Origin: Burkholderiaceae bacterium
GTDB lineage: Bacteria > Pseudomonadota > Gammaproteobacteria > Burkholderiales > Burkholderiaceae_C
Length of the DNA stretch: 64,000 nt
Direction of reading: 5' to 3'
NCBI GenBank assembly: GCA_019745555.1
Contig: JAIESX010000009.1
Coordinates: forward strand, 1 to 64,000
Made by a program: the position numbers and the translations under genes. Of the stretch, positions 1 to 64,000 are shown one piece after another. The first letter of the stretch is position 1. Every line of letters starts with the position of its first letter. The notes below the pieces were generated by a model that was given only the letters and a program-made list of their open reading frames with translations, was not told the DNA's origin and did not search any database.

Positions 1-152
1 CGTTTGCACCCCGTTCCCTTCGGGTTGCGGCCAAAAAGGCCATGCGCGGCGTTGCGAAGCCTTGCCGGGGGGCCACCCCGGCTGCGTTTCGCGCCTTGCG
101 CATGACCTTTTTGTTCCGCAACGCATCTCAAGAAAATAGTGTGAACAGGCCC
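1..152. mobile_element. MITE-like inverted-repeat element, left part cut by window edge
   Basis: The last part of this stretch matches the right arm of the complete element at 35270-35519. The match includes the terminal sequence ending in GTGTGAACAGGCCC and a TA dinucleotide at 153-154. Its centre differs from the other copy by a different GC-rich hairpin. It ends four bases from the stop codon of the quinone oxidoreductase gene and carries a stem with A and T runs that could terminate transcription in both directions. It encodes no convincing protein. TA-flanked short elements of this type are usually moved in trans by IS630/Tc1-like transposases; that link is inferred. Confidence 0.7.
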
Positions 153-156
153 TAGT

Positions 157-1137
157 TCAGGGCTGCAGCAGGATGGCGCCCTGGGTGGCGCGCGACTCGG
201 CGGCGCGGTGGGCCGCCGCGGCATCGGCCAGCGCGAAGCGCGCGCCGATGCGCGCGCTCACATGACCGGCCGCGATGGCGGCGAAGAGCTCCGCCGCGTT
301 GGCGCGGAACACGGCCGGATCGGCGTTGTGCGGGAAGACCGAGGGCCGGGTCAGGAAGAGGCAGCCCTTCTTGTTGAGCAGCTCGGGCTCGATGGCCGGC
401 GCCGGGCCCGAGGCCGCACCGTAGATCACCACCAGGCCGAAAGGCGCGGCCAGGTCCAGCGAGTGCAGGATCGTGTCCTTGCCCACCGAGTCGTAGACCA
501 CGCGCGCCTTGCGCCCGCCCGTGGCTTCGAGCAGCGCGGCCGGCCAGCCGGGCTGGCTGTAGTCGATGGCGATGGCTGCACCGGCCGCGCGGGCGACGGC
601 ACATTTCTCGGCCGAGCCGGCCGTGCCCACCACCTCGGCGCCCAGGGCCTGGCCCCACTGGCAGAGGATCTGGCCCACGCCGCCGGCGGCCGCGTGCACC
701 AGGATCAGGTCGCCCGGCTGCACCCGGTGTGTCTTGCGCAGCAGGTACTGCGCGGTCAGGCCCTTGAACAGCAGCGCGGCGGCGTCCTCGTCGCTCACGC
801 CGGCCGGGATGTGCACCAGGCGCGCAGCGGCCACGTTGCGGCGCTCCGCATAGGCACCAATGCCGGCGTTCATATAGGCCACGCGGTCGCCCGGTGCAAA
901 GCCGGTCACGCCCTCGCCCACGGCCTGCACCACGCCCGCGGCCTCATGGCCCAGACCCGTGGGCAGGGGCAGGGGGTAGGCGCCCTTGCGCTGGTAGACG
1001 TCGATGTAGTTGAAGCCGATGGCCGTCTGGCGCAGCTGCACCTCGCCCGGGCCGGGCGGGGGCAGGAGCACGCTCTGCAGCTGCATGAGCTCGGGGGCGC
1101 CGAGTGCGTTGAGGATGATCTGGCGGGTGCTGTCCAT
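157..1137 (-). CDS. qor: NADPH:quinone oxidoreductase, zinc-free MDR family
   Basis: This 326-residue protein belongs to the medium-chain dehydrogenase/reductase superfamily. It has an N-terminal GroES-like fold followed by a Rossmann domain with the nucleotide-binding motif AAAGGVG near residue 150. The cysteine ligands of zinc alcohol dehydrogenases are absent, as expected for the Qor (zeta-crystallin) branch, which reduces quinones or other electrophilic carbonyls with NADPH in the cytoplasm. Length is typical for the family (about 325). It sits alone on the minus strand, and its stop codon almost touches the MITE-like element downstream. The exact substrate cannot be read from sequence; the family assignment is secure. 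Confidence 0.9.
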   Translation of the reverse strand: MDSTRQIILNALGAPELMQLQSVLLPPPGPGEVQLRQTAIGFNYIDVYQRKGAYPLPLPTGLGHEAAGVVQAVGEGVTGFAPGDRVAYMNAGIGAYAERRNVAAARLVHIPAGVSDEDAAALLFKGLTAQYLLRKTHRVQPGDLILVHAAAGGVGQILCQWGQALGAEVVGTAGSAEKCAVARAAGAAIAIDYSQPGWPAALLEATGGRKARVVYDSVGKDTILHSLDLAAPFGLVVIYGAASGPAPAIEPELLNKKGCLFLTRPSVFPHNADPAVFRANAAELFAAIAAGHVSARIGARFALADAAAAHRAAESRATQGAILLQP

Positions 1138-1224
1138 GCGGGTGGGTCTCCGTGTCGGTGTTCAACCCGCATTGTGGTCCATGGTGTACGCCCCCGCAGT
1201 GCGGACAGGCTCTAAGATCGCGGC

Positions 1225-1365
1225 ATGAAAACGACGTACATCTTCGCCGCCATCCTCCTCGCCAGCGCCATCGGTGCGCTGCTGCCCACGCGCCTGGTCA
1301 AGACCCTGATGCTGGTCCTGACCGGCGTGCTCTCGGCCTACGGCCTGTTCCGCCTGCTGGGTTGA
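1225..1365 (+). CDS. 46-residue predicted membrane miniprotein
   Basis: A short open frame starts MKTTYIFAAILLASAIGALL and ends in TGA. Almost the whole length is hydrophobic, giving two short transmembrane stretches (about residues 5-21 and 27-44) joined by a loop with Arg and Lys. It lies in the 237-base gap between the divergent-facing ends of qor and the hydrolase gene. Codon use is GC-rich at third positions like the neighbours, which supports real coding. I do not recognise a named family, and no function is proposed. Confidence 0.55.
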   Translation: MKTTYIFAAILLASAIGALLPTRLVKTLMLVLTGVLSAYGLFRLLG

Positions 1366-1374
1366 GGGGCCTGC

Positions 1375-2049
1375 TCAGTCCGGCGTCTCGCCGGGCTGCA
1401 GCCACAGGCGTGCCGGGATGTGCTGCTGCAGCTTTTCCACCGCCAGCGCCATCAGTTCCGGGTGAAGCTCGTGACCGACGAAGGGCAGCACGTCGGCGGT
1501 GAAGTCCGCGCCCAGGGTCCTGAGCCGCATGGCGCCTTCGATGGCGTGGCGGTAGGGCATGACGGCGTCGGTCTTGCCGTGCAGCAGGTGGACGGTGCAG
1601 TTCTCGTGCAGGGGCTGCTCGGGCAGCACCGCGAAGCGGCCGGCCAGCGCGATCACGCGCGCGGCCACGGGCTCGGGCCGCAGCGCCGAGGCCAGGGCCA
1701 TGATGGCGCCCTGCGAAAACCCCACCAGCGCGGTGCCTGCAGCGTCCACGCCCGCGCGCTGTTGCCAGTAGCGCACGGCGTACTCGAACGCGGGCAGGGC
1801 CGCGGCCACGCGCTGCTCGCGGTTCTCTTCCGTGATGCCCGTCACAGAGAACCATTGCCGGCCACCCGGAGCGAGTTCGGAGGGGTAGGGCGAGTCCAGC
1901 GCCACCACCATGGCCTGCGGGAAGGCCTGCGCATAGGCCAGGCCCAGCGGGGCCATGGACTGCGCGGTCGCACCCACGCCATGGAAGAGCAGGATGAGCT
2001 GCGCCGCTTGTTGCGGCTGCTGCAGGATGAAGGCCTGGGTATCGTTCAT
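1375..2049 (-). CDS. ypfH: Alpha/beta hydrolase, YpfH / phospholipase-carboxylesterase type
   Basis: The 224-residue protein has the serine hydrolase nucleophile elbow GFSQG (Ser about 112), an Asp in GKTDAVMP and a His in VGHELHP. These complete a catalytic triad of the carboxylesterase/phospholipase family to which E. coli YpfH belongs. It should hydrolyse short acyl esters or thioesters in the cytosol. The ATG at 2049 was chosen because an AGGA ribosome binding site sits just before it and the conserved fold begins there; an upstream in-frame start would run back into ureD. It lies 10 bases downstream of ureD in the same direction, so the two are probably co-transcribed although no functional link is known. 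Confidence 0.82.
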   Translation of the reverse strand: MNDTQAFILQQPQQAAQLILLFHGVGATAQSMAPLGLAYAQAFPQAMVVALDSPYPSELAPGGRQWFSVTGITEENREQRVAAALPAFEYAVRYWQQRAGVDAAGTALVGFSQGAIMALASALRPEPVAARVIALAGRFAVLPEQPLHENCTVHLLHGKTDAVMPYRHAIEGAMRLRTLGADFTADVLPFVGHELHPELMALAVEKLQQHIPARLWLQPGETPD

Positions 2050-2059
2050 GGCAGATTCC

Positions 2060-2890
2060 TCACATGGCCCAGATGCGCGGCGGCACCGCCTCAAGCTGCC
2101 AGAGCTGCTGGCGCCAGGCGGCGCGCAGGCTCTTGAGCAGCTGCATGGCCGGTTCCACCAGCGGGGCCAGCACCCGCACCACCAGCACCTGCGGGTGCGG
2201 GCTGGTGGCGCCGGCCGTGGCGCGCAGGGCGTGTGCATCGATCAACTCGCGCACACATTCCAGCGCCGCCTCACGCCGTTCGCGCGCGATGGGCTCGCCG
2301 GCCACGAAGAACAGCGTGCCCAGGCAGCGCTGCCCGGCCAGGCCCAGCGGGCCGTCCATGAGGCGCGCGTCCTGCGCATCGATGCGGCCCTGTTCCAGCC
2401 AGACGCCGGGCACCTCGAGGTGCTGTGCAAAACGGCCGGCGACGAAGGGTTGATCGGCCGCGGGCAGACCCAGGGCTGTGACGTCCCAGCCCAGCAGCTC
2501 GGCGCCGGGCGCCAGCTCGAACACGGCGCGGTTCTCGGCGAGGCACTGGTTGTAGGCCAGGGCCTCCAGGGGCAGCCATTCGAGCCGGGCCCCGCTGTCC
2601 AGCCGCGCGTGCAGCCATTGCCGTGCGGGCGCGCCCGTGCTGCGATAGAAGCGCGTCGCACCGGGTGTGGTCACCAGGCCGTGGGCCCCGGCACCGACCG
2701 TGAGCCGGATGTCCAGCGTGTCACCGGCCACCAGGCCGCCGGGCGGGTGCACCAGCACGTTGTGGCAGATGCCCTCACCCTCGGGGTAGAGGCTTTGCAG
2801 GATGCGCAGCGGGCCATCGTGGCGGTAGTGCGCCACGCTGCGTGCGCTGTCGCGGGTGTAGTCGAGTTGCAGCGAGGCGTGCCAGGTCAT
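2060..2890 (-). CDS. ureD: Urease accessory protein UreD
   Basis: The 276-residue sequence has the UreD pattern: an N-terminal LQLDYTRD-like segment, the VHPPGGLVAGD motif near residue 50, and the PGATRFYRS motif near 80. UreD is the scaffold that, with UreF and UreG, delivers nickel to apo-urease UreABC. In most Burkholderiales ureD is followed directly by ureA, ureB and ureC. Here the next gene is a YpfH-type hydrolase and none of the other urease genes lie in the window. Either the urease operon is elsewhere or this is a leftover. Length and key motifs look intact, so it does not look like a pseudogene. Confidence 0.92.
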   Translation of the reverse strand: MTWHASLQLDYTRDSARSVAHYRHDGPLRILQSLYPEGEGICHNVLVHPPGGLVAGDTLDIRLTVGAGAHGLVTTPGATRFYRSTGAPARQWLHARLDSGARLEWLPLEALAYNQCLAENRAVFELAPGAELLGWDVTALGLPAADQPFVAGRFAQHLEVPGVWLEQGRIDAQDARLMDGPLGLAGQRCLGTLFFVAGEPIARERREAALECVRELIDAHALRATAGATSPHPQVLVVRVLAPLVEPAMQLLKSLRAAWRQQLWQLEAVPPRIWAM

Positions 2891-2940
2891 GTGGCGAGTC
2901 TAATGCGGTGCAGCAGCGGAGGTCCGGGTGACGGACAATC

Positions 2941-2960
2941 GGGGCTTCACGAGAAGCCCC
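2941..2960 (+). promoter_or_regulatory. Leader hairpin just upstream of proQ start
   Basis: A perfect 7-bp stem, GGGGCTT pairing with AAGCCCC, with a six-base loop ends five bases before the proQ ATG. The only ribosome-binding-like bases (GAGAAG) lie partly in the loop and 3' arm, so the hairpin may limit ribosome access. A link to ProQ self-regulation is a guess. Confidence 0.45.
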
Positions 2961-2965
2961 AATCC

Positions 2966-3670
2966 ATGACGACCAACCCTTCCTTGTCTGCGGAACAGCT
3001 GAGCGATGCGCAGACGGCACCTGCCGCGAAATCCGAAACCAGAGCCAAACCGGCGCAGCGCAAGCAGGCGGCGATGCCCGTGCTGGAGCAGCTGTTTGGC
3101 CTCTACCCTCATCTTTTCGGGGCCGAGTTCCTGCCGCTCAAGCGCGGCATCTTCCAGGACCTGCTGGAGCGGCATCCCGATCTGTTCCAGCGCGACAGCC
3201 TCAAGGCCGCGCTTTCGGTACATGCACGTTCCACGCCCTATCTGCAATGTGTGGCAGCGGGCAAGGCGCGGCACGACCTCGACGGTACGGCGGTCGAGCA
3301 GGTGGCGCCCGAGCACGTGTACCAGGCGGTGGTCGAGTTGCACCGTCGCCGACAGGTCCGCACCAAGGAAGACCTCCGGCCCAAGCTGCGGGCCCAGCTC
3401 TCCGCGGCCTTTGAAGCGTCGGGCCTGAGCCGCCAGGATTACCTCGCGCGTGTGATGCCTGCGGATGAAGCGATGGCCGCCGTTCTGGACGCCGCACTGG
3501 GGGAGAGTGCGGAACGCATCGCGCGCCAGGAAGCGCTGAACCGGGCCTTCGAGGCCAGTGGCAAGAGCGCACGCGATTTCGCCGGGATGTACGGCGTGCA
3601 CGAGCGCGACGTCATCAAGGCGGCCCTGGCCTGCAAGCGGCGCGCGCAGGCCGCTGCCGCCACCGCCTGA
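2966..3670 (+). CDS. proQ: ProQ/FinO-domain RNA chaperone
   Basis: This 234-residue protein contains a ProQ/FinO domain at about residues 35-150, including [25 protein letters not shown] and a run of basic residues around [16 protein letters not shown]. The family binds structured RNAs and 3' ends and acts in small-RNA regulation. The N-terminus is Ala/Lys rich and probably disordered; the C-terminal 80 residues are helical with repeated short acidic and basic segments not found in E. coli ProQ. The ATG at 2966 was preferred over the long upstream frame because upstream sequence overlaps ureD on the other strand. It is divergent from ureD and followed 16 bases later by a VF530-like gene. Confidence 0.85.
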
Positions 3671-3686
3671 ACCAGCTGGGCCGTCC

Positions 3687-3929
3687 ATGACCTCACCACC
3701 GGCCCAGCCGCGCAATCCGCTGCACGGCCTGACGCTCGAGGCCATCCTCACGGCCCTGGTGGCCCACTACGGCTGGGTTGGACTGGCGGAGCGCATCACG
3801 GTGCGCTGCTTCAGCGTGGACCCCAGTATCAGCTCCAGCCTGAAGTTCCTGCGCAAGACGCCCTGGGCGCGCGAGAAGGTGGAGGGGCTGTACCTCTACA
3901 TGCTGCGCGAACAGCGGCGCGCATCCTGA
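3687..3929 (+). CDS. VF530-family (DUF2132) small protein
   Basis: An 80-residue protein with the [21 protein letters not shown] segment and the later [13 protein letters not shown] segment matches the VF530/DUF2132 family, named after a Vibrio fischeri protein and suggested from structure to bind DNA. The length is normal for the family. It starts 16 bases after the proQ stop and is probably read from the same message. Function in the cell is not established. Confidence 0.85.
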
Positions 3930-3966
3930 CGCCCTGGCGCGGAGGTGCGGCATGCACACACGTGCC

Positions 3967-3995
3967 TTGCGGTAACGCAGGAAACAAAATATATT
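3967..3995 (+). promoter_or_regulatory. Candidate sigma-70 type promoter for the DUF2750-like gene
   Basis: TTGCGG and TATATT are separated by 17 bases in an AT-rich island that stands out from the GC-rich surroundings. It lies 45 bases before the start at 4040. A perfect GGGGGG-CGT-CCCCCC hairpin at 4009-4023 follows, so the transcript would begin near this stem. Prediction by eye only. Confidence 0.45.
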
Positions 3996-4039
3996 TTTCC
4001 TTGAGCACGGGGGGCGTCCCCCCTAAGCTGGGCTGCGTC

Positions 4040-4513
4040 ATGGCTCACACGCTCAAGCTTCCCCCCGCTCTGGTCCAGATCCTGGGCCTGCAGCCGACAC
4101 CGGCCGTGGTGGACACCCCGCATTACCAGGGCTTCGTGCAGGAGGTGGTCCAGACGATGCAGGTCTGGGGCCTGCTCGATGCCGGGGGCTGGATCTCGCT
4201 GACGCTCGAGGATGGCGAGTCCTGCCTGCCGGTCTGGTCGCAGCCGCACGATGCGCGGGCCTTCGCGTGCGGTGCCTGGGCGACATGCCAACCCGGCCCG
4301 ATCGACCTGTCCGACTTCCTTGACCATTGGCTGCCGGCCATGGACAGCCTGGGTGTGCAGGTGTCGGTGCAGCCCGAGGAGGCCAACCGCCTGCTGCCGG
4401 TCCCGGCCCGCGTGCTGGCCTGGCATCTGCAGGTGCGCTGCGTCCACTTCCCGGCCAACGGCCTCGACGATGCGTCGGGGCCGGTGACCCTGTCCCCCAC
4501 TGGAGAACCATGA
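4040..4513 (+). CDS. DUF2750-like protein
   Basis: This 157-residue soluble protein has a Trp/Asp-rich pattern (VWGLLDAGGWISL, then LPVWSQPHDARAFACGAW) that resembles the DUF2750 family, whose role is unknown. The ATG at 4040 is preferred to one 78 bases upstream because the latter would translate the promoter and G/C hairpin. Its TGA overlaps the ATG of the next gene (ATGA), a sign of translational coupling to the membrane protein that follows. Confidence 0.6.
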   Translation: MAHTLKLPPALVQILGLQPTPAVVDTPHYQGFVQEVVQTMQVWGLLDAGGWISLTLEDGESCLPVWSQPHDARAFACGAWATCQPGPIDLSDFLDHWLPAMDSLGVQVSVQPEEANRLLPVPARVLAWHLQVRCVHFPANGLDDASGPVTLSPTGEP

Positions 4514-5052
4514 CTTCCAACGAGAACCTCCTGTCGGCCACGCAAAAGCTGTTCGCCCGCGGCTTCACCCTCATCTTCTTCGCCATCTCCGGCGCCATCG
4601 TCGCCACCACGGTGGTGGAGGCGATCGGTCATGTGCTCAGCGGCGGTGAGGTCACCCAGATCATCGTCAAGCTGGTCAACGCCAGCGTGATCGCGATGGC
4701 GGTCTACGAGCTTGCTTTGGTGATCAGCAAGGAGTACGGCACCGAGGCCGATCACGATGTCATCGTCATGCTGCGCCGTACGCTCCCACGCTTCATCGGC
4801 ACGGTCTGCGTGGCACTCTCGCTCGAAGGCCTGATGATGGTCATCAAGTACAGCCAGCTGGACATGGCGGGCAACCTCTACTACCCCGTCGCCATCATCG
4901 TGAGCGCGGCGCTGCTGTTGATGGCGCTCGGCGTGTTCCTGCGCCTGGCACCGAGCCGCGCCGAGCCGGTGCGTCCCGGCGGTGAGGCGCCCGCCGCCGG
5001 GGGCGGGGCCGTGCTGCCCATGCCGCGGCTGGATCGCCGCACGCCGGCCTAG
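4510..5052 (+). CDS. Predicted inner-membrane protein, four helices
   Basis: A 180-residue protein with hydrophobic segments at about residues 17-38, 52-74, 95-115 and 124-146, then a Gly/Pro/Ala-rich cytoplasmic tail. The short loops carry charged residues. It starts inside the stop codon of the DUF2750-like gene, so the two products are probably made together. I do not recognise the family by name. Nothing in the sequence points to transport or catalysis. Confidence 0.7.
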   Translation: MTSNENLLSATQKLFARGFTLIFFAISGAIVATTVVEAIGHVLSGGEVTQIIVKLVNASVIAMAVYELALVISKEYGTEADHDVIVMLRRTLPRFIGTVCVALSLEGLMMVIKYSQLDMAGNLYYPVAIIVSAALLLMALGVFLRLAPSRAEPVRPGGEAPAAGGGAVLPMPRLDRRTPA

Positions 5053-5070
5053 CGGTCGGCGGTCAGGTTC

Positions 5071-6441
5071 TCAGGGCCGGGCCAGCGCGGTCAGCGTACG
5101 CACGTCGGCTGTGCCGGCCAGCTTCCAGCAGGCGGCGATCAGCGCGTTCGTCCTGCTCTTGCCGATCACCGGGTCGGACAGGTCGTGGAACTTGCTCTCG
5201 AGCATGGCGTCGGTCATGGGGTTCTCGAGCGAGCCGATGGCGTGCCGGACGAACACATGGACCTGGCGGCCGTCCTTGAGTAAGGCGGTCACGTCCACGC
5301 TGGCCTCGGCCATGTGCTCGTCCACCGTGGCCACGACCTTGCGACGCAGCGCGACCATGTCGGGGCGGTTCACGATGACGTCGCTGTACTGCTCCTCGCC
5401 CGCCTTGCCGAACATCAGGCCGCAGGCGCAGCCGTGGTAGACGCTGAACTTCGCGCTCAGGCCGTCGGCCGGCTCCTTCTTGCCCGTGAGCTCCAGCACC
5501 AGGGAGTGCACCTTGAGCTCGATGCGCTCGATCTCCTCGGGCTTCACGCCCTGGGCGCGCAGCTGGGCGCAGGCGTCGATGCTGGGGTGGATCACGATGC
5601 CGCAGGCAAAGGGCTTGTAGCTGTTGTAGGAGATCTCGAAGCGCTGGCCCAGCTCGTCGGTGATCTCGTTCCAGGCGTACTTGGTCGAGACGGTCTGGAT
5701 CATGCCGCGCGGCGCTTCCAGTGCCCTGGGGCTGGCCGTGTAGCCCTGGCTGGCCAGCAGCGCGGACATCAGGCCCGCGCGCGCCGCGCCGCCCGGATGG
5801 AAGGGCTTGGTCATGGTGCCGAACTGCTCCCGCACACCGATGGGTTGCGAGGCCGCGATGCCCAGCGCCATGGCGGTCTTGTGCTCGTCCAGGCCCAGCA
5901 GGCGCGCGCAGCCGGCGGCCGCGCCCAGCGTGCCGGTGGAGCCGGTGATGTGCCAGCCGCGGTCGTAGTGCTCGGGGTACATAGTGTTGCCCACGCGGCA
6001 GGACACGTCGATGCCCAGCACCAGCGCGTCGATCACGGCGCGGCCGGACAGGCCCCGGTGCTCGGCCAGCGCCAGCACGGCCGAGGCCACGGGGCCGGCC
6101 GGGTGGATGATGGTCTTGAGGTGGGTGTCGTCGAAGTCGAAGGTGTGCGAGCTGATGCCGTTGATCAGCGCGGCACCGGCCATGTCCACCTGCTCGGCGC
6201 GGCCCAGCACGCTGGCCTGCGGTGCGGGTTGCAGCATCTGCACGGCGCCCAGTGCGGCGTGTACGGATTCATGCTGCGCGGCGCCCACGGCGCAACCCAG
6301 CCAGTTGAGGAAGGTGCGGTGTGCCTCATGCTCGACCGCGTCGCTCCAGCCCCTGGAGGGATGCGTGGCGACATGGCGGGCCAGGGTCTGGGTGACGGGC
6401 GGGGCGTGGTGGTCGGCGGGGACCTGGGTGTTGCGGGCCAT
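5071..6441 (-). CDS. MmgE/PrpD family protein (2-methylcitrate dehydratase-like)
   Basis: The 456-residue protein carries the family features: FDFDDTH near residue 100, HPAGPVASAVLAL just after, HITGSTGTLGAAA around 165 and KPFHPGGAARAGL around 210. Members include PrpD 2-methylcitrate dehydratase, MmgE and cis-aconitate decarboxylase-like enzymes, so a hydro-lyase acting on a tricarboxylic acid is expected. No prp genes are nearby, so the methylcitrate cycle assignment is not supported by context. It is divergent from egtD, with about 130 bases between them. Confidence 0.85.
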   Translation of the reverse strand: MARNTQVPADHHAPPVTQTLARHVATHPSRGWSDAVEHEAHRTFLNWLGCAVGAAQHESVHAALGAVQMLQPAPQASVLGRAEQVDMAGAALINGISSHTFDFDDTHLKTIIHPAGPVASAVLALAEHRGLSGRAVIDALVLGIDVSCRVGNTMYPEHYDRGWHITGSTGTLGAAAGCARLLGLDEHKTAMALGIAASQPIGVREQFGTMTKPFHPGGAARAGLMSALLASQGYTASPRALEAPRGMIQTVSTKYAWNEITDELGQRFEISYNSYKPFACGIVIHPSIDACAQLRAQGVKPEEIERIELKVHSLVLELTGKKEPADGLSAKFSVYHGCACGLMFGKAGEEQYSDVIVNRPDMVALRRKVVATVDEHMAEASVDVTALLKDGRQVHVFVRHAIGSLENPMTDAMLESKFHDLSDPVIGKSRTNALIAACWKLAGTADVRTLTALARP

Positions 6442-6570
6442 GGAGGATGTTTGCTATGAAATTGCTAGCGATCAGACATCGTCAGAAAGTCGGCAGATTC
6501 TAGGCCGCCCCAGGTCACCGGGTGCAAACCATGAGCGGGTGATCCGGTATGGCGAGCTATAGTGCCGCCC

Positions 6571-7536
6571 ATGACGGCCATCGCCTTGCGCCAGCCCCGT
6601 TTCCTGCAACTGCACCAGAGCGATTCCGCGGCCCTGCGCGCCGAGCTGCTGGCCGGACTCATGGCCGTGCCAGCGCGCATTGCCCCCAAATACTTTTACG
6701 ACGCCCTCGGTTCGCGCCTGTTCGACGCCATCACCGAGCTGCCCGAGTACTACCCTACGCGCACCGAGGCCGTGCTGATGGCCGAGCACGGTCCGGCCAT
6801 TGCGCAGCGTGTGCCGCGTGGCGCGACGCTGGTGGACCTGGGCGCGGGCAACTGCGAGAAGGCCGGCCGGCTCTTCGAGCTGCTGCAGCCGGCGCGCTAC
6901 GTGGCCGTGGACATCTCGGCCGATCATCTGCGTCATGCACTGCACTGCCTGCAACGCCAGTTTCCCGCGCTCGACATGCTGGGCGTGGGCATGGATTTCT
7001 CCAGCCGTCTGGACTTGCCGCCCGAAGTGGGCGGAGGACCGCGCCTGCTGTTCTACCCGGGCTCGAGCATCGGCAACTTCACGCCCGGGGAGGCGCTGGT
7101 CTTTCTGCGCCAGGCGCATGCGGCTGCGCAGGGCGGTGGCTTGCTGATCGGGGTGGACCTGCGCAAGCCGCTGGATGTGCTGCAGCCGGCCTATGACGAT
7201 GCGCTCGGCGTCACCGCGGCCTTCAACCGCAATGTGCTGCTGCACCTCAACCGCCTGCTCGACAGCTACTTTTCCGTGCAGGACTGGCGGCACATCGCAT
7301 TCTTCAACGAGGCAGCTTCGCGCATTGAGATGCACCTGGAGGCCCGGCGCGCGCTCACCGTGCGCTGGCCCGGGGGGGAGCGGCACTTCGCCAGCGGCGA
7401 GCGCATCCACACCGAGAACTCGTACAAGTACGCGCTGGCCGATTTCCAGGCCCTGCTGGCCGCGGCTGGCTATCGGCGCATCGAGGCCTGGACCGATGCG
7501 CGGGCCTGGTTCGCCGTTTTCTGGGCTGAGGCCTGA
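6571..7536 (+). CDS. egtD: L-histidine N-alpha-methyltransferase EgtD
   Basis: This 321-residue enzyme makes hercynine (trimethylhistidine) from histidine and three SAM. Visible signatures are YFYDALGSRLFD and LPEYYPTRTE (residues 41-66), the SAM-binding DLGAGN (89-94), FYPGSSIGNF (about 156-165) and the C-terminal NSYKYALADF. Hercynine feeds either ergothioneine (through EgtB) or selenoneine (through SenA). The ATG at 6571 was chosen; a GTG nine bases earlier is possible. The next gene, a SenB-like glycosyltransferase, starts on the base after the stop codon, so these are one operon. No egtB or senA homologue lies in the window. Confidence 0.92.
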   Translation: MTAIALRQPRFLQLHQSDSAALRAELLAGLMAVPARIAPKYFYDALGSRLFDAITELPEYYPTRTEAVLMAEHGPAIAQRVPRGATLVDLGAGNCEKAGRLFELLQPARYVAVDISADHLRHALHCLQRQFPALDMLGVGMDFSSRLDLPPEVGGGPRLLFYPGSSIGNFTPGEALVFLRQAHAAAQGGGLLIGVDLRKPLDVLQPAYDDALGVTAAFNRNVLLHLNRLLDSYFSVQDWRHIAFFNEAASRIEMHLEARRALTVRWPGGERHFASGERIHTENSYKYALADFQALLAAAGYRRIEAWTDARAWFAVFWAEA

Positions 7537-8499
7537 GTGACACGTCCCCTCGTGCTCATTGCCAGCCCCGCGCTGGCCGAGGCCAATAACGGCAACTGGC
7601 AGACCGCCTGGCGCTGGTCGCGCCTGCTGGCGCCGCACTACCGCACGCAGATCATCCCGTCCTGGCAGGCAGGCGAGTACCCGCAGGCCGTGGCCCTGCT
7701 GGCCCTGCATGCGCGCCGCTCGGCGGACGTCATCGCCGCCTGGGCGCAGGCGCACCCGGGCCGAGGCTTGGCCGTGGTGCTCACAGGTACCGATCTCTAC
7801 CGCGACATCCGGCACGATGCCGCAGCCCAGCGTTCGCTGGCGCTGGCGCAGCGGCTTGTGGTGTTGCAAGAGCTTGGGCCGCAGGCCCTGCCCGCCGAGC
7901 ACCGCGCCAAGACGCGCGTGATCTTCCAGTCCACCACCACGCGGCGCTCCGCGGACAAGACCGGTGCGCGCCTGCGCGCCGTGATGGTCGGCCATCTGCG
8001 CGACGAGAAGGGACCGCAGACGCTGTGGGCCGCGGCGCGCCTGCTGCGTGACCGCCCCGACATCCGTATCGACCACATCGGCGAGGCGCTGGATCCGGCA
8101 CTCGGTGAGGCCGCGCGCGCCACAATGGCCGACTGCCTCGCCTACCGCTGGCTCGGCGGCCTGCCGCACGAGGCGGTGCGCCGCCACATCCAGCGCGCCC
8201 ACCTGCTCGTGCACTGCAGCCGCATGGAAGGCGGCGCCCACGTGCTCATGGAGGCCGTGTGCAGCGGCACGCCCGTGCTGGCCACGCGCATCGACGGCAA
8301 TGTGGGCATGCTGGGCGCGGACTACGGGGGCTATTTCCCTGTGGACGATTCCGCGGCCCTGGCACGTCTGCTGCGACGCTGTCGCGACGAGTCCGGCAGG
8401 GTTTTGGCCTTGCGGGCACAATGCGAGCTCCGCGCGCCGCTGTTCACTCCTGCAGCAGAACAGGCGGCCCTGCTTGCACTGCTCCAGGATCTGACATGA
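7537..8499 (+). CDS. senB: Selenosugar synthase SenB-like glycosyltransferase (TIGR04348 type)
   Basis: A 320-residue GT-B glycosyltransferase with a GTG start immediately after the egtD stop. It has NNGNWQTA near the N-terminus, the LTGTDLYRDI segment near residue 85, a VGHLRDEKGP strand near 150, and SRMEGGAHVLMEA with a downstream GTPVLATRIDGNVGMLG, the usual donor-binding part of the fold. SenB of the selenoneine pathway joins selenophosphate to a UDP-amino sugar to give a selenosugar. The assignment rests on family resemblance and on the gene pair egtD-senB-selD. Its stop overlaps the selD start (ATGA). The donor sugar is not determined by sequence. Confidence 0.8.
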   Translation: MTRPLVLIASPALAEANNGNWQTAWRWSRLLAPHYRTQIIPSWQAGEYPQAVALLALHARRSADVIAAWAQAHPGRGLAVVLTGTDLYRDIRHDAAAQRSLALAQRLVVLQELGPQALPAEHRAKTRVIFQSTTTRRSADKTGARLRAVMVGHLRDEKGPQTLWAAARLLRDRPDIRIDHIGEALDPALGEAARATMADCLAYRWLGGLPHEAVRRHIQRAHLLVHCSRMEGGAHVLMEAVCSGTPVLATRIDGNVGMLGADYGGYFPVDDSAALARLLRRCRDESGRVLALRAQCELRAPLFTPAAEQAALLALLQDLT

Positions 8500-9557
8500 A
8501 CGCCCCTGCCTTTCCCGCCGAACCCCGACTCACCTCGCTGTCACATGGCGGCGGCTGTGGCTGCAAGATCGCCCCGGGCGTGCTCTCCGACATCCTCAAG
8601 GGCAGCAACGGCCTGCCCATGCCGCCCGAGCTGCTCGTAGGCATCGAGACCGCGGACGACGCGGCCGTCTACCAGCTCAACGACGAGCAGGCCCTGATCG
8701 CCACCACCGACTTCTTCATGCCCATCGTGGACGATGCCTACGACTTCGGTCGCATCGCCGCCACCAACGCCATCTCCGACGTCTACGCCATGGGCGGCAC
8801 GCCCATCATGGCGCTGGCCCTGGTGGGCATGCCCATCAATGTGCTGAGCACCACCACCATCGGTCGCATCCTCGACGGTGGCCAGGCCGTGTGCAAGGCC
8901 GCGGGCATTCCGATCGCGGGCGGCCACACCATCGATTCGGTCGAGCCCATCTACGGCCTCGTGGCCCTGGGTCTGGTGCACCCCCAGCGCGTCAAGCGCA
9001 ATGCCGATGCGAAGGTCGGGGATCGCCTCATCCTCGGCAAACCGCTGGGCGTGGGCGTGCTTTCGGCCGCGCTCAAGAAGGAAAAGCTCGATGCCGCGGG
9101 TTACGCGCAGATGATCGCCACCACCACGAAGCTCAACACGCCCGGCCCCGAGCTCGCGGCGCTGGCCGGCGTGCACGCGCTGACCGACGTCACGGGCTTC
9201 GGCCTGGCCGGCCATGCGCTGGAGCTCGCGCGCGGTGCGAACTGCTCGGTGGAGATCGACTGGGCGCGCGTGCCGCTGCTGACCGGTGTGCGTGAGCTCG
9301 CGAGCCAGGGCTTTGTCACCGGCGCCTCGGGCCGCAACTGGGCCGGTTACGGCGCCTCGGTGACGCTGCCATCGGGCTTCGCCCCGGTGGACCAGGCCCT
9401 GCTGAGCGATCCGCAGACCAGCGGCGGCCTGCTCGTGAGCTGCGGCCCGGAGACGGTGCCGCAGGTGCTGGAGATCTTCCGTCGCCACGGTTTCGAGGCC
9501 GCGGCCGAGATCGGCGCCGTCACCGACGCGGCCCCGGGTCGCCTGCTGGTGCGCTGA
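8496..9557 (+). CDS. selD: Selenophosphate synthase SelD/SenC
   Basis: This 353-residue protein aligns along its length with E. coli SelD. It has the glycine-rich catalytic loop SHGGGCGCKI (Cys21, Cys23, Lys24), DDAAVY, TTDFFMPIVDD, the AGGHTID motif and the C-terminal DPQTSGGLL. It turns selenide and ATP into selenophosphate. In the published selenoneine cluster this enzyme is SenC, the selenium donor for SenB. Here it is translationally coupled to senB. The two formate dehydrogenases in this window use cysteine, so selenoprotein synthesis is not the local reason for it. It may also serve tRNA selenation or selenocysteine elsewhere in the genome. Confidence 0.93.
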   Translation: MNAPAFPAEPRLTSLSHGGGCGCKIAPGVLSDILKGSNGLPMPPELLVGIETADDAAVYQLNDEQALIATTDFFMPIVDDAYDFGRIAATNAISDVYAMGGTPIMALALVGMPINVLSTTTIGRILDGGQAVCKAAGIPIAGGHTIDSVEPIYGLVALGLVHPQRVKRNADAKVGDRLILGKPLGVGVLSAALKKEKLDAAGYAQMIATTTKLNTPGPELAALAGVHALTDVTGFGLAGHALELARGANCSVEIDWARVPLLTGVRELASQGFVTGASGRNWAGYGASVTLPSGFAPVDQALLSDPQTSGGLLVSCGPETVPQVLEIFRRHGFEAAAEIGAVTDAAPGRLLVR

Positions 9558-9558
9558 C

Positions 9559-11937
9559 TCAGCCGCGCAGCGTCATGATGGGCCAGCCCGGCTGGCGGGC
9601 CAGTTCGGCCAGGGCCTCGACCGTCAGCGGCCGGCTGTAGAGGTAGCCCTGATAGGCATGGCAGCCCAGGGCCTGCAGCGCCTGCTGCTGTGCCAGAGTC
9701 TCCACGCCCTCGGCCATCACCTGCAGCCCCAGGCTTTCCCCGAGCACGATGACCATGCGCGCGATGGCCGCGTCGTTCGGGTCCACCAGGATGTCCCGCA
9801 CGAAGCTCTGGTCGATCTTGAGCTGGTCCAGCGGCAGGCGCTTGAGGTAGGAGAGCGAGGAGTAGCCGGTGCCGAAGTCGTCGAGCGCAAAGCCCACGCC
9901 GCGTGCCTTGATGGCGTCCATCTTGGCGATCACCTCGTCCACATTGCTGATCAGCAGGCTTTCCGTGAGTTCGAGTTTGAGGCGTGCGGGCGGCGCGCCC
10001 GTGCGCTGCAGCACGGCCAGCACCTGCTCCACGAACTTCTCCTGCTGGAACTGCCGTGGGCTGACGTTGACCGAGAGCGTGAGATGGGCCATGCCCGGCT
10101 GCGTGGCCCAGAGCGCGAGCTGGCGGCAGGCCAGCTCCAGCACGTGCTCGCCCAGGGGCAGGATGAGCCCGGTCTCCTCGCTGAGCGCGATGAACTCGGC
10201 TGGTGGCACCAGGCCGCGCTGCGGGTGCTGCCAGCGCAGCAGGGCTTCGGCGCCGGCGACCAGGCCGCCGCGTTGCACCTGCGGCTGGTAGTGCAGCACG
10301 AACTGGTCCTGCTGCAGTGCGGCACGCAGGTCGCGCTCGAGATCGGCGCGGGCCAGCAGCAGGGACTGCATGCGTGGGTCGTAGAAGCGGATGGTGTTGC
10401 GCCCCGCATTCTTGGCCTGGTACATGGCGAGGTCGGCGCGTTTGATCGGCTCTTCCAGGTTTTCGACCTCGGCGCCGAAGAGCGTGGCCCCCAGGCTGGG
10501 TGTGCTGTGCACGTTGAGCGCGCGGATCTCGTAGAGCTCGTTGAGCGCGGTCAGGATCTTGCGGCCCACAATCTCGGCCTGGGTGGCCGCCTCGACGGCG
10601 TCACGGCTCAGGTCCTCGAGCATCACGACGAACTCGTCGCCGCCCAGCCGGGCCACGGTGTCGCCCTCGCGTACGCTGCTGGCCAGACGCTGCGCCACCT
10701 GGCGCAGCAGCAGGTCGCCCATGTCATGGCCATGGGTGTCGTTGAGGGTCTTGAAGTTGTCCAGATCGATGAAGAGCAGGGCGCCCAGGCGCTGGTGGCG
10801 CGCGCAGGCTGTCATGGCCTGCTCCAGGCGGTCCATGAGCAGGCGGCGGTTGGGCAGGCCCGTCAGCGGGTCGTAGAAGGCTAGGCGCTGGATCTCCTCC
10901 TCGGCGGCCTTGCGTGTGGTGATGTCGGTGCAGAAGGACAGGATGTAGCTCACGCCGTCGAGTTCGATCACGGAGCTGGAGATGCTGATGCGACGCAGCT
11001 CGCCGTTGCGGTGACGCCAGACCGTCTCGTGGTTCATGGTACGGCCCTGCCGTGACAGGGCCTCGCGGAACTGGGTGCGTGCCTGCATGTCGGACCACAG
11101 ACCGATCTCTACCGCCGTGCGCCCCTCGAGCTCCTCGCGGCTCCAGCCGAAGTCACGCACGAAGTTGTCGTTCACCGCCACGATGCGCCCCTCGGCCTGC
11201 GTGGCGATGGACCCGGCCACCGGATTGGCATTGAAGGTGGTGGCGAACTTGAGTTCGGACTGGCGCAGCACCTCATGCGCACGCGCCATCTCCTGCAGCC
11301 GTTCGCGGTACGCCTGCACCAGGTAGATCACCAGCGCCGCCGACAGCAGCAGCACGAAGCTCTGGGCAATGCCGTGCAGCAGCGGGGGCGAGGGCGGAAC
11401 GACCGGCAGCCAGCCCAGCATGTCGGCAGCGATCAACGCCACGGTAGCAACGATGGTGATGCCCACGGTGAGCAGCGCAGCCCGCGTGCCCACCACCCAG
11501 CCGAGGAAGATGACGACGATGGGCAGGGCGTAGTAGATCGGTGTACGCACGCCTTCGTGAAATGCGGACAGCCCCATGATGCAGAGCCAGACCCCGCTGG
11601 CCATCCAGTAGATGCCCAGCCGGTAACGCCGGCGCCACAGCAGCACCGTACCGACCAGGGCCACGCCCGCCATGGCCAGCTGGCCCCAGGCCTGGGAGGC
11701 GTGCGCAGGCAGGAACCAGAAGATCACGGCCGCGAAGCAGGCCGTGCCGGCCAGGATGGTGAGGATCGCGTAGTGGAGGAAGGTCAGCGTCGGCTGCCAG
11801 GTGATGCGGTCAGCGACATACTCCTGCGGCGTGCGATCGGGTTCTGGTGTGGTGATGATCGGCCTCTGTGCTCTTGGGCCGGGCGCCGCTGCCCGACCGC
11901 CAGCACCGATGCTGCGGGCTGCGGCGGCGGCGCTCAA
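9559..11937 (-). CDS. Membrane PAS-GGDEF-EAL protein (cyclic-di-GMP turnover), copy A
   Basis: A 792-residue protein: about six membrane helices (residues 50-210), a PAS domain (about 220-345), a GGDEF domain with RLGGDEF and an intact RxxD inhibitory site (REGD), then an EAL domain with GAEALLRW, DDFGTGYSSLSYLKRLPLDQLKIDQ and AEGVET. All key residues for both synthase and phosphodiesterase are present, so either activity is possible. The start is a TTG at 11937; the next in-frame ATG lies inside the membrane region. The gene is followed upstream by a close paralogue with the same start context, so this is a tandem duplication. Confidence 0.88.
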   Translation of the reverse strand: MSAAAAARSIGAGGRAAAPGPRAQRPIITTPEPDRTPQEYVADRITWQPTLTFLHYAILTILAGTACFAAVIFWFLPAHASQAWGQLAMAGVALVGTVLLWRRRYRLGIYWMASGVWLCIMGLSAFHEGVRTPIYYALPIVVIFLGWVVGTRAALLTVGITIVATVALIAADMLGWLPVVPPSPPLLHGIAQSFVLLLSAALVIYLVQAYRERLQEMARAHEVLRQSELKFATTFNANPVAGSIATQAEGRIVAVNDNFVRDFGWSREELEGRTAVEIGLWSDMQARTQFREALSRQGRTMNHETVWRHRNGELRRISISSSVIELDGVSYILSFCTDITTRKAAEEEIQRLAFYDPLTGLPNRRLLMDRLEQAMTACARHQRLGALLFIDLDNFKTLNDTHGHDMGDLLLRQVAQRLASSVREGDTVARLGGDEFVVMLEDLSRDAVEAATQAEIVGRKILTALNELYEIRALNVHSTPSLGATLFGAEVENLEEPIKRADLAMYQAKNAGRNTIRFYDPRMQSLLLARADLERDLRAALQQDQFVLHYQPQVQRGGLVAGAEALLRWQHPQRGLVPPAEFIALSEETGLILPLGEHVLELACRQLALWATQPGMAHLTLSVNVSPRQFQQEKFVEQVLAVLQRTGAPPARLKLELTESLLISNVDEVIAKMDAIKARGVGFALDDFGTGYSSLSYLKRLPLDQLKIDQSFVRDILVDPNDAAIARMVIVLGESLGLQVMAEGVETLAQQQALQALGCHAYQGYLYSRPLTVEALAELARQPGWPIMTLRG

Positions 11938-12011
11938 TCGGGGTAAGCCCCAGTCGCGTGGTCCGGGTGTGAGAAATTGCCGCGCCGTCCTGCATCGGCA
12001 ACGCTCAGGAC

Positions 12012-14378
12012 TCAGGGACGGGGCTCGATGACGGGCCAGCCCGGCTGCCGCGCCAGCGCCTCGAAGGCCTCCAGCGGGACCGGCCGGCTGTAGAGATAGC
12101 CCTGGTAGGCGTGGCAGCCCTGGGCCTGCAGGGCCTGCTGCTGCGCCGGCGTTTCCACGCCCTCGGCCAGCACCTCCAGGCCCAGGCTCTCGCCCAGCAC
12201 GATGACCATGCGCGCAATCGCCGCGTCGTTCGGGTCGACCAGGATGTCGCGCACAAAGCCCTGGTCGATCTTGAGCTGGTTCAGCGGCAGGCGCTTGAGG
12301 TAGGAGAGCGAGGAGTAGCCGGTGCCGAAGTCGTCGAGCGCGAAGCCCGGCCCGCGGGCCTTGAGGGCATCCATCTTGCGGATCACATCGTCGATGTTGC
12401 TGATCAGCAGGCTTTCGGTGAGCTCGAGCATCAGGCGCTGGGGCGGTGCGCCTGTGCGCTCCAGTACGGCCAGCACCCCGTCCACGAAGTCTTCCTTCTG
12501 GAACTGGCGCGCGCTGACATTGACCGAGAGCGTGAGGTGCGCCATGGCCGGCTGCGTGGCCCAGAGCGCGAGCTGGCGGCAGGCCTGCTCCAGCACCCGT
12601 TCGCCCAGCGGCAGGATCAGCCCGGTCTCCTCGGCCAGGGTGATGAACTCGCCCGGCGGCACCAGTCCGCGCTCCGGGTGAGGCCAGCGCAGCAGCACCT
12701 CGGCGCCGGTGACGCGCCCGCCGCGCTGCACCTGGGGCTGGAAGTGCAGCACGAACTGCTGGAGCTGCAGGGCCAGGCGCAGGTCGTGCTCCAGGTTGGC
12801 GCGTGCTGTCACCATGGCCTGCATGCGCGGGTCGAAGAAGCGCAGGGTGTTGCGTCCCGCGTTCTTGGCCTGGTACATGGCCAGGTCGGCGCGCTTGATC
12901 GGCTCTTCCAGGTTCTCGTGCTGTGCGCCGAACAGCGTGATGCCCATGCTGGGCGTGCTGTGCACCTGCAGCGGCCGGATGTCGTAGGGCTCGTTGAGCG
13001 CCGCCATGATCTTGCGTCCTACGTTCTCGGCCTGCTTGGCCGCGGTCATCGCATCCGCCGCGAGGTCCTCGATCATCACCACGAACTCGTCGCCACCCAG
13101 CCGCGCCACGGTGTCGCCCTCGCGCACGCCATCGGCCAGACGTGCGCTGACCTGTTGCAGCAGCAGGTCACCCTTGTCGTGACCGTGGGTGTCGTTGAGC
13201 GTCTTGAAATTGTCCAGGTCGATGAAGAGCAGGGCGCCCAGGCGCTGGTGGCGCGCGCAGGCCGCCATGGCCTGTTCCAGCCGGTCCATGAGCAGGCGGC
13301 GGTTGGGCAGCTTGGTCAGCGGGTCGAAGAAGGCCAGGCGCTGGATTTCCTCCTCGGCCGCCTTGCGGGCCGTGATGTCGGTGGTGTAGGCCAGGATGCA
13401 GGGCACGCCGTCGAGGTCGATGATCTCGCCGGCGATGCTCACATGGCGCAGCTCGCCATTGCGGTGGAGCCAGACGGTCTCGTAGTTCACCGTACGGCCA
13501 TGCTGCTTGAGCGTGTTGACCCACAGCTCGCGCTGGCTGGCATCGGGCCACAGGCCGGCATCCATGGCCGTGATGCCGCGAAGATCCGAGATCGACCAGC
13601 CGAAGTCACGTTCGAAATTGGCATTGGCCTCGATCAACCGCCCCTCGGCCAGGGTGGCGATCGAGGCCGCCGCGGGGCTGGAGCTGAAGGCAGTGGCGAA
13701 CTTGAGCTCGGACTGGCGCAGCACCGCGTTGGCGCGCCGCATGTCCTCGCTCACCTGCTGCAGCGCCTGCAGCTGGCGACGGTAGGCCTGCACCAGGTAG
13801 ATCACCATGGCTGCGGTCAGGAGGTAGACGAAGATCTGGACCACGCCGTAGAGGATGGGCTCGGCAGGCAGCGAGGCTGGCAGCCAGCCGCGCGCGTCCG
13901 CCAGGATCAGCGCGATGGTGACGGCCGAGGTGGTGCCGGCAGCCACCACCGCCGCGGTCGTGCTGATCATCCAGCCCAGCAGGAAGATGACCAGGGGATA
14001 GACGTAGTAGATGGTGGACCGGATGCCGCCGTAGAGCGTGGCGATCACCGTCACCGAGATCCAGACCCCGCCGGCCAGCAGCAGCACGGCGTCACGCGTG
14101 CGGCCGCGGCGCAGCAGGCCCCACGACGTCAGTGCCACCAGCGACAGCATCCCCGGGCCCAACGCCCGGGGGATCTGGTCCGGCAGGAAGACGAAGATGA
14201 TGAAGATGAAGACCGCCGAGGCCGCCAGGATGGCGACCACGGTGTAGCGCAGGAAAGCCAGCGTGGGTTGCCACGCATAGGTGGCGGCGATCTCCTCGGA
14301 AGGTGCTGGTTGGGGTGGCGTCACATCGGGTGCCCGGGTATAGACCCCCATGCTGCGTGCTTGGCACCCGGGGCTCAA
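12012..14378 (-). CDS. Membrane PAS-GGDEF-EAL protein, copy B
   Basis: A 788-residue paralogue of the gene downstream, with the same order of membrane region, PAS, GGDEF (RLGGDEF, REGD inhibitory site intact) and EAL. The EAL motif itself reads EVL (GAEVLLRW), a change tolerated in some active enzymes, while the metal-binding DDFGTGYSS segment and EGVET remain. The N-terminal membrane helices and the PAS domain differ more from copy A than the two catalytic domains do, suggesting different signals feeding similar outputs. A TTG start at 14378 mirrors copy A; an ATG at 14351 is an alternative. Confidence 0.88.
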   Translation of the reverse strand: MSPGCQARSMGVYTRAPDVTPPQPAPSEEIAATYAWQPTLAFLRYTVVAILAASAVFIFIIFVFLPDQIPRALGPGMLSLVALTSWGLLRRGRTRDAVLLLAGGVWISVTVIATLYGGIRSTIYYVYPLVIFLLGWMISTTAAVVAAGTTSAVTIALILADARGWLPASLPAEPILYGVVQIFVYLLTAAMVIYLVQAYRRQLQALQQVSEDMRRANAVLRQSELKFATAFSSSPAAASIATLAEGRLIEANANFERDFGWSISDLRGITAMDAGLWPDASQRELWVNTLKQHGRTVNYETVWLHRNGELRHVSIAGEIIDLDGVPCILAYTTDITARKAAEEEIQRLAFFDPLTKLPNRRLLMDRLEQAMAACARHQRLGALLFIDLDNFKTLNDTHGHDKGDLLLQQVSARLADGVREGDTVARLGGDEFVVMIEDLAADAMTAAKQAENVGRKIMAALNEPYDIRPLQVHSTPSMGITLFGAQHENLEEPIKRADLAMYQAKNAGRNTLRFFDPRMQAMVTARANLEHDLRLALQLQQFVLHFQPQVQRGGRVTGAEVLLRWPHPERGLVPPGEFITLAEETGLILPLGERVLEQACRQLALWATQPAMAHLTLSVNVSARQFQKEDFVDGVLAVLERTGAPPQRLMLELTESLLISNIDDVIRKMDALKARGPGFALDDFGTGYSSLSYLKRLPLNQLKIDQGFVRDILVDPNDAAIARMVIVLGESLGLEVLAEGVETPAQQQALQAQGCHAYQGYLYSRPVPLEAFEALARQPGWPVIEPRP

Positions 14379-14442
14379 TAGGGTAAGCCCCAGTCCGGCC
14401 TGGCCGGGTGGCGGCAGGCGTGAGATTTGTCCGGGGTGAGCT

Positions 14443-15189
14443 TCAGGCCAGCAGGCGGGGCAGGGCTGCGGCCAGCATGGCCACGCCCGCGGCGGTCAGC
14501 AGCAACAGCACGAGCTGCCGGAAGCGCACTTCCGACAGGCCCAGGTAGATGCGCGTGCCGACCCAGGAGGTCAGCAGCACCACCGGGATGAGCAGGGCCA
14601 GCTGCGGCAGCAGCGCGCGCGTGATCAGGCCCTGCCAGAGGTAGGCGCCGAAGGTCACGAGCTGGATGCCCAGGTTGAAGTTCTGGATGATGGCGCGCTG
14701 CTCGTCCTTGGGCAGGCCGCGCAGCGTGGTCCACAGCGTGGGGATCACGCCCGTGTAGCCTCCGAGTCCGCCCAGGATGCCGCCGCCCAGGCCCGCCAGA
14801 CCGTCGGCGATGCGGCCCCCCACGTGCACGCGCGGCAGTTCGCTGGCCAGCAGCAGGGCAGGGCAGGTCAGTACGAGCAGGCTGCCGAGCACGAGCTTGA
14901 AGAGATCGGTGTCCAGACGTGGCAGCAGCAGCACGCCCAGCGGGATGCCCAGCAGTCCGCCGATCAGAAAGGGCGCGAAGCGCCGCCAGTGCCAGCCCCG
15001 GCGCAGGGTGAGCGCGCCCAGCACCTGTCCGGTCAGCGAGCCCGTGAGCGCCAGAGGCGCGACGACCTGGGGCGCGAGGAACCAGGCCCAGACTGCGGTG
15101 GAGGTCATGCCGAAGTTGGAGCCCGAGAGCCCCTGCACCAGGCCGCCCAGGGTGGCACCGATGATGAGGATGAGATAGCCGTCCGCCAC
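14443..15189 (-). CDS. TauE/SafE family anion exporter
   Basis: This 248-residue membrane protein has about eight helices and the duplicated TauE/SafE pattern (GATLGGLVQGLSGSNFG at the N-terminus, GLGGGILGGLGGYTGV in the second half). Members export sulfite, sulfoacetate or related anions. It begins with a GTG six bases after the ftsY stop and is likely co-transcribed with ftsY. The substrate is not predictable. Confidence 0.85.
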   Translation of the reverse strand: MADGYLILIIGATLGGLVQGLSGSNFGMTSTAVWAWFLAPQVVAPLALTGSLTGQVLGALTLRRGWHWRRFAPFLIGGLLGIPLGVLLLPRLDTDLFKLVLGSLLVLTCPALLLASELPRVHVGGRIADGLAGLGGGILGGLGGYTGVIPTLWTTLRGLPKDEQRAIIQNFNLGIQLVTFGAYLWQGLITRALLPQLALLIPVVLLTSWVGTRIYLGLSEVRFRQLVLLLLTAAGVAMLAAALPRLLA

Positions 15190-15195
15190 GCGGCC

Positions 15196-16155
15196 TCAGT
15201 CCAGCAGGGCCTGCGCGAACTCGCGCGCCTTGAAGGTCTCCAGCTCGTCGAGCTGCTCGCCCACGCCAATGAAGTACACGGGCACGGGCTTGTCACGTGC
15301 GATGGCGGCGAGCACGCCGCCCTTGGCCGTGCCGTCGAGTTTGGTGACGATCAGGCCCGTGAGCCCCAGGGCTTCGTCGAAGGCCTTGACCTGGGCCAGC
15401 GCGTTCTGGCCCGTGTTGCCGTCGATCACCAGCAGCACCTCGTGCGGCGCGCTGGCGTCGGCCTTCTGCACCACGCGCTTGATCTTGCGCAGCTCTTCCA
15501 TCAGGTGCAGCTGCGTGGGCAGGCGGCCGGCTGTGTCGACCAGCACCACGTCCTTGCCGCGTGCCTTGCCCGCGCTCACGGCATCGAAGCAGACCGAGGC
15601 CGGGTCGCCGCCCATCTGGTGCACGATCTCCACCGTGTTGCGCTCAGCCCAGACCATGAGCTGCTCGCGCGCCGCCGCGCGGAAGGTGTCGGCCGCTGCC
15701 AGCAGCACGCTGGCGCCTTCGCTCGACAGATGGTGCGTGAGCTTGCCGATGCTGGTGGTCTTGCCCGCGCCGTTGACGCCGGCCACCATGATCACCGTGG
15801 GCTGCTGCGCGCCGATGGTGAGGGGCTTTTCCAGCGGCGCCAGCAGATCGGCCAGCGCGTCGATCAGCAGGGCCTTCACGGCGGTGGGCTCGGTGACCTT
15901 GGCTTCCTTCACGCGGCGCTTGAGATCGTCGAGCAGGAACTGCGTGGCGTTCACGCCCGCGTCGGCCATGAGCAGGGCTTCTTCGAGCTGCTCGTAGAGA
16001 GCGTCGTCGATGCGCGTGCCCGTGAACACGGTCGCAATGCTGGAGCCCGTCTTGCGCAGACCCGCCCGCAGCTTGCCCAGCCAGCCCTGGCGGGCCGGGG
16101 CTTCAGCGGCCGCTGGCGCCGGCGTGGGGCCTTTTTTCTTGAAAAGATTGAACAT
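15196..16155 (-). CDS. ftsY: Signal recognition particle receptor FtsY
   Basis: A 319-residue SRP GTPase: helical N domain, then the G domain with GVNGAGKT (126-133), DTFRAAAREQL, DTAGRL and TKLDGTAKGG. It docks SRP-ribosome complexes at the membrane. The acidic A domain of E. coli FtsY is nearly absent here, replaced by a short Lys- and Pro/Ala-rich stretch, as is common outside enterobacteria. It is divergent from the M16 peptidase pair. Confidence 0.97.
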   Translation of the reverse strand: MFNLFKKKGPTPAPAAAEAPARQGWLGKLRAGLRKTGSSIATVFTGTRIDDALYEQLEEALLMADAGVNATQFLLDDLKRRVKEAKVTEPTAVKALLIDALADLLAPLEKPLTIGAQQPTVIMVAGVNGAGKTTSIGKLTHHLSSEGASVLLAAADTFRAAAREQLMVWAERNTVEIVHQMGGDPASVCFDAVSAGKARGKDVVLVDTAGRLPTQLHLMEELRKIKRVVQKADASAPHEVLLVIDGNTGQNALAQVKAFDEALGLTGLIVTKLDGTAKGGVLAAIARDKPVPVYFIGVGEQLDELETFKAREFAQALLD

Positions 16156-16184
16156 TTCAGTGCTTCATAGAATCACTCCATTCT

Positions 16185-17570
16185 ATGAAACGCCTGATCC
16201 TCCTCCTCATCGCCCTCTGCGCGGCGCTGGCCTCCCCCCTGCAGGCCCAGTCCCGCGCCCAGCAATACACCCTGGCCAATGGCATGACACTCATCGTCCA
16301 GCCCGACCGGCGCGCGCCCACGGCAGTGCACATGGTCTGGCTGCGCGTGGGCAGCATGGACGAGGTCGACGGCACGAGCGGCGTGGCCCATGTGCTGGAA
16401 CACATGCTCTTCAAGGGCACGAAGACGCTGAAGGCCGGCGAGTTCTCGCGCCGCGTGGCGGCCCTCGGCGGGCGCGAGAACGCCTTCACCAGCCTGGACT
16501 ACACAGGCTACTTCCAGCAGATCCCGGCCACGCGCCTGGAAGACGTGATGAAGCTCGAGGCCGACCGCTTCGCCAACAATCGCTGGCCCGATGCCGAGTT
16601 CACCAAGGAGATCGAGGTGGTGAAGGAAGAGCGCCGCCTGCGCACCGACGACAACCCCCGCGCCCTGCTCTACGAGACGCTCATGGCCACGGCCTATACG
16701 GCCTCGCCCTACCGCCGCCCCATCATCGGCTGGATGAGCGACCTCGACGCCATGACGCCGGAGGACGCGCGCGACTTCTACCGCAAGTGGTACGTGCCCG
16801 CCAATGCCGTGATCGTGGTCGTGGGGGATGTGGAACCGGCGCAGGTCAAGCGCCTGGCCGACAAGTACTACAGCAAGATCCCCGCACGCCCCGTGCCCGC
16901 GCGCAAGCCGCGCAGCGAGCCCCCGCAGGCCGGCCTCAAGCGCGTGGAGCTCAAGGCGCCGGCCGAGCAGGCCTATGTGAGCCTGGCCTACAAGGTGCCT
17001 GGCCTGCGCAACGTGGAAACGCCCACGCCTGAGGACGACGACGCGCTGGCGCTCACGGTACTGTCTGCCGTGCTCGACGGCTACAGCGGCGCCCGCCTGG
17101 ACCGCGCGCTGACGCAGGGCGCCGACCGCGTGGCCGACAGCGCCGGCGCCAGCAACGGCCTGCTGGGCCGCGGCCCGCAGATGTTCATCCTCGACGGCGT
17201 GCCCGCCCCGGGCAAGACGGCCGCCCAGGTGGAGGCCGCGCTGCGCGAGCAGGTGGCACGCATTGCGCGCGAAGGTGTGAGCGCGGCAGAGCTCGAGCGC
17301 GTCAAAACCCAGTGGGTGGCCGGCGAGGTCTACAAGCGTGACTCGCTCTTCAACCAGGCGCGTGAGATCGGCACCTACTGGGTGCTGGGCCTGCCGCTGG
17401 ACACCAACGACCGCTTGCTCACGCGCCTGCGCGCCATCACCGCCGAGCAGGTGCAGGCTGTCGCTGCACGCTACTTCGGCGAGGACCAGCTCACCGTGGC
17501 CACGCTGCTGCCCCAGCCGCCGGACCCGAACCGCCCGCGTCGCGTGCTTCCGGCCGGTGGCCGTCATTGA
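16185..17570 (+). CDS. M16 zinc metallopeptidase, catalytic member
   Basis: This 461-residue protein has a signal peptide (about residues 1-22), the inverted zinc motif HVLEH (69-73) and the distal Glu region in KEIEVVKEERR. It is the active partner of a two-gene M16B pair, related to processing peptidase and PqqL-type enzymes, and is expected in the periplasm. Its partner follows 13 bases later. Substrate is unknown; roles in protein or peptide turnover are usual for the family. Confidence 0.92.
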   Translation: MKRLILLLIALCAALASPLQAQSRAQQYTLANGMTLIVQPDRRAPTAVHMVWLRVGSMDEVDGTSGVAHVLEHMLFKGTKTLKAGEFSRRVAALGGRENAFTSLDYTGYFQQIPATRLEDVMKLEADRFANNRWPDAEFTKEIEVVKEERRLRTDDNPRALLYETLMATAYTASPYRRPIIGWMSDLDAMTPEDARDFYRKWYVPANAVIVVVGDVEPAQVKRLADKYYSKIPARPVPARKPRSEPPQAGLKRVELKAPAEQAYVSLAYKVPGLRNVETPTPEDDDALALTVLSAVLDGYSGARLDRALTQGADRVADSAGASNGLLGRGPQMFILDGVPAPGKTAAQVEAALREQVARIAREGVSAAELERVKTQWVAGEVYKRDSLFNQAREIGTYWVLGLPLDTNDRLLTRLRAITAEQVQAVAARYFGEDQLTVATLLPQPPDPNRPRRVLPAGGRH

Positions 17571-17583
17571 GGAGGGCAGGGCC

Positions 17584-18936
17584 ATGAGAACACAATCCAA
17601 GATGTCCGCTATCAAAAACGTAGCTATCGCTTTGCTCTTCGGTCTGGTGGGTGCCGCCCAGGCCGGCATCCCCATCCAGCACTGGACCCAGCCCTCGGGC
17701 GCGGGGGTGTGGCTGGTCGAGAGCCCCACCGTGCCCATGGTCGACGTGCGTGTGGACTTCGACGCCGGCGGCCGGCGTGACCCGGCAGAGCAGACTGGCC
17801 TGGCCGGCGTGAGCGCGGCCATGATGAGCAAGGGCATCCGTGCGGCAGGCAACGAGCCGGCGCTGGACGAGAACGCCCTCGGCGAAGCCTGGGCCGATCT
17901 GGGCGCGAGCTTCGGAGGGGGTGATGGTGGCGACCGTGTGAGCTTCTCCCTGCGCTCGCTGACCTATCCCGATCTGCTGGCCAAGGTCGTGGCGCTGGCC
18001 GCGCGGCAGCTGGCCGAGCCGGCTTACCCTGAAGCCGTATGGACCCGCGAGCGTGAGCGCATGGCTGCCGCCCTGCGAGAGGCCAACACGCGGCCTGCCA
18101 CCGTGGCCGTGCGCGCCTACAACCGCGCCGTCTTCGACGATCACCCCTATGCCCGCGACACCACGGAGGAGACGCTGGCGCGCATCAGCGTGGCCGACAT
18201 GCAGGCCTGGCATGCGCGCCACCTGCAACCCTGCCGCGCCAAGGTCAGCATCGTGGGCGCCATCACGCGCGCCCAGGCCGATGCCCTGGTGGCGCAGTTG
18301 CTGGCACGCCTGCCTGTGAAAGCCTGCGAGCCCCTGCCGACCGTGGCCGAGGTGCGGCCGCTCCAGAAAGCGGCCGAGATCAAAATCCCCTTCGACTCGG
18401 CCCAGGCCCACGTCTTCATCGGCCAGCCCGGCTTCAAGCGTGACGACCCGGATTTCTTCGCGCTGACCGTGGGCAACTACACCCTGGGCGGTGGCGGCTT
18501 CGTCTCGCGCCTGACCACCGAGGTGCGCGAGAAGCGCGGCCTGAGCTACAGCGTCTACAGCTATTTCAACCCGGGCCTGCACGCCGGCTCCTTCACCATG
18601 GGCCTGCAGACCCGCCCCGACCAGGCCGCCCAGGCTGTGCAGGTGGCGCGCGACACCCTGCGCCGCTATGTCGAGCAGGGTCCGACCGAGGCTGAGCTGA
18701 AAGCCGCCAAGGACAACCTGATCGGCGGTTTCGCCCTGCGCATCGACAACAACCGCAAGCTGCTCGACAACGTGGCCAACATCGCTGCCCATGGCCTACC
18801 GCTGGACTATCTGGATACCTGGACTCAGCAGGTGGCGAAAGTGACGGTGGCCGACATCAAGGCGGCCTTCGCGCGCAAGCTGCAGCCCGAGCGCATGGTC
18901 ACTGTCATCGTCGGGGGCCGTGATGGCGGCCAGTAA
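17584..18936 (+). CDS. M16 peptidase-like protein, non-catalytic partner
   Basis: A 450-residue exported homologue of the gene before it. At the position of the zinc motif it reads TGLAGVSAAMM, so HxxEH is lost. The arginine/tyrosine C-terminal region (EVREKRGLSYSVYSYF) that helps bind substrate is kept. Such pairs form heterodimers in which this chain shapes the chamber. The ATG at 17584 follows a GAGG ribosome binding site and starts a signal peptide. The rsmD gene overlaps its end by 14 bases. Confidence 0.9.
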   Translation: MRTQSKMSAIKNVAIALLFGLVGAAQAGIPIQHWTQPSGAGVWLVESPTVPMVDVRVDFDAGGRRDPAEQTGLAGVSAAMMSKGIRAAGNEPALDENALGEAWADLGASFGGGDGGDRVSFSLRSLTYPDLLAKVVALAARQLAEPAYPEAVWTRERERMAAALREANTRPATVAVRAYNRAVFDDHPYARDTTEETLARISVADMQAWHARHLQPCRAKVSIVGAITRAQADALVAQLLARLPVKACEPLPTVAEVRPLQKAAEIKIPFDSAQAHVFIGQPGFKRDDPDFFALTVGNYTLGGGGFVSRLTTEVREKRGLSYSVYSYFNPGLHAGSFTMGLQTRPDQAAQAVQVARDTLRRYVEQGPTEAELKAAKDNLIGGFALRIDNNRKLLDNVANIAAHGLPLDYLDTWTQQVAKVTVADIKAAFARKLQPERMVTVIVGGRDGGQ

Positions 18937-19531
18937 GAAGCCTGCCGCCCAAAGCGCGGGTCGTCCGCTCACGGGCCAGCCCGCGGGCGAGGTGCGCATC
19001 ATCGGCGGGCAGTGGAAACGCAGCAAGCTGCCCGTGGCCGACAAGCCCGGCCTGCGCCCCACGCCCGACCGCGTGCGCGAAACCCTCTTCAACTGGCTGG
19101 GCCAGGACCTCACCGGTTGGCGCTGCGTGGACGCCTTTGCTGGCACCGGCGCCCTGGGCTTCGAGGCTGCCTCGCGCGGCGCGAAAGAGGTCAAGCTGGT
19201 GGAGCAGGATGCCGCGCTGGTGGCGCAGCTGAAGAAGATCAAGGAACAGCTCAAGGCCGAGGCGGTGCAGGTACAGCGCGGTGACGGCATTGCGGCGCTC
19301 AAGGCCAGCGCTGACGGCAGCGCGGATCTGGTGTTTCTCGATCCACCCTTCGACGCTCATCTGTTCGAGCCCGCCTTGCTGGCTGCAGCACGCGTGGTGG
19401 CGCCCGGCGCTTATGTGTACCTGGAATGCCCCACGGCTTGGGGCGAGGCACAGCTGGCCCCGCTGGGCCTGGAACTACACCGCCATCTCAAGGCGGGCGC
19501 GGTGCACGCCCATCTGCTGCGCCGGGTTTGA
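18923..19531 (+). CDS. rsmD: 16S rRNA (guanine966-N2)-methyltransferase RsmD
   Basis: A 202-residue methyltransferase with the RsmD hallmarks RIIGGQWKRSKL near the N-terminus, RPTPDRVRETLFNWL, the SAM-binding DAFAGTGALGFEAASRGA, and the catalytic FLDPPFD. It methylates G966 in the small ribosomal subunit. The ATG at 18923 was chosen; a GTG three bases upstream is possible. It overlaps the M16 gene and is likely co-translated. The usual neighbour coaD does not follow here. Confidence 0.93.
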   Translation: MAASKKPAAQSAGRPLTGQPAGEVRIIGGQWKRSKLPVADKPGLRPTPDRVRETLFNWLGQDLTGWRCVDAFAGTGALGFEAASRGAKEVKLVEQDAALVAQLKKIKEQLKAEAVQVQRGDGIAALKASADGSADLVFLDPPFDAHLFEPALLAAARVVAPGAYVYLECPTAWGEAQLAPLGLELHRHLKAGAVHAHLLRRV

Positions 19532-19536
19532 CGCTC

Positions 19537-19983
19537 ATGTCAGGGCGTACTGTGATTCGTCGCATGAAAGGGAGGCCGGTCCTTCTTGCCGTCGTCGCCG
19601 TGGTGCTGCTGTTAAGCGCGTATCCCGCTTTCGTTCTGGGGTACACATGGAGTCACGTGGCCAGCGCGGGCTTCCCGGGTGGAAGACACGGGCCTCTGGA
19701 TGCCTATCGACACACCCTTGCGAGCGCAGTGGTGGCGTTTACTCTGAGCCCGTACGCTGTCGAATTGATCACGCAGGTCATGGAAGGCAATGCCAAGAGG
19801 TCGAGTGCCATGGACCGACACAATAACCGGATTGGCGCCATGGTGGGGTCGCAGGCTCGATCGTTCGCCGAGATTCAGCCGGCTGTGTATGCCCTGGTAC
19901 AGCGAGGTGCTGTAGAAGCAAGTGATCCGCGACAGATCACCTGGTTGCCCCCTGCCGACTGGCGAAAAGGACTGCTCTGGTAG
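19537..19983 (+). CDS. Anchored protein with DAYRH and DRHNN motifs, family uncertain
   Basis: A 148-residue protein with one hydrophobic N-terminal helix (about residues 14-36) and an outer domain. Two motifs stand out: GPLDAYRHTLASA (about 52-64) and MDRHNNRIGA (about 91-100). Conserved DxxRH and D-HNN pairs of this sort occur in small domains such as DUF6973, often in secreted or toxin-associated proteins, but I cannot confirm the family. GC content here and in the next 200 bases is clearly lower than in flanking genes, which hints at acquisition. The ATG at 19537 was chosen; an internal Met at 19564 is possible. Confidence 0.6.
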   Translation: MSGRTVIRRMKGRPVLLAVVAVVLLLSAYPAFVLGYTWSHVASAGFPGGRHGPLDAYRHTLASAVVAFTLSPYAVELITQVMEGNAKRSSAMDRHNNRIGAMVGSQARSFAEIQPAVYALVQRGAVEASDPRQITWLPPADWRKGLLW

Positions 19984-20204
19984 ATCTTTCAAAAGCGCCG
20001 GACATGGGTGTCAACAGGTCGTATCGGAGTCCCCACTCCATTGCACATGGTTGAGCGAGCGGTGCCCTGAGTAAAGCGTCGGTGTCGGGCATGTGTCGTG
20101 GGATCGTTCCTACCCTGTGCCATCCTTCGGCAAGCCAAGGTCTGAGAGACTGACGCACCAACCCGGCGGTCGACATCAGTGGTCGCGAATCCTCGTCCTT
20201 TAAG

Positions 20205-20615
20205 ATGCCGCCCATGCCCACCCTGACCGAACTCTCCGATTTCCTCGCCCGGGAATTCCCCCAGACCCCCTGCACCATCGTCGCCGTCGGCGACCAGGGC
20301 GCGACCATCCGCCACACCGTGGGCCAGGCCGAGCTGCGGCCCGGGGGCACGGTGTCGGGGCCGGTGATGATGGCCACGGCGGACGTGGCGCTCTATGTGG
20401 CCATCCTGGGCGAGATCGGCATCGTGCCGCTCGCGGTGACCACCAGCCTGAGCTTCAACTTCATGCGCAAGCCTGCGGGCGACCGCGACATCATCGGGGT
20501 CTGCAAGCTGCTCAAGCTGGGCCGCACGCTGGCCGTGGGCGAGGTGACGCTGTATTCCGAAGGCTCGGACGAGCCCGTGGCCCATGCGGTGGGCACCTAT
20601 GCCATCCCGCGCTGA
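20205..20615 (+). CDS. PaaI-type hotdog thioesterase
   Basis: This 136-residue protein has a hotdog-fold pattern: GGTVSGPVMMATADVALYVAI for the central helix, then TTSLSFNFMRKP for the first long strand, and later strands to VGTYAIPR. PaaI-like enzymes hydrolyse acyl-CoA thioesters. A second ATG at 20214 could also be the start. The catalytic Asp in the helix (ATADVAL) is present. The gene overlaps the next small frame by 17 bases. Confidence 0.8.
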   Translation: MPPMPTLTELSDFLAREFPQTPCTIVAVGDQGATIRHTVGQAELRPGGTVSGPVMMATADVALYVAILGEIGIVPLAVTTSLSFNFMRKPAGDRDIIGVCKLLKLGRTLAVGEVTLYSEGSDEPVAHAVGTYAIPR

Positions 20616-20790
20616 GGAGGTCTTCAAGACCGTGCTGCAGTGGCTGGCCATCGCGCTGCTGGCGCTGATCATCGGCGTGATCCTGCACAAGGGCTATGCC
20701 GACGTTGCACGCCTGGCCGAGGCGCACTCGGGGGCGGACTTCTGGCGCGCGCTGGCGCGACACTTCTTCAAGAATCTGTCGGGCGGGTGA
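20599..20790 (+). CDS. 63-residue single-helix membrane protein
   Basis: The frame overlaps the end of the thioesterase gene and has one transmembrane helix (about residues 8-28, WLAIALLALIIGVILHKGY) followed by an amphipathic tail. High third-position GC supports coding. I do not recognise the family. Confidence 0.55.
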   Translation: MPSRAEEVFKTVLQWLAIALLALIIGVILHKGYADVARLAEAHSGADFWRALARHFFKNLSGG

Positions 20791-20844
20791 CAGGACGAGC
20801 CGAGGCACGGGCCTAGACTGCCGCATCCCGCAAGGAGGCCTCCC

Positions 20845-21786
20845 ATGAAAATCCTGTTCCGTCTGCTGGCCGGCCTGGTGCTGGTCGTGCTGCTGGCCAC
20901 CGGCGGCTTCATCGCCTTCTCCTGGGCGCCCGATATCCCGGTGGCGGAGCTCAAGGCCCGCTGGGGGCAGCCGCCCTCGCAGTTCGTCGAGGTGGAGGGC
21001 CTGCAGGTGCACCTGCGCGACGAAGGTCCGCGCAGCGACCCGCTGCCCATCGTGCTCGTGCACGGCACCGCGGCCAGCCTCTACACCTGGGACGGCTGGG
21101 CGGCGGCGCTGCGCAAGGAGCGGCGCGTGATCCGTTTCGACCTGCCGGGCTTCGGCCTGACGGGGCCGAATGCGGCCAACGACTACAGCATCGCGGTCTA
21201 TGTACGCTTCGTGGCAGCGCTCATGGACCAGCTCGGGGTGCAGCGCTTCGTGATCGGCGGCAACTCCCTGGGCGGCGAGGTGGCCTGGGCCGTGGCGCAC
21301 GCCCACCCGCAGCGCGTGGACCGGCTGATCCTGGTGGATGCCGCAGGCTACCGCTTCGAATCCGGGTCCGTGCCCCTGGGCTTTCGCGTGGCGGGCATAC
21401 CGGCGCTGCAGCCCCTGATGCGCAATCTGCTGCCGCCGGGCCTGATGGACAAGTCCATCCGCAGCGTCTATGGCGACCCCTCGCGCGTGACGCCCGAGCT
21501 CGTGGCGCATTACACCGACATGGCGCGGCGCGAGGGCAACCGCGCGGCCCTGCGCCAGCGCCTGATCCAGCGCAACACGGGGCGCGAGGCCGACATCATG
21601 GACCTGAAGCTGCCCACCCTCATCCTATGGGGCGCACAGGACCGGCTGATTCCGCCAGACTACGGGCGGCGTTTTGCGCAGGACATCGCGGGCTCGAAGC
21701 TCGTGATGTTCGACGCCCTGGGCCATGTACCGCAGGAGGAGGATCCGGCGGCCACCCTGGTGCCGGTGCGCGAATTCCTGCGCTAG
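20845..21786 (+). CDS. Alpha/beta hydrolase, membrane-anchored
   Basis: A 313-residue hydrolase with an N-terminal signal anchor (about residues 5-27), the oxyanion motif VLVHGTAAS, the nucleophile elbow GGNSLGG and the catalytic His in LGHVPQEEDP. The catalytic Asp lies in GAQDRLIPP. It resembles the epoxide hydrolase/haloperoxidase-like branch but lacks anything that fixes the substrate. A good AGGAGG ribosome binding site precedes the ATG. Confidence 0.88.
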   Translation: MKILFRLLAGLVLVVLLATGGFIAFSWAPDIPVAELKARWGQPPSQFVEVEGLQVHLRDEGPRSDPLPIVLVHGTAASLYTWDGWAAALRKERRVIRFDLPGFGLTGPNAANDYSIAVYVRFVAALMDQLGVQRFVIGGNSLGGEVAWAVAHAHPQRVDRLILVDAAGYRFESGSVPLGFRVAGIPALQPLMRNLLPPGLMDKSIRSVYGDPSRVTPELVAHYTDMARREGNRAALRQRLIQRNTGREADIMDLKLPTLILWGAQDRLIPPDYGRRFAQDIAGSKLVMFDALGHVPQEEDPAATLVPVREFLR

Positions 21787-21825
21787 GCGTACAGTCGCCC
21801 CATTCCTGTTTCAGGGGCTCGTCTC

Positions 21826-22182
21826 ATGTCTCTCGCTGCCGATATCGTCGTCGCCCTTGTCGCCCTGTTGCACGTCTACATTCTCGTGCTCGAGATGTTC
21901 CTCTGGGAACGGCCCGCCGGGCGCAAGGCTTTCAATCTGACGCCGGAGTTCGCCCAGGCCACCAGGACGCTGGCGGCCAACCAGGGCCTCTACAACGGCT
22001 TTCTGGCCGCGGGCCTGTTCTGGGGGCTGAGCCTGGGTACCGCGGGAATCGGCGTGAAGGTCTTTTTCCTGGCCTGCGTGCTGGTGGCCGGGGTCTACGG
22101 TGCGGCCACGGCCAGCCGCAAGATCCTGTTCATCCAGGGCCTGCCCGCGGCCCTCGGGCTGGTGCTGCTGGCGCTGGCCTGA
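21826..22182 (+). CDS. DUF1304 family membrane protein
   Basis: A 118-residue, four-helix membrane protein with the DUF1304 pattern HVYILVLEMFLWE, NQGLYNGFLAAGL and the C-terminal GLPAALGL. The family (YqjF-like in Bacillus) has no proven function. It stands alone on the plus strand between a hydrolase and a methyltransferase gene. Confidence 0.88.
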   Translation: MSLAADIVVALVALLHVYILVLEMFLWERPAGRKAFNLTPEFAQATRTLAANQGLYNGFLAAGLFWGLSLGTAGIGVKVFFLACVLVAGVYGAATASRKILFIQGLPAALGLVLLALA

Positions 22183-22306
22183 ACCGGCCGCACGGAGAGC
22201 CCCTTGAGCGGGCTCGGGTGTCAGCGTCACCGGGCTCAAAAGAGAGTACGCTGTGCCGTGGGAGCCGGCTGTGGCGGCCGGCGACAACAACCGCGAGGAG
22301 GCGGCC

Positions 22307-22996
22307 ATGCGCGAGGAGATTCCACCCGGGGCACCACAACCCGAAGACGACCATGCGGCTGCGCGTGCGCTCTACGGCTGGCGTGCGGGCAGCTACGAGC
22401 TGCAGCTCGCGCCCTACGAATTCATCCGCCGCATGGCCGTGGACCACCTGCAGTTGAGGCCGGGCCAGGTCGTGCTGGACCTGGGTTGCGGCACGGGCAT
22501 GAGCCTGCCCCTGCTGCGCGACGCGGTGGGCCCCTCCGGCCGCGTGGTGGCCGTGGACCAGAGCCCCGAGATGCTGGCGCTGGCGCGCCTGCGCACCCAG
22601 CGTGCCGGCTGGAGCAATGTGGTGCTGCAGTGCTCGGCCGCCGAGATTGCCTTGCTGCCCCAGGTGGCCGACGCCGTGCTGCTGCACTTCACGCACGACA
22701 TCCTGCAAAGCCCCCAGGCCATCGAGCATCTGCTGCGCCACCTGCGCCCCGGTGCACGTGTGGTGGCCACCGGGCTCAAGTGGACGGCACCCGGACTCGC
22801 GCCCTGGAACGTGCTGGTGGGCATGCACATGGCGCAGTCGGTGACGCACTATGAAGGCCTGAGCTCACCCTGGCTGCCGCTGGAGCAGTACGGCGTGCAG
22901 CTGCAGGTGGACATGCTGGTCATGGGCACGGTCTTCGTGGCCCACGGCATCTGGCCGGGGCGCTGGCGGACGCATCCGATGGATGAGCGCAGGTAG
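22307..22996 (+). CDS. Class I SAM-dependent methyltransferase
   Basis: A 229-residue protein with the SAM-binding motif VLDLGCGTGMSLPLL, the acidic residue in VVAVDQSPEML, and a third motif ADAVLLHFTHDIL. The fold resembles small-molecule (UbiE/COQ5-like) methyltransferases. The ATG at 22307 has an excellent GAGGAG ribosome binding site; an upstream in-frame start would lie in untranslated sequence. Substrate unknown. Confidence 0.82.
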   Translation: MREEIPPGAPQPEDDHAAARALYGWRAGSYELQLAPYEFIRRMAVDHLQLRPGQVVLDLGCGTGMSLPLLRDAVGPSGRVVAVDQSPEMLALARLRTQRAGWSNVVLQCSAAEIALLPQVADAVLLHFTHDILQSPQAIEHLLRHLRPGARVVATGLKWTAPGLAPWNVLVGMHMAQSVTHYEGLSSPWLPLEQYGVQLQVDMLVMGTVFVAHGIWPGRWRTHPMDERR

Positions 22997-23025
22997 GGCA
23001 CCTGCGCCGCGATCTGGGAATCTCT

Positions 23026-23182
23026 GATGCGCTGTGTCTACGACTAACAAGCCCTGCGGGTAGTTGCCAGTCTGTGCCGCAACATCGAGGTTTACACCTC
23101 GATGTTGTGTCTCCGGCATAACAAGCCCTTCGGGCAATTGTTAGCCTTCGACGCAACCTGGAGGTCTTAGACCTCCAGGTTG
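23026..23182. repeat. Two diverged tandem units with strong hairpins; panC terminator
   Basis: Two units of about 75 bases follow each other. Each starts with an AACAAGCCC-type short hairpin and ends with a long perfect one: 12-bp stem at 23080-23107 (loop TTAC) and 13-bp stem at 23154-23182 (loop TTA). The TTA loop of the second is the panC stop codon on the minus strand. They probably act as transcription terminators between convergent genes, and look like a duplicated repeat. Confidence 0.6.
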
Positions 23183-24006
23183 TCAATCAATCGGGTGGTG
23201 CCGAGTCGGGCGGCGCCGAGCACGACCAGCCGGTCGCTGTGCATCAGGTCATCAGCCTGCGGGGGCTGCAGGTCGTGGCGGCGGCGCACGGTCATGTAGT
23301 CCGGTTTCCAGCCGCGGCGCGACAGGGTGTGCATGGCATGCTGCTCGATGGCCGCGATATTGTGTTCGCCCGCGAGCAGCATGGCGATCATGCTCTTGAG
23401 GGTGCGCGAGAGCTGTACCGCTTCGGCGCGCTCGGATTTGCTCAGGTAGCCGTTGCGCGAGGACAGGGCCAGGCCGTCCTCGGCACGCAGCGTGGGGCCG
23501 GTGACGATCTCGATGGGCAGGCCCAGCTGGGCCACCATGCGGCGGATCACCATCTGCTGCTGGTAGTCCTTGGCGCCGAAGACGGCGTAGCGCGGCTGCA
23601 CCAGGTTGAAGAGCTTGAGCACCACGGTGCAGACGCCGACGAAGAAGCCGGGGCGGAAGTGGCCTTCGAGGATGTCGGCCAGCTCCGCAGGCGGATGGAC
23701 CTTGTAGCCCTGGGGGTCGGGGTAGAGCTCCTGCTCGCTAGGCGCGAAGACGATGTCGCAACCCACGGCCTGGAGTTTCTCGCAGTCGGCCTCCAGCGTG
23801 CGCGGGTAGGTACCGAAGTCTTCGTGTGGAAGGAACTGCAGTCGGTTGACGAAGATGCTGCTCACCATCACGTCGCCCAGCGGCTTGGCCTGCTTGACGA
23901 GCGCAATGTGGCCCTCATGCAGATTGCCCATGGTGGGCACGAAGGCCGGGCGCTCATGCCGGGCCAATTCCGCACGGAGTTCTGCGATGGTGTGAATCAG
24001 CTTCAT
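23167..24006 (-). CDS. panC: Pantothenate synthetase
   Basis: A 279-residue enzyme that joins pantoate and beta-alanine using ATP. It has the signature PTMGNLHEGH, the nucleotide-binding KDYQQQMVIRRM and the ALSSRNGYLS (KMSKS-like) segment. Length is normal. It is the last gene of the minus-strand cofactor block, about 110 bases after panB, with a hairpin-rich repeat in between. The stop codon forms the loop of a terminator hairpin. Confidence 0.97.
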   Translation of the reverse strand: MKLIHTIAELRAELARHERPAFVPTMGNLHEGHIALVKQAKPLGDVMVSSIFVNRLQFLPHEDFGTYPRTLEADCEKLQAVGCDIVFAPSEQELYPDPQGYKVHPPAELADILEGHFRPGFFVGVCTVVLKLFNLVQPRYAVFGAKDYQQQMVIRRMVAQLGLPIEIVTGPTLRAEDGLALSSRNGYLSKSERAEAVQLSRTLKSMIAMLLAGEHNIAAIEQHAMHTLSRRGWKPDYMTVRRRHDLQPPQADDLMHSDRLVVLGAARLGTTRLIDNLEV

Positions 24007-24033
24007 GAGTAAGAGTGCAAGGGTCCAACCGTG

Positions 24034-24108
24034 GGGCGCCGCGGAACCGGCTTTGCCGGGCCGCTGGCGCCGTCCCCTGGGGATGACGCCGAAGGCGGCT
24101 CAGGGGGC
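24034..24108. repeat. Hairpin-rich intergenic repeat between panB and panC
   Basis: The gap holds two nested inverted repeats: GGCGCCGCGG pairing with CCGCTGGCGCC around an inner CCGGC/GCCGG stem (24036-24072), and a CCCCTG/CAGGGG stem with an inner GCCGAAGGC (24074-24107). Sequence of this kind is widespread between genes in Comamonadaceae, from memory. It may stabilise or attenuate the message between panB and panC. Confidence 0.45.
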
Positions 24109-24116
24109 GATCTTAT

Positions 24117-25004
24117 CTACCAGGCGTGCTGGGCGTTGACGGGGAAGCGGCCTTCCTTGACGGCCTTGACGTAGGCTTCCATGGCCCCACGCACGCTGCC
24201 GGCGTCGGCCATGAAGTTGTGCACGAACTTGGCCATCTTGCCCAGGTTCATGCCCAGCATGTCGTGCAGCACCAGCACCTGCCCGGCGCAGTCCACGCCG
24301 GCGCCGATGCCGATGGTGGCGCAGCGCGGCATGGCCTGCGTGATCTCGGCCGACAGTGCCGCGGGCACCATCTCCAGCACCAGCAGGCTGGCACCGGCGT
24401 CCTGCAGCTCCAGCGCATGGCGCTTGAGCGTGGCGGCGGCCTCGTCGCCGCGGCCCTGCACCCGGTAGCCACCCAGGGCGTGCACGGTCTGCGGCGTCAG
24501 GCCCAGGTGGGCGCAGACGGGGATGCCGCGCTCGACCAGGAAGTGCACGGTCTCGGCCGTCCAGCCGCCACCTTCGATCTTCACCATGTGGGCACCGGCC
24601 TGCATGAGGACCGAGGCGTTGCGGAAGGCCTGCTCCTTGGATTCATGGAAGGTGCCGTAGGGCATGTCGCCGATGATCCAGGCCGTGCCCTGCACGCGGC
24701 GCACGCCGCGCGTGACGCTCTCGACGTGGTAGCGCATGGTCTCCAGCGTCACGCCCACGGTGCTGCTCAGGCCCTGGCAGACCATGCCCAGCGAGTCGCC
24801 GATCAGGATGCATTCCACACCGGCCGCGTCGGCCGTGGCGGCGAAGGTGGCGTCGTAGGCCGTGAGCATGGTGATCTTCTCGCCGCGCGCGTGCATTTCC
24901 TGCAGGCGGGGCAGGCTGATGGGCTTGCGCGTGGCCGGCGCGCTGGCCGGCGGCAGGGTGCCGTAGGGGGAGGCGCCGTTGTTGGTGGAGGTCGGTTCGC
25001 TCAC
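24117..25004 (-). CDS. panB: 3-methyl-2-oxobutanoate hydroxymethyltransferase
   Basis: A 295-residue TIM-barrel enzyme forming ketopantoate from alpha-ketoisovalerate and methylene-THF. The motifs [28 protein letters not shown] and CAHLGLTPQ are present with the metal-binding acidic residues. A Ser/Thr/Pro-rich N-terminal extension of about 25 residues precedes the barrel. It sits between bioB and panC in the same direction. Confidence 0.97.
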
Positions 25005-25039
25005 GGTGGTCTCCAGTCGCGGTGGGATGGGAAAGCGGA

Positions 25040-26050
25040 TCAGGTCTTGCCGGGCGGCTGCTGGGCCGGGCTCATGCCCAGGCGCTGCATGAGCTGCATG
25101 TCGGCCTCGGTGTCCGGGTTGCCCGTGGTCAGCAGCTTGTCACCGTAGAAGATGGAGTTGGCGCCGGCCAGGAAACACAGGGCCTGGATGCCGTCGCCCA
25201 TCTGCTGGCGGCCGGCCGAGAGGCGCACGCGCGCCTTGGGCATGGTGATGCGCGCCACGGCGATGGTGCGCACGAAGTCGAAGGGGTCGATCGGCGCCTG
25301 GTCGGCCAGCGGCGTGCCCTCGACGCGCACCAGGTTGTTGATCGGCACGGACTCGGGATAGGGGTCGAGGTTGGCGAGTTCGGCGATCAGGCCGGCGCGA
25401 TGGCGCACGGTCTCGCCCATGCCCACGATGCCGCCCGAGCAGATCTTGACGCCGGCGCCGCGCACGCGGGCCAGCGTGTCCAGGCGGTCCTGGTAGTCGC
25501 GCGTGGAGACGATGTCGCCGTAGAACTCGGGCGCGGTGTCGAGGTTGTGGTTGTAGAAATCCAGGCCGGCGTCGCGCAGCTGTTCGGCGTGGCCGTCTTC
25601 CAGCATGCCCAGGGTGGCACAGGTCTCTAGCCCCAAGCCCTTCACGCCGCGCACCAGCTCGGCAACCTTCTCGATGTCGCGGTCCTTGGGGGCCCGCCAG
25701 GCGGCGCCCATGCAGAAGCGTGTGGCGCCGGCGTCCTTGGCCCGTTTCGCCGCAAACAGAACTTCCTCAAGTTCCATGAGCTTGCTGGCCTTGACGCCGG
25801 TGTCGAACTCGGCGGCCTGCGGGCAGTAGCCGCAGTTCTCGGGACAGCCGCCCGTCTTGACCGAGAGCAGGGTGGCGAACTCGACCTTCGTCGGGTCGAA
25901 GTGTTCGCGATGCACGATCTGCGCACGGTAGAGCAGCTCGGGGAAGGGCAGCTGGAACAGCGCCTCGATGGCGTCCACGCTCCAGCGTTCGGTCTTGGGG
26001 TGCACGGGCGCCTTGGGCGCGCGGTGCAGGGTGATGGTCTGTTCGGTCAT
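25040..26050 (-). CDS. bioB: Biotin synthase
   Basis: A 336-residue radical SAM enzyme that inserts sulfur into dethiobiotin. The cluster motif is present in [12 protein letters not shown], and downstream segments such as [13 protein letters not shown] and the arginine of RVRLSAGR match BioB. No other biotin genes accompany it; it is placed among pantothenate genes, between panD and panB. Confidence 0.97.
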
Positions 26051-26068
26051 GGTCTGTCCTTTCGGTGC

Positions 26069-26491
26069 TCAGGCGCTGTCGCCGCCCTGATGGTCCACCT
26101 GCACGGGCTCGTGCGCGGCCTGCACGGGGATATGGCTGCGCTGCTCCTTGATGCGGTTCTTGTCGTCGACGAAAACCAGCTTGGGCTCGAAGCCCTTGCA
26201 CTTCTCCTCGGGCACCTGGGCAAAGGCCGCGATGATCAGCAGATCACCCACGGCGGCGCGGCGTGCCGCCGAGCCGTTGACCGAGATGATGCCGGAACCC
26301 CGTTCACCACGGATGGCGTAGGTGATGAAGCGCTCGCCATTGTTGATGTTCCAGATGTGGACCTGCTCGTTCTCCTGCAGGTTGGCGGCTTCCAGCAGGT
26401 TCTCGTCGATGGCACAGGAGCCTTCGTAGTGCAGCTCACAGTCGGTGACGGTGGCGCGGTGGATCTTGGATTTGAGCAGGGTGCGGTACAT
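26069..26491 (-). CDS. panD: Aspartate 1-decarboxylase proenzyme
   Basis: A 140-residue proenzyme that self-cleaves to form the pyruvoyl group used to make beta-alanine. The cleavage site Gly-Ser lies in HYEGSC (about residues 24-25), and the catalytic region [13 protein letters not shown] is intact. The C-terminus is somewhat longer than in E. coli (126), with a charged tail. The start MYRTLLKSK was preferred over upstream sequence because it is the conserved N-terminus. With panB and panC this completes most of the pantothenate route. Confidence 0.95.
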
Positions 26492-26510
26492 AAGAGTCCT
26501 CTTGGGCGCC

Positions 26511-28097
26511 TCAGGGGCTGGGCGGCACCAGGATGGTGGGGCGCGCGGTGGCGTCGGTCTGCGGGTAGTCGCGGCTGAAGTGCAGGCCGCGGCTTTCATG
26601 GCGCGATTGTGCGCTGCGCACGATCAGGTCGGCAACCTGCACGAGGTTGCGCAGCTCCAGCAGGTCGCGCGTGACATGGAAGCTGGAATAGAACTCCTGG
26701 ATTTCGGAGGTCAGCAGTGCGATGCGATGCGCCGCGCGTTCCAGGCGCTTGTTGGTCCGAACGATGCCCACGTAATCCCACATGAAGCGGCGCAGTTCGT
26801 CCCAGTTGTGCGAGATGACCACGGATTCGTCGGCATCGGTCACGCGGCTGTCGTCCCAGGTGGGCAGTGGCGGCACGGGTGCGGGCTGAGCGCGTGCGAT
26901 GTCCTGGGCCGCGGCGCGGGCGTAGACCATGCACTCGACCAGGGAGTTGCTGGCCAGGCGGTTGGCGCCATGCAGGCCGGTGTAGGCCGCCTCGCCCACG
27001 GCGTAGAGGCCTTGCAGGTCGGCGCGGCCGTCCAGGTCGGTGACGATGCCGCCGCAGGTGTAGTGCGCGGCCGGCACCACGGGGATGGGCTGCCTGGCCA
27101 TGTCGATGCCCAGCTCCATGCAGCGCGCGTAGATATTGGGGAAGTGCTCGAGCAGGAAGGCCTTGGGCTGGTGGCTGATGTCCAGGTGCACGCAGTCCAG
27201 GCCGTGCTTCTTCATCTCGAAGTCGATGGCGCGGGCCACCACGTCGCGCGGGGCCAGCTCGGCGCGTGCATCGTGCGCGGGCATGAAGCGCGTGCCGTCG
27301 GGCAGCAGCAGGCGGCCGCCTTCACCGCGCACGGCCTCGGTGATCAGGAAGGACTTGACGTGCGGGTGGTAGAGACATGTGGGATGGAACTGGATGAATT
27401 CCATATTGCCCACGCGACAGCCCGCGCGCCAGGCCGCGGCGATGCCGTCGCCCGTGGCCGTGTCCGGGTTGGTGGTGTACAGATACACCTTGCCGGCGCC
27501 GCCCGTGGCCAGGATGGTGTGCGGCGCGCTGAAGGTGTCGACCACGTCGGTGACTTCGTTGAGCGCGTACAGGCCCAGGCAGCGCTGGCCCGGCAGGCCC
27601 AGCTTGGCGCTGGTGATCAGGTCCACCAGCATGTGGTGTTCGAACAGGGTGATGTTGGGTGTGGCCCGCACCTGGTCCATCAGCGTGTGCTGCACGGCCG
27701 CGCCGGTGGCGTCGGTCACGTGCACGATGCGGCGTTCGCTGTGACCGCCTTCGCGCGTGAGGTGCAGCTGCCCGTCTTCCTGGGAGAAGGGCACGCCCAG
27801 GCTCTGCAGCCAGCGGATGCTGGCGGGCGCGTTCTCGACCACGAAGCGCGTGGCCTCGGGGTCGCACAGACCGGCGCCGGCGACCAGCGTGTCCTGTACG
27901 TGGGAGGCAAGTGTGTCGCCTTCGCCCATGACGGCGGCGATGCCGCCCTGGGCCCAGCCACTGGAGCCGTCGCCCAGGTTGCGCTTGGTGATCACGGCCA
28001 CGCGGTGGGTGGCGGCCAGGTGCAGCGCGGCGCTCAGGCCGGCCAGGCCGCTGCCGACGATGAGCACATCAAAGGAATGGTGGGAGGACGGGGGCAC
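26511..28097 (-). CDS. nadB: L-aspartate oxidase
   Basis: A 528-residue FAD enzyme that starts de novo NAD synthesis. It has the dinucleotide motif [17 protein letters not shown], the [12 protein letters not shown] flavin segment, and the conserved [21 protein letters not shown]. The GTG at 28097 was chosen as start, with an AAGG upstream, because it places the FAD motif at the usual distance and keeps the gene clear of scpA. nadA and nadC are not in the window. Confidence 0.94.
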
Positions 28098-28116
28098 GGA
28101 AATCTCGCCTTGCACT

Positions 28117-28974
28117 TCAGGCCGGCGTGTAGGCCAGCCGCACATAGATAGGCGCAAAGGCCTCGGCCTGGGTGATCTCGATCAGGTTTTCCTTGGCCAG
28201 TTCGAGCAGTGCGATGAAGGTCACCACCAGCACCGGGACACCCTTGTCCGGCTGGAACAGGTGCTCGAACTCGACGAACTTCTGGCCCTGCAGCTGACGC
28301 AGCACGATGCTCATGTGCTCTCGCACCGAGAGTTCCTCGCGCGAGATCTTGTGGTGCTGCACCAGCTTGGCCCGCTTGAGGATGTCGGCCCAGGCCTCCT
28401 GCAGGTCGACCACATGCACGTCGGGGAAGCGCGGCTGCAGCGCCTGCTCGATATAGACCTGGGCCTTGAGGAAGTCACGGCCATACTGCGGCAGATTGCC
28501 CAGCGAGGCGGCGGCCAGCTTGATCTGCTCGTATTCCAGCAGGCGGCGCACGAGCTCGGCGCGCGGGTCTTCCGCCTCCTCGCCCTCGGCCGTCTTCTTG
28601 GGCGGCAGCAGCATGCGCGACTTGATCTCGATCAGCATGGCGGCCATCAGCAGGTACTCGGCGGCCAGCTCCAGGTTGCGCGTGCGCACCTCGTCGACAT
28701 AGCTCAGGTACTGGCGCGTGACCGCGGCCATGGGGATGTCGAGGATGTTGAAGTTCTGCTTGCGGATCAGATAGAGCAGCAGGTCCAGCGGGCCTTCGAA
28801 GGCCTCGAGGAAGACTTCAAGCGCGTCCGGCGGGATGTAGAGGTCCTGCGGCAGCTGGAACAGCGGCTCGCCGTAGAGGCGGGCCACGGCCACGTGGTCC
28901 ACCACCTCGGGCAGGGCCGCGGTGTGCGGAGCCTCGGCGGCCTCGAGGCCGGCGCTGTCGTGGGATTCGCTCAT
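28117..28974 (-). CDS. scpA: Segregation and condensation protein A
   Basis: A 285-residue kleisin that links SMC heads. The N-terminal [23 protein letters not shown] and the middle [19 protein letters not shown] are diagnostic. It is preceded by a DUF3460 gene, an order common in Burkholderiales, and followed closely by nadB. scpB is not adjacent. Confidence 0.96.
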
Positions 28975-29007
28975 GGCAGGCTCAGGCGACCAGGGTCGCC
29001 CGGATGC

Positions 29008-29217
29008 TTACTGGCCGTTGCCGGTCTGGTAGACGTAGGGCTTCTGGGCCACGCGGGCGGCCTTGAAACCTTCCCAGGCCTGGCGGTCCACGTTCTTGTC
29101 CCAGAGCAGCTCGCGGCCCTGGCGCTGGCGCGCTTCCAGATCAGGCTTGGCGGTCTTGAGCTGGTTGATGAACTGGGTGGCGTCGGACTGGTAGTCGGGG
29201 TAGCGGAACAGGTGCAT
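29008..29217 (-). CDS. DUF3460 family protein
   Basis: A 69-residue protein with the DUF3460 pattern YPDYQSDATQFINQLK and ending in a short Tyr-rich segment. The family is small, cytosolic and found mainly in betaproteobacteria beside scpA, as here. No function is known. Confidence 0.9.
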   Translation of the reverse strand: MHLFRYPDYQSDATQFINQLKTAKPDLEARQRQGRELLWDKNVDRQAWEGFKAARVAQKPYVYQTGNGQ

Positions 29218-29287
29218 GGGACTGGTCTTTCTCGACAGGAACCGGGCATTTTAGCCCCCTGCTGCGCAGCCCCGGCCGGCGTGACGT

Positions 29288-30973
29288 TCAGGGTGCGGAC
29301 AAGGCGGCGTCCAGACCGCTGGCCAGGTCCGGGCAGACCTGGGCGGGCGGCAACGCCTGCAGCAGGCCGGAGCGCCGCGCGATGTCCAGCGGCTGGTGCG
29401 CCAGGCCGCAGACGATGAGGCGCACGCCTTGCCTCTCGCAGCTGCGCGCCAGGTCCAGCAGAGTGTCGGCCCCCGAGGAATCGATGTAGATCAGGTTCTT
29501 GAGGTCCAGCACCAGGGCGCGCGCGGGCAGCTGGTGTTCCAGGTTCTCGACCAGCTTGACGGCGCCGAAGAACAGGGCGCCGTAGAGCCGCCAGGCCTGG
29601 ACCTCGGCTTCCCGGCCTGCGAGCCCGGGCTGGTCGCTGGCACTGACCGGCTCGGCCCGGCTCAGGCTGGAGATACGGTAGATGAAGGTGAGGGCGGCGG
29701 CGATCAGGCCTACCTCGACCGCCACCGTCAGGTCCACGATCACGGTCAGGCCGAAGACGGCCAGCAGGGTCAGGCGGTAGGGCAGGCGGTACTGGCGCAG
29801 GTGCAGAAACTCGCGCCACTCGCCCATGTTCCAGGCCACGTAGACCAGGATGCCGGCCAGCGCGGCCAGCGGGATGTGCTGCGCCAGCGGCGCCGCCACC
29901 AGCACCACGGCCAGCAAAGTGAGCGCATGCACGATGCCGGCCACCGGGCTCACGGCGCCGCTCTTGGCATTGGTCACGGTGCGCGCGATGGTGCCCGTCG
30001 CAGGCATGCCGCCGAAGAAGGGCGTGACGAAGTTGGCCACGCCCTGGGCCATGAGTTCCTGGTTGGGGTTGTGGCGGTCCGGCGTGTAGCCGTCGGCGAT
30101 GCGCGCGCAGAGCAGGGATTCGATGGCGCCCAGCAGGGCCAGGGTCAGGGCCGGCATCAGCAGGAACTGCACCGTGCTCCAGCTGAACTCCGGCCAGACG
30201 AAGGCCGGCAGCGCGGCCGGGATGCCGCCGAACTTGCTGCCGATGGTTTCCACCGGCAGCGCCAGCGCCCAGCTCAGCAGCGTGGCCAGCGCCAGGGCGA
30301 CGATGGTGCCGGGCACCACGGTGAGCTTGCCCGAGAAGGGCAGCTTGTCCGGCCCCAGGCGCGGCATGAGGCGTTGCCAGAGGGCGACCAGCAGCAGCGA
30401 GCCCAGGGCCAGGGCCAGCGCCATGGGGTTGACGGTGTGCAGCGCGCCGCCCAGGGCCTGGAGCTGGGCGAAGAAGCTGGCCGGCACCTTGTCCAGCGTC
30501 AGGCCCAGGAAGTCCTTGACCTGCGAAAGCATGATGAGCACGGCGATGCCGTTGGTGAAGCCGATGACCACGGCGATGGGGATGAAGCGGATCAGCGCGC
30601 CCAGCCTGAACAGGCCCATGAGAAAGAGCAGCACACCGGACATGGCGGTGGCGATGATGAGATTGGCCAGGCCGTAGCGCTCGAGGATGCCGTAGACGAT
30701 GACGATGAAGGCCCCGGCCGGCCCGCCGATCTGCACGCGGCTGCCGCCCAGGGCAGAGATCAGGAAGCCCGCGATGATGGCGGTGAAGAGGCCGGCTTCG
30801 GGCTTGAGCCCGGAGGCGATGGCAAAGGCCATGGCCAGCGGCAGCGCCACCACACCGACCGTGAGGCCGGCGCCCAGATCCCGCGCGAAATGGGCCCGCG
30901 TGTAGCCGGGCAGGGTGTCGAGCAGCTTGGGGCGGAAGGCGGCCAGGGCACGGGCCGTTTCGGCAGGGGGCAT
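29288..30973 (-). CDS. SulP family anion transporter with STAS domain
   Basis: A 561-residue transporter: about ten to twelve membrane helices (residues 25-430) and a C-terminal STAS domain (about 455-555) with the LDLKNLIYIDSSGADTL segment. The family signature ALPLAMAFAIASGLKPEAGL is present. SulP proteins carry sulfate, bicarbonate or other anions, usually with H+ or Na+. No sulfur or carbon assimilation genes adjoin it, so the substrate is open. Confidence 0.93.
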   Translation of the reverse strand: MPPAETARALAAFRPKLLDTLPGYTRAHFARDLGAGLTVGVVALPLAMAFAIASGLKPEAGLFTAIIAGFLISALGGSRVQIGGPAGAFIVIVYGILERYGLANLIIATAMSGVLLFLMGLFRLGALIRFIPIAVVIGFTNGIAVLIMLSQVKDFLGLTLDKVPASFFAQLQALGGALHTVNPMALALALGSLLLVALWQRLMPRLGPDKLPFSGKLTVVPGTIVALALATLLSWALALPVETIGSKFGGIPAALPAFVWPEFSWSTVQFLLMPALTLALLGAIESLLCARIADGYTPDRHNPNQELMAQGVANFVTPFFGGMPATGTIARTVTNAKSGAVSPVAGIVHALTLLAVVLVAAPLAQHIPLAALAGILVYVAWNMGEWREFLHLRQYRLPYRLTLLAVFGLTVIVDLTVAVEVGLIAAALTFIYRISSLSRAEPVSASDQPGLAGREAEVQAWRLYGALFFGAVKLVENLEHQLPARALVLDLKNLIYIDSSGADTLLDLARSCERQGVRLIVCGLAHQPLDIARRSGLLQALPPAQVCPDLASGLDAALSAP

Positions 30974-31015
30974 GGAGGGCAGTGTACGCCGGGGGCTGTT
31001 CGTGGGGTGCGGTTT

Positions 31016-31789
31016 TCAGCCCGGGGTGGCAGGCGGCGCCAGGCGCCCGTGGCGCAGGTCATACAGCAGCGGCCCCGAGATCAGCAGGCCCAGGAAGGCG
31101 GCCAGCGGCACCGTGGTGATGTAGCCCCAGCGCTGGAAGCCCAGCGCGCCGACCACGCCGCCAACGAGGAAGGCCGCGACCAGGGAGAGGTGGATGCGCA
31201 GCTTTTGCCGGTTGGCGCGCACCCGGGTCGGCGCGGGTGAGCGGTTCAGATAGAGCAGCTTGCCCAGCTCGATGCCCACGTCCGTGAGCAGGCCCGTCAC
31301 GTGCGTGGTGCGGATCTCGGCCTGCGAGACCTTGGTGATCACCGCGTTCTGCAGGCCCATGATGTAGCACAGCAGCAGCACGGTGAGCGGGGCAAAGAGC
31401 GCGGCGTGCAGCTGCAGGGCCGCACCGAAGATACCGAAGACCAGCAGCAGGCTGACTTCGAGCGCGAGCGGCCGGGCGTAGCTGCTGCGCAGCTGGCGCC
31501 GCAGCCCCCAGTTGACCATCAGCGCCGTGGTCATGGCGCCGCCCACGAAGGCGGCGATGGCGGCCAGGCTGGCCGCGACCAGCAGGAACTGGCCCAGCAC
31601 CAGGTTGTCGGCCACGGCTGAGAGCAGGCCGGTCATGTGCGAGGTGTATTGCCCGATGGCCAGGAAGCCGCCGGCGTTGGTGGCGCCGGCGATGAAGCCC
31701 AGACTGATGCCCAGGCGACGGTTGACCATCGGCGAGCGGTGGATGTCGGTCCACCAGTGGGGGTGGGACGGGGGCCGTGGCGCTGGCAT
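31016..31789 (-). CDS. DUF1275 (YoaK) family membrane protein
   Basis: A 257-residue membrane protein with about six helices. The family segments GFIAGATNAGGFLAIGQYTSHMTG near the N-terminus and GLQNAVITKVSQAEIRTTHVTGLLTDVGIELG in the middle identify DUF1275. Its role is unknown. It lies upstream of sulP in the same direction, 42 bases away. Confidence 0.9.
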   Translation of the reverse strand: MPAPRPPSHPHWWTDIHRSPMVNRRLGISLGFIAGATNAGGFLAIGQYTSHMTGLLSAVADNLVLGQFLLVAASLAAIAAFVGGAMTTALMVNWGLRRQLRSSYARPLALEVSLLLVFGIFGAALQLHAALFAPLTVLLLCYIMGLQNAVITKVSQAEIRTTHVTGLLTDVGIELGKLLYLNRSPAPTRVRANRQKLRIHLSLVAAFLVGGVVGALGFQRWGYITTVPLAAFLGLLISGPLLYDLRHGRLAPPATPG

Positions 31790-31860
31790 CGGACCAGTGT
31801 AGCGCCTGCTTTTTCATCTAGCGGTAAGCGGACTGTTGCGCTATGACCCTTTTGGGGGAT

Positions 31861-31958
31861 AGGCAGGACGGCCTGGCCTGCCTAAAGTCCTTCCTGCTGC
31901 TGTCACAGCATCAGGAAGGGAGCGAGGGGCACACCGGGGGAGCCATCCGGTGTGCCCC
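31861..31958 (+). ncRNA. Structured leader or small RNA upstream of a GGDEF gene
   Basis: Three hairpins follow in close order: AGGCAGG/CCTGCCT (31861-31883); a long one at 31889-31919 made of CCTTCCTG and TGCTG arms with a TCA loop; and GGGGCACACCGG/CCGGTGTGCCCC (31926-31958), followed after six bases by a T run. The last resembles a terminator. They end about 40 bases before the GGDEF gene, so this may be an attenuator or riboswitch-like leader, or a free small RNA. It matches no class I can name. Confidence 0.5.
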
Positions 31959-32001
31959 GAGCGCTTTTCAGGGGTTGTCGCTGCTTCAACCAAGGAACGT
32001 C

Positions 32002-33165
32002 TTGAAGCATCTGGCCGATTTCATGGACATGGCCGGCTTTCGCCGGCTCACCGCACTGGGCCTGGGCGTGCTGCTGGCGGCCATGGGGCTGACCGCGCTG
32101 GCCGTGGCCCTGGTGCCGGCGGGCGCAGCGACGGTCTGGGCCGTGGGGCTGGGCGCGGTCCTGCTGGCCGGCCTGCTGCTGCTGGGCCGGGCCGTGATGC
32201 GGCAGCTGCTGGCTGCCGAGTACGAGCGGCAGGAACTGGAGATCGCGCAGGAATGCCTGCGCGAGGCCATCGATGCGCTGCCCCTGGGGGTGGCTATCTA
32301 CGACCAGCATGACCGCCTGCAGCTCTTCAACAAGCAGGCCACCGAGCTGGCCCCCTACCGCTATGGCGGGGAACTGGTCGGCCAGACCTTCGAATCCATC
32401 CTGCGCCGTACGCTGGAGCGGGGCGCCATCCCGGACGCCCGCGGTCGCGAGGAGGCCTGGCTGCGCGAGCGCCTGGCCGGGCGCGGCAAGCTCAAACGCC
32501 CGCTGCTGCGTCCCCGCAGCGACGGCCGCTGGATGCACCTCTACGAGATCAGCACGCCCTCGGGTTGCCTGGTGATGGCGCGGCTGGACGTGACCGAACT
32601 CGTGCAGAAGAGCATGGCGCTGGAGCGCAGCAACCAGCAGCTGGAATTGCTCTCGGCCACCGACGGCCTGACCGGCCTGGCCAACCGCCGCCAGTTCGAC
32701 CAGCACCTCTACAGCGAATGGCAGCGCAGCATGCGCAGCGGCCTGCCGATCTCCCTGCTGCTGCTCGATATCGACCACTTCAAGCGCTACAACGACTGCT
32801 ACGGCCATCTGGCCGGCGACGCCTGCCTGCGCCAGGTGGCGGGCATCCTCTACGACTGCGCCCAGCGCACCGGGGAGCTCGTGGCCCGCTATGGTGGCGA
32901 GGAGTTCGCCCTGCTGCTGCCCGGCGCCGACGGCGATGTGGCCATGACCGTGGCCCAGCGTTGCATGGACGAGGTGGCCAAGGCGCGCATCACGCACGCC
33001 GATTCCCCCGTGGCGGACCATCTGACGGTCAGCATCGGCGTGGCCACTGTCGTGGCCAGCCAGGACCTGGTACCCGAGAGCCTGGTGCGCTGTGCGGATG
33101 AGGCGCTGTACCGGGTCAAGAGCAGCGGGCGGGCGCATTACATCGTGGCGCCCTGCCCGGCGTAA
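32002..33165 (+). CDS. Membrane diguanylate cyclase with PAS-like domain
   Basis: A 387-residue protein with two N-terminal membrane helices (about residues 14-60), a PAS-like domain (about 90-205) and a GGDEF domain (about 215-385) with active-site RYGGEEF, which should make cyclic-di-GMP. The inhibitory site position reads RTGE instead of RxxD, so product feedback may be weak. The TTG at 32002 follows an AAGGAA ribosome binding site; an ATG at 32023 is the alternative. A frame open back to 31843 would translate the hairpin leader and is not preferred. It converges on metG with only six bases between stops. Confidence 0.87.
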   Translation: MKHLADFMDMAGFRRLTALGLGVLLAAMGLTALAVALVPAGAATVWAVGLGAVLLAGLLLLGRAVMRQLLAAEYERQELEIAQECLREAIDALPLGVAIYDQHDRLQLFNKQATELAPYRYGGELVGQTFESILRRTLERGAIPDARGREEAWLRERLAGRGKLKRPLLRPRSDGRWMHLYEISTPSGCLVMARLDVTELVQKSMALERSNQQLELLSATDGLTGLANRRQFDQHLYSEWQRSMRSGLPISLLLLDIDHFKRYNDCYGHLAGDACLRQVAGILYDCAQRTGELVARYGGEEFALLLPGADGDVAMTVAQRCMDEVAKARITHADSPVADHLTVSIGVATVVASQDLVPESLVRCADEALYRVKSSGRAHYIVAPCPA

Positions 33166-33171
33166 CCCTGA

Positions 33172-35235
33172 CTACCTGACTCGCATGCCAGGCTGGGCGC
33201 CCGGCCAGGGGTTGAGCACGTAGATGCCGGGTTCGGCCTTCTCGTCGGCGTGGCTGGCGGCGAGCACCATGCCTTCGCTGATGCCGAACTTCATCTTGCG
33301 CGGGGCCAGATTGGCCACCATCACGGTGAGCTTGCCCACCAGGTCTTCCGGCTTGTAGGCGCTGGCGATGCCGCTGAAGACGTTGCGGGTCTTGCCTTCG
33401 CCCACGTCGAGCGTCAGGCGCAGCAGTTTGGTCGAGCCTTCGACCGGTTCGCAGTTGACGATCTTCGCGATGCGCAGGTCGATCTTGGCGAAGTCGTCGA
33501 TGCTGATCACAGGCGCAATCTCTTCGCCGCCGGGCAGCAGCTTTTCCGGCTCGGGCGCTGCCGGCGGCTCGAACAGGGCTTCGAGCTGCTTCATGTCCAC
33601 GCGCTGCATCAGGTGCTTGTACTCGCCGATCACGTGGCCCGCGCCCAGTTCGCGTGTGGCGTCGGTCCACTGCAGGGGCTGGATCTTCAGGAAGTCTTCG
33701 ACCTGCACGGCCAGCGCCGGCAGCACGGGCTTGAGGTAGAGCGTGAGCAGGCGGAAGGCTTCGATGCAGACGGTGCAGACATCGTGCAGGCGGCCGTCCA
33801 TGCCTTCCTGCTTGGCCAGTTCCCAGGGCTTGTTCTGGTCCACATAGCCGTTGACGCGGTCGGCCAGCAGCATGACCTCGCGCAGGGCCTTGCCATAGTC
33901 GCGTTCGTTGTAGAGCTCGGCCAGGCCGGCGGCGCCGTCGCGCAGGTGTTCGAGCAGGGCGTCGCCGTCGCCCGAGTACTCGCCGAGCTTGCCCCCGAAG
34001 CGCTTGGCGATGAAGCCCGCCGCGCGCGAGGCGATGTTGATGTACTTGCCCACGAGGTCGCTGTTGACACGCGCCATGAAGTCTTCGGCGTTGAAGTCGA
34101 TGTCCTCATTGCGGCCGCTGAGCTTGGCGGCCAGGTAATAACGCAGCCACTCGGGGTTCATGCCCAGCGAGAGGTATTTGAGCGGGTCCAGGCCGGTGCC
34201 GCGGCTCTTGCTCATCTTTTCGCCGTTGTTCACGGTGAGGAAGCCGTGCACGAAGACGCGGTCCGGTGTCTTGCGGCCGCTGAACTTGAGCATGGCGGGC
34301 CAGAACAGGGTGTGGAAGGTGACGATGTCCTTGCCGATGAAGTGGATCTGCTCCAGCTTCGGGTCTGCGATATAGGCCTCGTAGTCCTGGCCGCGCTTGT
34401 CCAGCAGGTTCTTGAGCGAGGCGAGGTAACCCACGGGGGCGTCGAGCCAGACGTAGAAGTACTTGCCCGGCGCGCCCGGGATCTCGATGCCGAAGTAGGG
34501 CGCGTCGCGCGAGATGTCCCAGTCGCCCAGGCCCTCGCTCTGCGTGCCGTCGGGGTTGGTGCGCACGGTGAACCATTCGCGCACCTTGTTGGCCACCTCG
34601 GGTTGCAGGCGGCCGTCCTGCGTCCAGTCCTCGAGGAAGGCGACGCAGCGCGGGTCGGAGAGCTTGAAGAAGAAATGCTCGGAGCTCTTGAGCACCGGCT
34701 TGGCGCCCGAGAGGGCCGAGTAGGGGTTCTTGAGATCGGTGGGCGCATAGACCGCGCCGCAGACCTCGCAGTTGTCGCCGTACTGGTCCTTGGCGCCGCA
34801 CTTGGGGCACTCGCCCTTGATGAAGCGGTCGGGCAGGAACATGGCCTTCTCGGGGTCGAAGAACTGCTCGACCACCTCGCTGGCGATCAGGCCGTTGGCC
34901 TGGAGGTCCAGGTAGATCTGCCTGGCGAGGGCGTGGTTCTCGGGGCTGTCGGTCGAGCTCCAGTTGTCGAAGGCGATGTGGAAGCCGTCCAGATAGGGCT
35001 TGCGGCCGGCGGCGATGTCGGCCACGAAAGCCTGGGGTGTCTTGCCCGCCTTTTCGGCGGCGATCATGATGGGCGCGCCGTGGGTGTCGTCCGCGCCGAC
35101 GAAGTTGACCTCGTGGCCCTGCATGCGCTGGAACCGCACCCAGATGTCGGCCTGGATGTACTCCATGATGTGGCCGATGTGGAAGTTGCCGTTGGCGTAG
35201 GGCAGGGCGGTGGTGACGAAGAGCTTGCGGGTCAT
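33172..35235 (-). CDS. metG: Methionyl-tRNA synthetase
   Basis: A 687-residue class I synthetase with NFHIGHI (HIGH motif), the zinc-binding CPKCG and NCEVC pairs (about residues 145-161), KMSKSRG and a C-terminal tRNA-binding domain (about residue 580 on) that makes it dimeric. All expected parts are intact. Its start lies 33 bases from the left end of the MITE-like element. Confidence 0.98.
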
Positions 35236-35269
35236 GAGCCGGGTCTTTCGGAGGGAACCCGCGATTTTA

Positions 35270-35519
35270 GGGCCTGCTCACACTATTTTCTTGAGTGCGA
35301 ACGGGATGCAAACGGCGCCAATCTAGGCGCGCGACGAAGCCCAGACTGGACGTCTGGGCGAGGAGTGCAACGACGAGTGGCGCCGTTTGCACCCCGTTCC
35401 CTTCGGGTTGCGGCCAAAACCGGATGTTTCGACAAAAAGGCCATACGCGGCGTTGCGAAGCCTTGCGTATGGCCTTTTTGTTCCGCAACGCATCTCAAGA
35501 AAATAGTGTGAACAGGCCC
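35270..35519. mobile_element. Complete 250-bp MITE-like element with TA target duplication
   Basis: Near-perfect terminal inverted repeats of about 26 bases (left end GGGCCTGCTCACACTATTTT) are flanked by TA on both sides (35268-35269 and 35520-35521). Inside are a second inverted repeat (GGATGCAAACGGCGCC against GGCGCCGTTTGCACCCC), a small CCCAGAC/GTCTGGG hairpin, and an AAAAAGGCCATACGC/GCGTATGGCCTTTTT stem that looks like a two-way terminator. No transposase is encoded. The gap between metG and the patatin gene is otherwise empty. Confidence 0.8.
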
Positions 35520-35552
35520 TAGTCGCCCGGTCCGGTCCCGGGACGGCAGATC

Positions 35553-36827
35553 CTAGACCCGCAGCGGGTCGCGGCGTTCGGGCCGCGGCGCCGGGGTGGG
35601 TGCCACGGTACCGTTCCAGCCGAAGAAGCGACAGACCTCGTCTTCCTGTTTCAGGGTGTCTTCGCGGCCCAGCTTCATGAGTTCGCGGGTGTAGACGGCC
35701 TCGAAGAGCAGGTAGCTGGTCAGGGCGCCGCCCTTGACATCGGCCTGGCTGGGCGAGGCGCCCAGGCCGCTGAGCAGGGCGCGCACCGCATGCGGCAGGG
35801 CGCCGGCATGCTGGGCCGCGAGCTGGTCCAGCCGTTCCGAGGGCGAGATCACGAGCAGCTCGACGGGCTTGAGCGCGCTGGCCTGGCGCGCCTCGCGCGG
35901 GATCAGGTTCAGGGTCTGGTTGATGCGGCGGATGCGCTCGATGTCCACCGCGAGTGCATCCAGGAAGATGCTGGACATGGCATGGCCGGCGATCTGCGCC
36001 AGCGAGGGGTAGCTTGTGGGGGTGGCGCGGGTGAGCGTGTCGCGCGGCTCGCTCATGCGGCCCGCGCCGACGACGAGGATGCGGTCGGCGCCCAGGTGGA
36101 TGGCCGGGGCCACAGGCGCGGTCTGGCGCATGGAGCCGTCGCCGAAGTACTCGGTGCCGTCGTTGATGGGCAGGGCCTGGGCCGGGAAGACGAAGGGGAT
36201 GGCTGAAGAGGCCAGCAGGTGGGTGCGTGTGATGCGGTCGCGCACGGCCAGGCGTTGCGAGCGGATCCAGGGCTGCAGCTCCTCGACGCCTTCGAAGAAG
36301 GTCACGTGATGTCCCGAGCTGTAACTCGAGGCCGTGACGGCCAGGGCGCGCAGATGGCCGCGCGCGATCAGTTCGGGCAGGCGCTCCAGCGGCACCATGC
36401 GCTGCAGTAGCTGCTCCAGCGGGCTGTTGTCCAGCAGGGAGCGCGGCTTGATGCGGCGCCAGCGGGCGATCAGCCAGCCCAGCGAGAGCAGGCTCATCCA
36501 GCGCGCCCCGCTGCGCAGCACGCCGAGCAGGTCGGCTTCGTAGACCTGGCCGGCCTGGAAATTGGACCAGACCGTAGCGATGCGCTCGACCGCCAGGTCG
36601 AAGTCGTCCGCCCCGCAGGCCAGGGCGGCGGCATTGATGGCGCCGGCCGAGGTGCCGGTGATGATGCCGAAGGGGCTGGCCGTTTGCTCCGGCTGGCGCT
36701 GGCGGCGCAGCTCGCTCAGGGCCTGCAGCACCCCGACCTGGTAGGCCGCGCGCGCACCGCCACCGGTCAGCAGCAGACCGATGTTCGGGCGGCTCTTGTC
36801 GACGGGCGCATCGATCATGCGAGCCAT
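35553..36827 (-). CDS. Patatin-like phospholipase
   Basis: A 424-residue protein with the patatin glycine-rich loop GLLLTGGGARAAYQVGVLQAL, the nucleophile elbow GTSAG and the catalytic Asp in DGSMRQ. It is a serine-aspartate dyad lipid acyl hydrolase of the RssA/NTE-like group. A C-terminal region of about 130 residues contains no recognised domain. It is divergent from apbC. The MITE-like element lies just beyond its stop codon. Confidence 0.9.
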   Translation of the reverse strand: MARMIDAPVDKSRPNIGLLLTGGGARAAYQVGVLQALSELRRQRQPEQTASPFGIITGTSAGAINAAALACGADDFDLAVERIATVWSNFQAGQVYEADLLGVLRSGARWMSLLSLGWLIARWRRIKPRSLLDNSPLEQLLQRMVPLERLPELIARGHLRALAVTASSYSSGHHVTFFEGVEELQPWIRSQRLAVRDRITRTHLLASSAIPFVFPAQALPINDGTEYFGDGSMRQTAPVAPAIHLGADRILVVGAGRMSEPRDTLTRATPTSYPSLAQIAGHAMSSIFLDALAVDIERIRRINQTLNLIPREARQASALKPVELLVISPSERLDQLAAQHAGALPHAVRALLSGLGASPSQADVKGGALTSYLLFEAVYTRELMKLGREDTLKQEDEVCRFFGWNGTVAPTPAPRPERRDPLRV

Positions 36828-36952
36828 TATGCGGTGGGGGCTGCGCCCGCCGAGCGTTCCGGATCAGGAATGGGGGTTTGCCGTGCAAATTGCCTGTCCC
36901 GGCGGGCCTATTGCGTCGCGGCTAGACTACGCGCACTTCAGGAGTAAACGGA

Positions 36953-38044
36953 ATGGCAGTGACAGAACAGGCCTTGATGGACGCCCTCAAGGCCGTCGTG
37001 GACCCGAACACGGGCAAGGATTTCGTCTCGGGCAAGACCATCAGGAATCTCAGCGTGCAGGATGGCGATGTGTCCTTCGACGTCGAGCTGGGCTATCCGG
37101 CCAAGAGCCAGATTCCCGGCTTTCGCAAGGCGCTGATTGCCGCGGCCAAGGGTGTCGCCGGCGTCAACAACGTCTCGGTCAACATCAACAGCAAGATCGT
37201 GGCGCACGCGGTGCAGCGCGGTGTGCAACTGCTGCCCAAGGTCAAGAACATCGTCGCCGTGGCTTCGGGCAAGGGGGGTGTGGGCAAGAGCACCACGGCC
37301 GTCAACCTGGCCCTGGCCCTGGCGGCCGAGGGCGCGAGCGTGGGCATTCTGGACGCCGACATCTACGGGCCGAGCCAGCCCATGATGATGGGCATCGACG
37401 CCCGGCCCGAAAGCGAGGACGGCCAGACCATGGAGCCGCTGGAGAACTATGGCGTACAGGTCATGTCCATCGGCTTCCTCGTGGCCCAGGACGAGGCCAT
37501 GATCTGGCGCGGCCCCATGGCCACCCAGGCGCTGGAGCAACTGCTGCGCCAGACCAACTGGAAGGACCTGGACTATCTGATCGTCGACATGCCGCCGGGC
37601 ACCGGTGACATCCAGCTCACGCTCTCGCAGCGCGTGCCCATGACCGGTGCGGTCATCGTGACCACGCCGCAGGACATCGCGCTGATCGACGCCAAGAAGG
37701 GCATCAAGATGTTCGAGAAGGTGGGGGTGCCCATCCTCGGCCTGGTCGAGAACATGGCCGTGCACGTGTGCAGCAACTGCGGCCACACCGAGCACATCTT
37801 CGGTGTCGATGGCGGCAAGAAAATGGCGGCCGAGTACGGCATGCACTACCTGGGCGCGCTGCCGCTGAACATGCAGATCCGTCTGCAGGCCGACAACGGC
37901 AAGCCCACCGTGGTGGCCGACCCGGACGGCGATGTCGCTGGCATCTACAAGGCCGTGGCGCGCCAGGTGGCCGTGGCGATCGCCGCCAAGAACAAGGACT
38001 TTTCGAGCAAGTTCCCGAGCATCAAGATCTCGAAAGAGACCTGA
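36953..38044 (+). CDS. apbC: Iron-sulfur cluster carrier ApbC/Mrp
   Basis: A 363-residue P-loop ATPase with an N-terminal MIP18-like domain (residues 1-90), the deviant Walker A GKGGVGKST (about 104-112) and the C-terminal CSNCGH pair that holds a bridging 4Fe-4S cluster. It transfers clusters to apo-proteins. Given the many Fe-S proteins in this window a role in their maturation is plausible but generic. Confidence 0.96.
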   Translation: MAVTEQALMDALKAVVDPNTGKDFVSGKTIRNLSVQDGDVSFDVELGYPAKSQIPGFRKALIAAAKGVAGVNNVSVNINSKIVAHAVQRGVQLLPKVKNIVAVASGKGGVGKSTTAVNLALALAAEGASVGILDADIYGPSQPMMMGIDARPESEDGQTMEPLENYGVQVMSIGFLVAQDEAMIWRGPMATQALEQLLRQTNWKDLDYLIVDMPPGTGDIQLTLSQRVPMTGAVIVTTPQDIALIDAKKGIKMFEKVGVPILGLVENMAVHVCSNCGHTEHIFGVDGGKKMAAEYGMHYLGALPLNMQIRLQADNGKPTVVADPDGDVAGIYKAVARQVAVAIAAKNKDFSSKFPSIKISKET

Positions 38045-38065
38045 AGCCCGGGACGCCTTGGAGGC

Positions 38066-39196
38066 TCAGTAGCGCAGCTGGCCCGCGTTGTCGATGATGG
38101 CCAGTTCCACGTAGGACGAGCCGTTGTGCGACGTGGGTGAGTAGCGGGCCGCGAAGCGGCCGAAGCTGATCTCGCCAGCTTCTTCCATGGCCTTGATGAA
38201 CGAGGCCGTGCTCAGGTTGCGCCCGGCGCGGCGCAGACCCTCGACCAGCAGCTTGGCGTGCACGAAGCCCTCGAGCTGGAAAGCCGAGGGAACGGCTGCC
38301 GGGTCCTTTTCCTTCAGCAGGCGGTGGTACTCGGCCACCACGGGGATGGTCGTGTTGCGCAGCGGCGGCATGATCTGGGCCAGCACGATGCCGCGCGCGT
38401 TGTCCTGCAGGTCGCGCCGGATCAGGTCCACGTTGGCGACCGAGAAGCCGTAGAAGCTAGGTCGTATGCTGGTCTGCAGCGTGGCCTTGACGAAATTCGA
38501 CAGCGTCCCGCCGGCGATGCCCAGCAGAACGGCCTGGGGCTGGGCCCGCTCGGCTGCCGCTGCGGCCGCCGCGTAGTCCGGGGCCTTGGGGTCGATCTTC
38601 ACCTCGGCATCCAGCTTGATCTTGGCGGCCGCGGCCGCCTGCTGCAGTTCGGCCAGCAGGGTCTTGCCCAGGCCGTCGTCCTGGTAGACCACCGTCACGC
38701 GGCTGATGCCGGTGTCCACCAGATGCGAGACGATGCGGCGCGCTTCGTCGGCGTAGCTGGCGCGCACGTGGAAGAGGTAGGGGTTGACCTTCTGGCGGAA
38801 GGCCGTGGCGCCGGTGACCGGGCCGAAGATGATGGTGCGGCTGGCTTCGGCCAGCGGCAGGATGGCCCCGGTCTGGGCCGTGCCGGTGCTGTTGTAGATG
38901 ATGAAGACACCCTGTTCGTCGATCAGCTGGCGCGTGTTGTCGACGGCGCGCTTGACGTCGAAGCCGTCGTCCAGCGTGGTGTAGACGATCTTGCGGCCAT
39001 GCACGCCGCCGGCGGCGTTGACGGCGTCGAAATAGAGGCGCGAGCCCTGGCCGAACTCCTGCGTCTGCGGTCCCAGCGGGCCACTGAGGACTACGGAGGC
39101 GCCCAGGCGGATCTCCGTCGGTGTGACGCCGCGGTCGGATGCCATGGCGCTCAAGCCCACGGCGCCGGCCAGGGCGAGTATCAAAAGTCGAAACAT
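38066..39196 (-). CDS. ABC transporter substrate-binding protein, LivK type
   Basis: A 376-residue periplasmic binding protein with a signal peptide (about residues 1-19) and a type I fold of the branched-chain amino acid group, including IRLGASVVLSGPLGPQTQEFGQG. No permease or ATPase genes are adjacent, so it is either an orphan partner of a transporter elsewhere or a sensor subunit. The ATG at 39196 was chosen because AGGAG lies six bases before it; an ATG two codons upstream is too close to the ribosome binding site. It is divergent from the LysR gene. Confidence 0.88.
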   Translation of the reverse strand: MFRLLILALAGAVGLSAMASDRGVTPTEIRLGASVVLSGPLGPQTQEFGQGSRLYFDAVNAAGGVHGRKIVYTTLDDGFDVKRAVDNTRQLIDEQGVFIIYNSTGTAQTGAILPLAEASRTIIFGPVTGATAFRQKVNPYLFHVRASYADEARRIVSHLVDTGISRVTVVYQDDGLGKTLLAELQQAAAAAKIKLDAEVKIDPKAPDYAAAAAAAERAQPQAVLLGIAGGTLSNFVKATLQTSIRPSFYGFSVANVDLIRRDLQDNARGIVLAQIMPPLRNTTIPVVAEYHRLLKEKDPAAVPSAFQLEGFVHAKLLVEGLRRAGRNLSTASFIKAMEEAGEISFGRFAARYSPTSHNGSSYVELAIIDNAGQLRY

Positions 39197-39377
39197 GTCC
39201 ATCTCCTGCGGTGTCTGCCCGCGATCCAACGACGTCCTCGGCCTGCTGGTGGCCGATACCTCGGGTGATCGAATATAGTTATTTAAATGAATCAAATGCG
39301 GTACTGGGGCTAGTGGTTTCCCCTGAAGCCCTGTTGGCTTCGTGCATAAGTTCACGATCTGGCAAGATCGCAGACCG

Positions 39378-40316
39378 ATGAACCTGCTCGTATCCATGCG
39401 CTACCTCGTCGCCCTTGACGAGCACAAGCATTTCGCCCGTGCGGCCCAGGCCTGCTTCGTCACGCAGCCCGCCCTCTCGAACGCCATCCGCGCGCTGGAG
39501 GAGGAGTTCGGCAGCCCCATCGTGCGCCGCGGCCGCACCTTCGTCGGCTTCACCCCCGAAGGCGAGCGCCTGCTTGAAAGCGCACGCCGCATGCTGCGCG
39601 AGGAGCAGCTGCTCAAGCAGGACCTCAGCAGCGTCAGCGGCCAGCCCCAGGGGCGGCTGGGCATCGGCGTTGTGCCCTCGGCCGAGCCGGTGGCCGCGCG
39701 CTTCGCGGCCATGCTGCAGGCGCGCCATCCGGGGATCACGCCCGTGGTGCGTTCCATGAGTTCACAGGAGATCGAGGCCGGGCTGGAGGAGCTGACGCTG
39801 GACATGGGCCTGGGCTTCATCGAGCGCGTGCGACCCGGCGCGCTGCAGACCGTGCTGCAGTACACCGAGCATTACTTCCTCGTGCGCAAGGCGGCCCGGC
39901 CGGGCGAGCAGGGCATGCGTTTCGGCGAGCCCATGAGCTGGAAGGACGCCGCGGCCCTGCCCCTGTGCCTGATGACGGCCGAGATGTACAACCGCCACAT
40001 CGTCGACGGTGCTTTCGCGGAAGCCGGGGTCCAGGTGCGGCCCGTGCTGGAGACCAACTCACTGCTGACCCTGGCGCTCAGCGCTGTGGGTGGGGCGGTG
40101 AGCTGCATCATGCCCGGCGCCCTGGTGGGTGCGGTGCGTGCCTACCGCGAGCTGGAGGCCCGGCCACTGAGTGGCCCCGAAGTGCGCACTTCCATCGGCT
40201 TCATGGTGCAGACCAAGGAGCGCCACTCCCGCCCGCTGGAAGCCGCCCTGACCTTGGCCCAGGACGCGGCCTGGCTGCGCCACGCGGCAGCGCACAGCGG
40301 TTTGCTGCACGCCTGA
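39378..40316 (+). CDS. LysR-type regulator, candidate FdsR
   Basis: A 312-residue LysR protein with an N-terminal winged helix (residues 1-60, including HFARAAQACFVTQPALSNAIRALEEE) and a periplasmic-binding-like effector domain. It is directly upstream of, and in line with, the soluble formate dehydrogenase genes. In Cupriavidus a LysR protein, FdsR, activates the homologous operon with formate, so that role is likely here, but sequence alone does not prove it. A dyad in the following intergenic region is a possible binding site. Confidence 0.85.
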   Translation: MNLLVSMRYLVALDEHKHFARAAQACFVTQPALSNAIRALEEEFGSPIVRRGRTFVGFTPEGERLLESARRMLREEQLLKQDLSSVSGQPQGRLGIGVVPSAEPVAARFAAMLQARHPGITPVVRSMSSQEIEAGLEELTLDMGLGFIERVRPGALQTVLQYTEHYFLVRKAARPGEQGMRFGEPMSWKDAAALPLCLMTAEMYNRHIVDGAFAEAGVQVRPVLETNSLLTLALSAVGGAVSCIMPGALVGAVRAYRELEARPLSGPEVRTSIGFMVQTKERHSRPLEAALTLAQDAAWLRHAAAHSGLLHA

Positions 40317-40375
40317 TGTCCCGGATCGAGGCTGGCAGCCTCTTTTAATAAGAATTACTGCTATCTGACGCATTG

Positions 40376-40398
40376 CATCATTTATTTTTTGAATGATG
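40376..40398. promoter_or_regulatory. Candidate LysR operator before the soluble FDH genes
   Basis: CATCATT and AATGATG form a perfect 7-bp dyad around nine AT-rich bases, matching the T-N11-A style of LysR sites. A second, GC-rich dyad (CCCGGGC / GCCCGGG, 40420-40439) lies nearer the start codon at 40480. The 163-base gap holds nothing else I can identify beyond a weak TTGAAT-17-GAATTT promoter. Confidence 0.45.
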
Positions 40399-40479
40399 TC
40401 ATGTTTCGATCGAATTTGACCCGGGCCCGCGTGCCCGGGACACTGCGCGCATGCCTAGTTATGAATCGAGGGACACAGC

Positions 40480-42300
<1,821 letters not shown>

Positions 42301-42304
42301 AAAG

Positions 42305-45193
42305 ATGAACGCACCCGCCAAACCCCATGAAGTGATGCCCCAGGTCGTCGAGTTCACGCTCGACGGCCGCAAGGCCCAGGCCTATGCCGGCGAGACCATC
42401 CTGACCGTTGCCAAGCGCATGGGCATGGAGATCCCGCACCTTTGCTACAAGGAAGGCTATCGCGCCGACGGCAACTGCCGCGCCTGTGTGGTCGAGATCA
42501 AGGGCGAGCGCACGCTGGCCCCGAGCTGCTGCCGCAGCGCCACCGCCGGCATGGAAGTGCAGAGCAAGAGCGAGCGTGCCGTCAAGAGCCAGAAGATGGT
42601 GCTCGAGATGCTGCTCTCCGACATGCCCGACGAGGGCTACAAATGGGACGAGCAGGACGAGTCGCTGCAGCACGGCGAACTCTCGCAATGGGCCAAGAAA
42701 GCAGGCGTCACCGTACGTCCCGAGCTCAAGGCCCTGCGCCGCGAGCAGCCGGTGGCCGATGTCTCGCACCCGGCCATGGCCGTGAACCTGGATGCCTGCA
42801 TCCAGTGCAACCGCTGCGTGCGCGCCTGCCGTGAAGAGCAGGTCAACGACGTGATCGGCTATGCCCTGCGCGGCAGCCACAGCGAGATCGTCTTCGACCT
42901 CGGCGACGCCATGGGCGACAGCACCTGCGTGGCCTGCGGTGAATGCGTGCAGGCCTGCCCGACCGGTGCGCTCATGCCCAAGAGCCGCGTGGGTTCGCAG
43001 CAGGTCGACAAGAAGGTCGACTCGGTCTGTCCTTTCTGCGGCGTGGGCTGCCTGATCACCTACAACGTCAAGGACAACAAGATCATCAGCGTGGACGGGC
43101 GCGACGGCCCGGCCAACCACAGCCGCCTCTGCGTCAAGGGCCGCTTCGGTTTCGACTACGCGCACAACCCGCAGCGCCTGACCAAGCCGCTGATCCGCAA
43201 GGCAGGCGTGCCCAAGGACCCCGAGGCGATCGACGAGCTCAACCGCCAGATGAGCGAGGACCCGTCCATCATCTCCACCATGTTCCGCGAGGCGACGTGG
43301 GAGGAGGCGCTGGATCTGGCGGGCGGCGGCCTCAAGGCCCTGCGCGACAAGTACGGCAAGAAGGCGCTGGCGGGCTTCGGCTCGGCCAAGGGCAGCAACG
43401 AAGAGGCCTACCTGTTCCAGAAGCTGGTGCGCACGGGCTTCGGCAGCAACAACGTGGACCACTGCACGCGCCTGTGCCATGCCTCCAGCGTGGCGGCCCT
43501 GCTCGAGGGCGTGGGCTCGGGCGCGGTGTCCAACCAGGTGAACGACGTGGAGCATTCCGGGCTCATCCTGCTGATCGGTTCCAATCCCACGGCCAACCAC
43601 CCGGTGGCGGCCACCTGGTTCAAGAACGCGGCCAAGAAGGGCACCAAGATCGTGTTGGCCGATCCGCGCGTGACCGACATCGGCAAGCACGCCTGGCGTA
43701 CCCTGCAGTTCAAGCCGGACACCGACGTGGCCATGCTCAACGCCATGATCTACACGGTGATCGAGGAAGGCCTCGTCGACAAGGATTTCCTCAAGAACCG
43801 TGCCAGCAACTTCGAGGCGCTCAAGAAGAATGTCCAGGGCTACAGCCCCGAGGCCATGGAGCCCATCTGCGGCATCCCGGCCGCCACGCTGCGCGAGGTG
43901 GCGCGCGAGTTCGCCCAGTCCAAGGCCTCGATGATTCTCTGGGGCATGGGCGTGAGCCAGCACGTGCACGGCACCGACAACGCACGCTGCCTGATCGCGC
44001 TGTGTGCGGTGACGGGCCAGATCGGCAAGCCCGGTTCCGGCCTGCACCCGCTGCGCGGCCAGAACAACGTGCAGGGCGCCAGCGACGCCGGCCTGATCCC
44101 CATGATGTTCCCCAACTACCAGCGCGTGGACAACCAGGAAGCGCACCAGTGGTTCGAGAAGTTCTGGAACACCAAGCTCGACGACCGTCCGGGCTACACC
44201 GTGGTGGAGATCATGCACAAGGCCCTGGCCGACGACAGCGATCCGCACAAGATCCACGGCATGTATGTCGAGGGCGAGAACCCCGCCATGAGCGACCCGG
44301 ACCTCAACCATGCCCGTCACGCTCTGGCCGAGCTCAAGCACCTGGTCGTGCAGGACATCTTCATGACCGAAACCGCCTGGCTGGCCGACGTCATCCTGCC
44401 CGCCACCGCCTGGCCCGAGAAGACCGGCACCGTGAGCAACACCGACCGCATGGTGCAGCTGGGCAAGCAGGCCGTGACACCGCCCGGCGACGCCAAGCCT
44501 GATCTCTGGATCATCCAGCAGATCGCCAAGCGCATGGGCCTGGACTGGAACTACCGCGGCGAGCATGCCGGCGTGGCCGAGGTTTACGAGGAAATGCGCC
44601 AGGCCATGCACGCGGCCATCTCGGGCATCACCTGGGATCGCCTGGAAAAGGAATCCAGCGTGACCTATCCCTGCCTGAGCGCGGATGATCCGGGGCAGCC
44701 CATCGTCTTCATCGACGACTTCCCCACGCCCACCGGCAAGGTCAAACTGGTGCCGGCCGACATCATCCCGGCCAACGAACGTCCGGATGCCGAGTACCCC
44801 TTCGTGCTGATCACGGGCCGCCAGCTCGAGCACTGGCACACGGGCAGCATGACGCGTCGTTCCGGTGTGCTCGATGCCATCGAGCCCATCGCCACCGCCT
44901 CCATGTGCGGTGCCGACATGGCCGAGCTGGGGCTGAACCCCGGTGATGTGGTGACGGTGGCCTCGCGCCGCGGCCAGGTGGCCATCCACCTGCGCCGTGA
45001 CGACGGCACACCGCGCGGCGCGGTCTTCATCCCCTTCGCCTACTACGAGGCGGCGGCCAACCTGATCACCAACGCGGCGTTTGACCCGGTCGCCAAGATC
45101 CCGGAGTTCAAGTACTGCGCGGTCTCGATCCGTCGTGGTGGCAAGCCGGCAAAGACGCAGGGCTTCGGTGCGGCGGAGGTGATGCTGGGCTGA
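42305..45193 (+). CDS. fdsA: NAD-linked formate dehydrogenase catalytic subunit, cysteine type
   Basis: A 962-residue subunit that oxidises formate to CO2. It begins with a NuoG-like 2Fe-2S domain (Cys47, 58, 61, 75), then two 4Fe-4S clusters in CIQCNRCVRAC and CVACGECVQACP, then the molybdopterin part with its own cluster CPFCGVGC. The metal ligand is Cys391 in CTRLCHASS, encoded TGC, so no selenocysteine. The cofactor is a bis-guanine-dinucleotide molybdenum or tungsten. The ATG at 42305 follows an AAAG. No fdsC or fdsD accompanies it; fdhD lies 13 kb downstream. Confidence 0.95.
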   Translation: MNAPAKPHEVMPQVVEFTLDGRKAQAYAGETILTVAKRMGMEIPHLCYKEGYRADGNCRACVVEIKGERTLAPSCCRSATAGMEVQSKSERAVKSQKMVLEMLLSDMPDEGYKWDEQDESLQHGELSQWAKKAGVTVRPELKALRREQPVADVSHPAMAVNLDACIQCNRCVRACREEQVNDVIGYALRGSHSEIVFDLGDAMGDSTCVACGECVQACPTGALMPKSRVGSQQVDKKVDSVCPFCGVGCLITYNVKDNKIISVDGRDGPANHSRLCVKGRFGFDYAHNPQRLTKPLIRKAGVPKDPEAIDELNRQMSEDPSIISTMFREATWEEALDLAGGGLKALRDKYGKKALAGFGSAKGSNEEAYLFQKLVRTGFGSNNVDHCTRLCHASSVAALLEGVGSGAVSNQVNDVEHSGLILLIGSNPTANHPVAATWFKNAAKKGTKIVLADPRVTDIGKHAWRTLQFKPDTDVAMLNAMIYTVIEEGLVDKDFLKNRASNFEALKKNVQGYSPEAMEPICGIPAATLREVAREFAQSKASMILWGMGVSQHVHGTDNARCLIALCAVTGQIGKPGSGLHPLRGQNNVQGASDAGLIPMMFPNYQRVDNQEAHQWFEKFWNTKLDDRPGYTVVEIMHKALADDSDPHKIHGMYVEGENPAMSDPDLNHARHALAELKHLVVQDIFMTETAWLADVILPATAWPEKTGTVSNTDRMVQLGKQAVTPPGDAKPDLWIIQQIAKRMGLDWNYRGEHAGVAEVYEEMRQAMHAAISGITWDRLEKESSVTYPCLSADDPGQPIVFIDDFPTPTGKVKLVPADIIPANERPDAEYPFVLITGRQLEHWHTGSMTRRSGVLDAIEPIATASMCGADMAELGLNPGDVVTVASRRGQVAIHLRRDDGTPRGAVFIPFAYYEAAANLITNAAFDPVAKIPEFKYCAVSIRRGGKPAKTQGFGAAEVMLG

Positions 45194-45222
45194 AGCGGCT
45201 TCGCCGACCCGGGTTGCCCACG

Positions 45223-45250
45223 GCCCTGCGCCACAGCGCAGGGCTTTTTT
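45223..45250 (+). terminator. Intrinsic terminator after fdsA
   Basis: GCCCTGCG and CGCAGGGC form an 8-bp stem with a six-base loop, followed by TTTTTT. It ends the LysR-adjacent formate dehydrogenase unit 30 bases after the fdsA stop and separates it from the DUF3305 unit. Confidence 0.85.
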
Positions 45251-45273
45251 CATGTGCACGTGCCGTTTGGGTT

Positions 45274-45290
45274 TGCGACAATTTGTCGCG
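45274..45290. promoter_or_regulatory. 17-bp palindrome upstream of the DUF3305 unit
   Basis: TGCGACAATTTGTCGCG is a near-perfect palindrome around a single central base, 48 bases before the DUF3305 start and after the fdsA terminator. Virtually the same site occurs at 52777-52793, ahead of the periplasmic formate dehydrogenase genes. It is probably an operator shared by the two units. Confidence 0.65.
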
Positions 45291-45338
45291 TCAGAGCGCG
45301 TAGGCAGGTCTTTTCCTATCCGCTACAGTGACGGCTGT

Positions 45339-45899
45339 ATGAACAGCAAGCAAACCTCCCTGCCGGTGGCCGTCGTGATGCGCAAGGTGCGCATCACCGG
45401 CCCCATGAGCCAGTGGCAACCCTGGCGCTGGGAGCTGGCCGATGTGGTCCTGCACGAGCCGGCCTTTGGGGGCGAGCCGCGCCGCTTGCGCCAGGACGAG
45501 GACGGCGAGCAATGGCTGCATCCCGGCTTCACGGTCGAGCTCTTCCGCGACGATGCCGAAGGCTATTACCTCAACGCCACCACGCCCGCGCCCTGCTGGT
45601 TCGTGCTCTGGCGCATGGATGAAGAGGCTTCGGTGGCCGATGAGCCCATCCCACGTCCGGTCGCCGTGTCCGTGAGCTACCACGATGCCGGGCGCTGGCT
45701 GGACGCCCAGGAGACGGTCGAACAGGTGCCCGCGCCACCTGAGGTGGTGGACTGGTTCCGGGCCTACGCTGATGAGCATTACGTGATCGAACCCAAACGG
45801 CGCAAGCGCCCGGACAGCTTCAAGCCCCTGACCGACCGGTTCGGCAACCCGGCCTCGGTGAGCACCGAAAAGAAATACGGCGGAGGCGAGCATGGCTGA
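45339..45899 (+). CDS. DUF3305 protein of the formate dehydrogenase region
   Basis: A 186-residue soluble protein with the DUF3305 pattern VAVVMRKVRITGPMSQWQPWRW and GFTVELFRDDAEGYYLNAT, and a basic, disordered tail. The family is found almost only next to membrane-linked formate dehydrogenases and its function is unknown; assembly of the enzyme is the usual guess. It heads a four-gene unit and overlaps DUF3306 by eight bases. Confidence 0.85.
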   Translation: MNSKQTSLPVAVVMRKVRITGPMSQWQPWRWELADVVLHEPAFGGEPRRLRQDEDGEQWLHPGFTVELFRDDAEGYYLNATTPAPCWFVLWRMDEEASVADEPIPRPVAVSVSYHDAGRWLDAQETVEQVPAPPEVVDWFRAYADEHYVIEPKRRKRPDSFKPLTDRFGNPASVSTEKKYGGGEHG

Positions 45900-46494
45900 G
45901 GGATTCCTGGGCCGCTGGTCGCAGCGCAAGCAGGCCTTGCGCGAGGGCAAGCCTGTCGAGGAGCCACCGGCGCCCGCCGCTACTCCGCCCGTCCCGGAGG
46001 TTGTTGCGCGCCCACAGCCCGCTGCCGAGACGATGGTCGCACCGGAGGTGGTGGAGGCACCCCCGCCGCCCACACTGGAAGATGTGCAGACCCTGACACC
46101 GCAGTCCGATTTCCGGCGCTACGTTGCGGGCGATGTGGATCCTGCGGTCAAGCACGCGGCCATGCGCAAGCTCTTTTCCGATCCGCACTTCAACGTGATG
46201 GACGGGCTGGACATCTACATCGACGACTACAACACGCCCAACCCCATGCCAGCCTCCATGCTGCGCAAGATGGCCAGTGCCCATTTCCTGGGCCTGGTCG
46301 AGGACGAGAAGAAATCCCCACCTGCAGCCGCGCAGCCGGCCCAGGCATCTGTACCGGCGCACAGCGACCCGGAGCCCGAGGCTTCCGAGGTGCGCGCCAC
46401 CGAACCCGACGAGACCCCACACCATGACGACGCTGATCTGCGACTGCAACAAGACCATGCCGCTGGACCCCAAGGGCCTGGGGGCAGCGCTTGA
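45892..46494 (+). CDS. DUF3306 protein of the formate dehydrogenase region
   Basis: A 200-residue protein with the FLGRWSQRKQALREG start and a middle segment (FRRYVAGDVDPAVKHAAMRKLFSDPHFNVMDGLDIYIDDYN) typical of DUF3306, flanked by Pro/Ala-rich and Glu-rich disordered regions. It always travels with DUF3305 in formate dehydrogenase loci. The last 71 bases overlap the polyferredoxin gene in another frame, so the C-terminal tail is constrained by that coding. Confidence 0.85.
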   Translation: MAEGFLGRWSQRKQALREGKPVEEPPAPAATPPVPEVVARPQPAAETMVAPEVVEAPPPPTLEDVQTLTPQSDFRRYVAGDVDPAVKHAAMRKLFSDPHFNVMDGLDIYIDDYNTPNPMPASMLRKMASAHFLGLVEDEKKSPPAAAQPAQASVPAHSDPEPEASEVRATEPDETPHHDDADLRLQQDHAAGPQGPGGSA

Positions 46495-48511
46495 CGAAAC
46501 GCTGACGACGCACAGCACCCTGTGCCGGCGCGAAGCCGGTGCCTTCCAGCAGGCGCTCGGCCGGGGCGACGAGGTCGTCGTCGCCTGCACGCAGGAGGCT
46601 CGCCTCTTCGGCGAGATCGCCCAGCAGACCGAAGGTGCACAGGCCGTGCCCATCCGCTTCGTCAACATCCGCGAGACCGGGGGCTGGAGCAAGGATGCCA
46701 GCAAGGCCATGCCCAAGATGGCCGCCTTGCTGGCGGCGGCGCGCCTGCCCGACCCCGAGCCCGTGCCCACGGTGACCTACAGGAGCGCGGGGCGTCTGCT
46801 GATCGTCGGCGCACTCGATGCCGCCGAGCGTGCCGCCGATCTGCTGGCCGACAGCCTGGACGTCACGATCTTCAGCACCGGCGCCGGTGCCGAGGGCGGC
46901 ATGCAGGAACGCCGCTACCCCGTGATGAGCGGGCGCATCGAGGCGCTCACGGGCTGGCTGGGTGCCTTCGAGCTTCAGTGGCAGACCACCAATGCCATCG
47001 ACCTGGACCTGTGCACGCGCTGCAATGCCTGCATTGCCGCCTGCCCGGAAGGGGCCATCGGCTTCGATTACCAGATCGACAGCGCCAAGTGCAAGTCCCA
47101 CCGCGCCTGTGTCAAGGTTTGCGGCGTGGCCGGGGCGATCGACTTCACGCGCGAGCCGCAGTCGGACAAGGAGACCTTCGACCTCGTGCTCGATCTTCGT
47201 GGCACCCCGGCCTTCAGTCAGCATGCCCGGCCCCAGGGCTATTTCCTCTGGGATGGCCACGACCCGCGCACCCTGATCGAGCTGCGCGGCCTGGTCGGCG
47301 AGTTCGAGAAGCCCAAGTTCTTCACCTACAAGCAGAAGCTCTGCGCGCACAGCCGCAACGAGAAGACCGGCTGCAATGCCTGCATCGAGGTCTGCTCGGC
47401 CTCGGCCATCAGCTCCGAGAAGGAGCGCCAGCAGATCAAGGTCAATCCCAACCTCTGCGTGGGCTGCGGCGCCTGCACCACGGTCTGCCCAAGTGGGGCG
47501 CTGAGCTTTGCCTACCCGCGTGCCAGCGAGCAGGGCGTGAAGTTCAAGACCCTGCTGTCGGCCTACCAGCGAGCCGGCGGACGCGAGCCAGCGCTCCTGC
47601 TGCACAGCCAGCAGGCCGGCGCCCGCCTGATCGGCGACCTGGGCCGCGCTGCGCGGATCGACCCCGATGTGCGTGGCGTGCCTGCGCGGGTCATTCCTGT
47701 GCCGCTCTGGCACACCGCGTCGCTGGGCCTGGAGGTCTGGCTGTCGGCCATGGCCTATGGCGCCCGCAACGTCTGGGTGCTGATGACGGGCGAGGAGGCA
47801 CCGCAGTACCTGGAGGCGGTGCGCGCACAGATGAATGTGGCGCAGACCATCCTCGCGGGCCTGGGCTACACGGGTGAACATTTCCGCTTGTTGCATGCCC
47901 GCGATGCCCGCGACCTGGCCGAGCTGGACGCAGCCCTGCAGGCAGCGCCGGCCCAGGGCGTGGGCAGGACCGCCAGCTTTGCCGTGCAGGCCGACAAGCG
48001 CGCCACGCTGGAGCTCGCGCTGGACCATCTGGTCGAGCAGGCCCCGGCCAAGCCCGAACTCATCGCCCTGCCGGCCCAGGGCTCGCCGCTGGGGGCGCTG
48101 GCCGTCAACAAGGATGCCTGCACGATGTGCCTGAGCTGCGTGAATGCCTGCCCGGCCAGCGCATTGCAGGACAACCCGAATGCACCGCAGCTGCGTTTCA
48201 TCGAGAAGAACTGCGTGCAGTGCGGCCTGTGCGTCAAGACCTGTCCCGAGCAGGCACTGAGCCTGGTACCGCAGCTGCGGCTGACGCCGCAGCGCAAGGA
48301 GGCCGTGGTCATCAACGAGATGCAGCCCTATGCCTGCGTGCGCTGCGGCAAGCCCTTCGGCACGCTCAAGGCCATCGAGGCCATGCTGGGCAAGCTGGCC
48401 GGCCACGCCATGTTCCAGGGCGAAGCCCTGGAGCGGCTGAAGATGTGCGGCGACTGCCGTGTGATCGACATCTACAGCAATCCCAACGAAACCAAGATCA
48501 CCGACCTCTGA
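46424..48511 (+). CDS. Large polyferredoxin of the formate dehydrogenase region
   Basis: A 695-residue protein with about six 4Fe-4S motifs: CTRCNACIAACP, a CKSHRACVKVC group, CNACIEVC, CVGCGACTTVCP, CTMCLSCVNACP and CVQCGLCVKTCP. A final CVRCG / CGDC set may hold zinc or another cluster. The middle (about residues 365-500) resembles the MvhD/FlpD-type fold of methanogen electron-transfer proteins but has lost its cysteines; that is a weak call. It probably gives electrons or clusters to the formate dehydrogenase or its assembly. It overlaps DUF3306 and is followed by TorD 13 bases later. Confidence 0.85.
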   Translation: MTTLICDCNKTMPLDPKGLGAALDETLTTHSTLCRREAGAFQQALGRGDEVVVACTQEARLFGEIAQQTEGAQAVPIRFVNIRETGGWSKDASKAMPKMAALLAAARLPDPEPVPTVTYRSAGRLLIVGALDAAERAADLLADSLDVTIFSTGAGAEGGMQERRYPVMSGRIEALTGWLGAFELQWQTTNAIDLDLCTRCNACIAACPEGAIGFDYQIDSAKCKSHRACVKVCGVAGAIDFTREPQSDKETFDLVLDLRGTPAFSQHARPQGYFLWDGHDPRTLIELRGLVGEFEKPKFFTYKQKLCAHSRNEKTGCNACIEVCSASAISSEKERQQIKVNPNLCVGCGACTTVCPSGALSFAYPRASEQGVKFKTLLSAYQRAGGREPALLLHSQQAGARLIGDLGRAARIDPDVRGVPARVIPVPLWHTASLGLEVWLSAMAYGARNVWVLMTGEEAPQYLEAVRAQMNVAQTILAGLGYTGEHFRLLHARDARDLAELDAALQAAPAQGVGRTASFAVQADKRATLELALDHLVEQAPAKPELIALPAQGSPLGALAVNKDACTMCLSCVNACPASALQDNPNAPQLRFIEKNCVQCGLCVKTCPEQALSLVPQLRLTPQRKEAVVINEMQPYACVRCGKPFGTLKAIEAMLGKLAGHAMFQGEALERLKMCGDCRVIDIYSNPNETKITDL

Positions 48512-48524
48512 AGAGACCGACACG

Positions 48525-49160
48525 ATGAGCACGGACAAGAACACCGAAGACGCGCAACTGGCGCAAGGAACGCTGGACGAGGAGACGGCCCGTGCCGAGG
48601 TCTATGGCCTGCTCGCTGCGCTCTACTACGCACCGCCCGGCGATGAGCTGCTGGCGCAGCTGCGTGTGGCGGCCACCGAGGCGCCGGCCGAAGGCGGCTT
48701 TCTGGAGGAGCCCTGGCGCGGCCTGGTGGGTGTCGCGCGCGACATGGAGCTGGCGGCTGTGACCGGCGAATACCACACGCTGTTCGGCGGCGTGGGCAAG
48801 CCCGAGGTCTATCTCTTTGCCTCGCACTATCTCAGCGGCTTCCTCAACGAGAAACCGCTGGTGCAGCTGCGTGAGGCGCTGGCTGCGCTGGGCCTGGCGC
48901 GCGACGAGACCTTGCCCGAGACCGAGGACCACATTGCCTACCTCTGTGAAGTCATGCGCTACCTGATCGCGGGCGACGACGTGGCCGTGGCCAACCTCAC
49001 GAAGCAGCGCGAGTTCTTCGTCGACTACCTGCAACCCTGGGTGAACCAGCTCTGCGACGCACTCGAGGCGCATCCGCGGGCACGCTTCTACGCCGCGCTG
49101 GCGGGCTTCACGCGCGCCTTCATCTCGGTCGAGCAGCAGGGCTTCGACATGCTGGACTAG
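48525..49160 (+). CDS. TorD-family chaperone for formate dehydrogenase
   Basis: A 211-residue all-helical protein with the TorD/DmsD pattern, including EVYGLLAALYYAPP, EYHTLFGGVGKPEVYLFASHYLSGFLNEKPL and a C-terminal FYAALAGFTRAFI segment. Such chaperones bind the twin-arginine signal of a molybdoenzyme and hold it until the cofactor is inserted. The catalytic subunit at 53315 carries such a signal and is the natural client. Its stop overlaps the stop of the convergent sensor kinase by three bases. Confidence 0.88.
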   Translation: MSTDKNTEDAQLAQGTLDEETARAEVYGLLAALYYAPPGDELLAQLRVAATEAPAEGGFLEEPWRGLVGVARDMELAAVTGEYHTLFGGVGKPEVYLFASHYLSGFLNEKPLVQLREALAALGLARDETLPETEDHIAYLCEVMRYLIAGDDVAVANLTKQREFFVDYLQPWVNQLCDALEAHPRARFYAALAGFTRAFISVEQQGFDMLD

Positions 49161-51277
49161 GCGCGTCGCGCTTCCATCGGACCGGTCGGCCCCTCCTGCG
49201 GCGCCAGCGGCTCGGTCAGGAGCCAGACGCGGAAGGTCGCGCCCGGGCTGTCTTCGCCGAGTTCCCGGCGGTTCAGGCCCTCGATGCTGCCGCCATAGCG
49301 CTCGACCAGCCCCACGCTGATCCAAAGGCCCAGGCCGTTGCCATCGTTCTTGGTGGTGAAGAAGGGGCGGAACAGGCGCTCCTTGACGCGTTCCGAGAGC
49401 CCTGGTCCCGTATCGCTGATCTCCAGCAGCACGCCGGCCTTGCCGTCCTCGCGGTCACGCGTGCGCAGGCGCAGCGTACCGCCCTCGGGCATGACCTGGA
49501 TGGCATTGATCATGAGGTTGATCACCACCTGCTGCAGCTCCTGCCGGTTGATGCCGGTGCGCGCCGTGGCCTGCAGATCGCGCAGTACTTCGATGTGTGT
49601 GCGGGCCAGCAGATGGGCCACGAGCACCAGCGAGTTCTCCAGCACCTGGTTCGCATCCACCGCTTCCACATAGCCGGCATACTCGGTCGGGCGCGCGTAT
49701 TGCAGCAGCTGGGTGACGATGAGGCGCATGCGCTCGACCTGCTGGTCCAGCAGCCTGAGCTCGGCCTGCACCGGCGCGGCCTGTGGCCCGAGGGTTTCGC
49801 GCATCAGATCCAGATTGCCCTGGATCACGGCGATGGGGTTGTTGATCTCGTGCGCCACGCTGGCCGTGAGCTGGCCGATGGCGGCGAGCTTCTCGGACTT
49901 GACCAGCTGGGCCTGGGCCTGCTGCAGCGAGGCGTTGCTCTGTGCGAGCTCGCGTGTGCGTTCGATCACCTTGGCGTCGAGTTCCTCGGCCCAGCGCTGC
50001 AGCGCGCGGGTCTTGTCGTCGATCACGTCCAGCAGCTCGTCCAGGTGCCCGGCCAGCGCGCCGATCTCGTCGCGCGCGCTGACCGCGCCCACGCGTGCGC
50101 CTGTGTCGCCATCCTCCACGCGCTGCATGGTCTGGTTCATCTGCTCCAGGGGACGGAAGATGCTGCGCGCCCAGCGCAGCGAGAACAGCGCGGCCAGGAT
50201 CATCACCAGCACGAAGATGCCGACGATGAGCGCGAGCATGCCGTACTTGACGTAGCGAAAGGGCTGCTCCAGGTAGCCGACATAGAGCATGCCGACGCGC
50301 TCACCGCCAGCGTCGACCAGCGGCTCGTAGGCCGAGACATACCAGTCGTTGACCACGAAGGCGCGGTCCAGCCAGGTCTCGCCGCGGCTGAGCACCGCTT
50401 CGCGCACGGCCTGCGAGACGCGCGTGCCGATGGCGCGCTCGTCGCGGAACAGGCGCACATTGGTGGTAATGCGCACATCGTCCATGAAGAGCGTGGCGGT
50501 GCCGTGGCTGCCGAAGGGCAGCGAGCCTTCGGGGTAGACGATGCGGTTGATGTGGTCGATGAAGGGCAGGTTCTGGTTGAGCAGCACGCCACCGCGCAGC
50601 AGCGCCACGATGCTGCCGTCGGCACCGCGCACAGGCGTGGTGGCCAGCATCACGAGGGCGCGGTCTTCGACGCTGCGCGTGGTCGGTACGGCGCTGCGGG
50701 TGGCGATCAAAGGGATATGGAGGCGCGGGGCCAGGTGCGGCGCCAGGGCCAGCAGATCGGCGGGCTCGAGCCGGGCCAGCGCCGCCTGGTCCGTGCTGAT
50801 GCGCGCGTGGATGGCCGCCGGGCCACTGGCGGGCGCGCGCAACTCGGCCGAAGGACTGGCGGTGGGCAGCCAGCCGGCGGTGATGAGCCGGCCGTCGAGT
50901 GCGTAGAGGTTGAAGAAATCGAAGCCCAGCCGCTGGCGCTCGCGCATCAGCAGGGACTGCACGGCGGGCAGGTCGCGGGTGTGCAGCGACTGGTACAGGG
51001 CCTGCGAGGCGGCCACGGCCTGCGTGCCCGAGCCCACTTCGGAGAGCACCTGCTCGAAATAACCGCGCGCCACGGCCAGGTCGCTGCGCACCTTGGTGAT
51101 CAGCAGGCGGTCGTAGGCGGCGTTGCCCCAGATCACCAGCGCGCCCACCAGCAGCGGCAGCACCACCAGCAGCGGCAGCAGGGCCATGGCCAGCAGCTTG
51201 TTGCGGATGGAATGCGTGAGCCAGCGTGGCGCGAGCAGGGCGCGCAACCTTGGCCAGGGCTTCACGAGAGGGCCCAT
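49157..51277 (-). CDS. Sensor histidine kinase with Cache domain
   Basis: A 706-residue membrane kinase: helix at about 27-50, a periplasmic double-Cache sensor region (55-330), a second helix (about 345-370), HAMP, a coiled coil, then HisKA with the phosphate-accepting SVAHEINNPIAVI and an ATPase domain ending in NGLGLWISVGLVERYGG. Its start overlaps the end of the response regulator by 16 bases. The periplasmic sensor could read formate or another small acid, by location only. Confidence 0.9.
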   Translation of the reverse strand: MGPLVKPWPRLRALLAPRWLTHSIRNKLLAMALLPLLVVLPLLVGALVIWGNAAYDRLLITKVRSDLAVARGYFEQVLSEVGSGTQAVAASQALYQSLHTRDLPAVQSLLMRERQRLGFDFFNLYALDGRLITAGWLPTASPSAELRAPASGPAAIHARISTDQAALARLEPADLLALAPHLAPRLHIPLIATRSAVPTTRSVEDRALVMLATTPVRGADGSIVALLRGGVLLNQNLPFIDHINRIVYPEGSLPFGSHGTATLFMDDVRITTNVRLFRDERAIGTRVSQAVREAVLSRGETWLDRAFVVNDWYVSAYEPLVDAGGERVGMLYVGYLEQPFRYVKYGMLALIVGIFVLVMILAALFSLRWARSIFRPLEQMNQTMQRVEDGDTGARVGAVSARDEIGALAGHLDELLDVIDDKTRALQRWAEELDAKVIERTRELAQSNASLQQAQAQLVKSEKLAAIGQLTASVAHEINNPIAVIQGNLDLMRETLGPQAAPVQAELRLLDQQVERMRLIVTQLLQYARPTEYAGYVEAVDANQVLENSLVLVAHLLARTHIEVLRDLQATARTGINRQELQQVVINLMINAIQVMPEGGTLRLRTRDREDGKAGVLLEISDTGPGLSERVKERLFRPFFTTKNDGNGLGLWISVGLVERYGGSIEGLNRRELGEDSPGATFRVWLLTEPLAPQEGPTGPMEARRA

Positions 51278-52650
51278 TCGGCGCAGCGCCGCTCCAGGGT
51301 GCGGCGCGAGATGCCCAGCAGCTGTGCGGCCCGGGTCTTGTCGCCCTGCACCGAGTCGAGCACGGCAAGGATGTGCTGCTTTTCCAGCGTGTGCAGGTCG
51401 GTCGGTGCCGCTGTGGCAGCGCGGCGTTTCTTGTCCATGGCATAGAGCGCCGACACGTTGAGCGTGCCCAGAATCAGCGAGCGCTCGATCAGGTTGCGCA
51501 GTTCGCGCACATTGCCCGGCCAGTCGTACTGCGTGAGGTAATCCATCTCGGCGGCCGTTAGCTGCAGTGGCAAGGCCCCCAGCACGGGGGCGAGCTGGCT
51601 GGTGAAGTGCTGCACGAGGTCGGGAATGTCCTCCTTGTGCTCGCGCAGCGGTGGCAGGGCGAGCTCCACCACCTGCAGGCGGTAGTAGAGATCCTTGCGA
51701 AAGCGCCCCTCGGCCACCTCCTGCTGCAGGTCGCGGTTGGTGGCGGCGATGATGCGCACGTTCACCGGCAGCAGCTGCTGGCTGCCCACCGGCCGGATCT
51801 GCAGGTCTTCGAGCGCGCGCAGCAGGGTGGCCTGCAGCGCCAGCGGCAGCTCGGCTACCTCATCGAGGAACAGCGTACCGCCCTGGGCGTAATAGAACAG
51901 GCCGTCGCGCGCGCGTGTGGCGCCGGCGAACGCTCCCTTGGCGTGGCCGAAGAGCTCGCTCTCCATCTGCTCGGGCGAGACCGAGGCGCAGTTGACCGGC
52001 ACGAAGGGGCCGTGCGCGCGCGGACTCAGGGCGTGCAGGGCGCGCGCCACCAGCTCCTTGCCCGTGCCCGATTCGCCCTGCAGCAGCACCGTGCTGTTGA
52101 CCGGGGCGACGCGGCGCACCGAGGCCGACAGCTCGGCGATCTGGGTCGAGCGCCCGACGAGGCCGTTGTCGGCGAACTGGCTGCGCGCCAGCGTGTGGCG
52201 CAGCACGAAGTTTTCGCGCGCCAGCCGTGCACTCTCGTAGCAGCGCCGCACGGCGTTGAGGATCTGCGGCACGCGAAAGGGCTTGAGGATGAAGTCCGAG
52301 GCGCCGGCACGCAGCGCCTCGATGGCCGTGTCCAGGTCGGCAAAAGCCGTGATCAGGATGACCTGGCCCGTGTAGCCGTGCTCGCGCAGGTCCTTGAGCC
52401 AGACCACGCCATTCATGCCGGGCAGGGCGATGTCCAGAATGATCAGATCGACGTGGTGGTCACGCAGCAGCGCGGCGCCGTCTTCCGCGCTACCGGCCTC
52501 GTGCACGGTCTGGCAGCGCGGCCCCAGGGTCTTGACGAGGAAGTTGCGCATGCCCGGCTCGTCGTCGACGACGAGGATGGACCAGTAGGGCCAGCCTTCG
52601 GCCATCTTGGCGCTATCGGCCGGGTGCGGGGTCGGGGTCACGTTGTGCAT
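51262..52650 (-). CDS. NtrC-type sigma-54 response regulator
   Basis: A 462-residue protein with a receiver domain (phosphate acceptor Asp in IILDIALPGMNG), a AAA+ domain with GESGTGKE and DEVAELPLALQATLLRALEDL, and a C-terminal Fis-type helix-turn-helix (LLGISRRTLERR). The loop that contacts sigma-54 reads GAFAGA instead of GAFTGA. The ATG at 52650 was chosen; MAEGW downstream is an alternative. With the kinase it forms a two-component pair between two formate dehydrogenase units. Confidence 0.9.
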   Translation of the reverse strand: MHNVTPTPHPADSAKMAEGWPYWSILVVDDEPGMRNFLVKTLGPRCQTVHEAGSAEDGAALLRDHHVDLIILDIALPGMNGVVWLKDLREHGYTGQVILITAFADLDTAIEALRAGASDFILKPFRVPQILNAVRRCYESARLARENFVLRHTLARSQFADNGLVGRSTQIAELSASVRRVAPVNSTVLLQGESGTGKELVARALHALSPRAHGPFVPVNCASVSPEQMESELFGHAKGAFAGATRARDGLFYYAQGGTLFLDEVAELPLALQATLLRALEDLQIRPVGSQQLLPVNVRIIAATNRDLQQEVAEGRFRKDLYYRLQVVELALPPLREHKEDIPDLVQHFTSQLAPVLGALPLQLTAAEMDYLTQYDWPGNVRELRNLIERSLILGTLNVSALYAMDKKRRAATAAPTDLHTLEKQHILAVLDSVQGDKTRAAQLLGISRRTLERRCAEWALS

Positions 52651-52776
52651 GCGGGAAGTGAAGGATTCTAGCGAGCACTTCCGAGTGATTTTCTCGGGTA
52701 TCGCGTGTTTCGACCTGCGTGCAACACGGCGAGGAGATTCGAATTGGGAAGCATTCTTATCTGCTGCATGATGACT

Positions 52777-52793
52777 TGCGACAACTTGTCGCA
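52777..52793. promoter_or_regulatory. 17-bp palindrome upstream of the periplasmic FDH genes
   Basis: TGCGACAACTTGTCGCA is a perfect palindrome around one central base, nearly identical to the site at 45274-45290. It lies 190 bases before the -24/-12 promoter and in the same gap as the regulator's own start, a usual place for an enhancer of an NtrC-type protein. Confidence 0.7.
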
Positions 52794-52965
52794 TCGTCTG
52801 CGTCAGGCTGTCTTCTCACGGATCCGATGCTGCGAAGCAGCAATCACGCAAAGCCCTGTGCCGCCTTGGTGTGCCTGCGTCGTAGGTCGAGCATGAGTGC
52901 GCGTGTAAATATCAGCCATTACTAAATTAAGGTGCTCCACGAGGGAAAACACGGTCAGGACTTAT

Positions 52966-52983
52966 CAGGAGATTCGCTTGCTG
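52966..52983 (+). promoter_or_regulatory. Candidate sigma-54 (-24/-12) promoter
   Basis: GG at 52968-52969 and GC at 52980-52981 are ten bases apart, with a TTGCT at the -12 end, as in sigma-54 promoters. It lies 92 bases before the TAT-target gene. The -24 half (CAGGAG) is a weak match. The rest of the 422-base gap (52651-53072) holds the 17-bp palindrome and a CGTGTT/AACACG dyad (52704-52728), and no convincing gene. Confidence 0.5.
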
Positions 52984-53072
52984 AATCGACTCCGCGTTGA
53001 TAAATTCGCAGGAGGTTATGCATATCCGTTCCTATCCTGGTAACGGATAAACGTTAGTCACAGGAGACCAGC

Positions 53073-53282
53073 ATGAGTCAACAAGCCCAAGGGAAATTGT
53101 CGCGTCGCACCCTGTTCGCAGGGGCGGGCACGGTCGGTGCCGTGGCCGCGGTGGCCAGTCTGCTGCCGGCCGCACAGCCGGCCGAACAGGCTGCCCAGGA
53201 GCTCAAGCCCGCGCCCAACAAGGGTGGCGGCTACCAGCTGACCGAACACGTCAAGCATTACTACCAGACCACCCGCCTCTAA
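53073..53282 (+). CDS. Formate dehydrogenase region TAT-target protein (TIGR02811 type)
   Basis: A 69-residue protein with a twin-arginine signal (LSRRTLFAGAGTVGAVA) and a short mature part with the YQLTEHVKHYY motif. This family occurs just before the catalytic subunit of periplasmic formate dehydrogenases. Its role is unknown; an escort or membrane-surface subunit is suggested by its place. Confidence 0.9.
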   Translation: MSQQAQGKLSRRTLFAGAGTVGAVAAVASLLPAAQPAEQAAQELKPAPNKGGGYQLTEHVKHYYQTTRL

Positions 53283-53314
53283 ACACCAAGTCAAAGCTCA
53301 AGCTGGAGAGAGAC

Positions 53315-56275
53315 ATGTTGCTCACCAAGAAATCCCCGGCGACCGAGGCCACGGCCCGCTCGCCCTTTGTGCACAGCCTGCGCCGTGGCCTGTCTCAGGC
53401 CCTGCCCACCATGGACCGCCGTGCCTTCCTGCGCCGCTCGGGCCTGGGTCTGGGTGTCGGTCTGGCTGCCTCGCAGCTCACGCTCGTCAAGAAGGCCCGT
53501 GCCGCCAGCAAGGTGGGTGTGGGTGACGGCAAGATCGAAGTCAAGCGCACCGTCTGCACCCACTGCTCGGTGGGCTGCGCCATCGACGCTGTGGTGGAAA
53601 ACGGCGTCTGGACGCGCCAGGAGCCGGTGTTCGATTCGCCGATCAACCTGGGTGCGCACTGCGCCAAGGGCGCCTCGATCCGCGAGCATGGTCACGGTGA
53701 GTACCGCCTGCGCTACCCGATGAAGCTGGTCAATGGCAAGTACGAGCGCATCAGCTGGGACACGGCACTCAAGGAAATCGCTGACCGCATGCTGGAGCTG
53801 CGCAAGGCCAGCGGTCCGGACAGCGTCTACTTCATCGGCTCGTCCAAGCACAGCAACGAGCAGGCGTACCTGATGCGCAAGTTCGTGAGCTTCTGGGGCA
53901 CGAACAACTGCGACCACCAGGCGCGTATCTGCCACTCCACCACGGTGGCCGGCGTGGCCAACACCTGGGGCTACGGCGCGATGACCAACTCGTACAACGA
54001 CATGCAGAACAGCAAGGTCGCCCTGTACATCGGTTCCAACGCCGCCGAGGCCCACCCGGTCAGCCTGCTGCACATGCTGCATGCCAAGGAAACCGGCTGC
54101 AAGATGATCGTGGTCGACCCGCGTTTCACCCGTACCGCAGCCAAGGCCGACGAGTACGTGCGCATCCGCTCGGGCTCCGATATCCCCTTCCTCTTCGGCC
54201 TGCTCTACCACATCTTCAAGAACGGCTGGGAAGACAAGAAGTACATCAACGACCGCGTCTACGGCATGGAGGACGTCAAGAAGGACGTGCTGGCCAAGTG
54301 GACGCCTGCGGCTGTTGAGGAGGCCTGCGGTGTGTCCGAGGCTCAGATGATCAAGGTTGCCCGGATGCTCCATGAGAGCCGTCCCGGTACCATCGTCTGG
54401 TGCATGGGCCAGACCCAGCACACCATCGGTAACGCCATGGTGCGCGCCTCCTGCATTCTGCAGCTGGCGCTGGGCAACGTCGGCAAGTCCGGCGGCGGCA
54501 CCAACATCTTCCGTGGCCACGACAACGTGCAGGGCGCGACCGACGTCGGTCCCAACCCCGACTCGCTGCCGGGTTACTACGGCGTCGCCGAAGGCGCGTG
54601 GAAGCACTTCGCCAACGCCTGGGGCGTGGACTTCGAGTGGATCAAGCAGCAGTACGCTTCGCCTGCGATGATGACCAAGCCGGGCATCACCGTCTCGCGC
54701 TGGATTGACGGCGTGCTGGAGAAGAACGAGCTGATCGACCAGGACCAGAACCTGCGCGGCGTCTTCTACTGGGGCCATGCACCGAATTCCCAGACCCGCG
54801 GTCTGGAGATGAAGCGCGCCATGGACAAGCTGGACCTGCTGGTGGTTGTGGATCCCTACCCGTCGGCCACGGCTGCCATGGCCGCCATGCCGGGCAAGCC
54901 CGAGGATCTGAACCCCAACCGCGCGGTCTACCTGCTGCCTGCGGCGACGCAGTTCGAGACCAGCGGTTCGTGCACGGCGTCCAACCGTTCCATCCAGTGG
55001 CGCGAGAAGGTGATCGAGCCGCTGTGGGAGAGCCGCAGCGACCACATGATCATGTACCAGCTGGCGCAGAGGCTGGGCTTCGACAAGGAACTGGTCAAGA
55101 ACTACAAGATGCAGAAGGTCAAGGGCATGGACGAGCCCGTGCCCGAAGACATCCTGCGTGAGATCAACCGCAGCGTCTGGACCATCGGCTACACGGGTCA
55201 GAGCCCTGAGCGTCTCAAGGCCCACATGCGCCACATGAACGCCTTCGATGTGAAGACGCTCAAGTGCAAGGGCAAGGTGGTCGACAAGGAGACCGGCTAC
55301 GACATGTCGGGTGACTACTTCGGCCTGCCCTGGCCCTGCTACGGCACACCCGAACTCAAGCACCCGGGCTCGCCCAACCTGTACGACACGTCCAAGCACG
55401 TCATGGACGGCGGCGGCAACTTCCGCGCCAATTTCGGTGTCGAGCGCGAAGGCAAGAGCCTGCTGGCCGAGAGCGGTTCGCACTCCGTGGGTGCCGACAT
55501 CACCACCGGCTATCCGGAACTCGACCATGTCCTGCTCAAGAAGCTGGGCTGGTGGGGTGAGCTGACCGAGGCCGAGCAGAAGGCGGCCGAGGGCAAGAAC
55601 TGGAAGACCGACCCCTCGGGCGGCATGATCCGCGTGTTCATGCAGAACCATGGCTGCCACCCCTTCGGCAACGCCAAGGCCCGTGCCGTGGTCTGGAACT
55701 TCCCGGATCCGGTGCCGCAGCACCGCGAGCCGGTCTACGGTACCCGTCCGGACCTGATCGCCAAGTACCCCACGCACGACGACCAGAAGAACCGTTGGCG
55801 CCTGCCCATTCTGTACAAGTCGCTGCAACAGAAGAACGTGGCCGACAAGGTGCACGAGAAGTACCCCCTGATCATGACCTCGGGCCGTCTGGTCGAGTAC
55901 GAGGGCGGTGGCGAGGAGACCCGCGCCAACCCCTGGCTGGCCGAGTTGCAGCAGGAAGCCTTCGTGGAGATCCACCCCAAGGCGGCCGCTGAGCGCGGTA
56001 TCCGCAACGGAGAGCGGGTGTGGATGAGCACGCCTACCGGCGCGCGCATCAACGTGCAGGCCCTGGTGACCGAGCGCGTCGGACCCGACACGGTCTGGAT
56101 GCCCTTCCACTTCTCCGGCCGCTGGCAGGGCGCTGACATGCTGTCTTACTACCCCAAGGGGGCAGCACCCATCGTGCGCGGCGAAGCGGTGAACACGGCG
56201 ACCACCTATGGTTACGACATCGTGACCATGATGCAGGAAACCAAGACCACCATCTGCCAGATTGAGAAGGCCTGA
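53315..56275 (+). CDS. fdhA: Periplasmic formate dehydrogenase catalytic subunit, cysteine type
   Basis: A 986-residue molybdo/tungsto enzyme. A long n-region precedes the twin-arginine signal MDRRAFLRRSG (about 33-43), so it is exported folded. The 4Fe-4S cluster is bound by CTHCSVGC and a later CAKG. The metal ligand is Cys206 in QARICHSTTV, encoded TGC, so this FdnG-like protein does not use selenocysteine. It carries two-electron formate oxidation on the periplasmic side. Its partner subunits follow directly. An ATG at 53411 would leave only the core signal. Confidence 0.95.
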   Translation: MLLTKKSPATEATARSPFVHSLRRGLSQALPTMDRRAFLRRSGLGLGVGLAASQLTLVKKARAASKVGVGDGKIEVKRTVCTHCSVGCAIDAVVENGVWTRQEPVFDSPINLGAHCAKGASIREHGHGEYRLRYPMKLVNGKYERISWDTALKEIADRMLELRKASGPDSVYFIGSSKHSNEQAYLMRKFVSFWGTNNCDHQARICHSTTVAGVANTWGYGAMTNSYNDMQNSKVALYIGSNAAEAHPVSLLHMLHAKETGCKMIVVDPRFTRTAAKADEYVRIRSGSDIPFLFGLLYHIFKNGWEDKKYINDRVYGMEDVKKDVLAKWTPAAVEEACGVSEAQMIKVARMLHESRPGTIVWCMGQTQHTIGNAMVRASCILQLALGNVGKSGGGTNIFRGHDNVQGATDVGPNPDSLPGYYGVAEGAWKHFANAWGVDFEWIKQQYASPAMMTKPGITVSRWIDGVLEKNELIDQDQNLRGVFYWGHAPNSQTRGLEMKRAMDKLDLLVVVDPYPSATAAMAAMPGKPEDLNPNRAVYLLPAATQFETSGSCTASNRSIQWREKVIEPLWESRSDHMIMYQLAQRLGFDKELVKNYKMQKVKGMDEPVPEDILREINRSVWTIGYTGQSPERLKAHMRHMNAFDVKTLKCKGKVVDKETGYDMSGDYFGLPWPCYGTPELKHPGSPNLYDTSKHVMDGGGNFRANFGVEREGKSLLAESGSHSVGADITTGYPELDHVLLKKLGWWGELTEAEQKAAEGKNWKTDPSGGMIRVFMQNHGCHPFGNAKARAVVWNFPDPVPQHREPVYGTRPDLIAKYPTHDDQKNRWRLPILYKSLQQKNVADKVHEKYPLIMTSGRLVEYEGGGEETRANPWLAELQQEAFVEIHPKAAAERGIRNGERVWMSTPTGARINVQALVTERVGPDTVWMPFHFSGRWQGADMLSYYPKGAAPIVRGEAVNTATTYGYDIVTMMQETKTTICQIEKA

Positions 56276-56285
56276 GGAGTAAGAC

Positions 56286-56909
56286 ATGGCACGCATGAAA
56301 TTTGTTTGTGACGCCGAGCGCTGCATCGAGTGCAATGGTTGCGTCACCGCCTGCAAGAACGAGCACGAGGTGCCCTGGGGCGTGAACCGCCGCCGTGTGG
56401 TCACCCTCAACGACGGGGTTCCCGGCGAGAAGTCCATCTCGGTGGCCTGCATGCATTGCAGCGATGCCCCCTGCATGGCGGTCTGCCCTGTCAACTGCTT
56501 CTACCGCACCGACGAGGGTGTGGTGCTGCACGACAAGGACATCTGCATTGGCTGCGGCTACTGCTCCTACGCCTGCCCCTTCGGCGCGCCGCAGTTCCCC
56601 TCGCAGGGCACCTTCGGTGTGCGCGGCAAGATGGACAAGTGCACCTTCTGCGCCGGCGGTCCCGAGACCCATGGCAGCCAGGCCGAGTTCGAGAAATACG
56701 GGCGCAACCGTCTGGCCGAGGGCAAGCTGCCCGCCTGCGCCGAGATGTGCTCGACGAAGGCCCTGCTCGCCGGTGACGGCGACATGGTGGCCGACATCTT
56801 CCGCACCCGTGTGTTGCAGCGTGGCAAGGGCGCTGAGGTCTGGGGCTGGGGCACGGCCTACGGTTCGCGCCAGGCTGGCAAGCCCGCACCTGCAGGAGCC
56901 AAGTCATGA
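56286..56909 (+). CDS. fdhB: Formate dehydrogenase ferredoxin-like beta subunit
   Basis: A 207-residue subunit with four 4Fe-4S sites: CIECNGCVTACKNEHEV, CMHCSDAPCMAVCPVNC, CIGCGYCSYACPFG and a CTFCAGG / CAEMC group. It passes electrons from the catalytic subunit to the cytochrome b. It is shorter than E. coli FdnH (about 294) and lacks the C-terminal membrane anchor. It starts 10 bases after the catalytic gene and overlaps the lipoprotein gene by four. Confidence 0.93.
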   Translation: MARMKFVCDAERCIECNGCVTACKNEHEVPWGVNRRRVVTLNDGVPGEKSISVACMHCSDAPCMAVCPVNCFYRTDEGVVLHDKDICIGCGYCSYACPFGAPQFPSQGTFGVRGKMDKCTFCAGGPETHGSQAEFEKYGRNRLAEGKLPACAEMCSTKALLAGDGDMVADIFRTRVLQRGKGAEVWGWGTAYGSRQAGKPAPAGAKS

Positions 56910-57127
56910 AAAAAGCGTTGACGATCGTCGCGACCGCCTTCCTGCTCGCCGCCTGCGGCGAGGTGGACCAGTCCCTTGCCGGCGCCAAATCCGATGCCCC
57001 CTCTTACAAGGGCACCGGCAAGGCCTACGTCGATCCGGACTGGAAGCCGGGTGACAAGGCCAGCTGGGAGTCCAAGCTCAAGGCGCGCGGCCAGTACGGC
57101 CAGAACGAGTACAACCGGGTCAACTGA
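56906..57127 (+). CDS. Small lipoprotein between beta and gamma subunits
   Basis: A 73-residue protein with a lipoprotein signal (MKKALTIVATAFLLAACG; acylated Cys17) and a short polar mature part with KGTGKAYVDPDWKPGDKASWE. The ATG overlaps the beta subunit stop. It is conserved in place rather than by a known function, so it may be an outer-leaflet structural part of the complex. I do not know a named family. Confidence 0.75.
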   Translation: MKKALTIVATAFLLAACGEVDQSLAGAKSDAPSYKGTGKAYVDPDWKPGDKASWESKLKARGQYGQNEYNRVN

Positions 57128-57141
57128 AGAACGGACGCCTC

Positions 57142-58314
57142 ATGAAAAAAGCTCTCGCCGTGGCCATGCTCATGGCCCTGGGCTGGGCCGCTCCGGCCCT
57201 GGCCCAGCAGGACAAACTCAAGCTTGATGAGCCGCCCGCCAAGTCGGTGCCGGCGCAGCAGGGTGGCATCAAGAGCCAGAACATCTTTGATGTGAAGCCC
57301 GATGCCAGCGAGGAGCCGGGTTACGCCACTCAGACCAATGCCGAGCGCGCCCAGGTGCAGCCCGGCAACAACGCGCCCATGTGGCGTGCGGTCGGGGCCG
57401 GCGTCACGGGCTACAGCAGCCTGCCGCGACATGAAGCGCCCGAGGCCGGCAATCTGATCCAGCCTTTCGTGCAGTACCCGGGCTCCATGCTCACCACTGC
57501 TGGCGAAGCCTGGCGCCAGGTGCGCAACCACTGGATCATTCCCTACGGTGGCGCGCTGCTGCTGATCGCGCTGGGCGCTGTGGGCCTGTTCTACTGGCGC
57601 AAGGGTACGATGCAGCTGCACGGTGCCGAGACCGGCCGCAAGATCGAACGTTTCACGGCCTTCGAGCGCGCAGCCCACTGGGCGAACGCGATCGCCTTCG
57701 TCATCCTCGCGGTGTCAGGCATCGTCATGGCCTTTGGCAAGTACTTCCTGCATCCCATCATCGGCGGTACGCTGTTTGGATGGCTGGCCTATGTGCTCAA
57801 GAACCTGCACAACTTCGCCGGCCCGGTGTTCGCGGTTTCCCTGGTGATCGTGATCCTCACCTTCATCAAGGACAACCTGCCGCGCAAGGAAGACATCACC
57901 TGGCTCGTCAAGGGTGGTGGTCTGCTGTCCGGGCAGGAGGTGCCCTCGCACCGCTTCAACGCTGGTGAGAAGGTGCTGTTCTGGGGCGGTGTGTTCTTCC
58001 TCGGCCTGATCGTGGTCGCATCCGGTCTGGTGCTCGACAAGCTGGTGCCGGGTCTGGAGTACCTGCGTGGTGACATGCAGATCGCACACATGATCCATGC
58101 CGTGGCCACGGTGCTGATGATGGCGATGTTCATCGGTCACATCTACATGGGTACGGTGGGCATGGCGGGCGCCTATGACGCCATGAAGACTGGCTATGTC
58201 GACGAGACCTGGGCCAAGGAACACCACGAGCTCTGGTACGACGACATCAAGGCCGGCAAGATCCCGGCACAGCGCAGCCAGCCTGCGGTGCCTGGCGCCC
58301 CGGTCAAGGCCTGA
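57142..58314 (+). CDS. fdhC: Formate dehydrogenase cytochrome b gamma subunit
   Basis: A 390-residue membrane subunit. The C-terminal 240 residues match FdnI: four helices with heme-ligand histidines in the AAHWANA, NLHNFAG and GHIYMGTVG regions, which pass electrons to the quinone pool. Unlike the 217-residue E. coli FdnI it has a signal peptide and about 115 extra residues before an additional helix (about 130-152). The extension is periplasmic and of unknown role. Confidence 0.92.
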   Translation: MKKALAVAMLMALGWAAPALAQQDKLKLDEPPAKSVPAQQGGIKSQNIFDVKPDASEEPGYATQTNAERAQVQPGNNAPMWRAVGAGVTGYSSLPRHEAPEAGNLIQPFVQYPGSMLTTAGEAWRQVRNHWIIPYGGALLLIALGAVGLFYWRKGTMQLHGAETGRKIERFTAFERAAHWANAIAFVILAVSGIVMAFGKYFLHPIIGGTLFGWLAYVLKNLHNFAGPVFAVSLVIVILTFIKDNLPRKEDITWLVKGGGLLSGQEVPSHRFNAGEKVLFWGGVFFLGLIVVASGLVLDKLVPGLEYLRGDMQIAHMIHAVATVLMMAMFIGHIYMGTVGMAGAYDAMKTGYVDETWAKEHHELWYDDIKAGKIPAQRSQPAVPGAPVKA

Positions 58315-58335
58315 GTCCAAGAAAGAGAGATCCGC

Positions 58336-58635
58336 ATGAAATCCATTGCCCTTTTCATCGCCGCCAGTACCCTGAGCCTCTCGGCTCTGGCCAAGCTGCC
58401 CGCACCGAATGACGCGGCCAAGGCGGCTGCTGCAGAAGCAGCGGCCAAGGCTGCGCACGCCGGCAAGGTCGAGAGCTACCTGCTTTGCAAGGCCCAGGAC
58501 CGCACCGTTGCGCACTACCGCAAGTCGGCGAAGTCCAAGGACGCCAAGCCCGTGGCCACGGCGCCTTGCGCCGACCCTGGTCCTTACAAGCCGGCCGCTG
58601 CCGCAGCACCGGCGGCCCCTGCCAAGAAGTCCTGA
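58336..58635 (+). CDS. Small exported alanine-rich protein ending the FDH operon
   Basis: A 99-residue protein with a signal peptide (about residues 1-19), an alanine/lysine-rich helix, two cysteines (YLLCKAQD and APCADPG) and an Ala/Pro-rich tail. It follows the gamma subunit by 21 bases and precedes a terminator. The two Cys could pair in the periplasm. Function is unknown. Confidence 0.7.
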   Translation: MKSIALFIAASTLSLSALAKLPAPNDAAKAAAAEAAAKAAHAGKVESYLLCKAQDRTVAHYRKSAKSKDAKPVATAPCADPGPYKPAAAAAPAAPAKKS

Positions 58636-58657
58636 TCCGCAAGCGCATTGCGGTCAT

Positions 58658-58687
58658 GGGCCGGTGTCGCAAGACCCGGCCCTTTTT
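58658..58687 (+). terminator. Intrinsic terminator ending the periplasmic FDH operon
   Basis: GGGCCGG and CCGGCCC pair across an 11-base loop and are followed by TTTTT. fdhD begins 17 bases later and so depends on read-through or on its own promoter. Confidence 0.8.
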
Positions 58688-58703
58688 GTTGTACGCTGCC
58701 GGC

Positions 58704-59564
58704 ATGCCTGAACGCCTGCTCCCCCATCTCACCCGTGCGAGCGCTCCGCTGACGCGCGAAGTCGCCGTTGTCAACGAACACGGCGAGGCCAGTACTCTGT
58801 CCATCCCCGCAGAGCGGGCACTCACGGTCTATGTGGACAAGCGCGAACTCGTGACCCTCATGACCCTGGGCGCGCAGCCCGAGTTGCTGGTGCTGGGTTA
58901 TCTGCGCAACCAGCGTCTTGTGCGCTCGGTGGACGAGGTGGAGTCCATCACCGTGGACTGGGACGTCGGCGCTGCCGCCGTGAAGACGCGCGAGGGCATT
59001 GCCAATGTCGAGGAGCGCACCGCCAAGCGCGTGGTTACCACGGGTTGCGGCCAAGGCAGCGTTTTCGGCGACCTCATGGACGAGGTGGACCAGATTGCGC
59101 TGCCACCCGACGCGCGCCTGACCCAGGCCCAGCTCTACGGCATCGTCAACGCCATCCGCCTGCAGGAGAGCACCTACAAGTCCGCTGGTTCTGTGCACGG
59201 CTGCGCGCTGTTCCGCGGCGAGGAGATGCTGATCTTCGTCGAAGACGTGGGGCGCCACAACGCCATCGACACCATCGCGGGGTGGATGTGGCTGCAGGAT
59301 CCGTCCTCGATGGACGCTGCGGACAAGGTGTTCTACACCACGGGCCGTCTGACGAGCGAAATGGTGATCAAGTCGGCGCAGATGGGGGTGCCGATCGTGG
59401 TGTCGCGCAGCGGGATCACGCAGATGGGACATATGGTTGCTGAGCGCGTGGGGCTGTGTGCGATCGGCCGCGCGACTGGCAGGCACTTCTATTGCTACTC
59501 TGCGCCGCAAAGGCTGGTGCTTCAGCCGGAACTGGCTGGACCTAAGTTGCGGGCGGCTGCTTAA
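58704..59564 (+). CDS. fdhD: FDH sulfurtransferase FdhD
   Basis: A 286-residue protein that passes sulfur to the cofactor of formate dehydrogenases, which activates them. The family segments RLTSEMVIKSAQMGVPIVVSRS and EDVGRHNAIDTIAGW are clear. The Cys loop reads TTGCGQGSVF: the first Cys of the CxxC pair is kept and the second is Gly. It can serve both formate dehydrogenases in this window. The ATG at 58704 avoids translating the terminator. Confidence 0.95.
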   Translation: MPERLLPHLTRASAPLTREVAVVNEHGEASTLSIPAERALTVYVDKRELVTLMTLGAQPELLVLGYLRNQRLVRSVDEVESITVDWDVGAAAVKTREGIANVEERTAKRVVTTGCGQGSVFGDLMDEVDQIALPPDARLTQAQLYGIVNAIRLQESTYKSAGSVHGCALFRGEEMLIFVEDVGRHNAIDTIAGWMWLQDPSSMDAADKVFYTTGRLTSEMVIKSAQMGVPIVVSRSGITQMGHMVAERVGLCAIGRATGRHFYCYSAPQRLVLQPELAGPKLRAAA

Positions 59565-59666
59565 GGTTTTCTTGCGTCGCGTCGCCGGGCGCTCACCCCG
59601 GCCCTACCAAGCCGCCGGAGCGAGGCCTGGCTTGTAGCGTGAGCAGGCGCGTTCCCAACACTCAAA

Positions 59667-59686
59667 CTCTATGAACTAGCATAGAG
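59667..59686. promoter_or_regulatory. Inverted repeat before the AEC transporter
   Basis: CTCTATG and CATAGAG form a perfect 7-bp dyad with a six-base centre, ending five bases before the ATG at 59692. It could be an operator or a leader hairpin that affects translation. Confidence 0.4.
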
Positions 59687-59691
59687 CCCGC

Positions 59692-60636
59692 ATGAACCAT
59701 CCCGTCTTCTCCGCCCTCGGTCCTGTCGTCCTGCTCGTGATCCTGGGTTATGTGGCCGGTCGCCTGCGTTGGATCCGCGCCGAGTCGAGCAAGGATCTTT
59801 CGAATCTGGTCTTTCTGGTCCTCACGCCCGCTCTGATGTTCCGCACCATGGGCAAGGTGGATGTGAAGGAACTCGAGGCCCTGCCGCTGCTGACCTACTT
59901 CGCGGCGGTGCTACTGCTCTTTGCGCTGATGCTGTTCTGGCAGGGTTTCAACCGGCGTGCCGCGGTGCTGGCCCTGGCCACCACCTTCAGCAACACGGTG
60001 ATGATCGGCATTGCGCTGGTCAGCCTGGCCTATGGTGAGGCGGGGCTTGTCATTCTGCTGTCCCTGATTTCCCTGCATGCGCTGGTGCTGCTGACCGCCG
60101 GTACCGTGGTTCTGGAGCTGGCCGTGGCGCGCGAGTCCAGCGGTGGCGGGCAGGGGGTGCGGGCCATGCTGCGTACGGTGCTGGGCGCCGTGCGCAATGC
60201 CGTGATCCATCCCGTGCCCCTGCCCATCATTGCGGGGCTGCTTTATGCGCAGACGGGCTGGGCCATCCCAGAGGTGGTGGACAAGCCTCTGCAATGGCTG
60301 GGCAATGCCTTCGGTCCGCTGGCGCTCTTGCTCGTGGGGGTGACGCTGGCCGGCACCACCGTCGGTCCGCATCTGCGCGGGGCGCTCGGCCTGACGCTGG
60401 TCAAGAACCTGCTGATGCCGGTGCTGGTAGCCGGCCTGGGCCTGCTGATGGGGCTGTCGAGCCTGGCCCTGGTGATCATGGTGGTGACGGCGGCGCTGCC
60501 CATGGGGGCCAACGTCTTCCTGTTCTCGCAGCGCTATGCCGTGGCCGAGGAGCTGGTGACGGCCAGCATCATCGTGTCGAATGCAGCGGCGCTGTTCACG
60601 GTGCCGTTGGCCATGGCCCTGGTCGGCCTGCTCTGA
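59692..60636 (+). CDS. AEC family transporter (auxin efflux carrier type)
   Basis: A 314-residue membrane protein with about ten helices in two repeats, matching the AEC/MdcF group that moves organic acids such as malonate or malate. The TFSNTVMIGIALVSLAYG segment and the later SNAAALFTVPLA segment are typical. Substrate unknown; it lies next to the formate dehydrogenase island but nothing ties it to formate. Confidence 0.88.
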   Translation: MNHPVFSALGPVVLLVILGYVAGRLRWIRAESSKDLSNLVFLVLTPALMFRTMGKVDVKELEALPLLTYFAAVLLLFALMLFWQGFNRRAAVLALATTFSNTVMIGIALVSLAYGEAGLVILLSLISLHALVLLTAGTVVLELAVARESSGGGQGVRAMLRTVLGAVRNAVIHPVPLPIIAGLLYAQTGWAIPEVVDKPLQWLGNAFGPLALLLVGVTLAGTTVGPHLRGALGLTLVKNLLMPVLVAGLGLLMGLSSLALVIMVVTAALPMGANVFLFSQRYAVAEELVTASIIVSNAAALFTVPLAMALVGLL

Positions 60637-60642
60637 GCAGGC

Positions 60643-61278
60643 TCAGGGCGCGAGCCGTTCGCGCGTCCAGCCGCCCCCGTTCTGCGTGTAGCGCAGCCGG
60701 TCGTGCAGCCGGCTGGGCCGGCCCTGCCAGAACTCCCAGCGGTCGGGCGCCAGGCGGTAGCCGCCCCAGTGTGGCGGGCGCGGCGGTTGCAGCAGGAATT
60801 GCGCGCCGTACTTGGCGGCATTGGCCACCAGCACGCCGCGGCCCGGGATGACCTGGCTTTGCGGGCTGGCCCAGGCGCCGATGCGCGAGTCGAGCGGGCG
60901 GCTGGCGTAGTAGGCGTCGCTCTCCTCGGCGCTGACCTGCTCGACCCGGCCTTCGATGCGCACCACCCGCTCCAGCTCGACCCAGTGGAACTGCAGGGCA
61001 GCATAAGGGTTGCCCGCGAGTTCGCGACCCTTGCGGCTTTCGTAGTTGGTGTACCAGACGATGCCGCGAGCGTCGTAGCCCTTGATGAGCACGATGCGTG
61101 TAGACGGCCGCAGGTCGTTGCCCACCGTGGCCACGGTCATGGCATTGGGTTCGGGCAACTCGGACCGGATGGCTTCGTGCAGCCACTGATCGAACTGCTG
61201 CAGCGGGTCGGCGTGGGAGGCGTCCTCGCTGAGTTCAGCGCGTTCATAGCTTTTGCGGAGGTCGGCGATCTTGGTCAT
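60643..61278 (-). CDS. pdxH: Pyridoxine/pyridoxamine 5'-phosphate oxidase
   Basis: A 211-residue FMN enzyme that makes pyridoxal 5'-phosphate. The motifs [40 protein letters not shown] and the C-terminal WTRERLAP are those of PdxH. It converges with the AEC gene and is divergent from xdhC. Confidence 0.96.
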
Positions 61279-61312
61279 ACTCGCAGTATAGAAAGACCGG
61301 AGGGGCGGCAGG

Positions 61313-62311
61313 ATGGAAAGTCTGGACTTGCGGGTGCTGGCCGATGCGCTGGCCTGGAAACAGGCCGGTCATGGGGTCTCGCTGGCCACCGTCGTGCAGA
61401 CCTGGGGCAGCGCACCGCGCCCGCCCGGGGCGCTGCTGGCCGTGCGTGAGGACGGGGTGGTCAGCGGCTCCGTCTCGGGCGGCTGCGTCGAGGACGATCT
61501 GGTTGCGCGTGCCAAGGCCGCCCTCGCTGCGGGTGTGCAGGACGCCGCGGCAGCCCGGCCCGAACTGATCGTCTATGGCGTGGACCCCCACGAGGCGGCG
61601 CGTTTCGGCCTGCCCTGCGGCGGCACCTTGCGTCTGGTGCAGGAGCCTGTGCAGGACACGGGCTGGATCGCGCAGCTGCTGGTGCGCACTGCTGAGCATA
61701 GGCTGGTGGCACGCACGCTGGACCTGGCGACGGGTGCGGTGACGCTGGCCGATGCGATGCGCGGCCAGGGCCTGGTCTTTGACGAACGCACGCTCACGAC
61801 CGTGTTCGGCCCGCGCTGGCGCCTGCTGCTGATCGGCGCCGGCCAGCTCTCGCAGGCCGTGGCACAGATGGCGGCGCTGCTGGACTTCGAAGTACTGGTC
61901 TGCGATCCGCGCGAGGCCTACGCCATGGATCTGCCCGGCGTGCAGCGCCTGCCCGGCATGCCCGACGACGTGGTGCGCCAGCTGCTGCCCGATGCGCACA
62001 CGGCCATTGTGGCACTGACCCACGATCCCAAGCTCGACGACATGGCCCTGCTGGAGGCGCTCAAGTCGGCGGCCTTCTATGTGGGTGCGCTCGGCTCGCG
62101 CCGCAACCAGGCGGCGCGCAAACAGCGCCTGGCCGAGCATTTCGACCTCAGTGCGGCAGAGCTCGCGCGCCTGCATGGCCCCGTGGGGTTGAGCATAGGT
62201 GCGCGCACGCCGGCCGAGATCGCCGTGGCCATCGTGGCTGAGATCGTGCAGGTCAAGAACGCCGCGCGCGCCAGCGTGGGCACTGCGCCCGGTTGTGTCT
62301 CGACCGCATGA
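61313..62311 (+). CDS. XdhC/CoxI family protein
   Basis: A 332-residue protein with the N-terminal CoxI/XdhC domain ([37 protein letters not shown]) and a C-terminal Rossmann domain ([15 protein letters not shown]). XdhC-type proteins hold and sulfurate the molybdenum cofactor for xanthine-oxidase-type enzymes. It is translationally coupled (ATGA) to a MocA-like cytidylyltransferase gene, so the pair supplies a cytosine-dinucleotide cofactor. Its enzyme client is not in the window. Confidence 0.9.
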
Positions 62312-62838
62312 AGCCGACAGTCCTGGTGCTGGCTTCGGGGCGCGGCGAACGTTTTCTTGCCGCGGGCGGTGCCACGCACAAGCTGCAGGCCCTGCTGGGT
62401 GACCAGACCGTGCTGGCGCACACGCTGGATGCCGTGCGCGCCAGCGGTCTGCCCTGGCATCTGGAAGAGGCGCCGCATCCGGGCATGGGCGACAGCATCG
62501 TCGCGGCCGTGCGTGCCACGGCCAGCGCCGACGGCTGGCTGATCCTGCCGGCGGACTTGCCGCTGGTGCGGCCCGAAACCTTGCGCCTGATTGCCGCTGC
62601 GCCGGATGCGCAGACCGTGGTGCGACCGGTCCACCAGGGCCGCCAGGGCCATCCCGTGCGTTTTGCGCGCACCTGCGGTGAGGCGCTGATGGCGCTGGGT
62701 GGTGCGTCCGGTGCAGCGTCCGTGGTGCGCCGTCATCGGCTCTGGACCGTGGAGGTCGACGACCCCGGCTGTGTCACCGACATCGACACGCCCGAGGATC
62801 TGGCGCGGGCGCAGCGGATCCTGCAGGCGCGGACCTGA
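62308..62838 (+). CDS. mocA: MocA-like molybdenum cofactor cytidylyltransferase
   Basis: A 176-residue NTP transferase with the variant N-terminal loop VLASGRGERFLAAGG, then HPGMGDSIVAAV and LPADLPLVRP, and an ending DIDTPEDL. MocA-like enzymes attach CMP to the molybdenum cofactor, as MobA attaches GMP. The start at 62308 overlaps the xdhC stop. Choice between MocA and MobA rests on its place beside xdhC. Confidence 0.82.
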   Translation: MKPTVLVLASGRGERFLAAGGATHKLQALLGDQTVLAHTLDAVRASGLPWHLEEAPHPGMGDSIVAAVRATASADGWLILPADLPLVRPETLRLIAAAPDAQTVVRPVHQGRQGHPVRFARTCGEALMALGGASGAASVVRRHRLWTVEVDDPGCVTDIDTPEDLARAQRILQART

Positions 62839-62841
62839 GGT

Positions 62842-63354
62842 CTATCCGCGGGTGATGACCGCGCACGCCAGGCGTGGCCCGGCGTTGCCGGTGGGCTGGG
62901 TGGTGTAGTCGTCCGGATCGCGGTGCACGATCAGGCCGCGACCGACGATGTCGGCCTTGCCGCCGCCGACGCTGATTCCGTTCGATTCAAAGCTGAAGCG
63001 GGCGACGCCCTGGGCGTCGGCCTTGAGGCTGGGCAGATCGCCGGCATGGTGCTCGCCCCGGCCATGGGCGCCGTGCTTGCGGCCGTCCGGGTTGTAGTGA
63101 CCGCCGGTGCTCATGCCGTCGCCGCTCGAGCAGTCGCCTTTCTCGTGCACGTGGAAGCCGTGCTCTGCTCCGGGCTTGAGGCCGCGGACCTCGCCACTGA
63201 CACGCACCTTGTCGCCGTGCTGCACGAAGCGGACCTCACCGCTGGTGCTGTTGCCACGCGTGGGCTGGAGCTGGGCGCTGGCGGAGGGCCCGGTGGGTGT
63301 GGCACAGGCGGTCAGCAGGACCGCAGCGGCCAGTGGCAAGAGGGGGGTGCGCAT
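62842..63354 (-). CDS. sodC: Cu/Zn superoxide dismutase, lipoprotein
   Basis: A 170-residue protein with a lipoprotein signal (LLTACA), then the copper and zinc ligands in GFHVHEKGDCSS, GGHYNPDGRKHG, GEHHAGDLP and GLIVHRDPDDY. It removes superoxide in the periplasm. The disulfide cysteine in KGDCSS pairs with one near the end (RLACAV). All ligands are present. Confidence 0.94.
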   Translation of the reverse strand: MRTPLLPLAAAVLLTACATPTGPSASAQLQPTRGNSTSGEVRFVQHGDKVRVSGEVRGLKPGAEHGFHVHEKGDCSSGDGMSTGGHYNPDGRKHGAHGRGEHHAGDLPSLKADAQGVARFSFESNGISVGGGKADIVGRGLIVHRDPDDYTTQPTGNAGPRLACAVITRG

Positions 63355-63448
63355 GGTGTCTCCTGTGGTTGTGATGCGTCGTCACACTGTAGGAGGCCGC
63401 TGCCGGCCCCGCAAGCGCGGGGGCGACGACCCTGCCAGGGACGAGGTC

Positions 63449-63994
63449 TCAGCGGGCGTGCGCCAGCAGAGCCTCCAGCGCCTTGTCGCGGATGCCGTGC
63501 GTGCGCAGGCTGTCGTAGGTCTGGCGCGCGTAGTCGTGCGTGCTGCCGTAGCGGCCGCGCGCATGGCTGAAGATGTGCCGGTACTGGTCCGGGCTCAGGG
63601 AGCCGGTGTAATTCGGGCTGCGGCGCGAGAGTGTGAAGGCCAGGGCGCTGACCGGGCCGTGCGCGGTCTCGCAGCGCAGCCAGCGCGGGTCGTAGACCCC
63701 GGTGGGCATCTCGCGCTCCCACAGGGTGTGCAGCACCTCGCGGACCTGCGGCTGCCGAACGCGGAACACCATGCCATGGCAGCTGCCGCCCGTGAGCAGG
63801 GCGAAGACCAGGCCCGGCAGCTCGGGCGTGCCGCGGTTCACGCGGCTCCACATCTTGAGTGCGCGGTGCCAGCCGCGCACATGGGCGGGGCGGCGCTCCT
63901 CGTAGTCGAAGTCGGGTCGCCAGATCAGCGAGGCGTAGCCGAAGACCCAGAGATCGCCGTGACCACCCCATTGCTGCAGGGTGGTGTGCAGCAT
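63449..63994 (-). CDS. ChaC-type gamma-glutamylcyclotransferase
   Basis: A 181-residue protein with the ChaC pattern: the substrate loop VFGYASLIWRPDFDYEERRPAHVRGW, RVNRGTPELPGLVFAL, and the TLWEREMPTGVYDPRW region with the catalytic Glu. It splits glutathione or gamma-glutamyl peptides to 5-oxoproline. The ATG is six bases from the window edge, so a further upstream start cannot be excluded. Confidence 0.88.
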   Translation of the reverse strand: MLHTTLQQWGGHGDLWVFGYASLIWRPDFDYEERRPAHVRGWHRALKMWSRVNRGTPELPGLVFALLTGGSCHGMVFRVRQPQVREVLHTLWEREMPTGVYDPRWLRCETAHGPVSALAFTLSRRSPNYTGSLSPDQYRHIFSHARGRYGSTHDYARQTYDSLRTHGIRDKALEALLAHAR

Positions 63995-64000
63995 GGGCGC

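Follow-up and report, generated by a model that had tools for sequence, protein, structure and literature searches.

The window analysed here, a 64,000-nucleotide stretch of the genome of a Burkholderiaceae bacterium, encodes a hercynine synthase directly followed by a selenosugar synthase and a selenide water dikinase. This raises the question of which enzyme, if any, joins the selenosugar to hercynine, as would be required for selenoneine. The founding paper on the selenoneine pathway is reportedly that of Kayrouz (2022, Nature). The operon and its neighbours are:

6562..7536, plus strand: egtD, L-histidine N-alpha-methyltransferase (hercynine synthase); TIGR03438, PF10017, PDB relatives
7537..8499, plus strand: senB, selenosugar synthase (Se-glycosyltransferase); TIGR04348, PDB 8jjn/8jjq/8fbx
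8496..9557, plus strand: selD/senC, selenide water dikinase; NF002098, TIGR00476, PDB 3u0o
5071..6441, minus strand: MmgE/PrpD family gene, divergent upstream neighbour outside the pathway; PF03972, PF19305
9559..11937, minus strand: GGDEF/EAL-type signalling gene (792-aa ORF, assigned by eye), convergent downstream neighbour outside the pathway

Comparison with curated families and solved structures gave clear identities for all three proteins. EgtD scored 377 bits against the NCBIfam equivalog TIGR03438 (cut-off 290.9), matched Pfam PF10017 and had the EgtD structures 4uy6 and 4pim as best PDB relatives. SelD reached 538 bits with NF002098 (cut-off 299) and 429 bits with TIGR00476 (cut-off 125), and its best PDB match was 3u0o (E 4e-94); near its N-terminus lies a GGGCGCK motif, whose Cys and Lys we take to be catalytic. 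The glycosyltransferase had been called SenB-like from the sequence alone, and it is indeed SenB-type: it scored 443 bits against TIGR04348 (cut-off 300), compared with 103 for the next family, and all four PDB matches were of SenB type (8jjn, 8jjq and 8fbx, E about 1e-119), the PDB search aligning it over its full length with the solved Variovorax paradoxus SenB structures. Residues N20, T23, R155, K158 and E231 were kept in 45/45 SenB rows, the window protein included, in a tree and alignment that held SenB rows only, so that a place outside the SenB clade could not show. The EGGAHV motif is present as well; the sections of PMC10891094 that were available tie this motif together with K158, N20, T23 and E231 to catalysis and donor binding.

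The egtD gene has two candidate starts (GTG at 6562 or ATG at 6571) and is separated by about 120 bases from the divergent MmgE/PrpD gene. Its stop codon (TGA, 7534-7536) is followed without a gap by the senB GTG at 7537 (junction TGAGTG), and senB and selD overlap by ATGA (8496-8499), the sole ATGA junction of the operon. These junctions agree with the first-pass annotation, which had described three genes with no gap or with ATGA overlaps. The genes egtD, senB and selD, whose products all pass their equivalog cut-offs, form a tight selenoneine-type operon in which hercynine synthase is coupled to SenB and SelD, a coupling already proposed in that annotation and confirmed here. As a separate observation, the convergent neighbour at 9559-11937 is adjacent to a gene for a similar large protein at 12012-14378 (both minus strand), and this GGDEF/EAL-like pair, recognized by eye, is probably a tandem duplication.

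To locate the joining enzyme, we searched the whole genome (G000), a 2.99 Mb draft in 57 contigs of 88.6% completeness, with the window on the 109-kb contig C52. The FGE-sulfatase domain common to SenA and EgtB was found in two proteins, encoded on contigs C45 and C54, and had no match on C52. The reported absence of senA/egtB is therefore true locally; genome-wide it does not hold, as C45 carries an intact, unlinked senA (G000:C45:18950-20230, minus strand; L004:6951-8231, minus strand) for a protein of 426 aa. This protein scored 496 bits against NF041186 (cut-off 420), and its top two PDB relatives were the selenoneine synthases 8k5i and 8ryz (E about 1e-108); OvsA (8e-61) and EgtB (1e-40) ranked lower. 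Against the EgtB model TIGR03440 it reached 239 bits and stayed below the cut-off of 360. The active-site check proposed in the first-pass annotation gave a SenA-type result, with 16/16 tested SenA-I positions kept, although these positions were picked after seeing the alignment; they include three His residues that we assume, from EgtB, to be iron ligands. The C54 protein was rejected as a SenA (72 bits versus the cut-off of 420), and EgtB was rejected as partner enzyme because neither the FGE-domain search nor the family models found one in the genome. The C45 SenA is thus the sole SenA/EgtB-type gene found there; at 88.6% completeness, the draft could lack a further SenA or an EgtB.

Based on these findings, we consider a selenoneine pathway that is complete but divided between two loci the best reading of the operon (probability about 0.88), with selenoneine as the most likely product. 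EgtD would trimethylate histidine to hercynine, SelD would provide selenophosphate, and SenB would couple it to a UDP-sugar, yielding the selenosugar that the unlinked SenA would join to hercynine, following the reaction scheme of PMC9814287. With egtD joined to senB-selD, one transcript would cover both the acceptor and the selenium donor, and the joining enzyme would be encoded apart. Gene identities, operon structure, intact frames, conserved residues and co-occurrence were established directly. Activity, product and joint expression of the two loci are what we infer from them. Three options had been offered for the missing gene, of which an unlinked senA was borne out; neither another joining enzyme nor the selenosugar as a product in itself is needed in a genome with an intact SenA. 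An ordinary pathway with senA elsewhere and plain selenoneine as product had also been envisaged, and of its two parts the intact senA was found, while plain selenoneine is the predicted product. Several observations count against a split pathway, among them the incompleteness of the genome, the choice of the 16 positions with the alignment in view, and another possible use of selD: selA was not found in the genome at E 0.001 and mnmH is present on contig C35, so selD may also serve tRNA selenation.

We next asked how often the layout recurs, using 120 genomes from the GTDB family of the window (labelled G; the window's genome is G000). Matches over the cut-offs were found for SenB in 44, SenA in 47, EgtD in 79 and SelD in 106 genomes. 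In 32 of the 44 SenB genomes, a senA or senA fragment lies within 5 kb of senB. Of these, 31 have it divergent beside senB on the opposite strand, the two family matches being separated by 52 to 157 bases, and the remaining one, G094, has it on the senB strand, 3.3 kb downstream. As this linkage is usual but not universal, it was not treated as defining the sen pathway. An egtD directly upstream of senB in tandem was found in six of the 44 (G000, G014 of the same genus, G002, G027, G115 and G094). All six have a SenA over the cut-off, located on another contig in five, the exception being G094. A senA located on another contig is also seen in G110, G040 and G052, which do not have the egtD tandem. 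No SenA reaches the cut-off in four SenB genomes (G108, G057, G036, G021); in G057, only about 120 bases of contig remain upstream of senB, which would cut off a divergent senA.

A second, named set comprised the best 80 of at least 314 SenB relatives from GTDB species genomes. Among these best 80, 14 loci showed the egtD-senB tandem, 45 a divergent SenA-I gene and 19 neither, and two were cut off upstream. The 14 tandem genomes among the best 80 are MAGs named as Curvibacter, Hylemonella, Rhodoferax, Polaromonas, Burkholderiales or Comamonadaceae bacteria, together with one Gammaproteobacteria and one Alphaproteobacteria bacterium; the closest relative among the matches listed was a Curvibacter sp. 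(90% identity). Each of the 14 has a SenA, which passes the cut-off in 13 and is broken across two frames in G120. It lies near the tandem in L197, whereas the other 13 loci have none in the flank examined, which is short in some. Because several records are shared (L146 = G002 and L209 = G040 among others), the two genome sets are not independent. No genome without SenA in the family survey or among the best 80 relatives carries egtD in tandem with senB. The egtD-tandem layout is thus a recurring variant of a known gene arrangement.

To place the unlinked enzyme, we built a SenA tree of 63 rows: V. paradoxus SenA, four EgtB controls and 58 of the 59 family-survey matches scoring 397 bits or more. 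G019 (split between frames) and two G041 fragments were left out, and matches below 397 bits lie outside the tree, so that G053 and G064:C22 (390-393 bits) are not in it. One clade, SenA-I, holds 24 rows (V. paradoxus SenA, 22 SenB-linked copies and one unlinked copy) at a support of only 81/82; its sister clade, SenA-II, holds 28 rows at 100/100. Seven rows are basal and the four EgtB controls fall outside. The SenA of the window's genome falls in SenA-II, where its neighbours are the G014 and G002 enzymes, and does not group with the V. paradoxus enzyme, which counts against the split-pathway reading. Nine of the 28 SenA-II copies are the sole SenA of a SenB genome: those of five tandem genomes, of G040, and of G101, G005 and G045, where the gene is divergent beside senB. 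Another 11 come from genomes without SenB over the cut-off (three of them narrowly miss the SenA cut-off, with scores of 402-411), and eight from genomes with another SenA over the cut-off. Among the tandem genomes of the named set, G127 encodes a SenA of the SenA-I type, with 16/16 positions. We know of no SenA-II enzyme that has been assayed.

This placement allows for an active SenA-II that uses the same inputs with a product other than selenoneine, made from another sugar donor, on another acceptor, or as ergothioneine from a thiosugar. The separation of SenA-II from SenA-I at 100/100 and the replacement of V. paradoxus H372 by D and A338 by V in 9/9 active SenA-II enzymes speak for such a product. 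However, active SenA-II members keep all 16 tested positions, G101, G005 and G045 have the gene in the usual divergent position next to senB, and hercynine can come from the egtD of the same operon, which together make a different product unlikely and leave selenoneine as the preferred one.

Since the 16 positions, which hardly vary in SenA-I, were selected with the alignment in view, the following contrast is descriptive. At least 14 of them are kept in 24/24 SenA-I, 7/7 basal and 9/9 sole-SenA SenA-II rows, each of the last nine, all from SenB genomes, keeping 16/16. The 19 other SenA-II copies, which come from genomes without SenB or accompany another SenA, all fall short of 14 (best 12, in G074), and only seven of them keep all three His. 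This loss of the active site in 19/28 SenA-II rows likewise weighs against the split-pathway reading, as does G134, a SenB genome whose only SenA over the cut-off is a SenA-II with 8/16 positions; G134 may be a counter-example to the pattern, or its SenA may have been lost from the assembly. In the named set, 14 full-length SenA-II proteins from SenB genomes keep 15 or 16 positions (G121 and G148 repeat G002 and G040), and the G120 fragment keeps all six that it covers.

The nine active SenA-II copies do not form one clade, and the tree requires at least five changes of state. A single origin of active SenA-II was rejected, as the forced clade was 178 log units worse (p-AU 3e-10), for a group named after the tree was seen. 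All 19 decayed copies have frames free of stops. By a simple counting method, seven pairs of decayed SenA-II had dN/dS values of 0.23 to 0.53. Four active SenA-II pairs, one of which approached saturation at silent sites, had 0.10 to 0.22, and two SenA-I pairs had 0.23 and 0.35. With values of 0.23 to 0.53, the decayed copies look constrained, some less than the active ones, and are not plain pseudogenes. In G103, G066 and G109, the decayed SenA-II gene and selD are immediate divergent neighbours, as though an intervening senB had been lost; selD lies about 2 kb from the decayed gene in G099 and divergent from the G053 copy (not in the tree), and elsewhere in other SenB-less SenA-II genomes. 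Tentatively, and with less than even confidence, we suggest that SenA-II may be a second selenoneine-synthase lineage that repeatedly became non-catalytic after loss of SenB or beside another SenA, its decayed forms taking a new role in selenium or hercynine biology, and that the window's genome holds an active member.

These patterns also bear on annotation. Eight of the 47 genomes over the SenA cut-off have no SenB over the cut-off, and their SenA proteins keep at most 9/16 positions. The curated SenA model alone therefore names selenoneine synthases in SenB-less genomes, and SenB plus the active site is the better joint test. Loci with decayed SenA-II in open frames include L125, L126, L127 and L131. 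Another SenA-like group that passes the SenA cut-off (L243, L244 and L256, from G149, G139 and G143) has one and the same altered set, with 11/16 positions kept, and each of these genomes also holds another, intact SenA.

It is very unlikely that the C45 SenA is non-functional in the pathway and that the operon yields selenosugar and hercynine as separate products. SenB genomes with neither SenA nor EgtD were indeed found, which shows that SenB can be kept without SenA: six of 33 named genomes, three of them Limnohabitans, had no SenA-type match at 1e-40 and no EgtD at 1e-10, and G036 and G021 had neither at 1e-40 (loci L204, L205 and L208 of Limnohabitans, L206, L212, L219, L079 of G036 and L080 of G021). 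Against separate products, the SenA of the window's genome is intact, egtD-senB-selD is repeatedly found together with an intact SenA encoded elsewhere, and the tandem never occurs in a SenA-less genome of the survey or of the best 80 of at least 314 relatives. In the three Limnohabitans loci, senB lies between a gene for a YedE-like membrane protein (below cut-off) and one for a pyridine nucleotide-disulfide oxidoreductase-SelD fusion, the neighbour families having been scanned in L204 only. Limnohabitans parvus carries senB and a SelD fusion, and the searches found neither SenA nor EgtD in it. Judged by gene content, these SenB-only loci are candidates for a selenosugar or another selenium product. 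Judged by their titles, none of the open-licence papers found on Limnohabitans and selenium deals with SenB-only loci. A selenosugar end product is thus better sought in genomes without SenA and EgtD than in that of the window, and as leads, the decayed SenA-II proteins and the genomes with SenB alone offer the greater novelty.

The senA locus has conserved neighbours of its own. In the window's genome, the genes flanking senA encode a TRAP transporter (DctM 302 bits, cut-off 268; DctP NF037995 61 bits, cut-off 50) as well as a TupA-like ABC transporter and a ModE-like regulator, these last two below cut-off. Near SenA-II genes (28 stretches, some short; families named by matching representatives to gene lists), a dctM relative was found in 13, a TupA-like gene in 11 and dctP in 10, in active and decayed cases alike. 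In 12 of the 14 tandem genomes among the best 80 of at least 314 relatives, the strand opposite SenA carries a dctQ-like gene, recognized by eye. Because the TRAP transporter neighbours are kept across genera, the senA locus is old, and a recent move of senA was rejected on the same grounds. That the split is an assembly artefact, with senA really near the operon, can be practically dismissed: the genome is a 57-contig draft with senB 7.5 kb from one end of its contig, but senA lies 19 kb inside a 74-kb contig among neighbours syntenic across genera, and the split is also seen in G014, G002, G027 and G115.

Compared with the sen cluster (senA-senB-senC) of V. paradoxus DSM 30034, the window's genome has the same SenB, SelD and SenA by family models and PDB relatives, and hercynine is the acceptor in the V. 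paradoxus pathway as well (PMC9814287; available sections of PMC10891094). Unlike in that cluster, senA is not beside senB, egtD is directly upstream of senB, and SenA is of the sister clade SenA-II. The aerobic ergothioneine pathway (EgtB/EgtD) shares EgtD, and SenA is of the EgtB-like family; in contrast, no EgtB was found in the window's genome, and SenB and SelD belong to selenoneine. The SelD-SelA/SelB and SelD-MnmH traits share selD, with mnmH present, but the window's selD overlaps senB and selA was not detected. In sum of features, the genome has a SenB with K158 and EGGAHV, a SelD coupled to senB, SenA and EgtD, with senA on another contig instead of clustered with senB. The pathway is already known, and the split layout with use of SenA-II is a variant of it, for which no report was found in the open-licence literature searched. 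Reading the operon as lacking an enzyme is tempting but wrong, and selenoneine producers can be miscalled incomplete when the cluster alone is inspected.

Transporters of putative selenate type also occur near senB. The window's own genome has no TIGR04553 protein over the cut-off of 250 (best 149). In L072 (3288-5939) and L074 (4017-6666), a PhnCDE-like ABC transporter is divergent from egtD-senB-selD, and its binding protein matches TIGR04553, 'putative selenate ABC transporter', with 409 and 412 bits. A relative lies in the flank examined of 35 of the 80 SenB loci (best 80 of at least 314).
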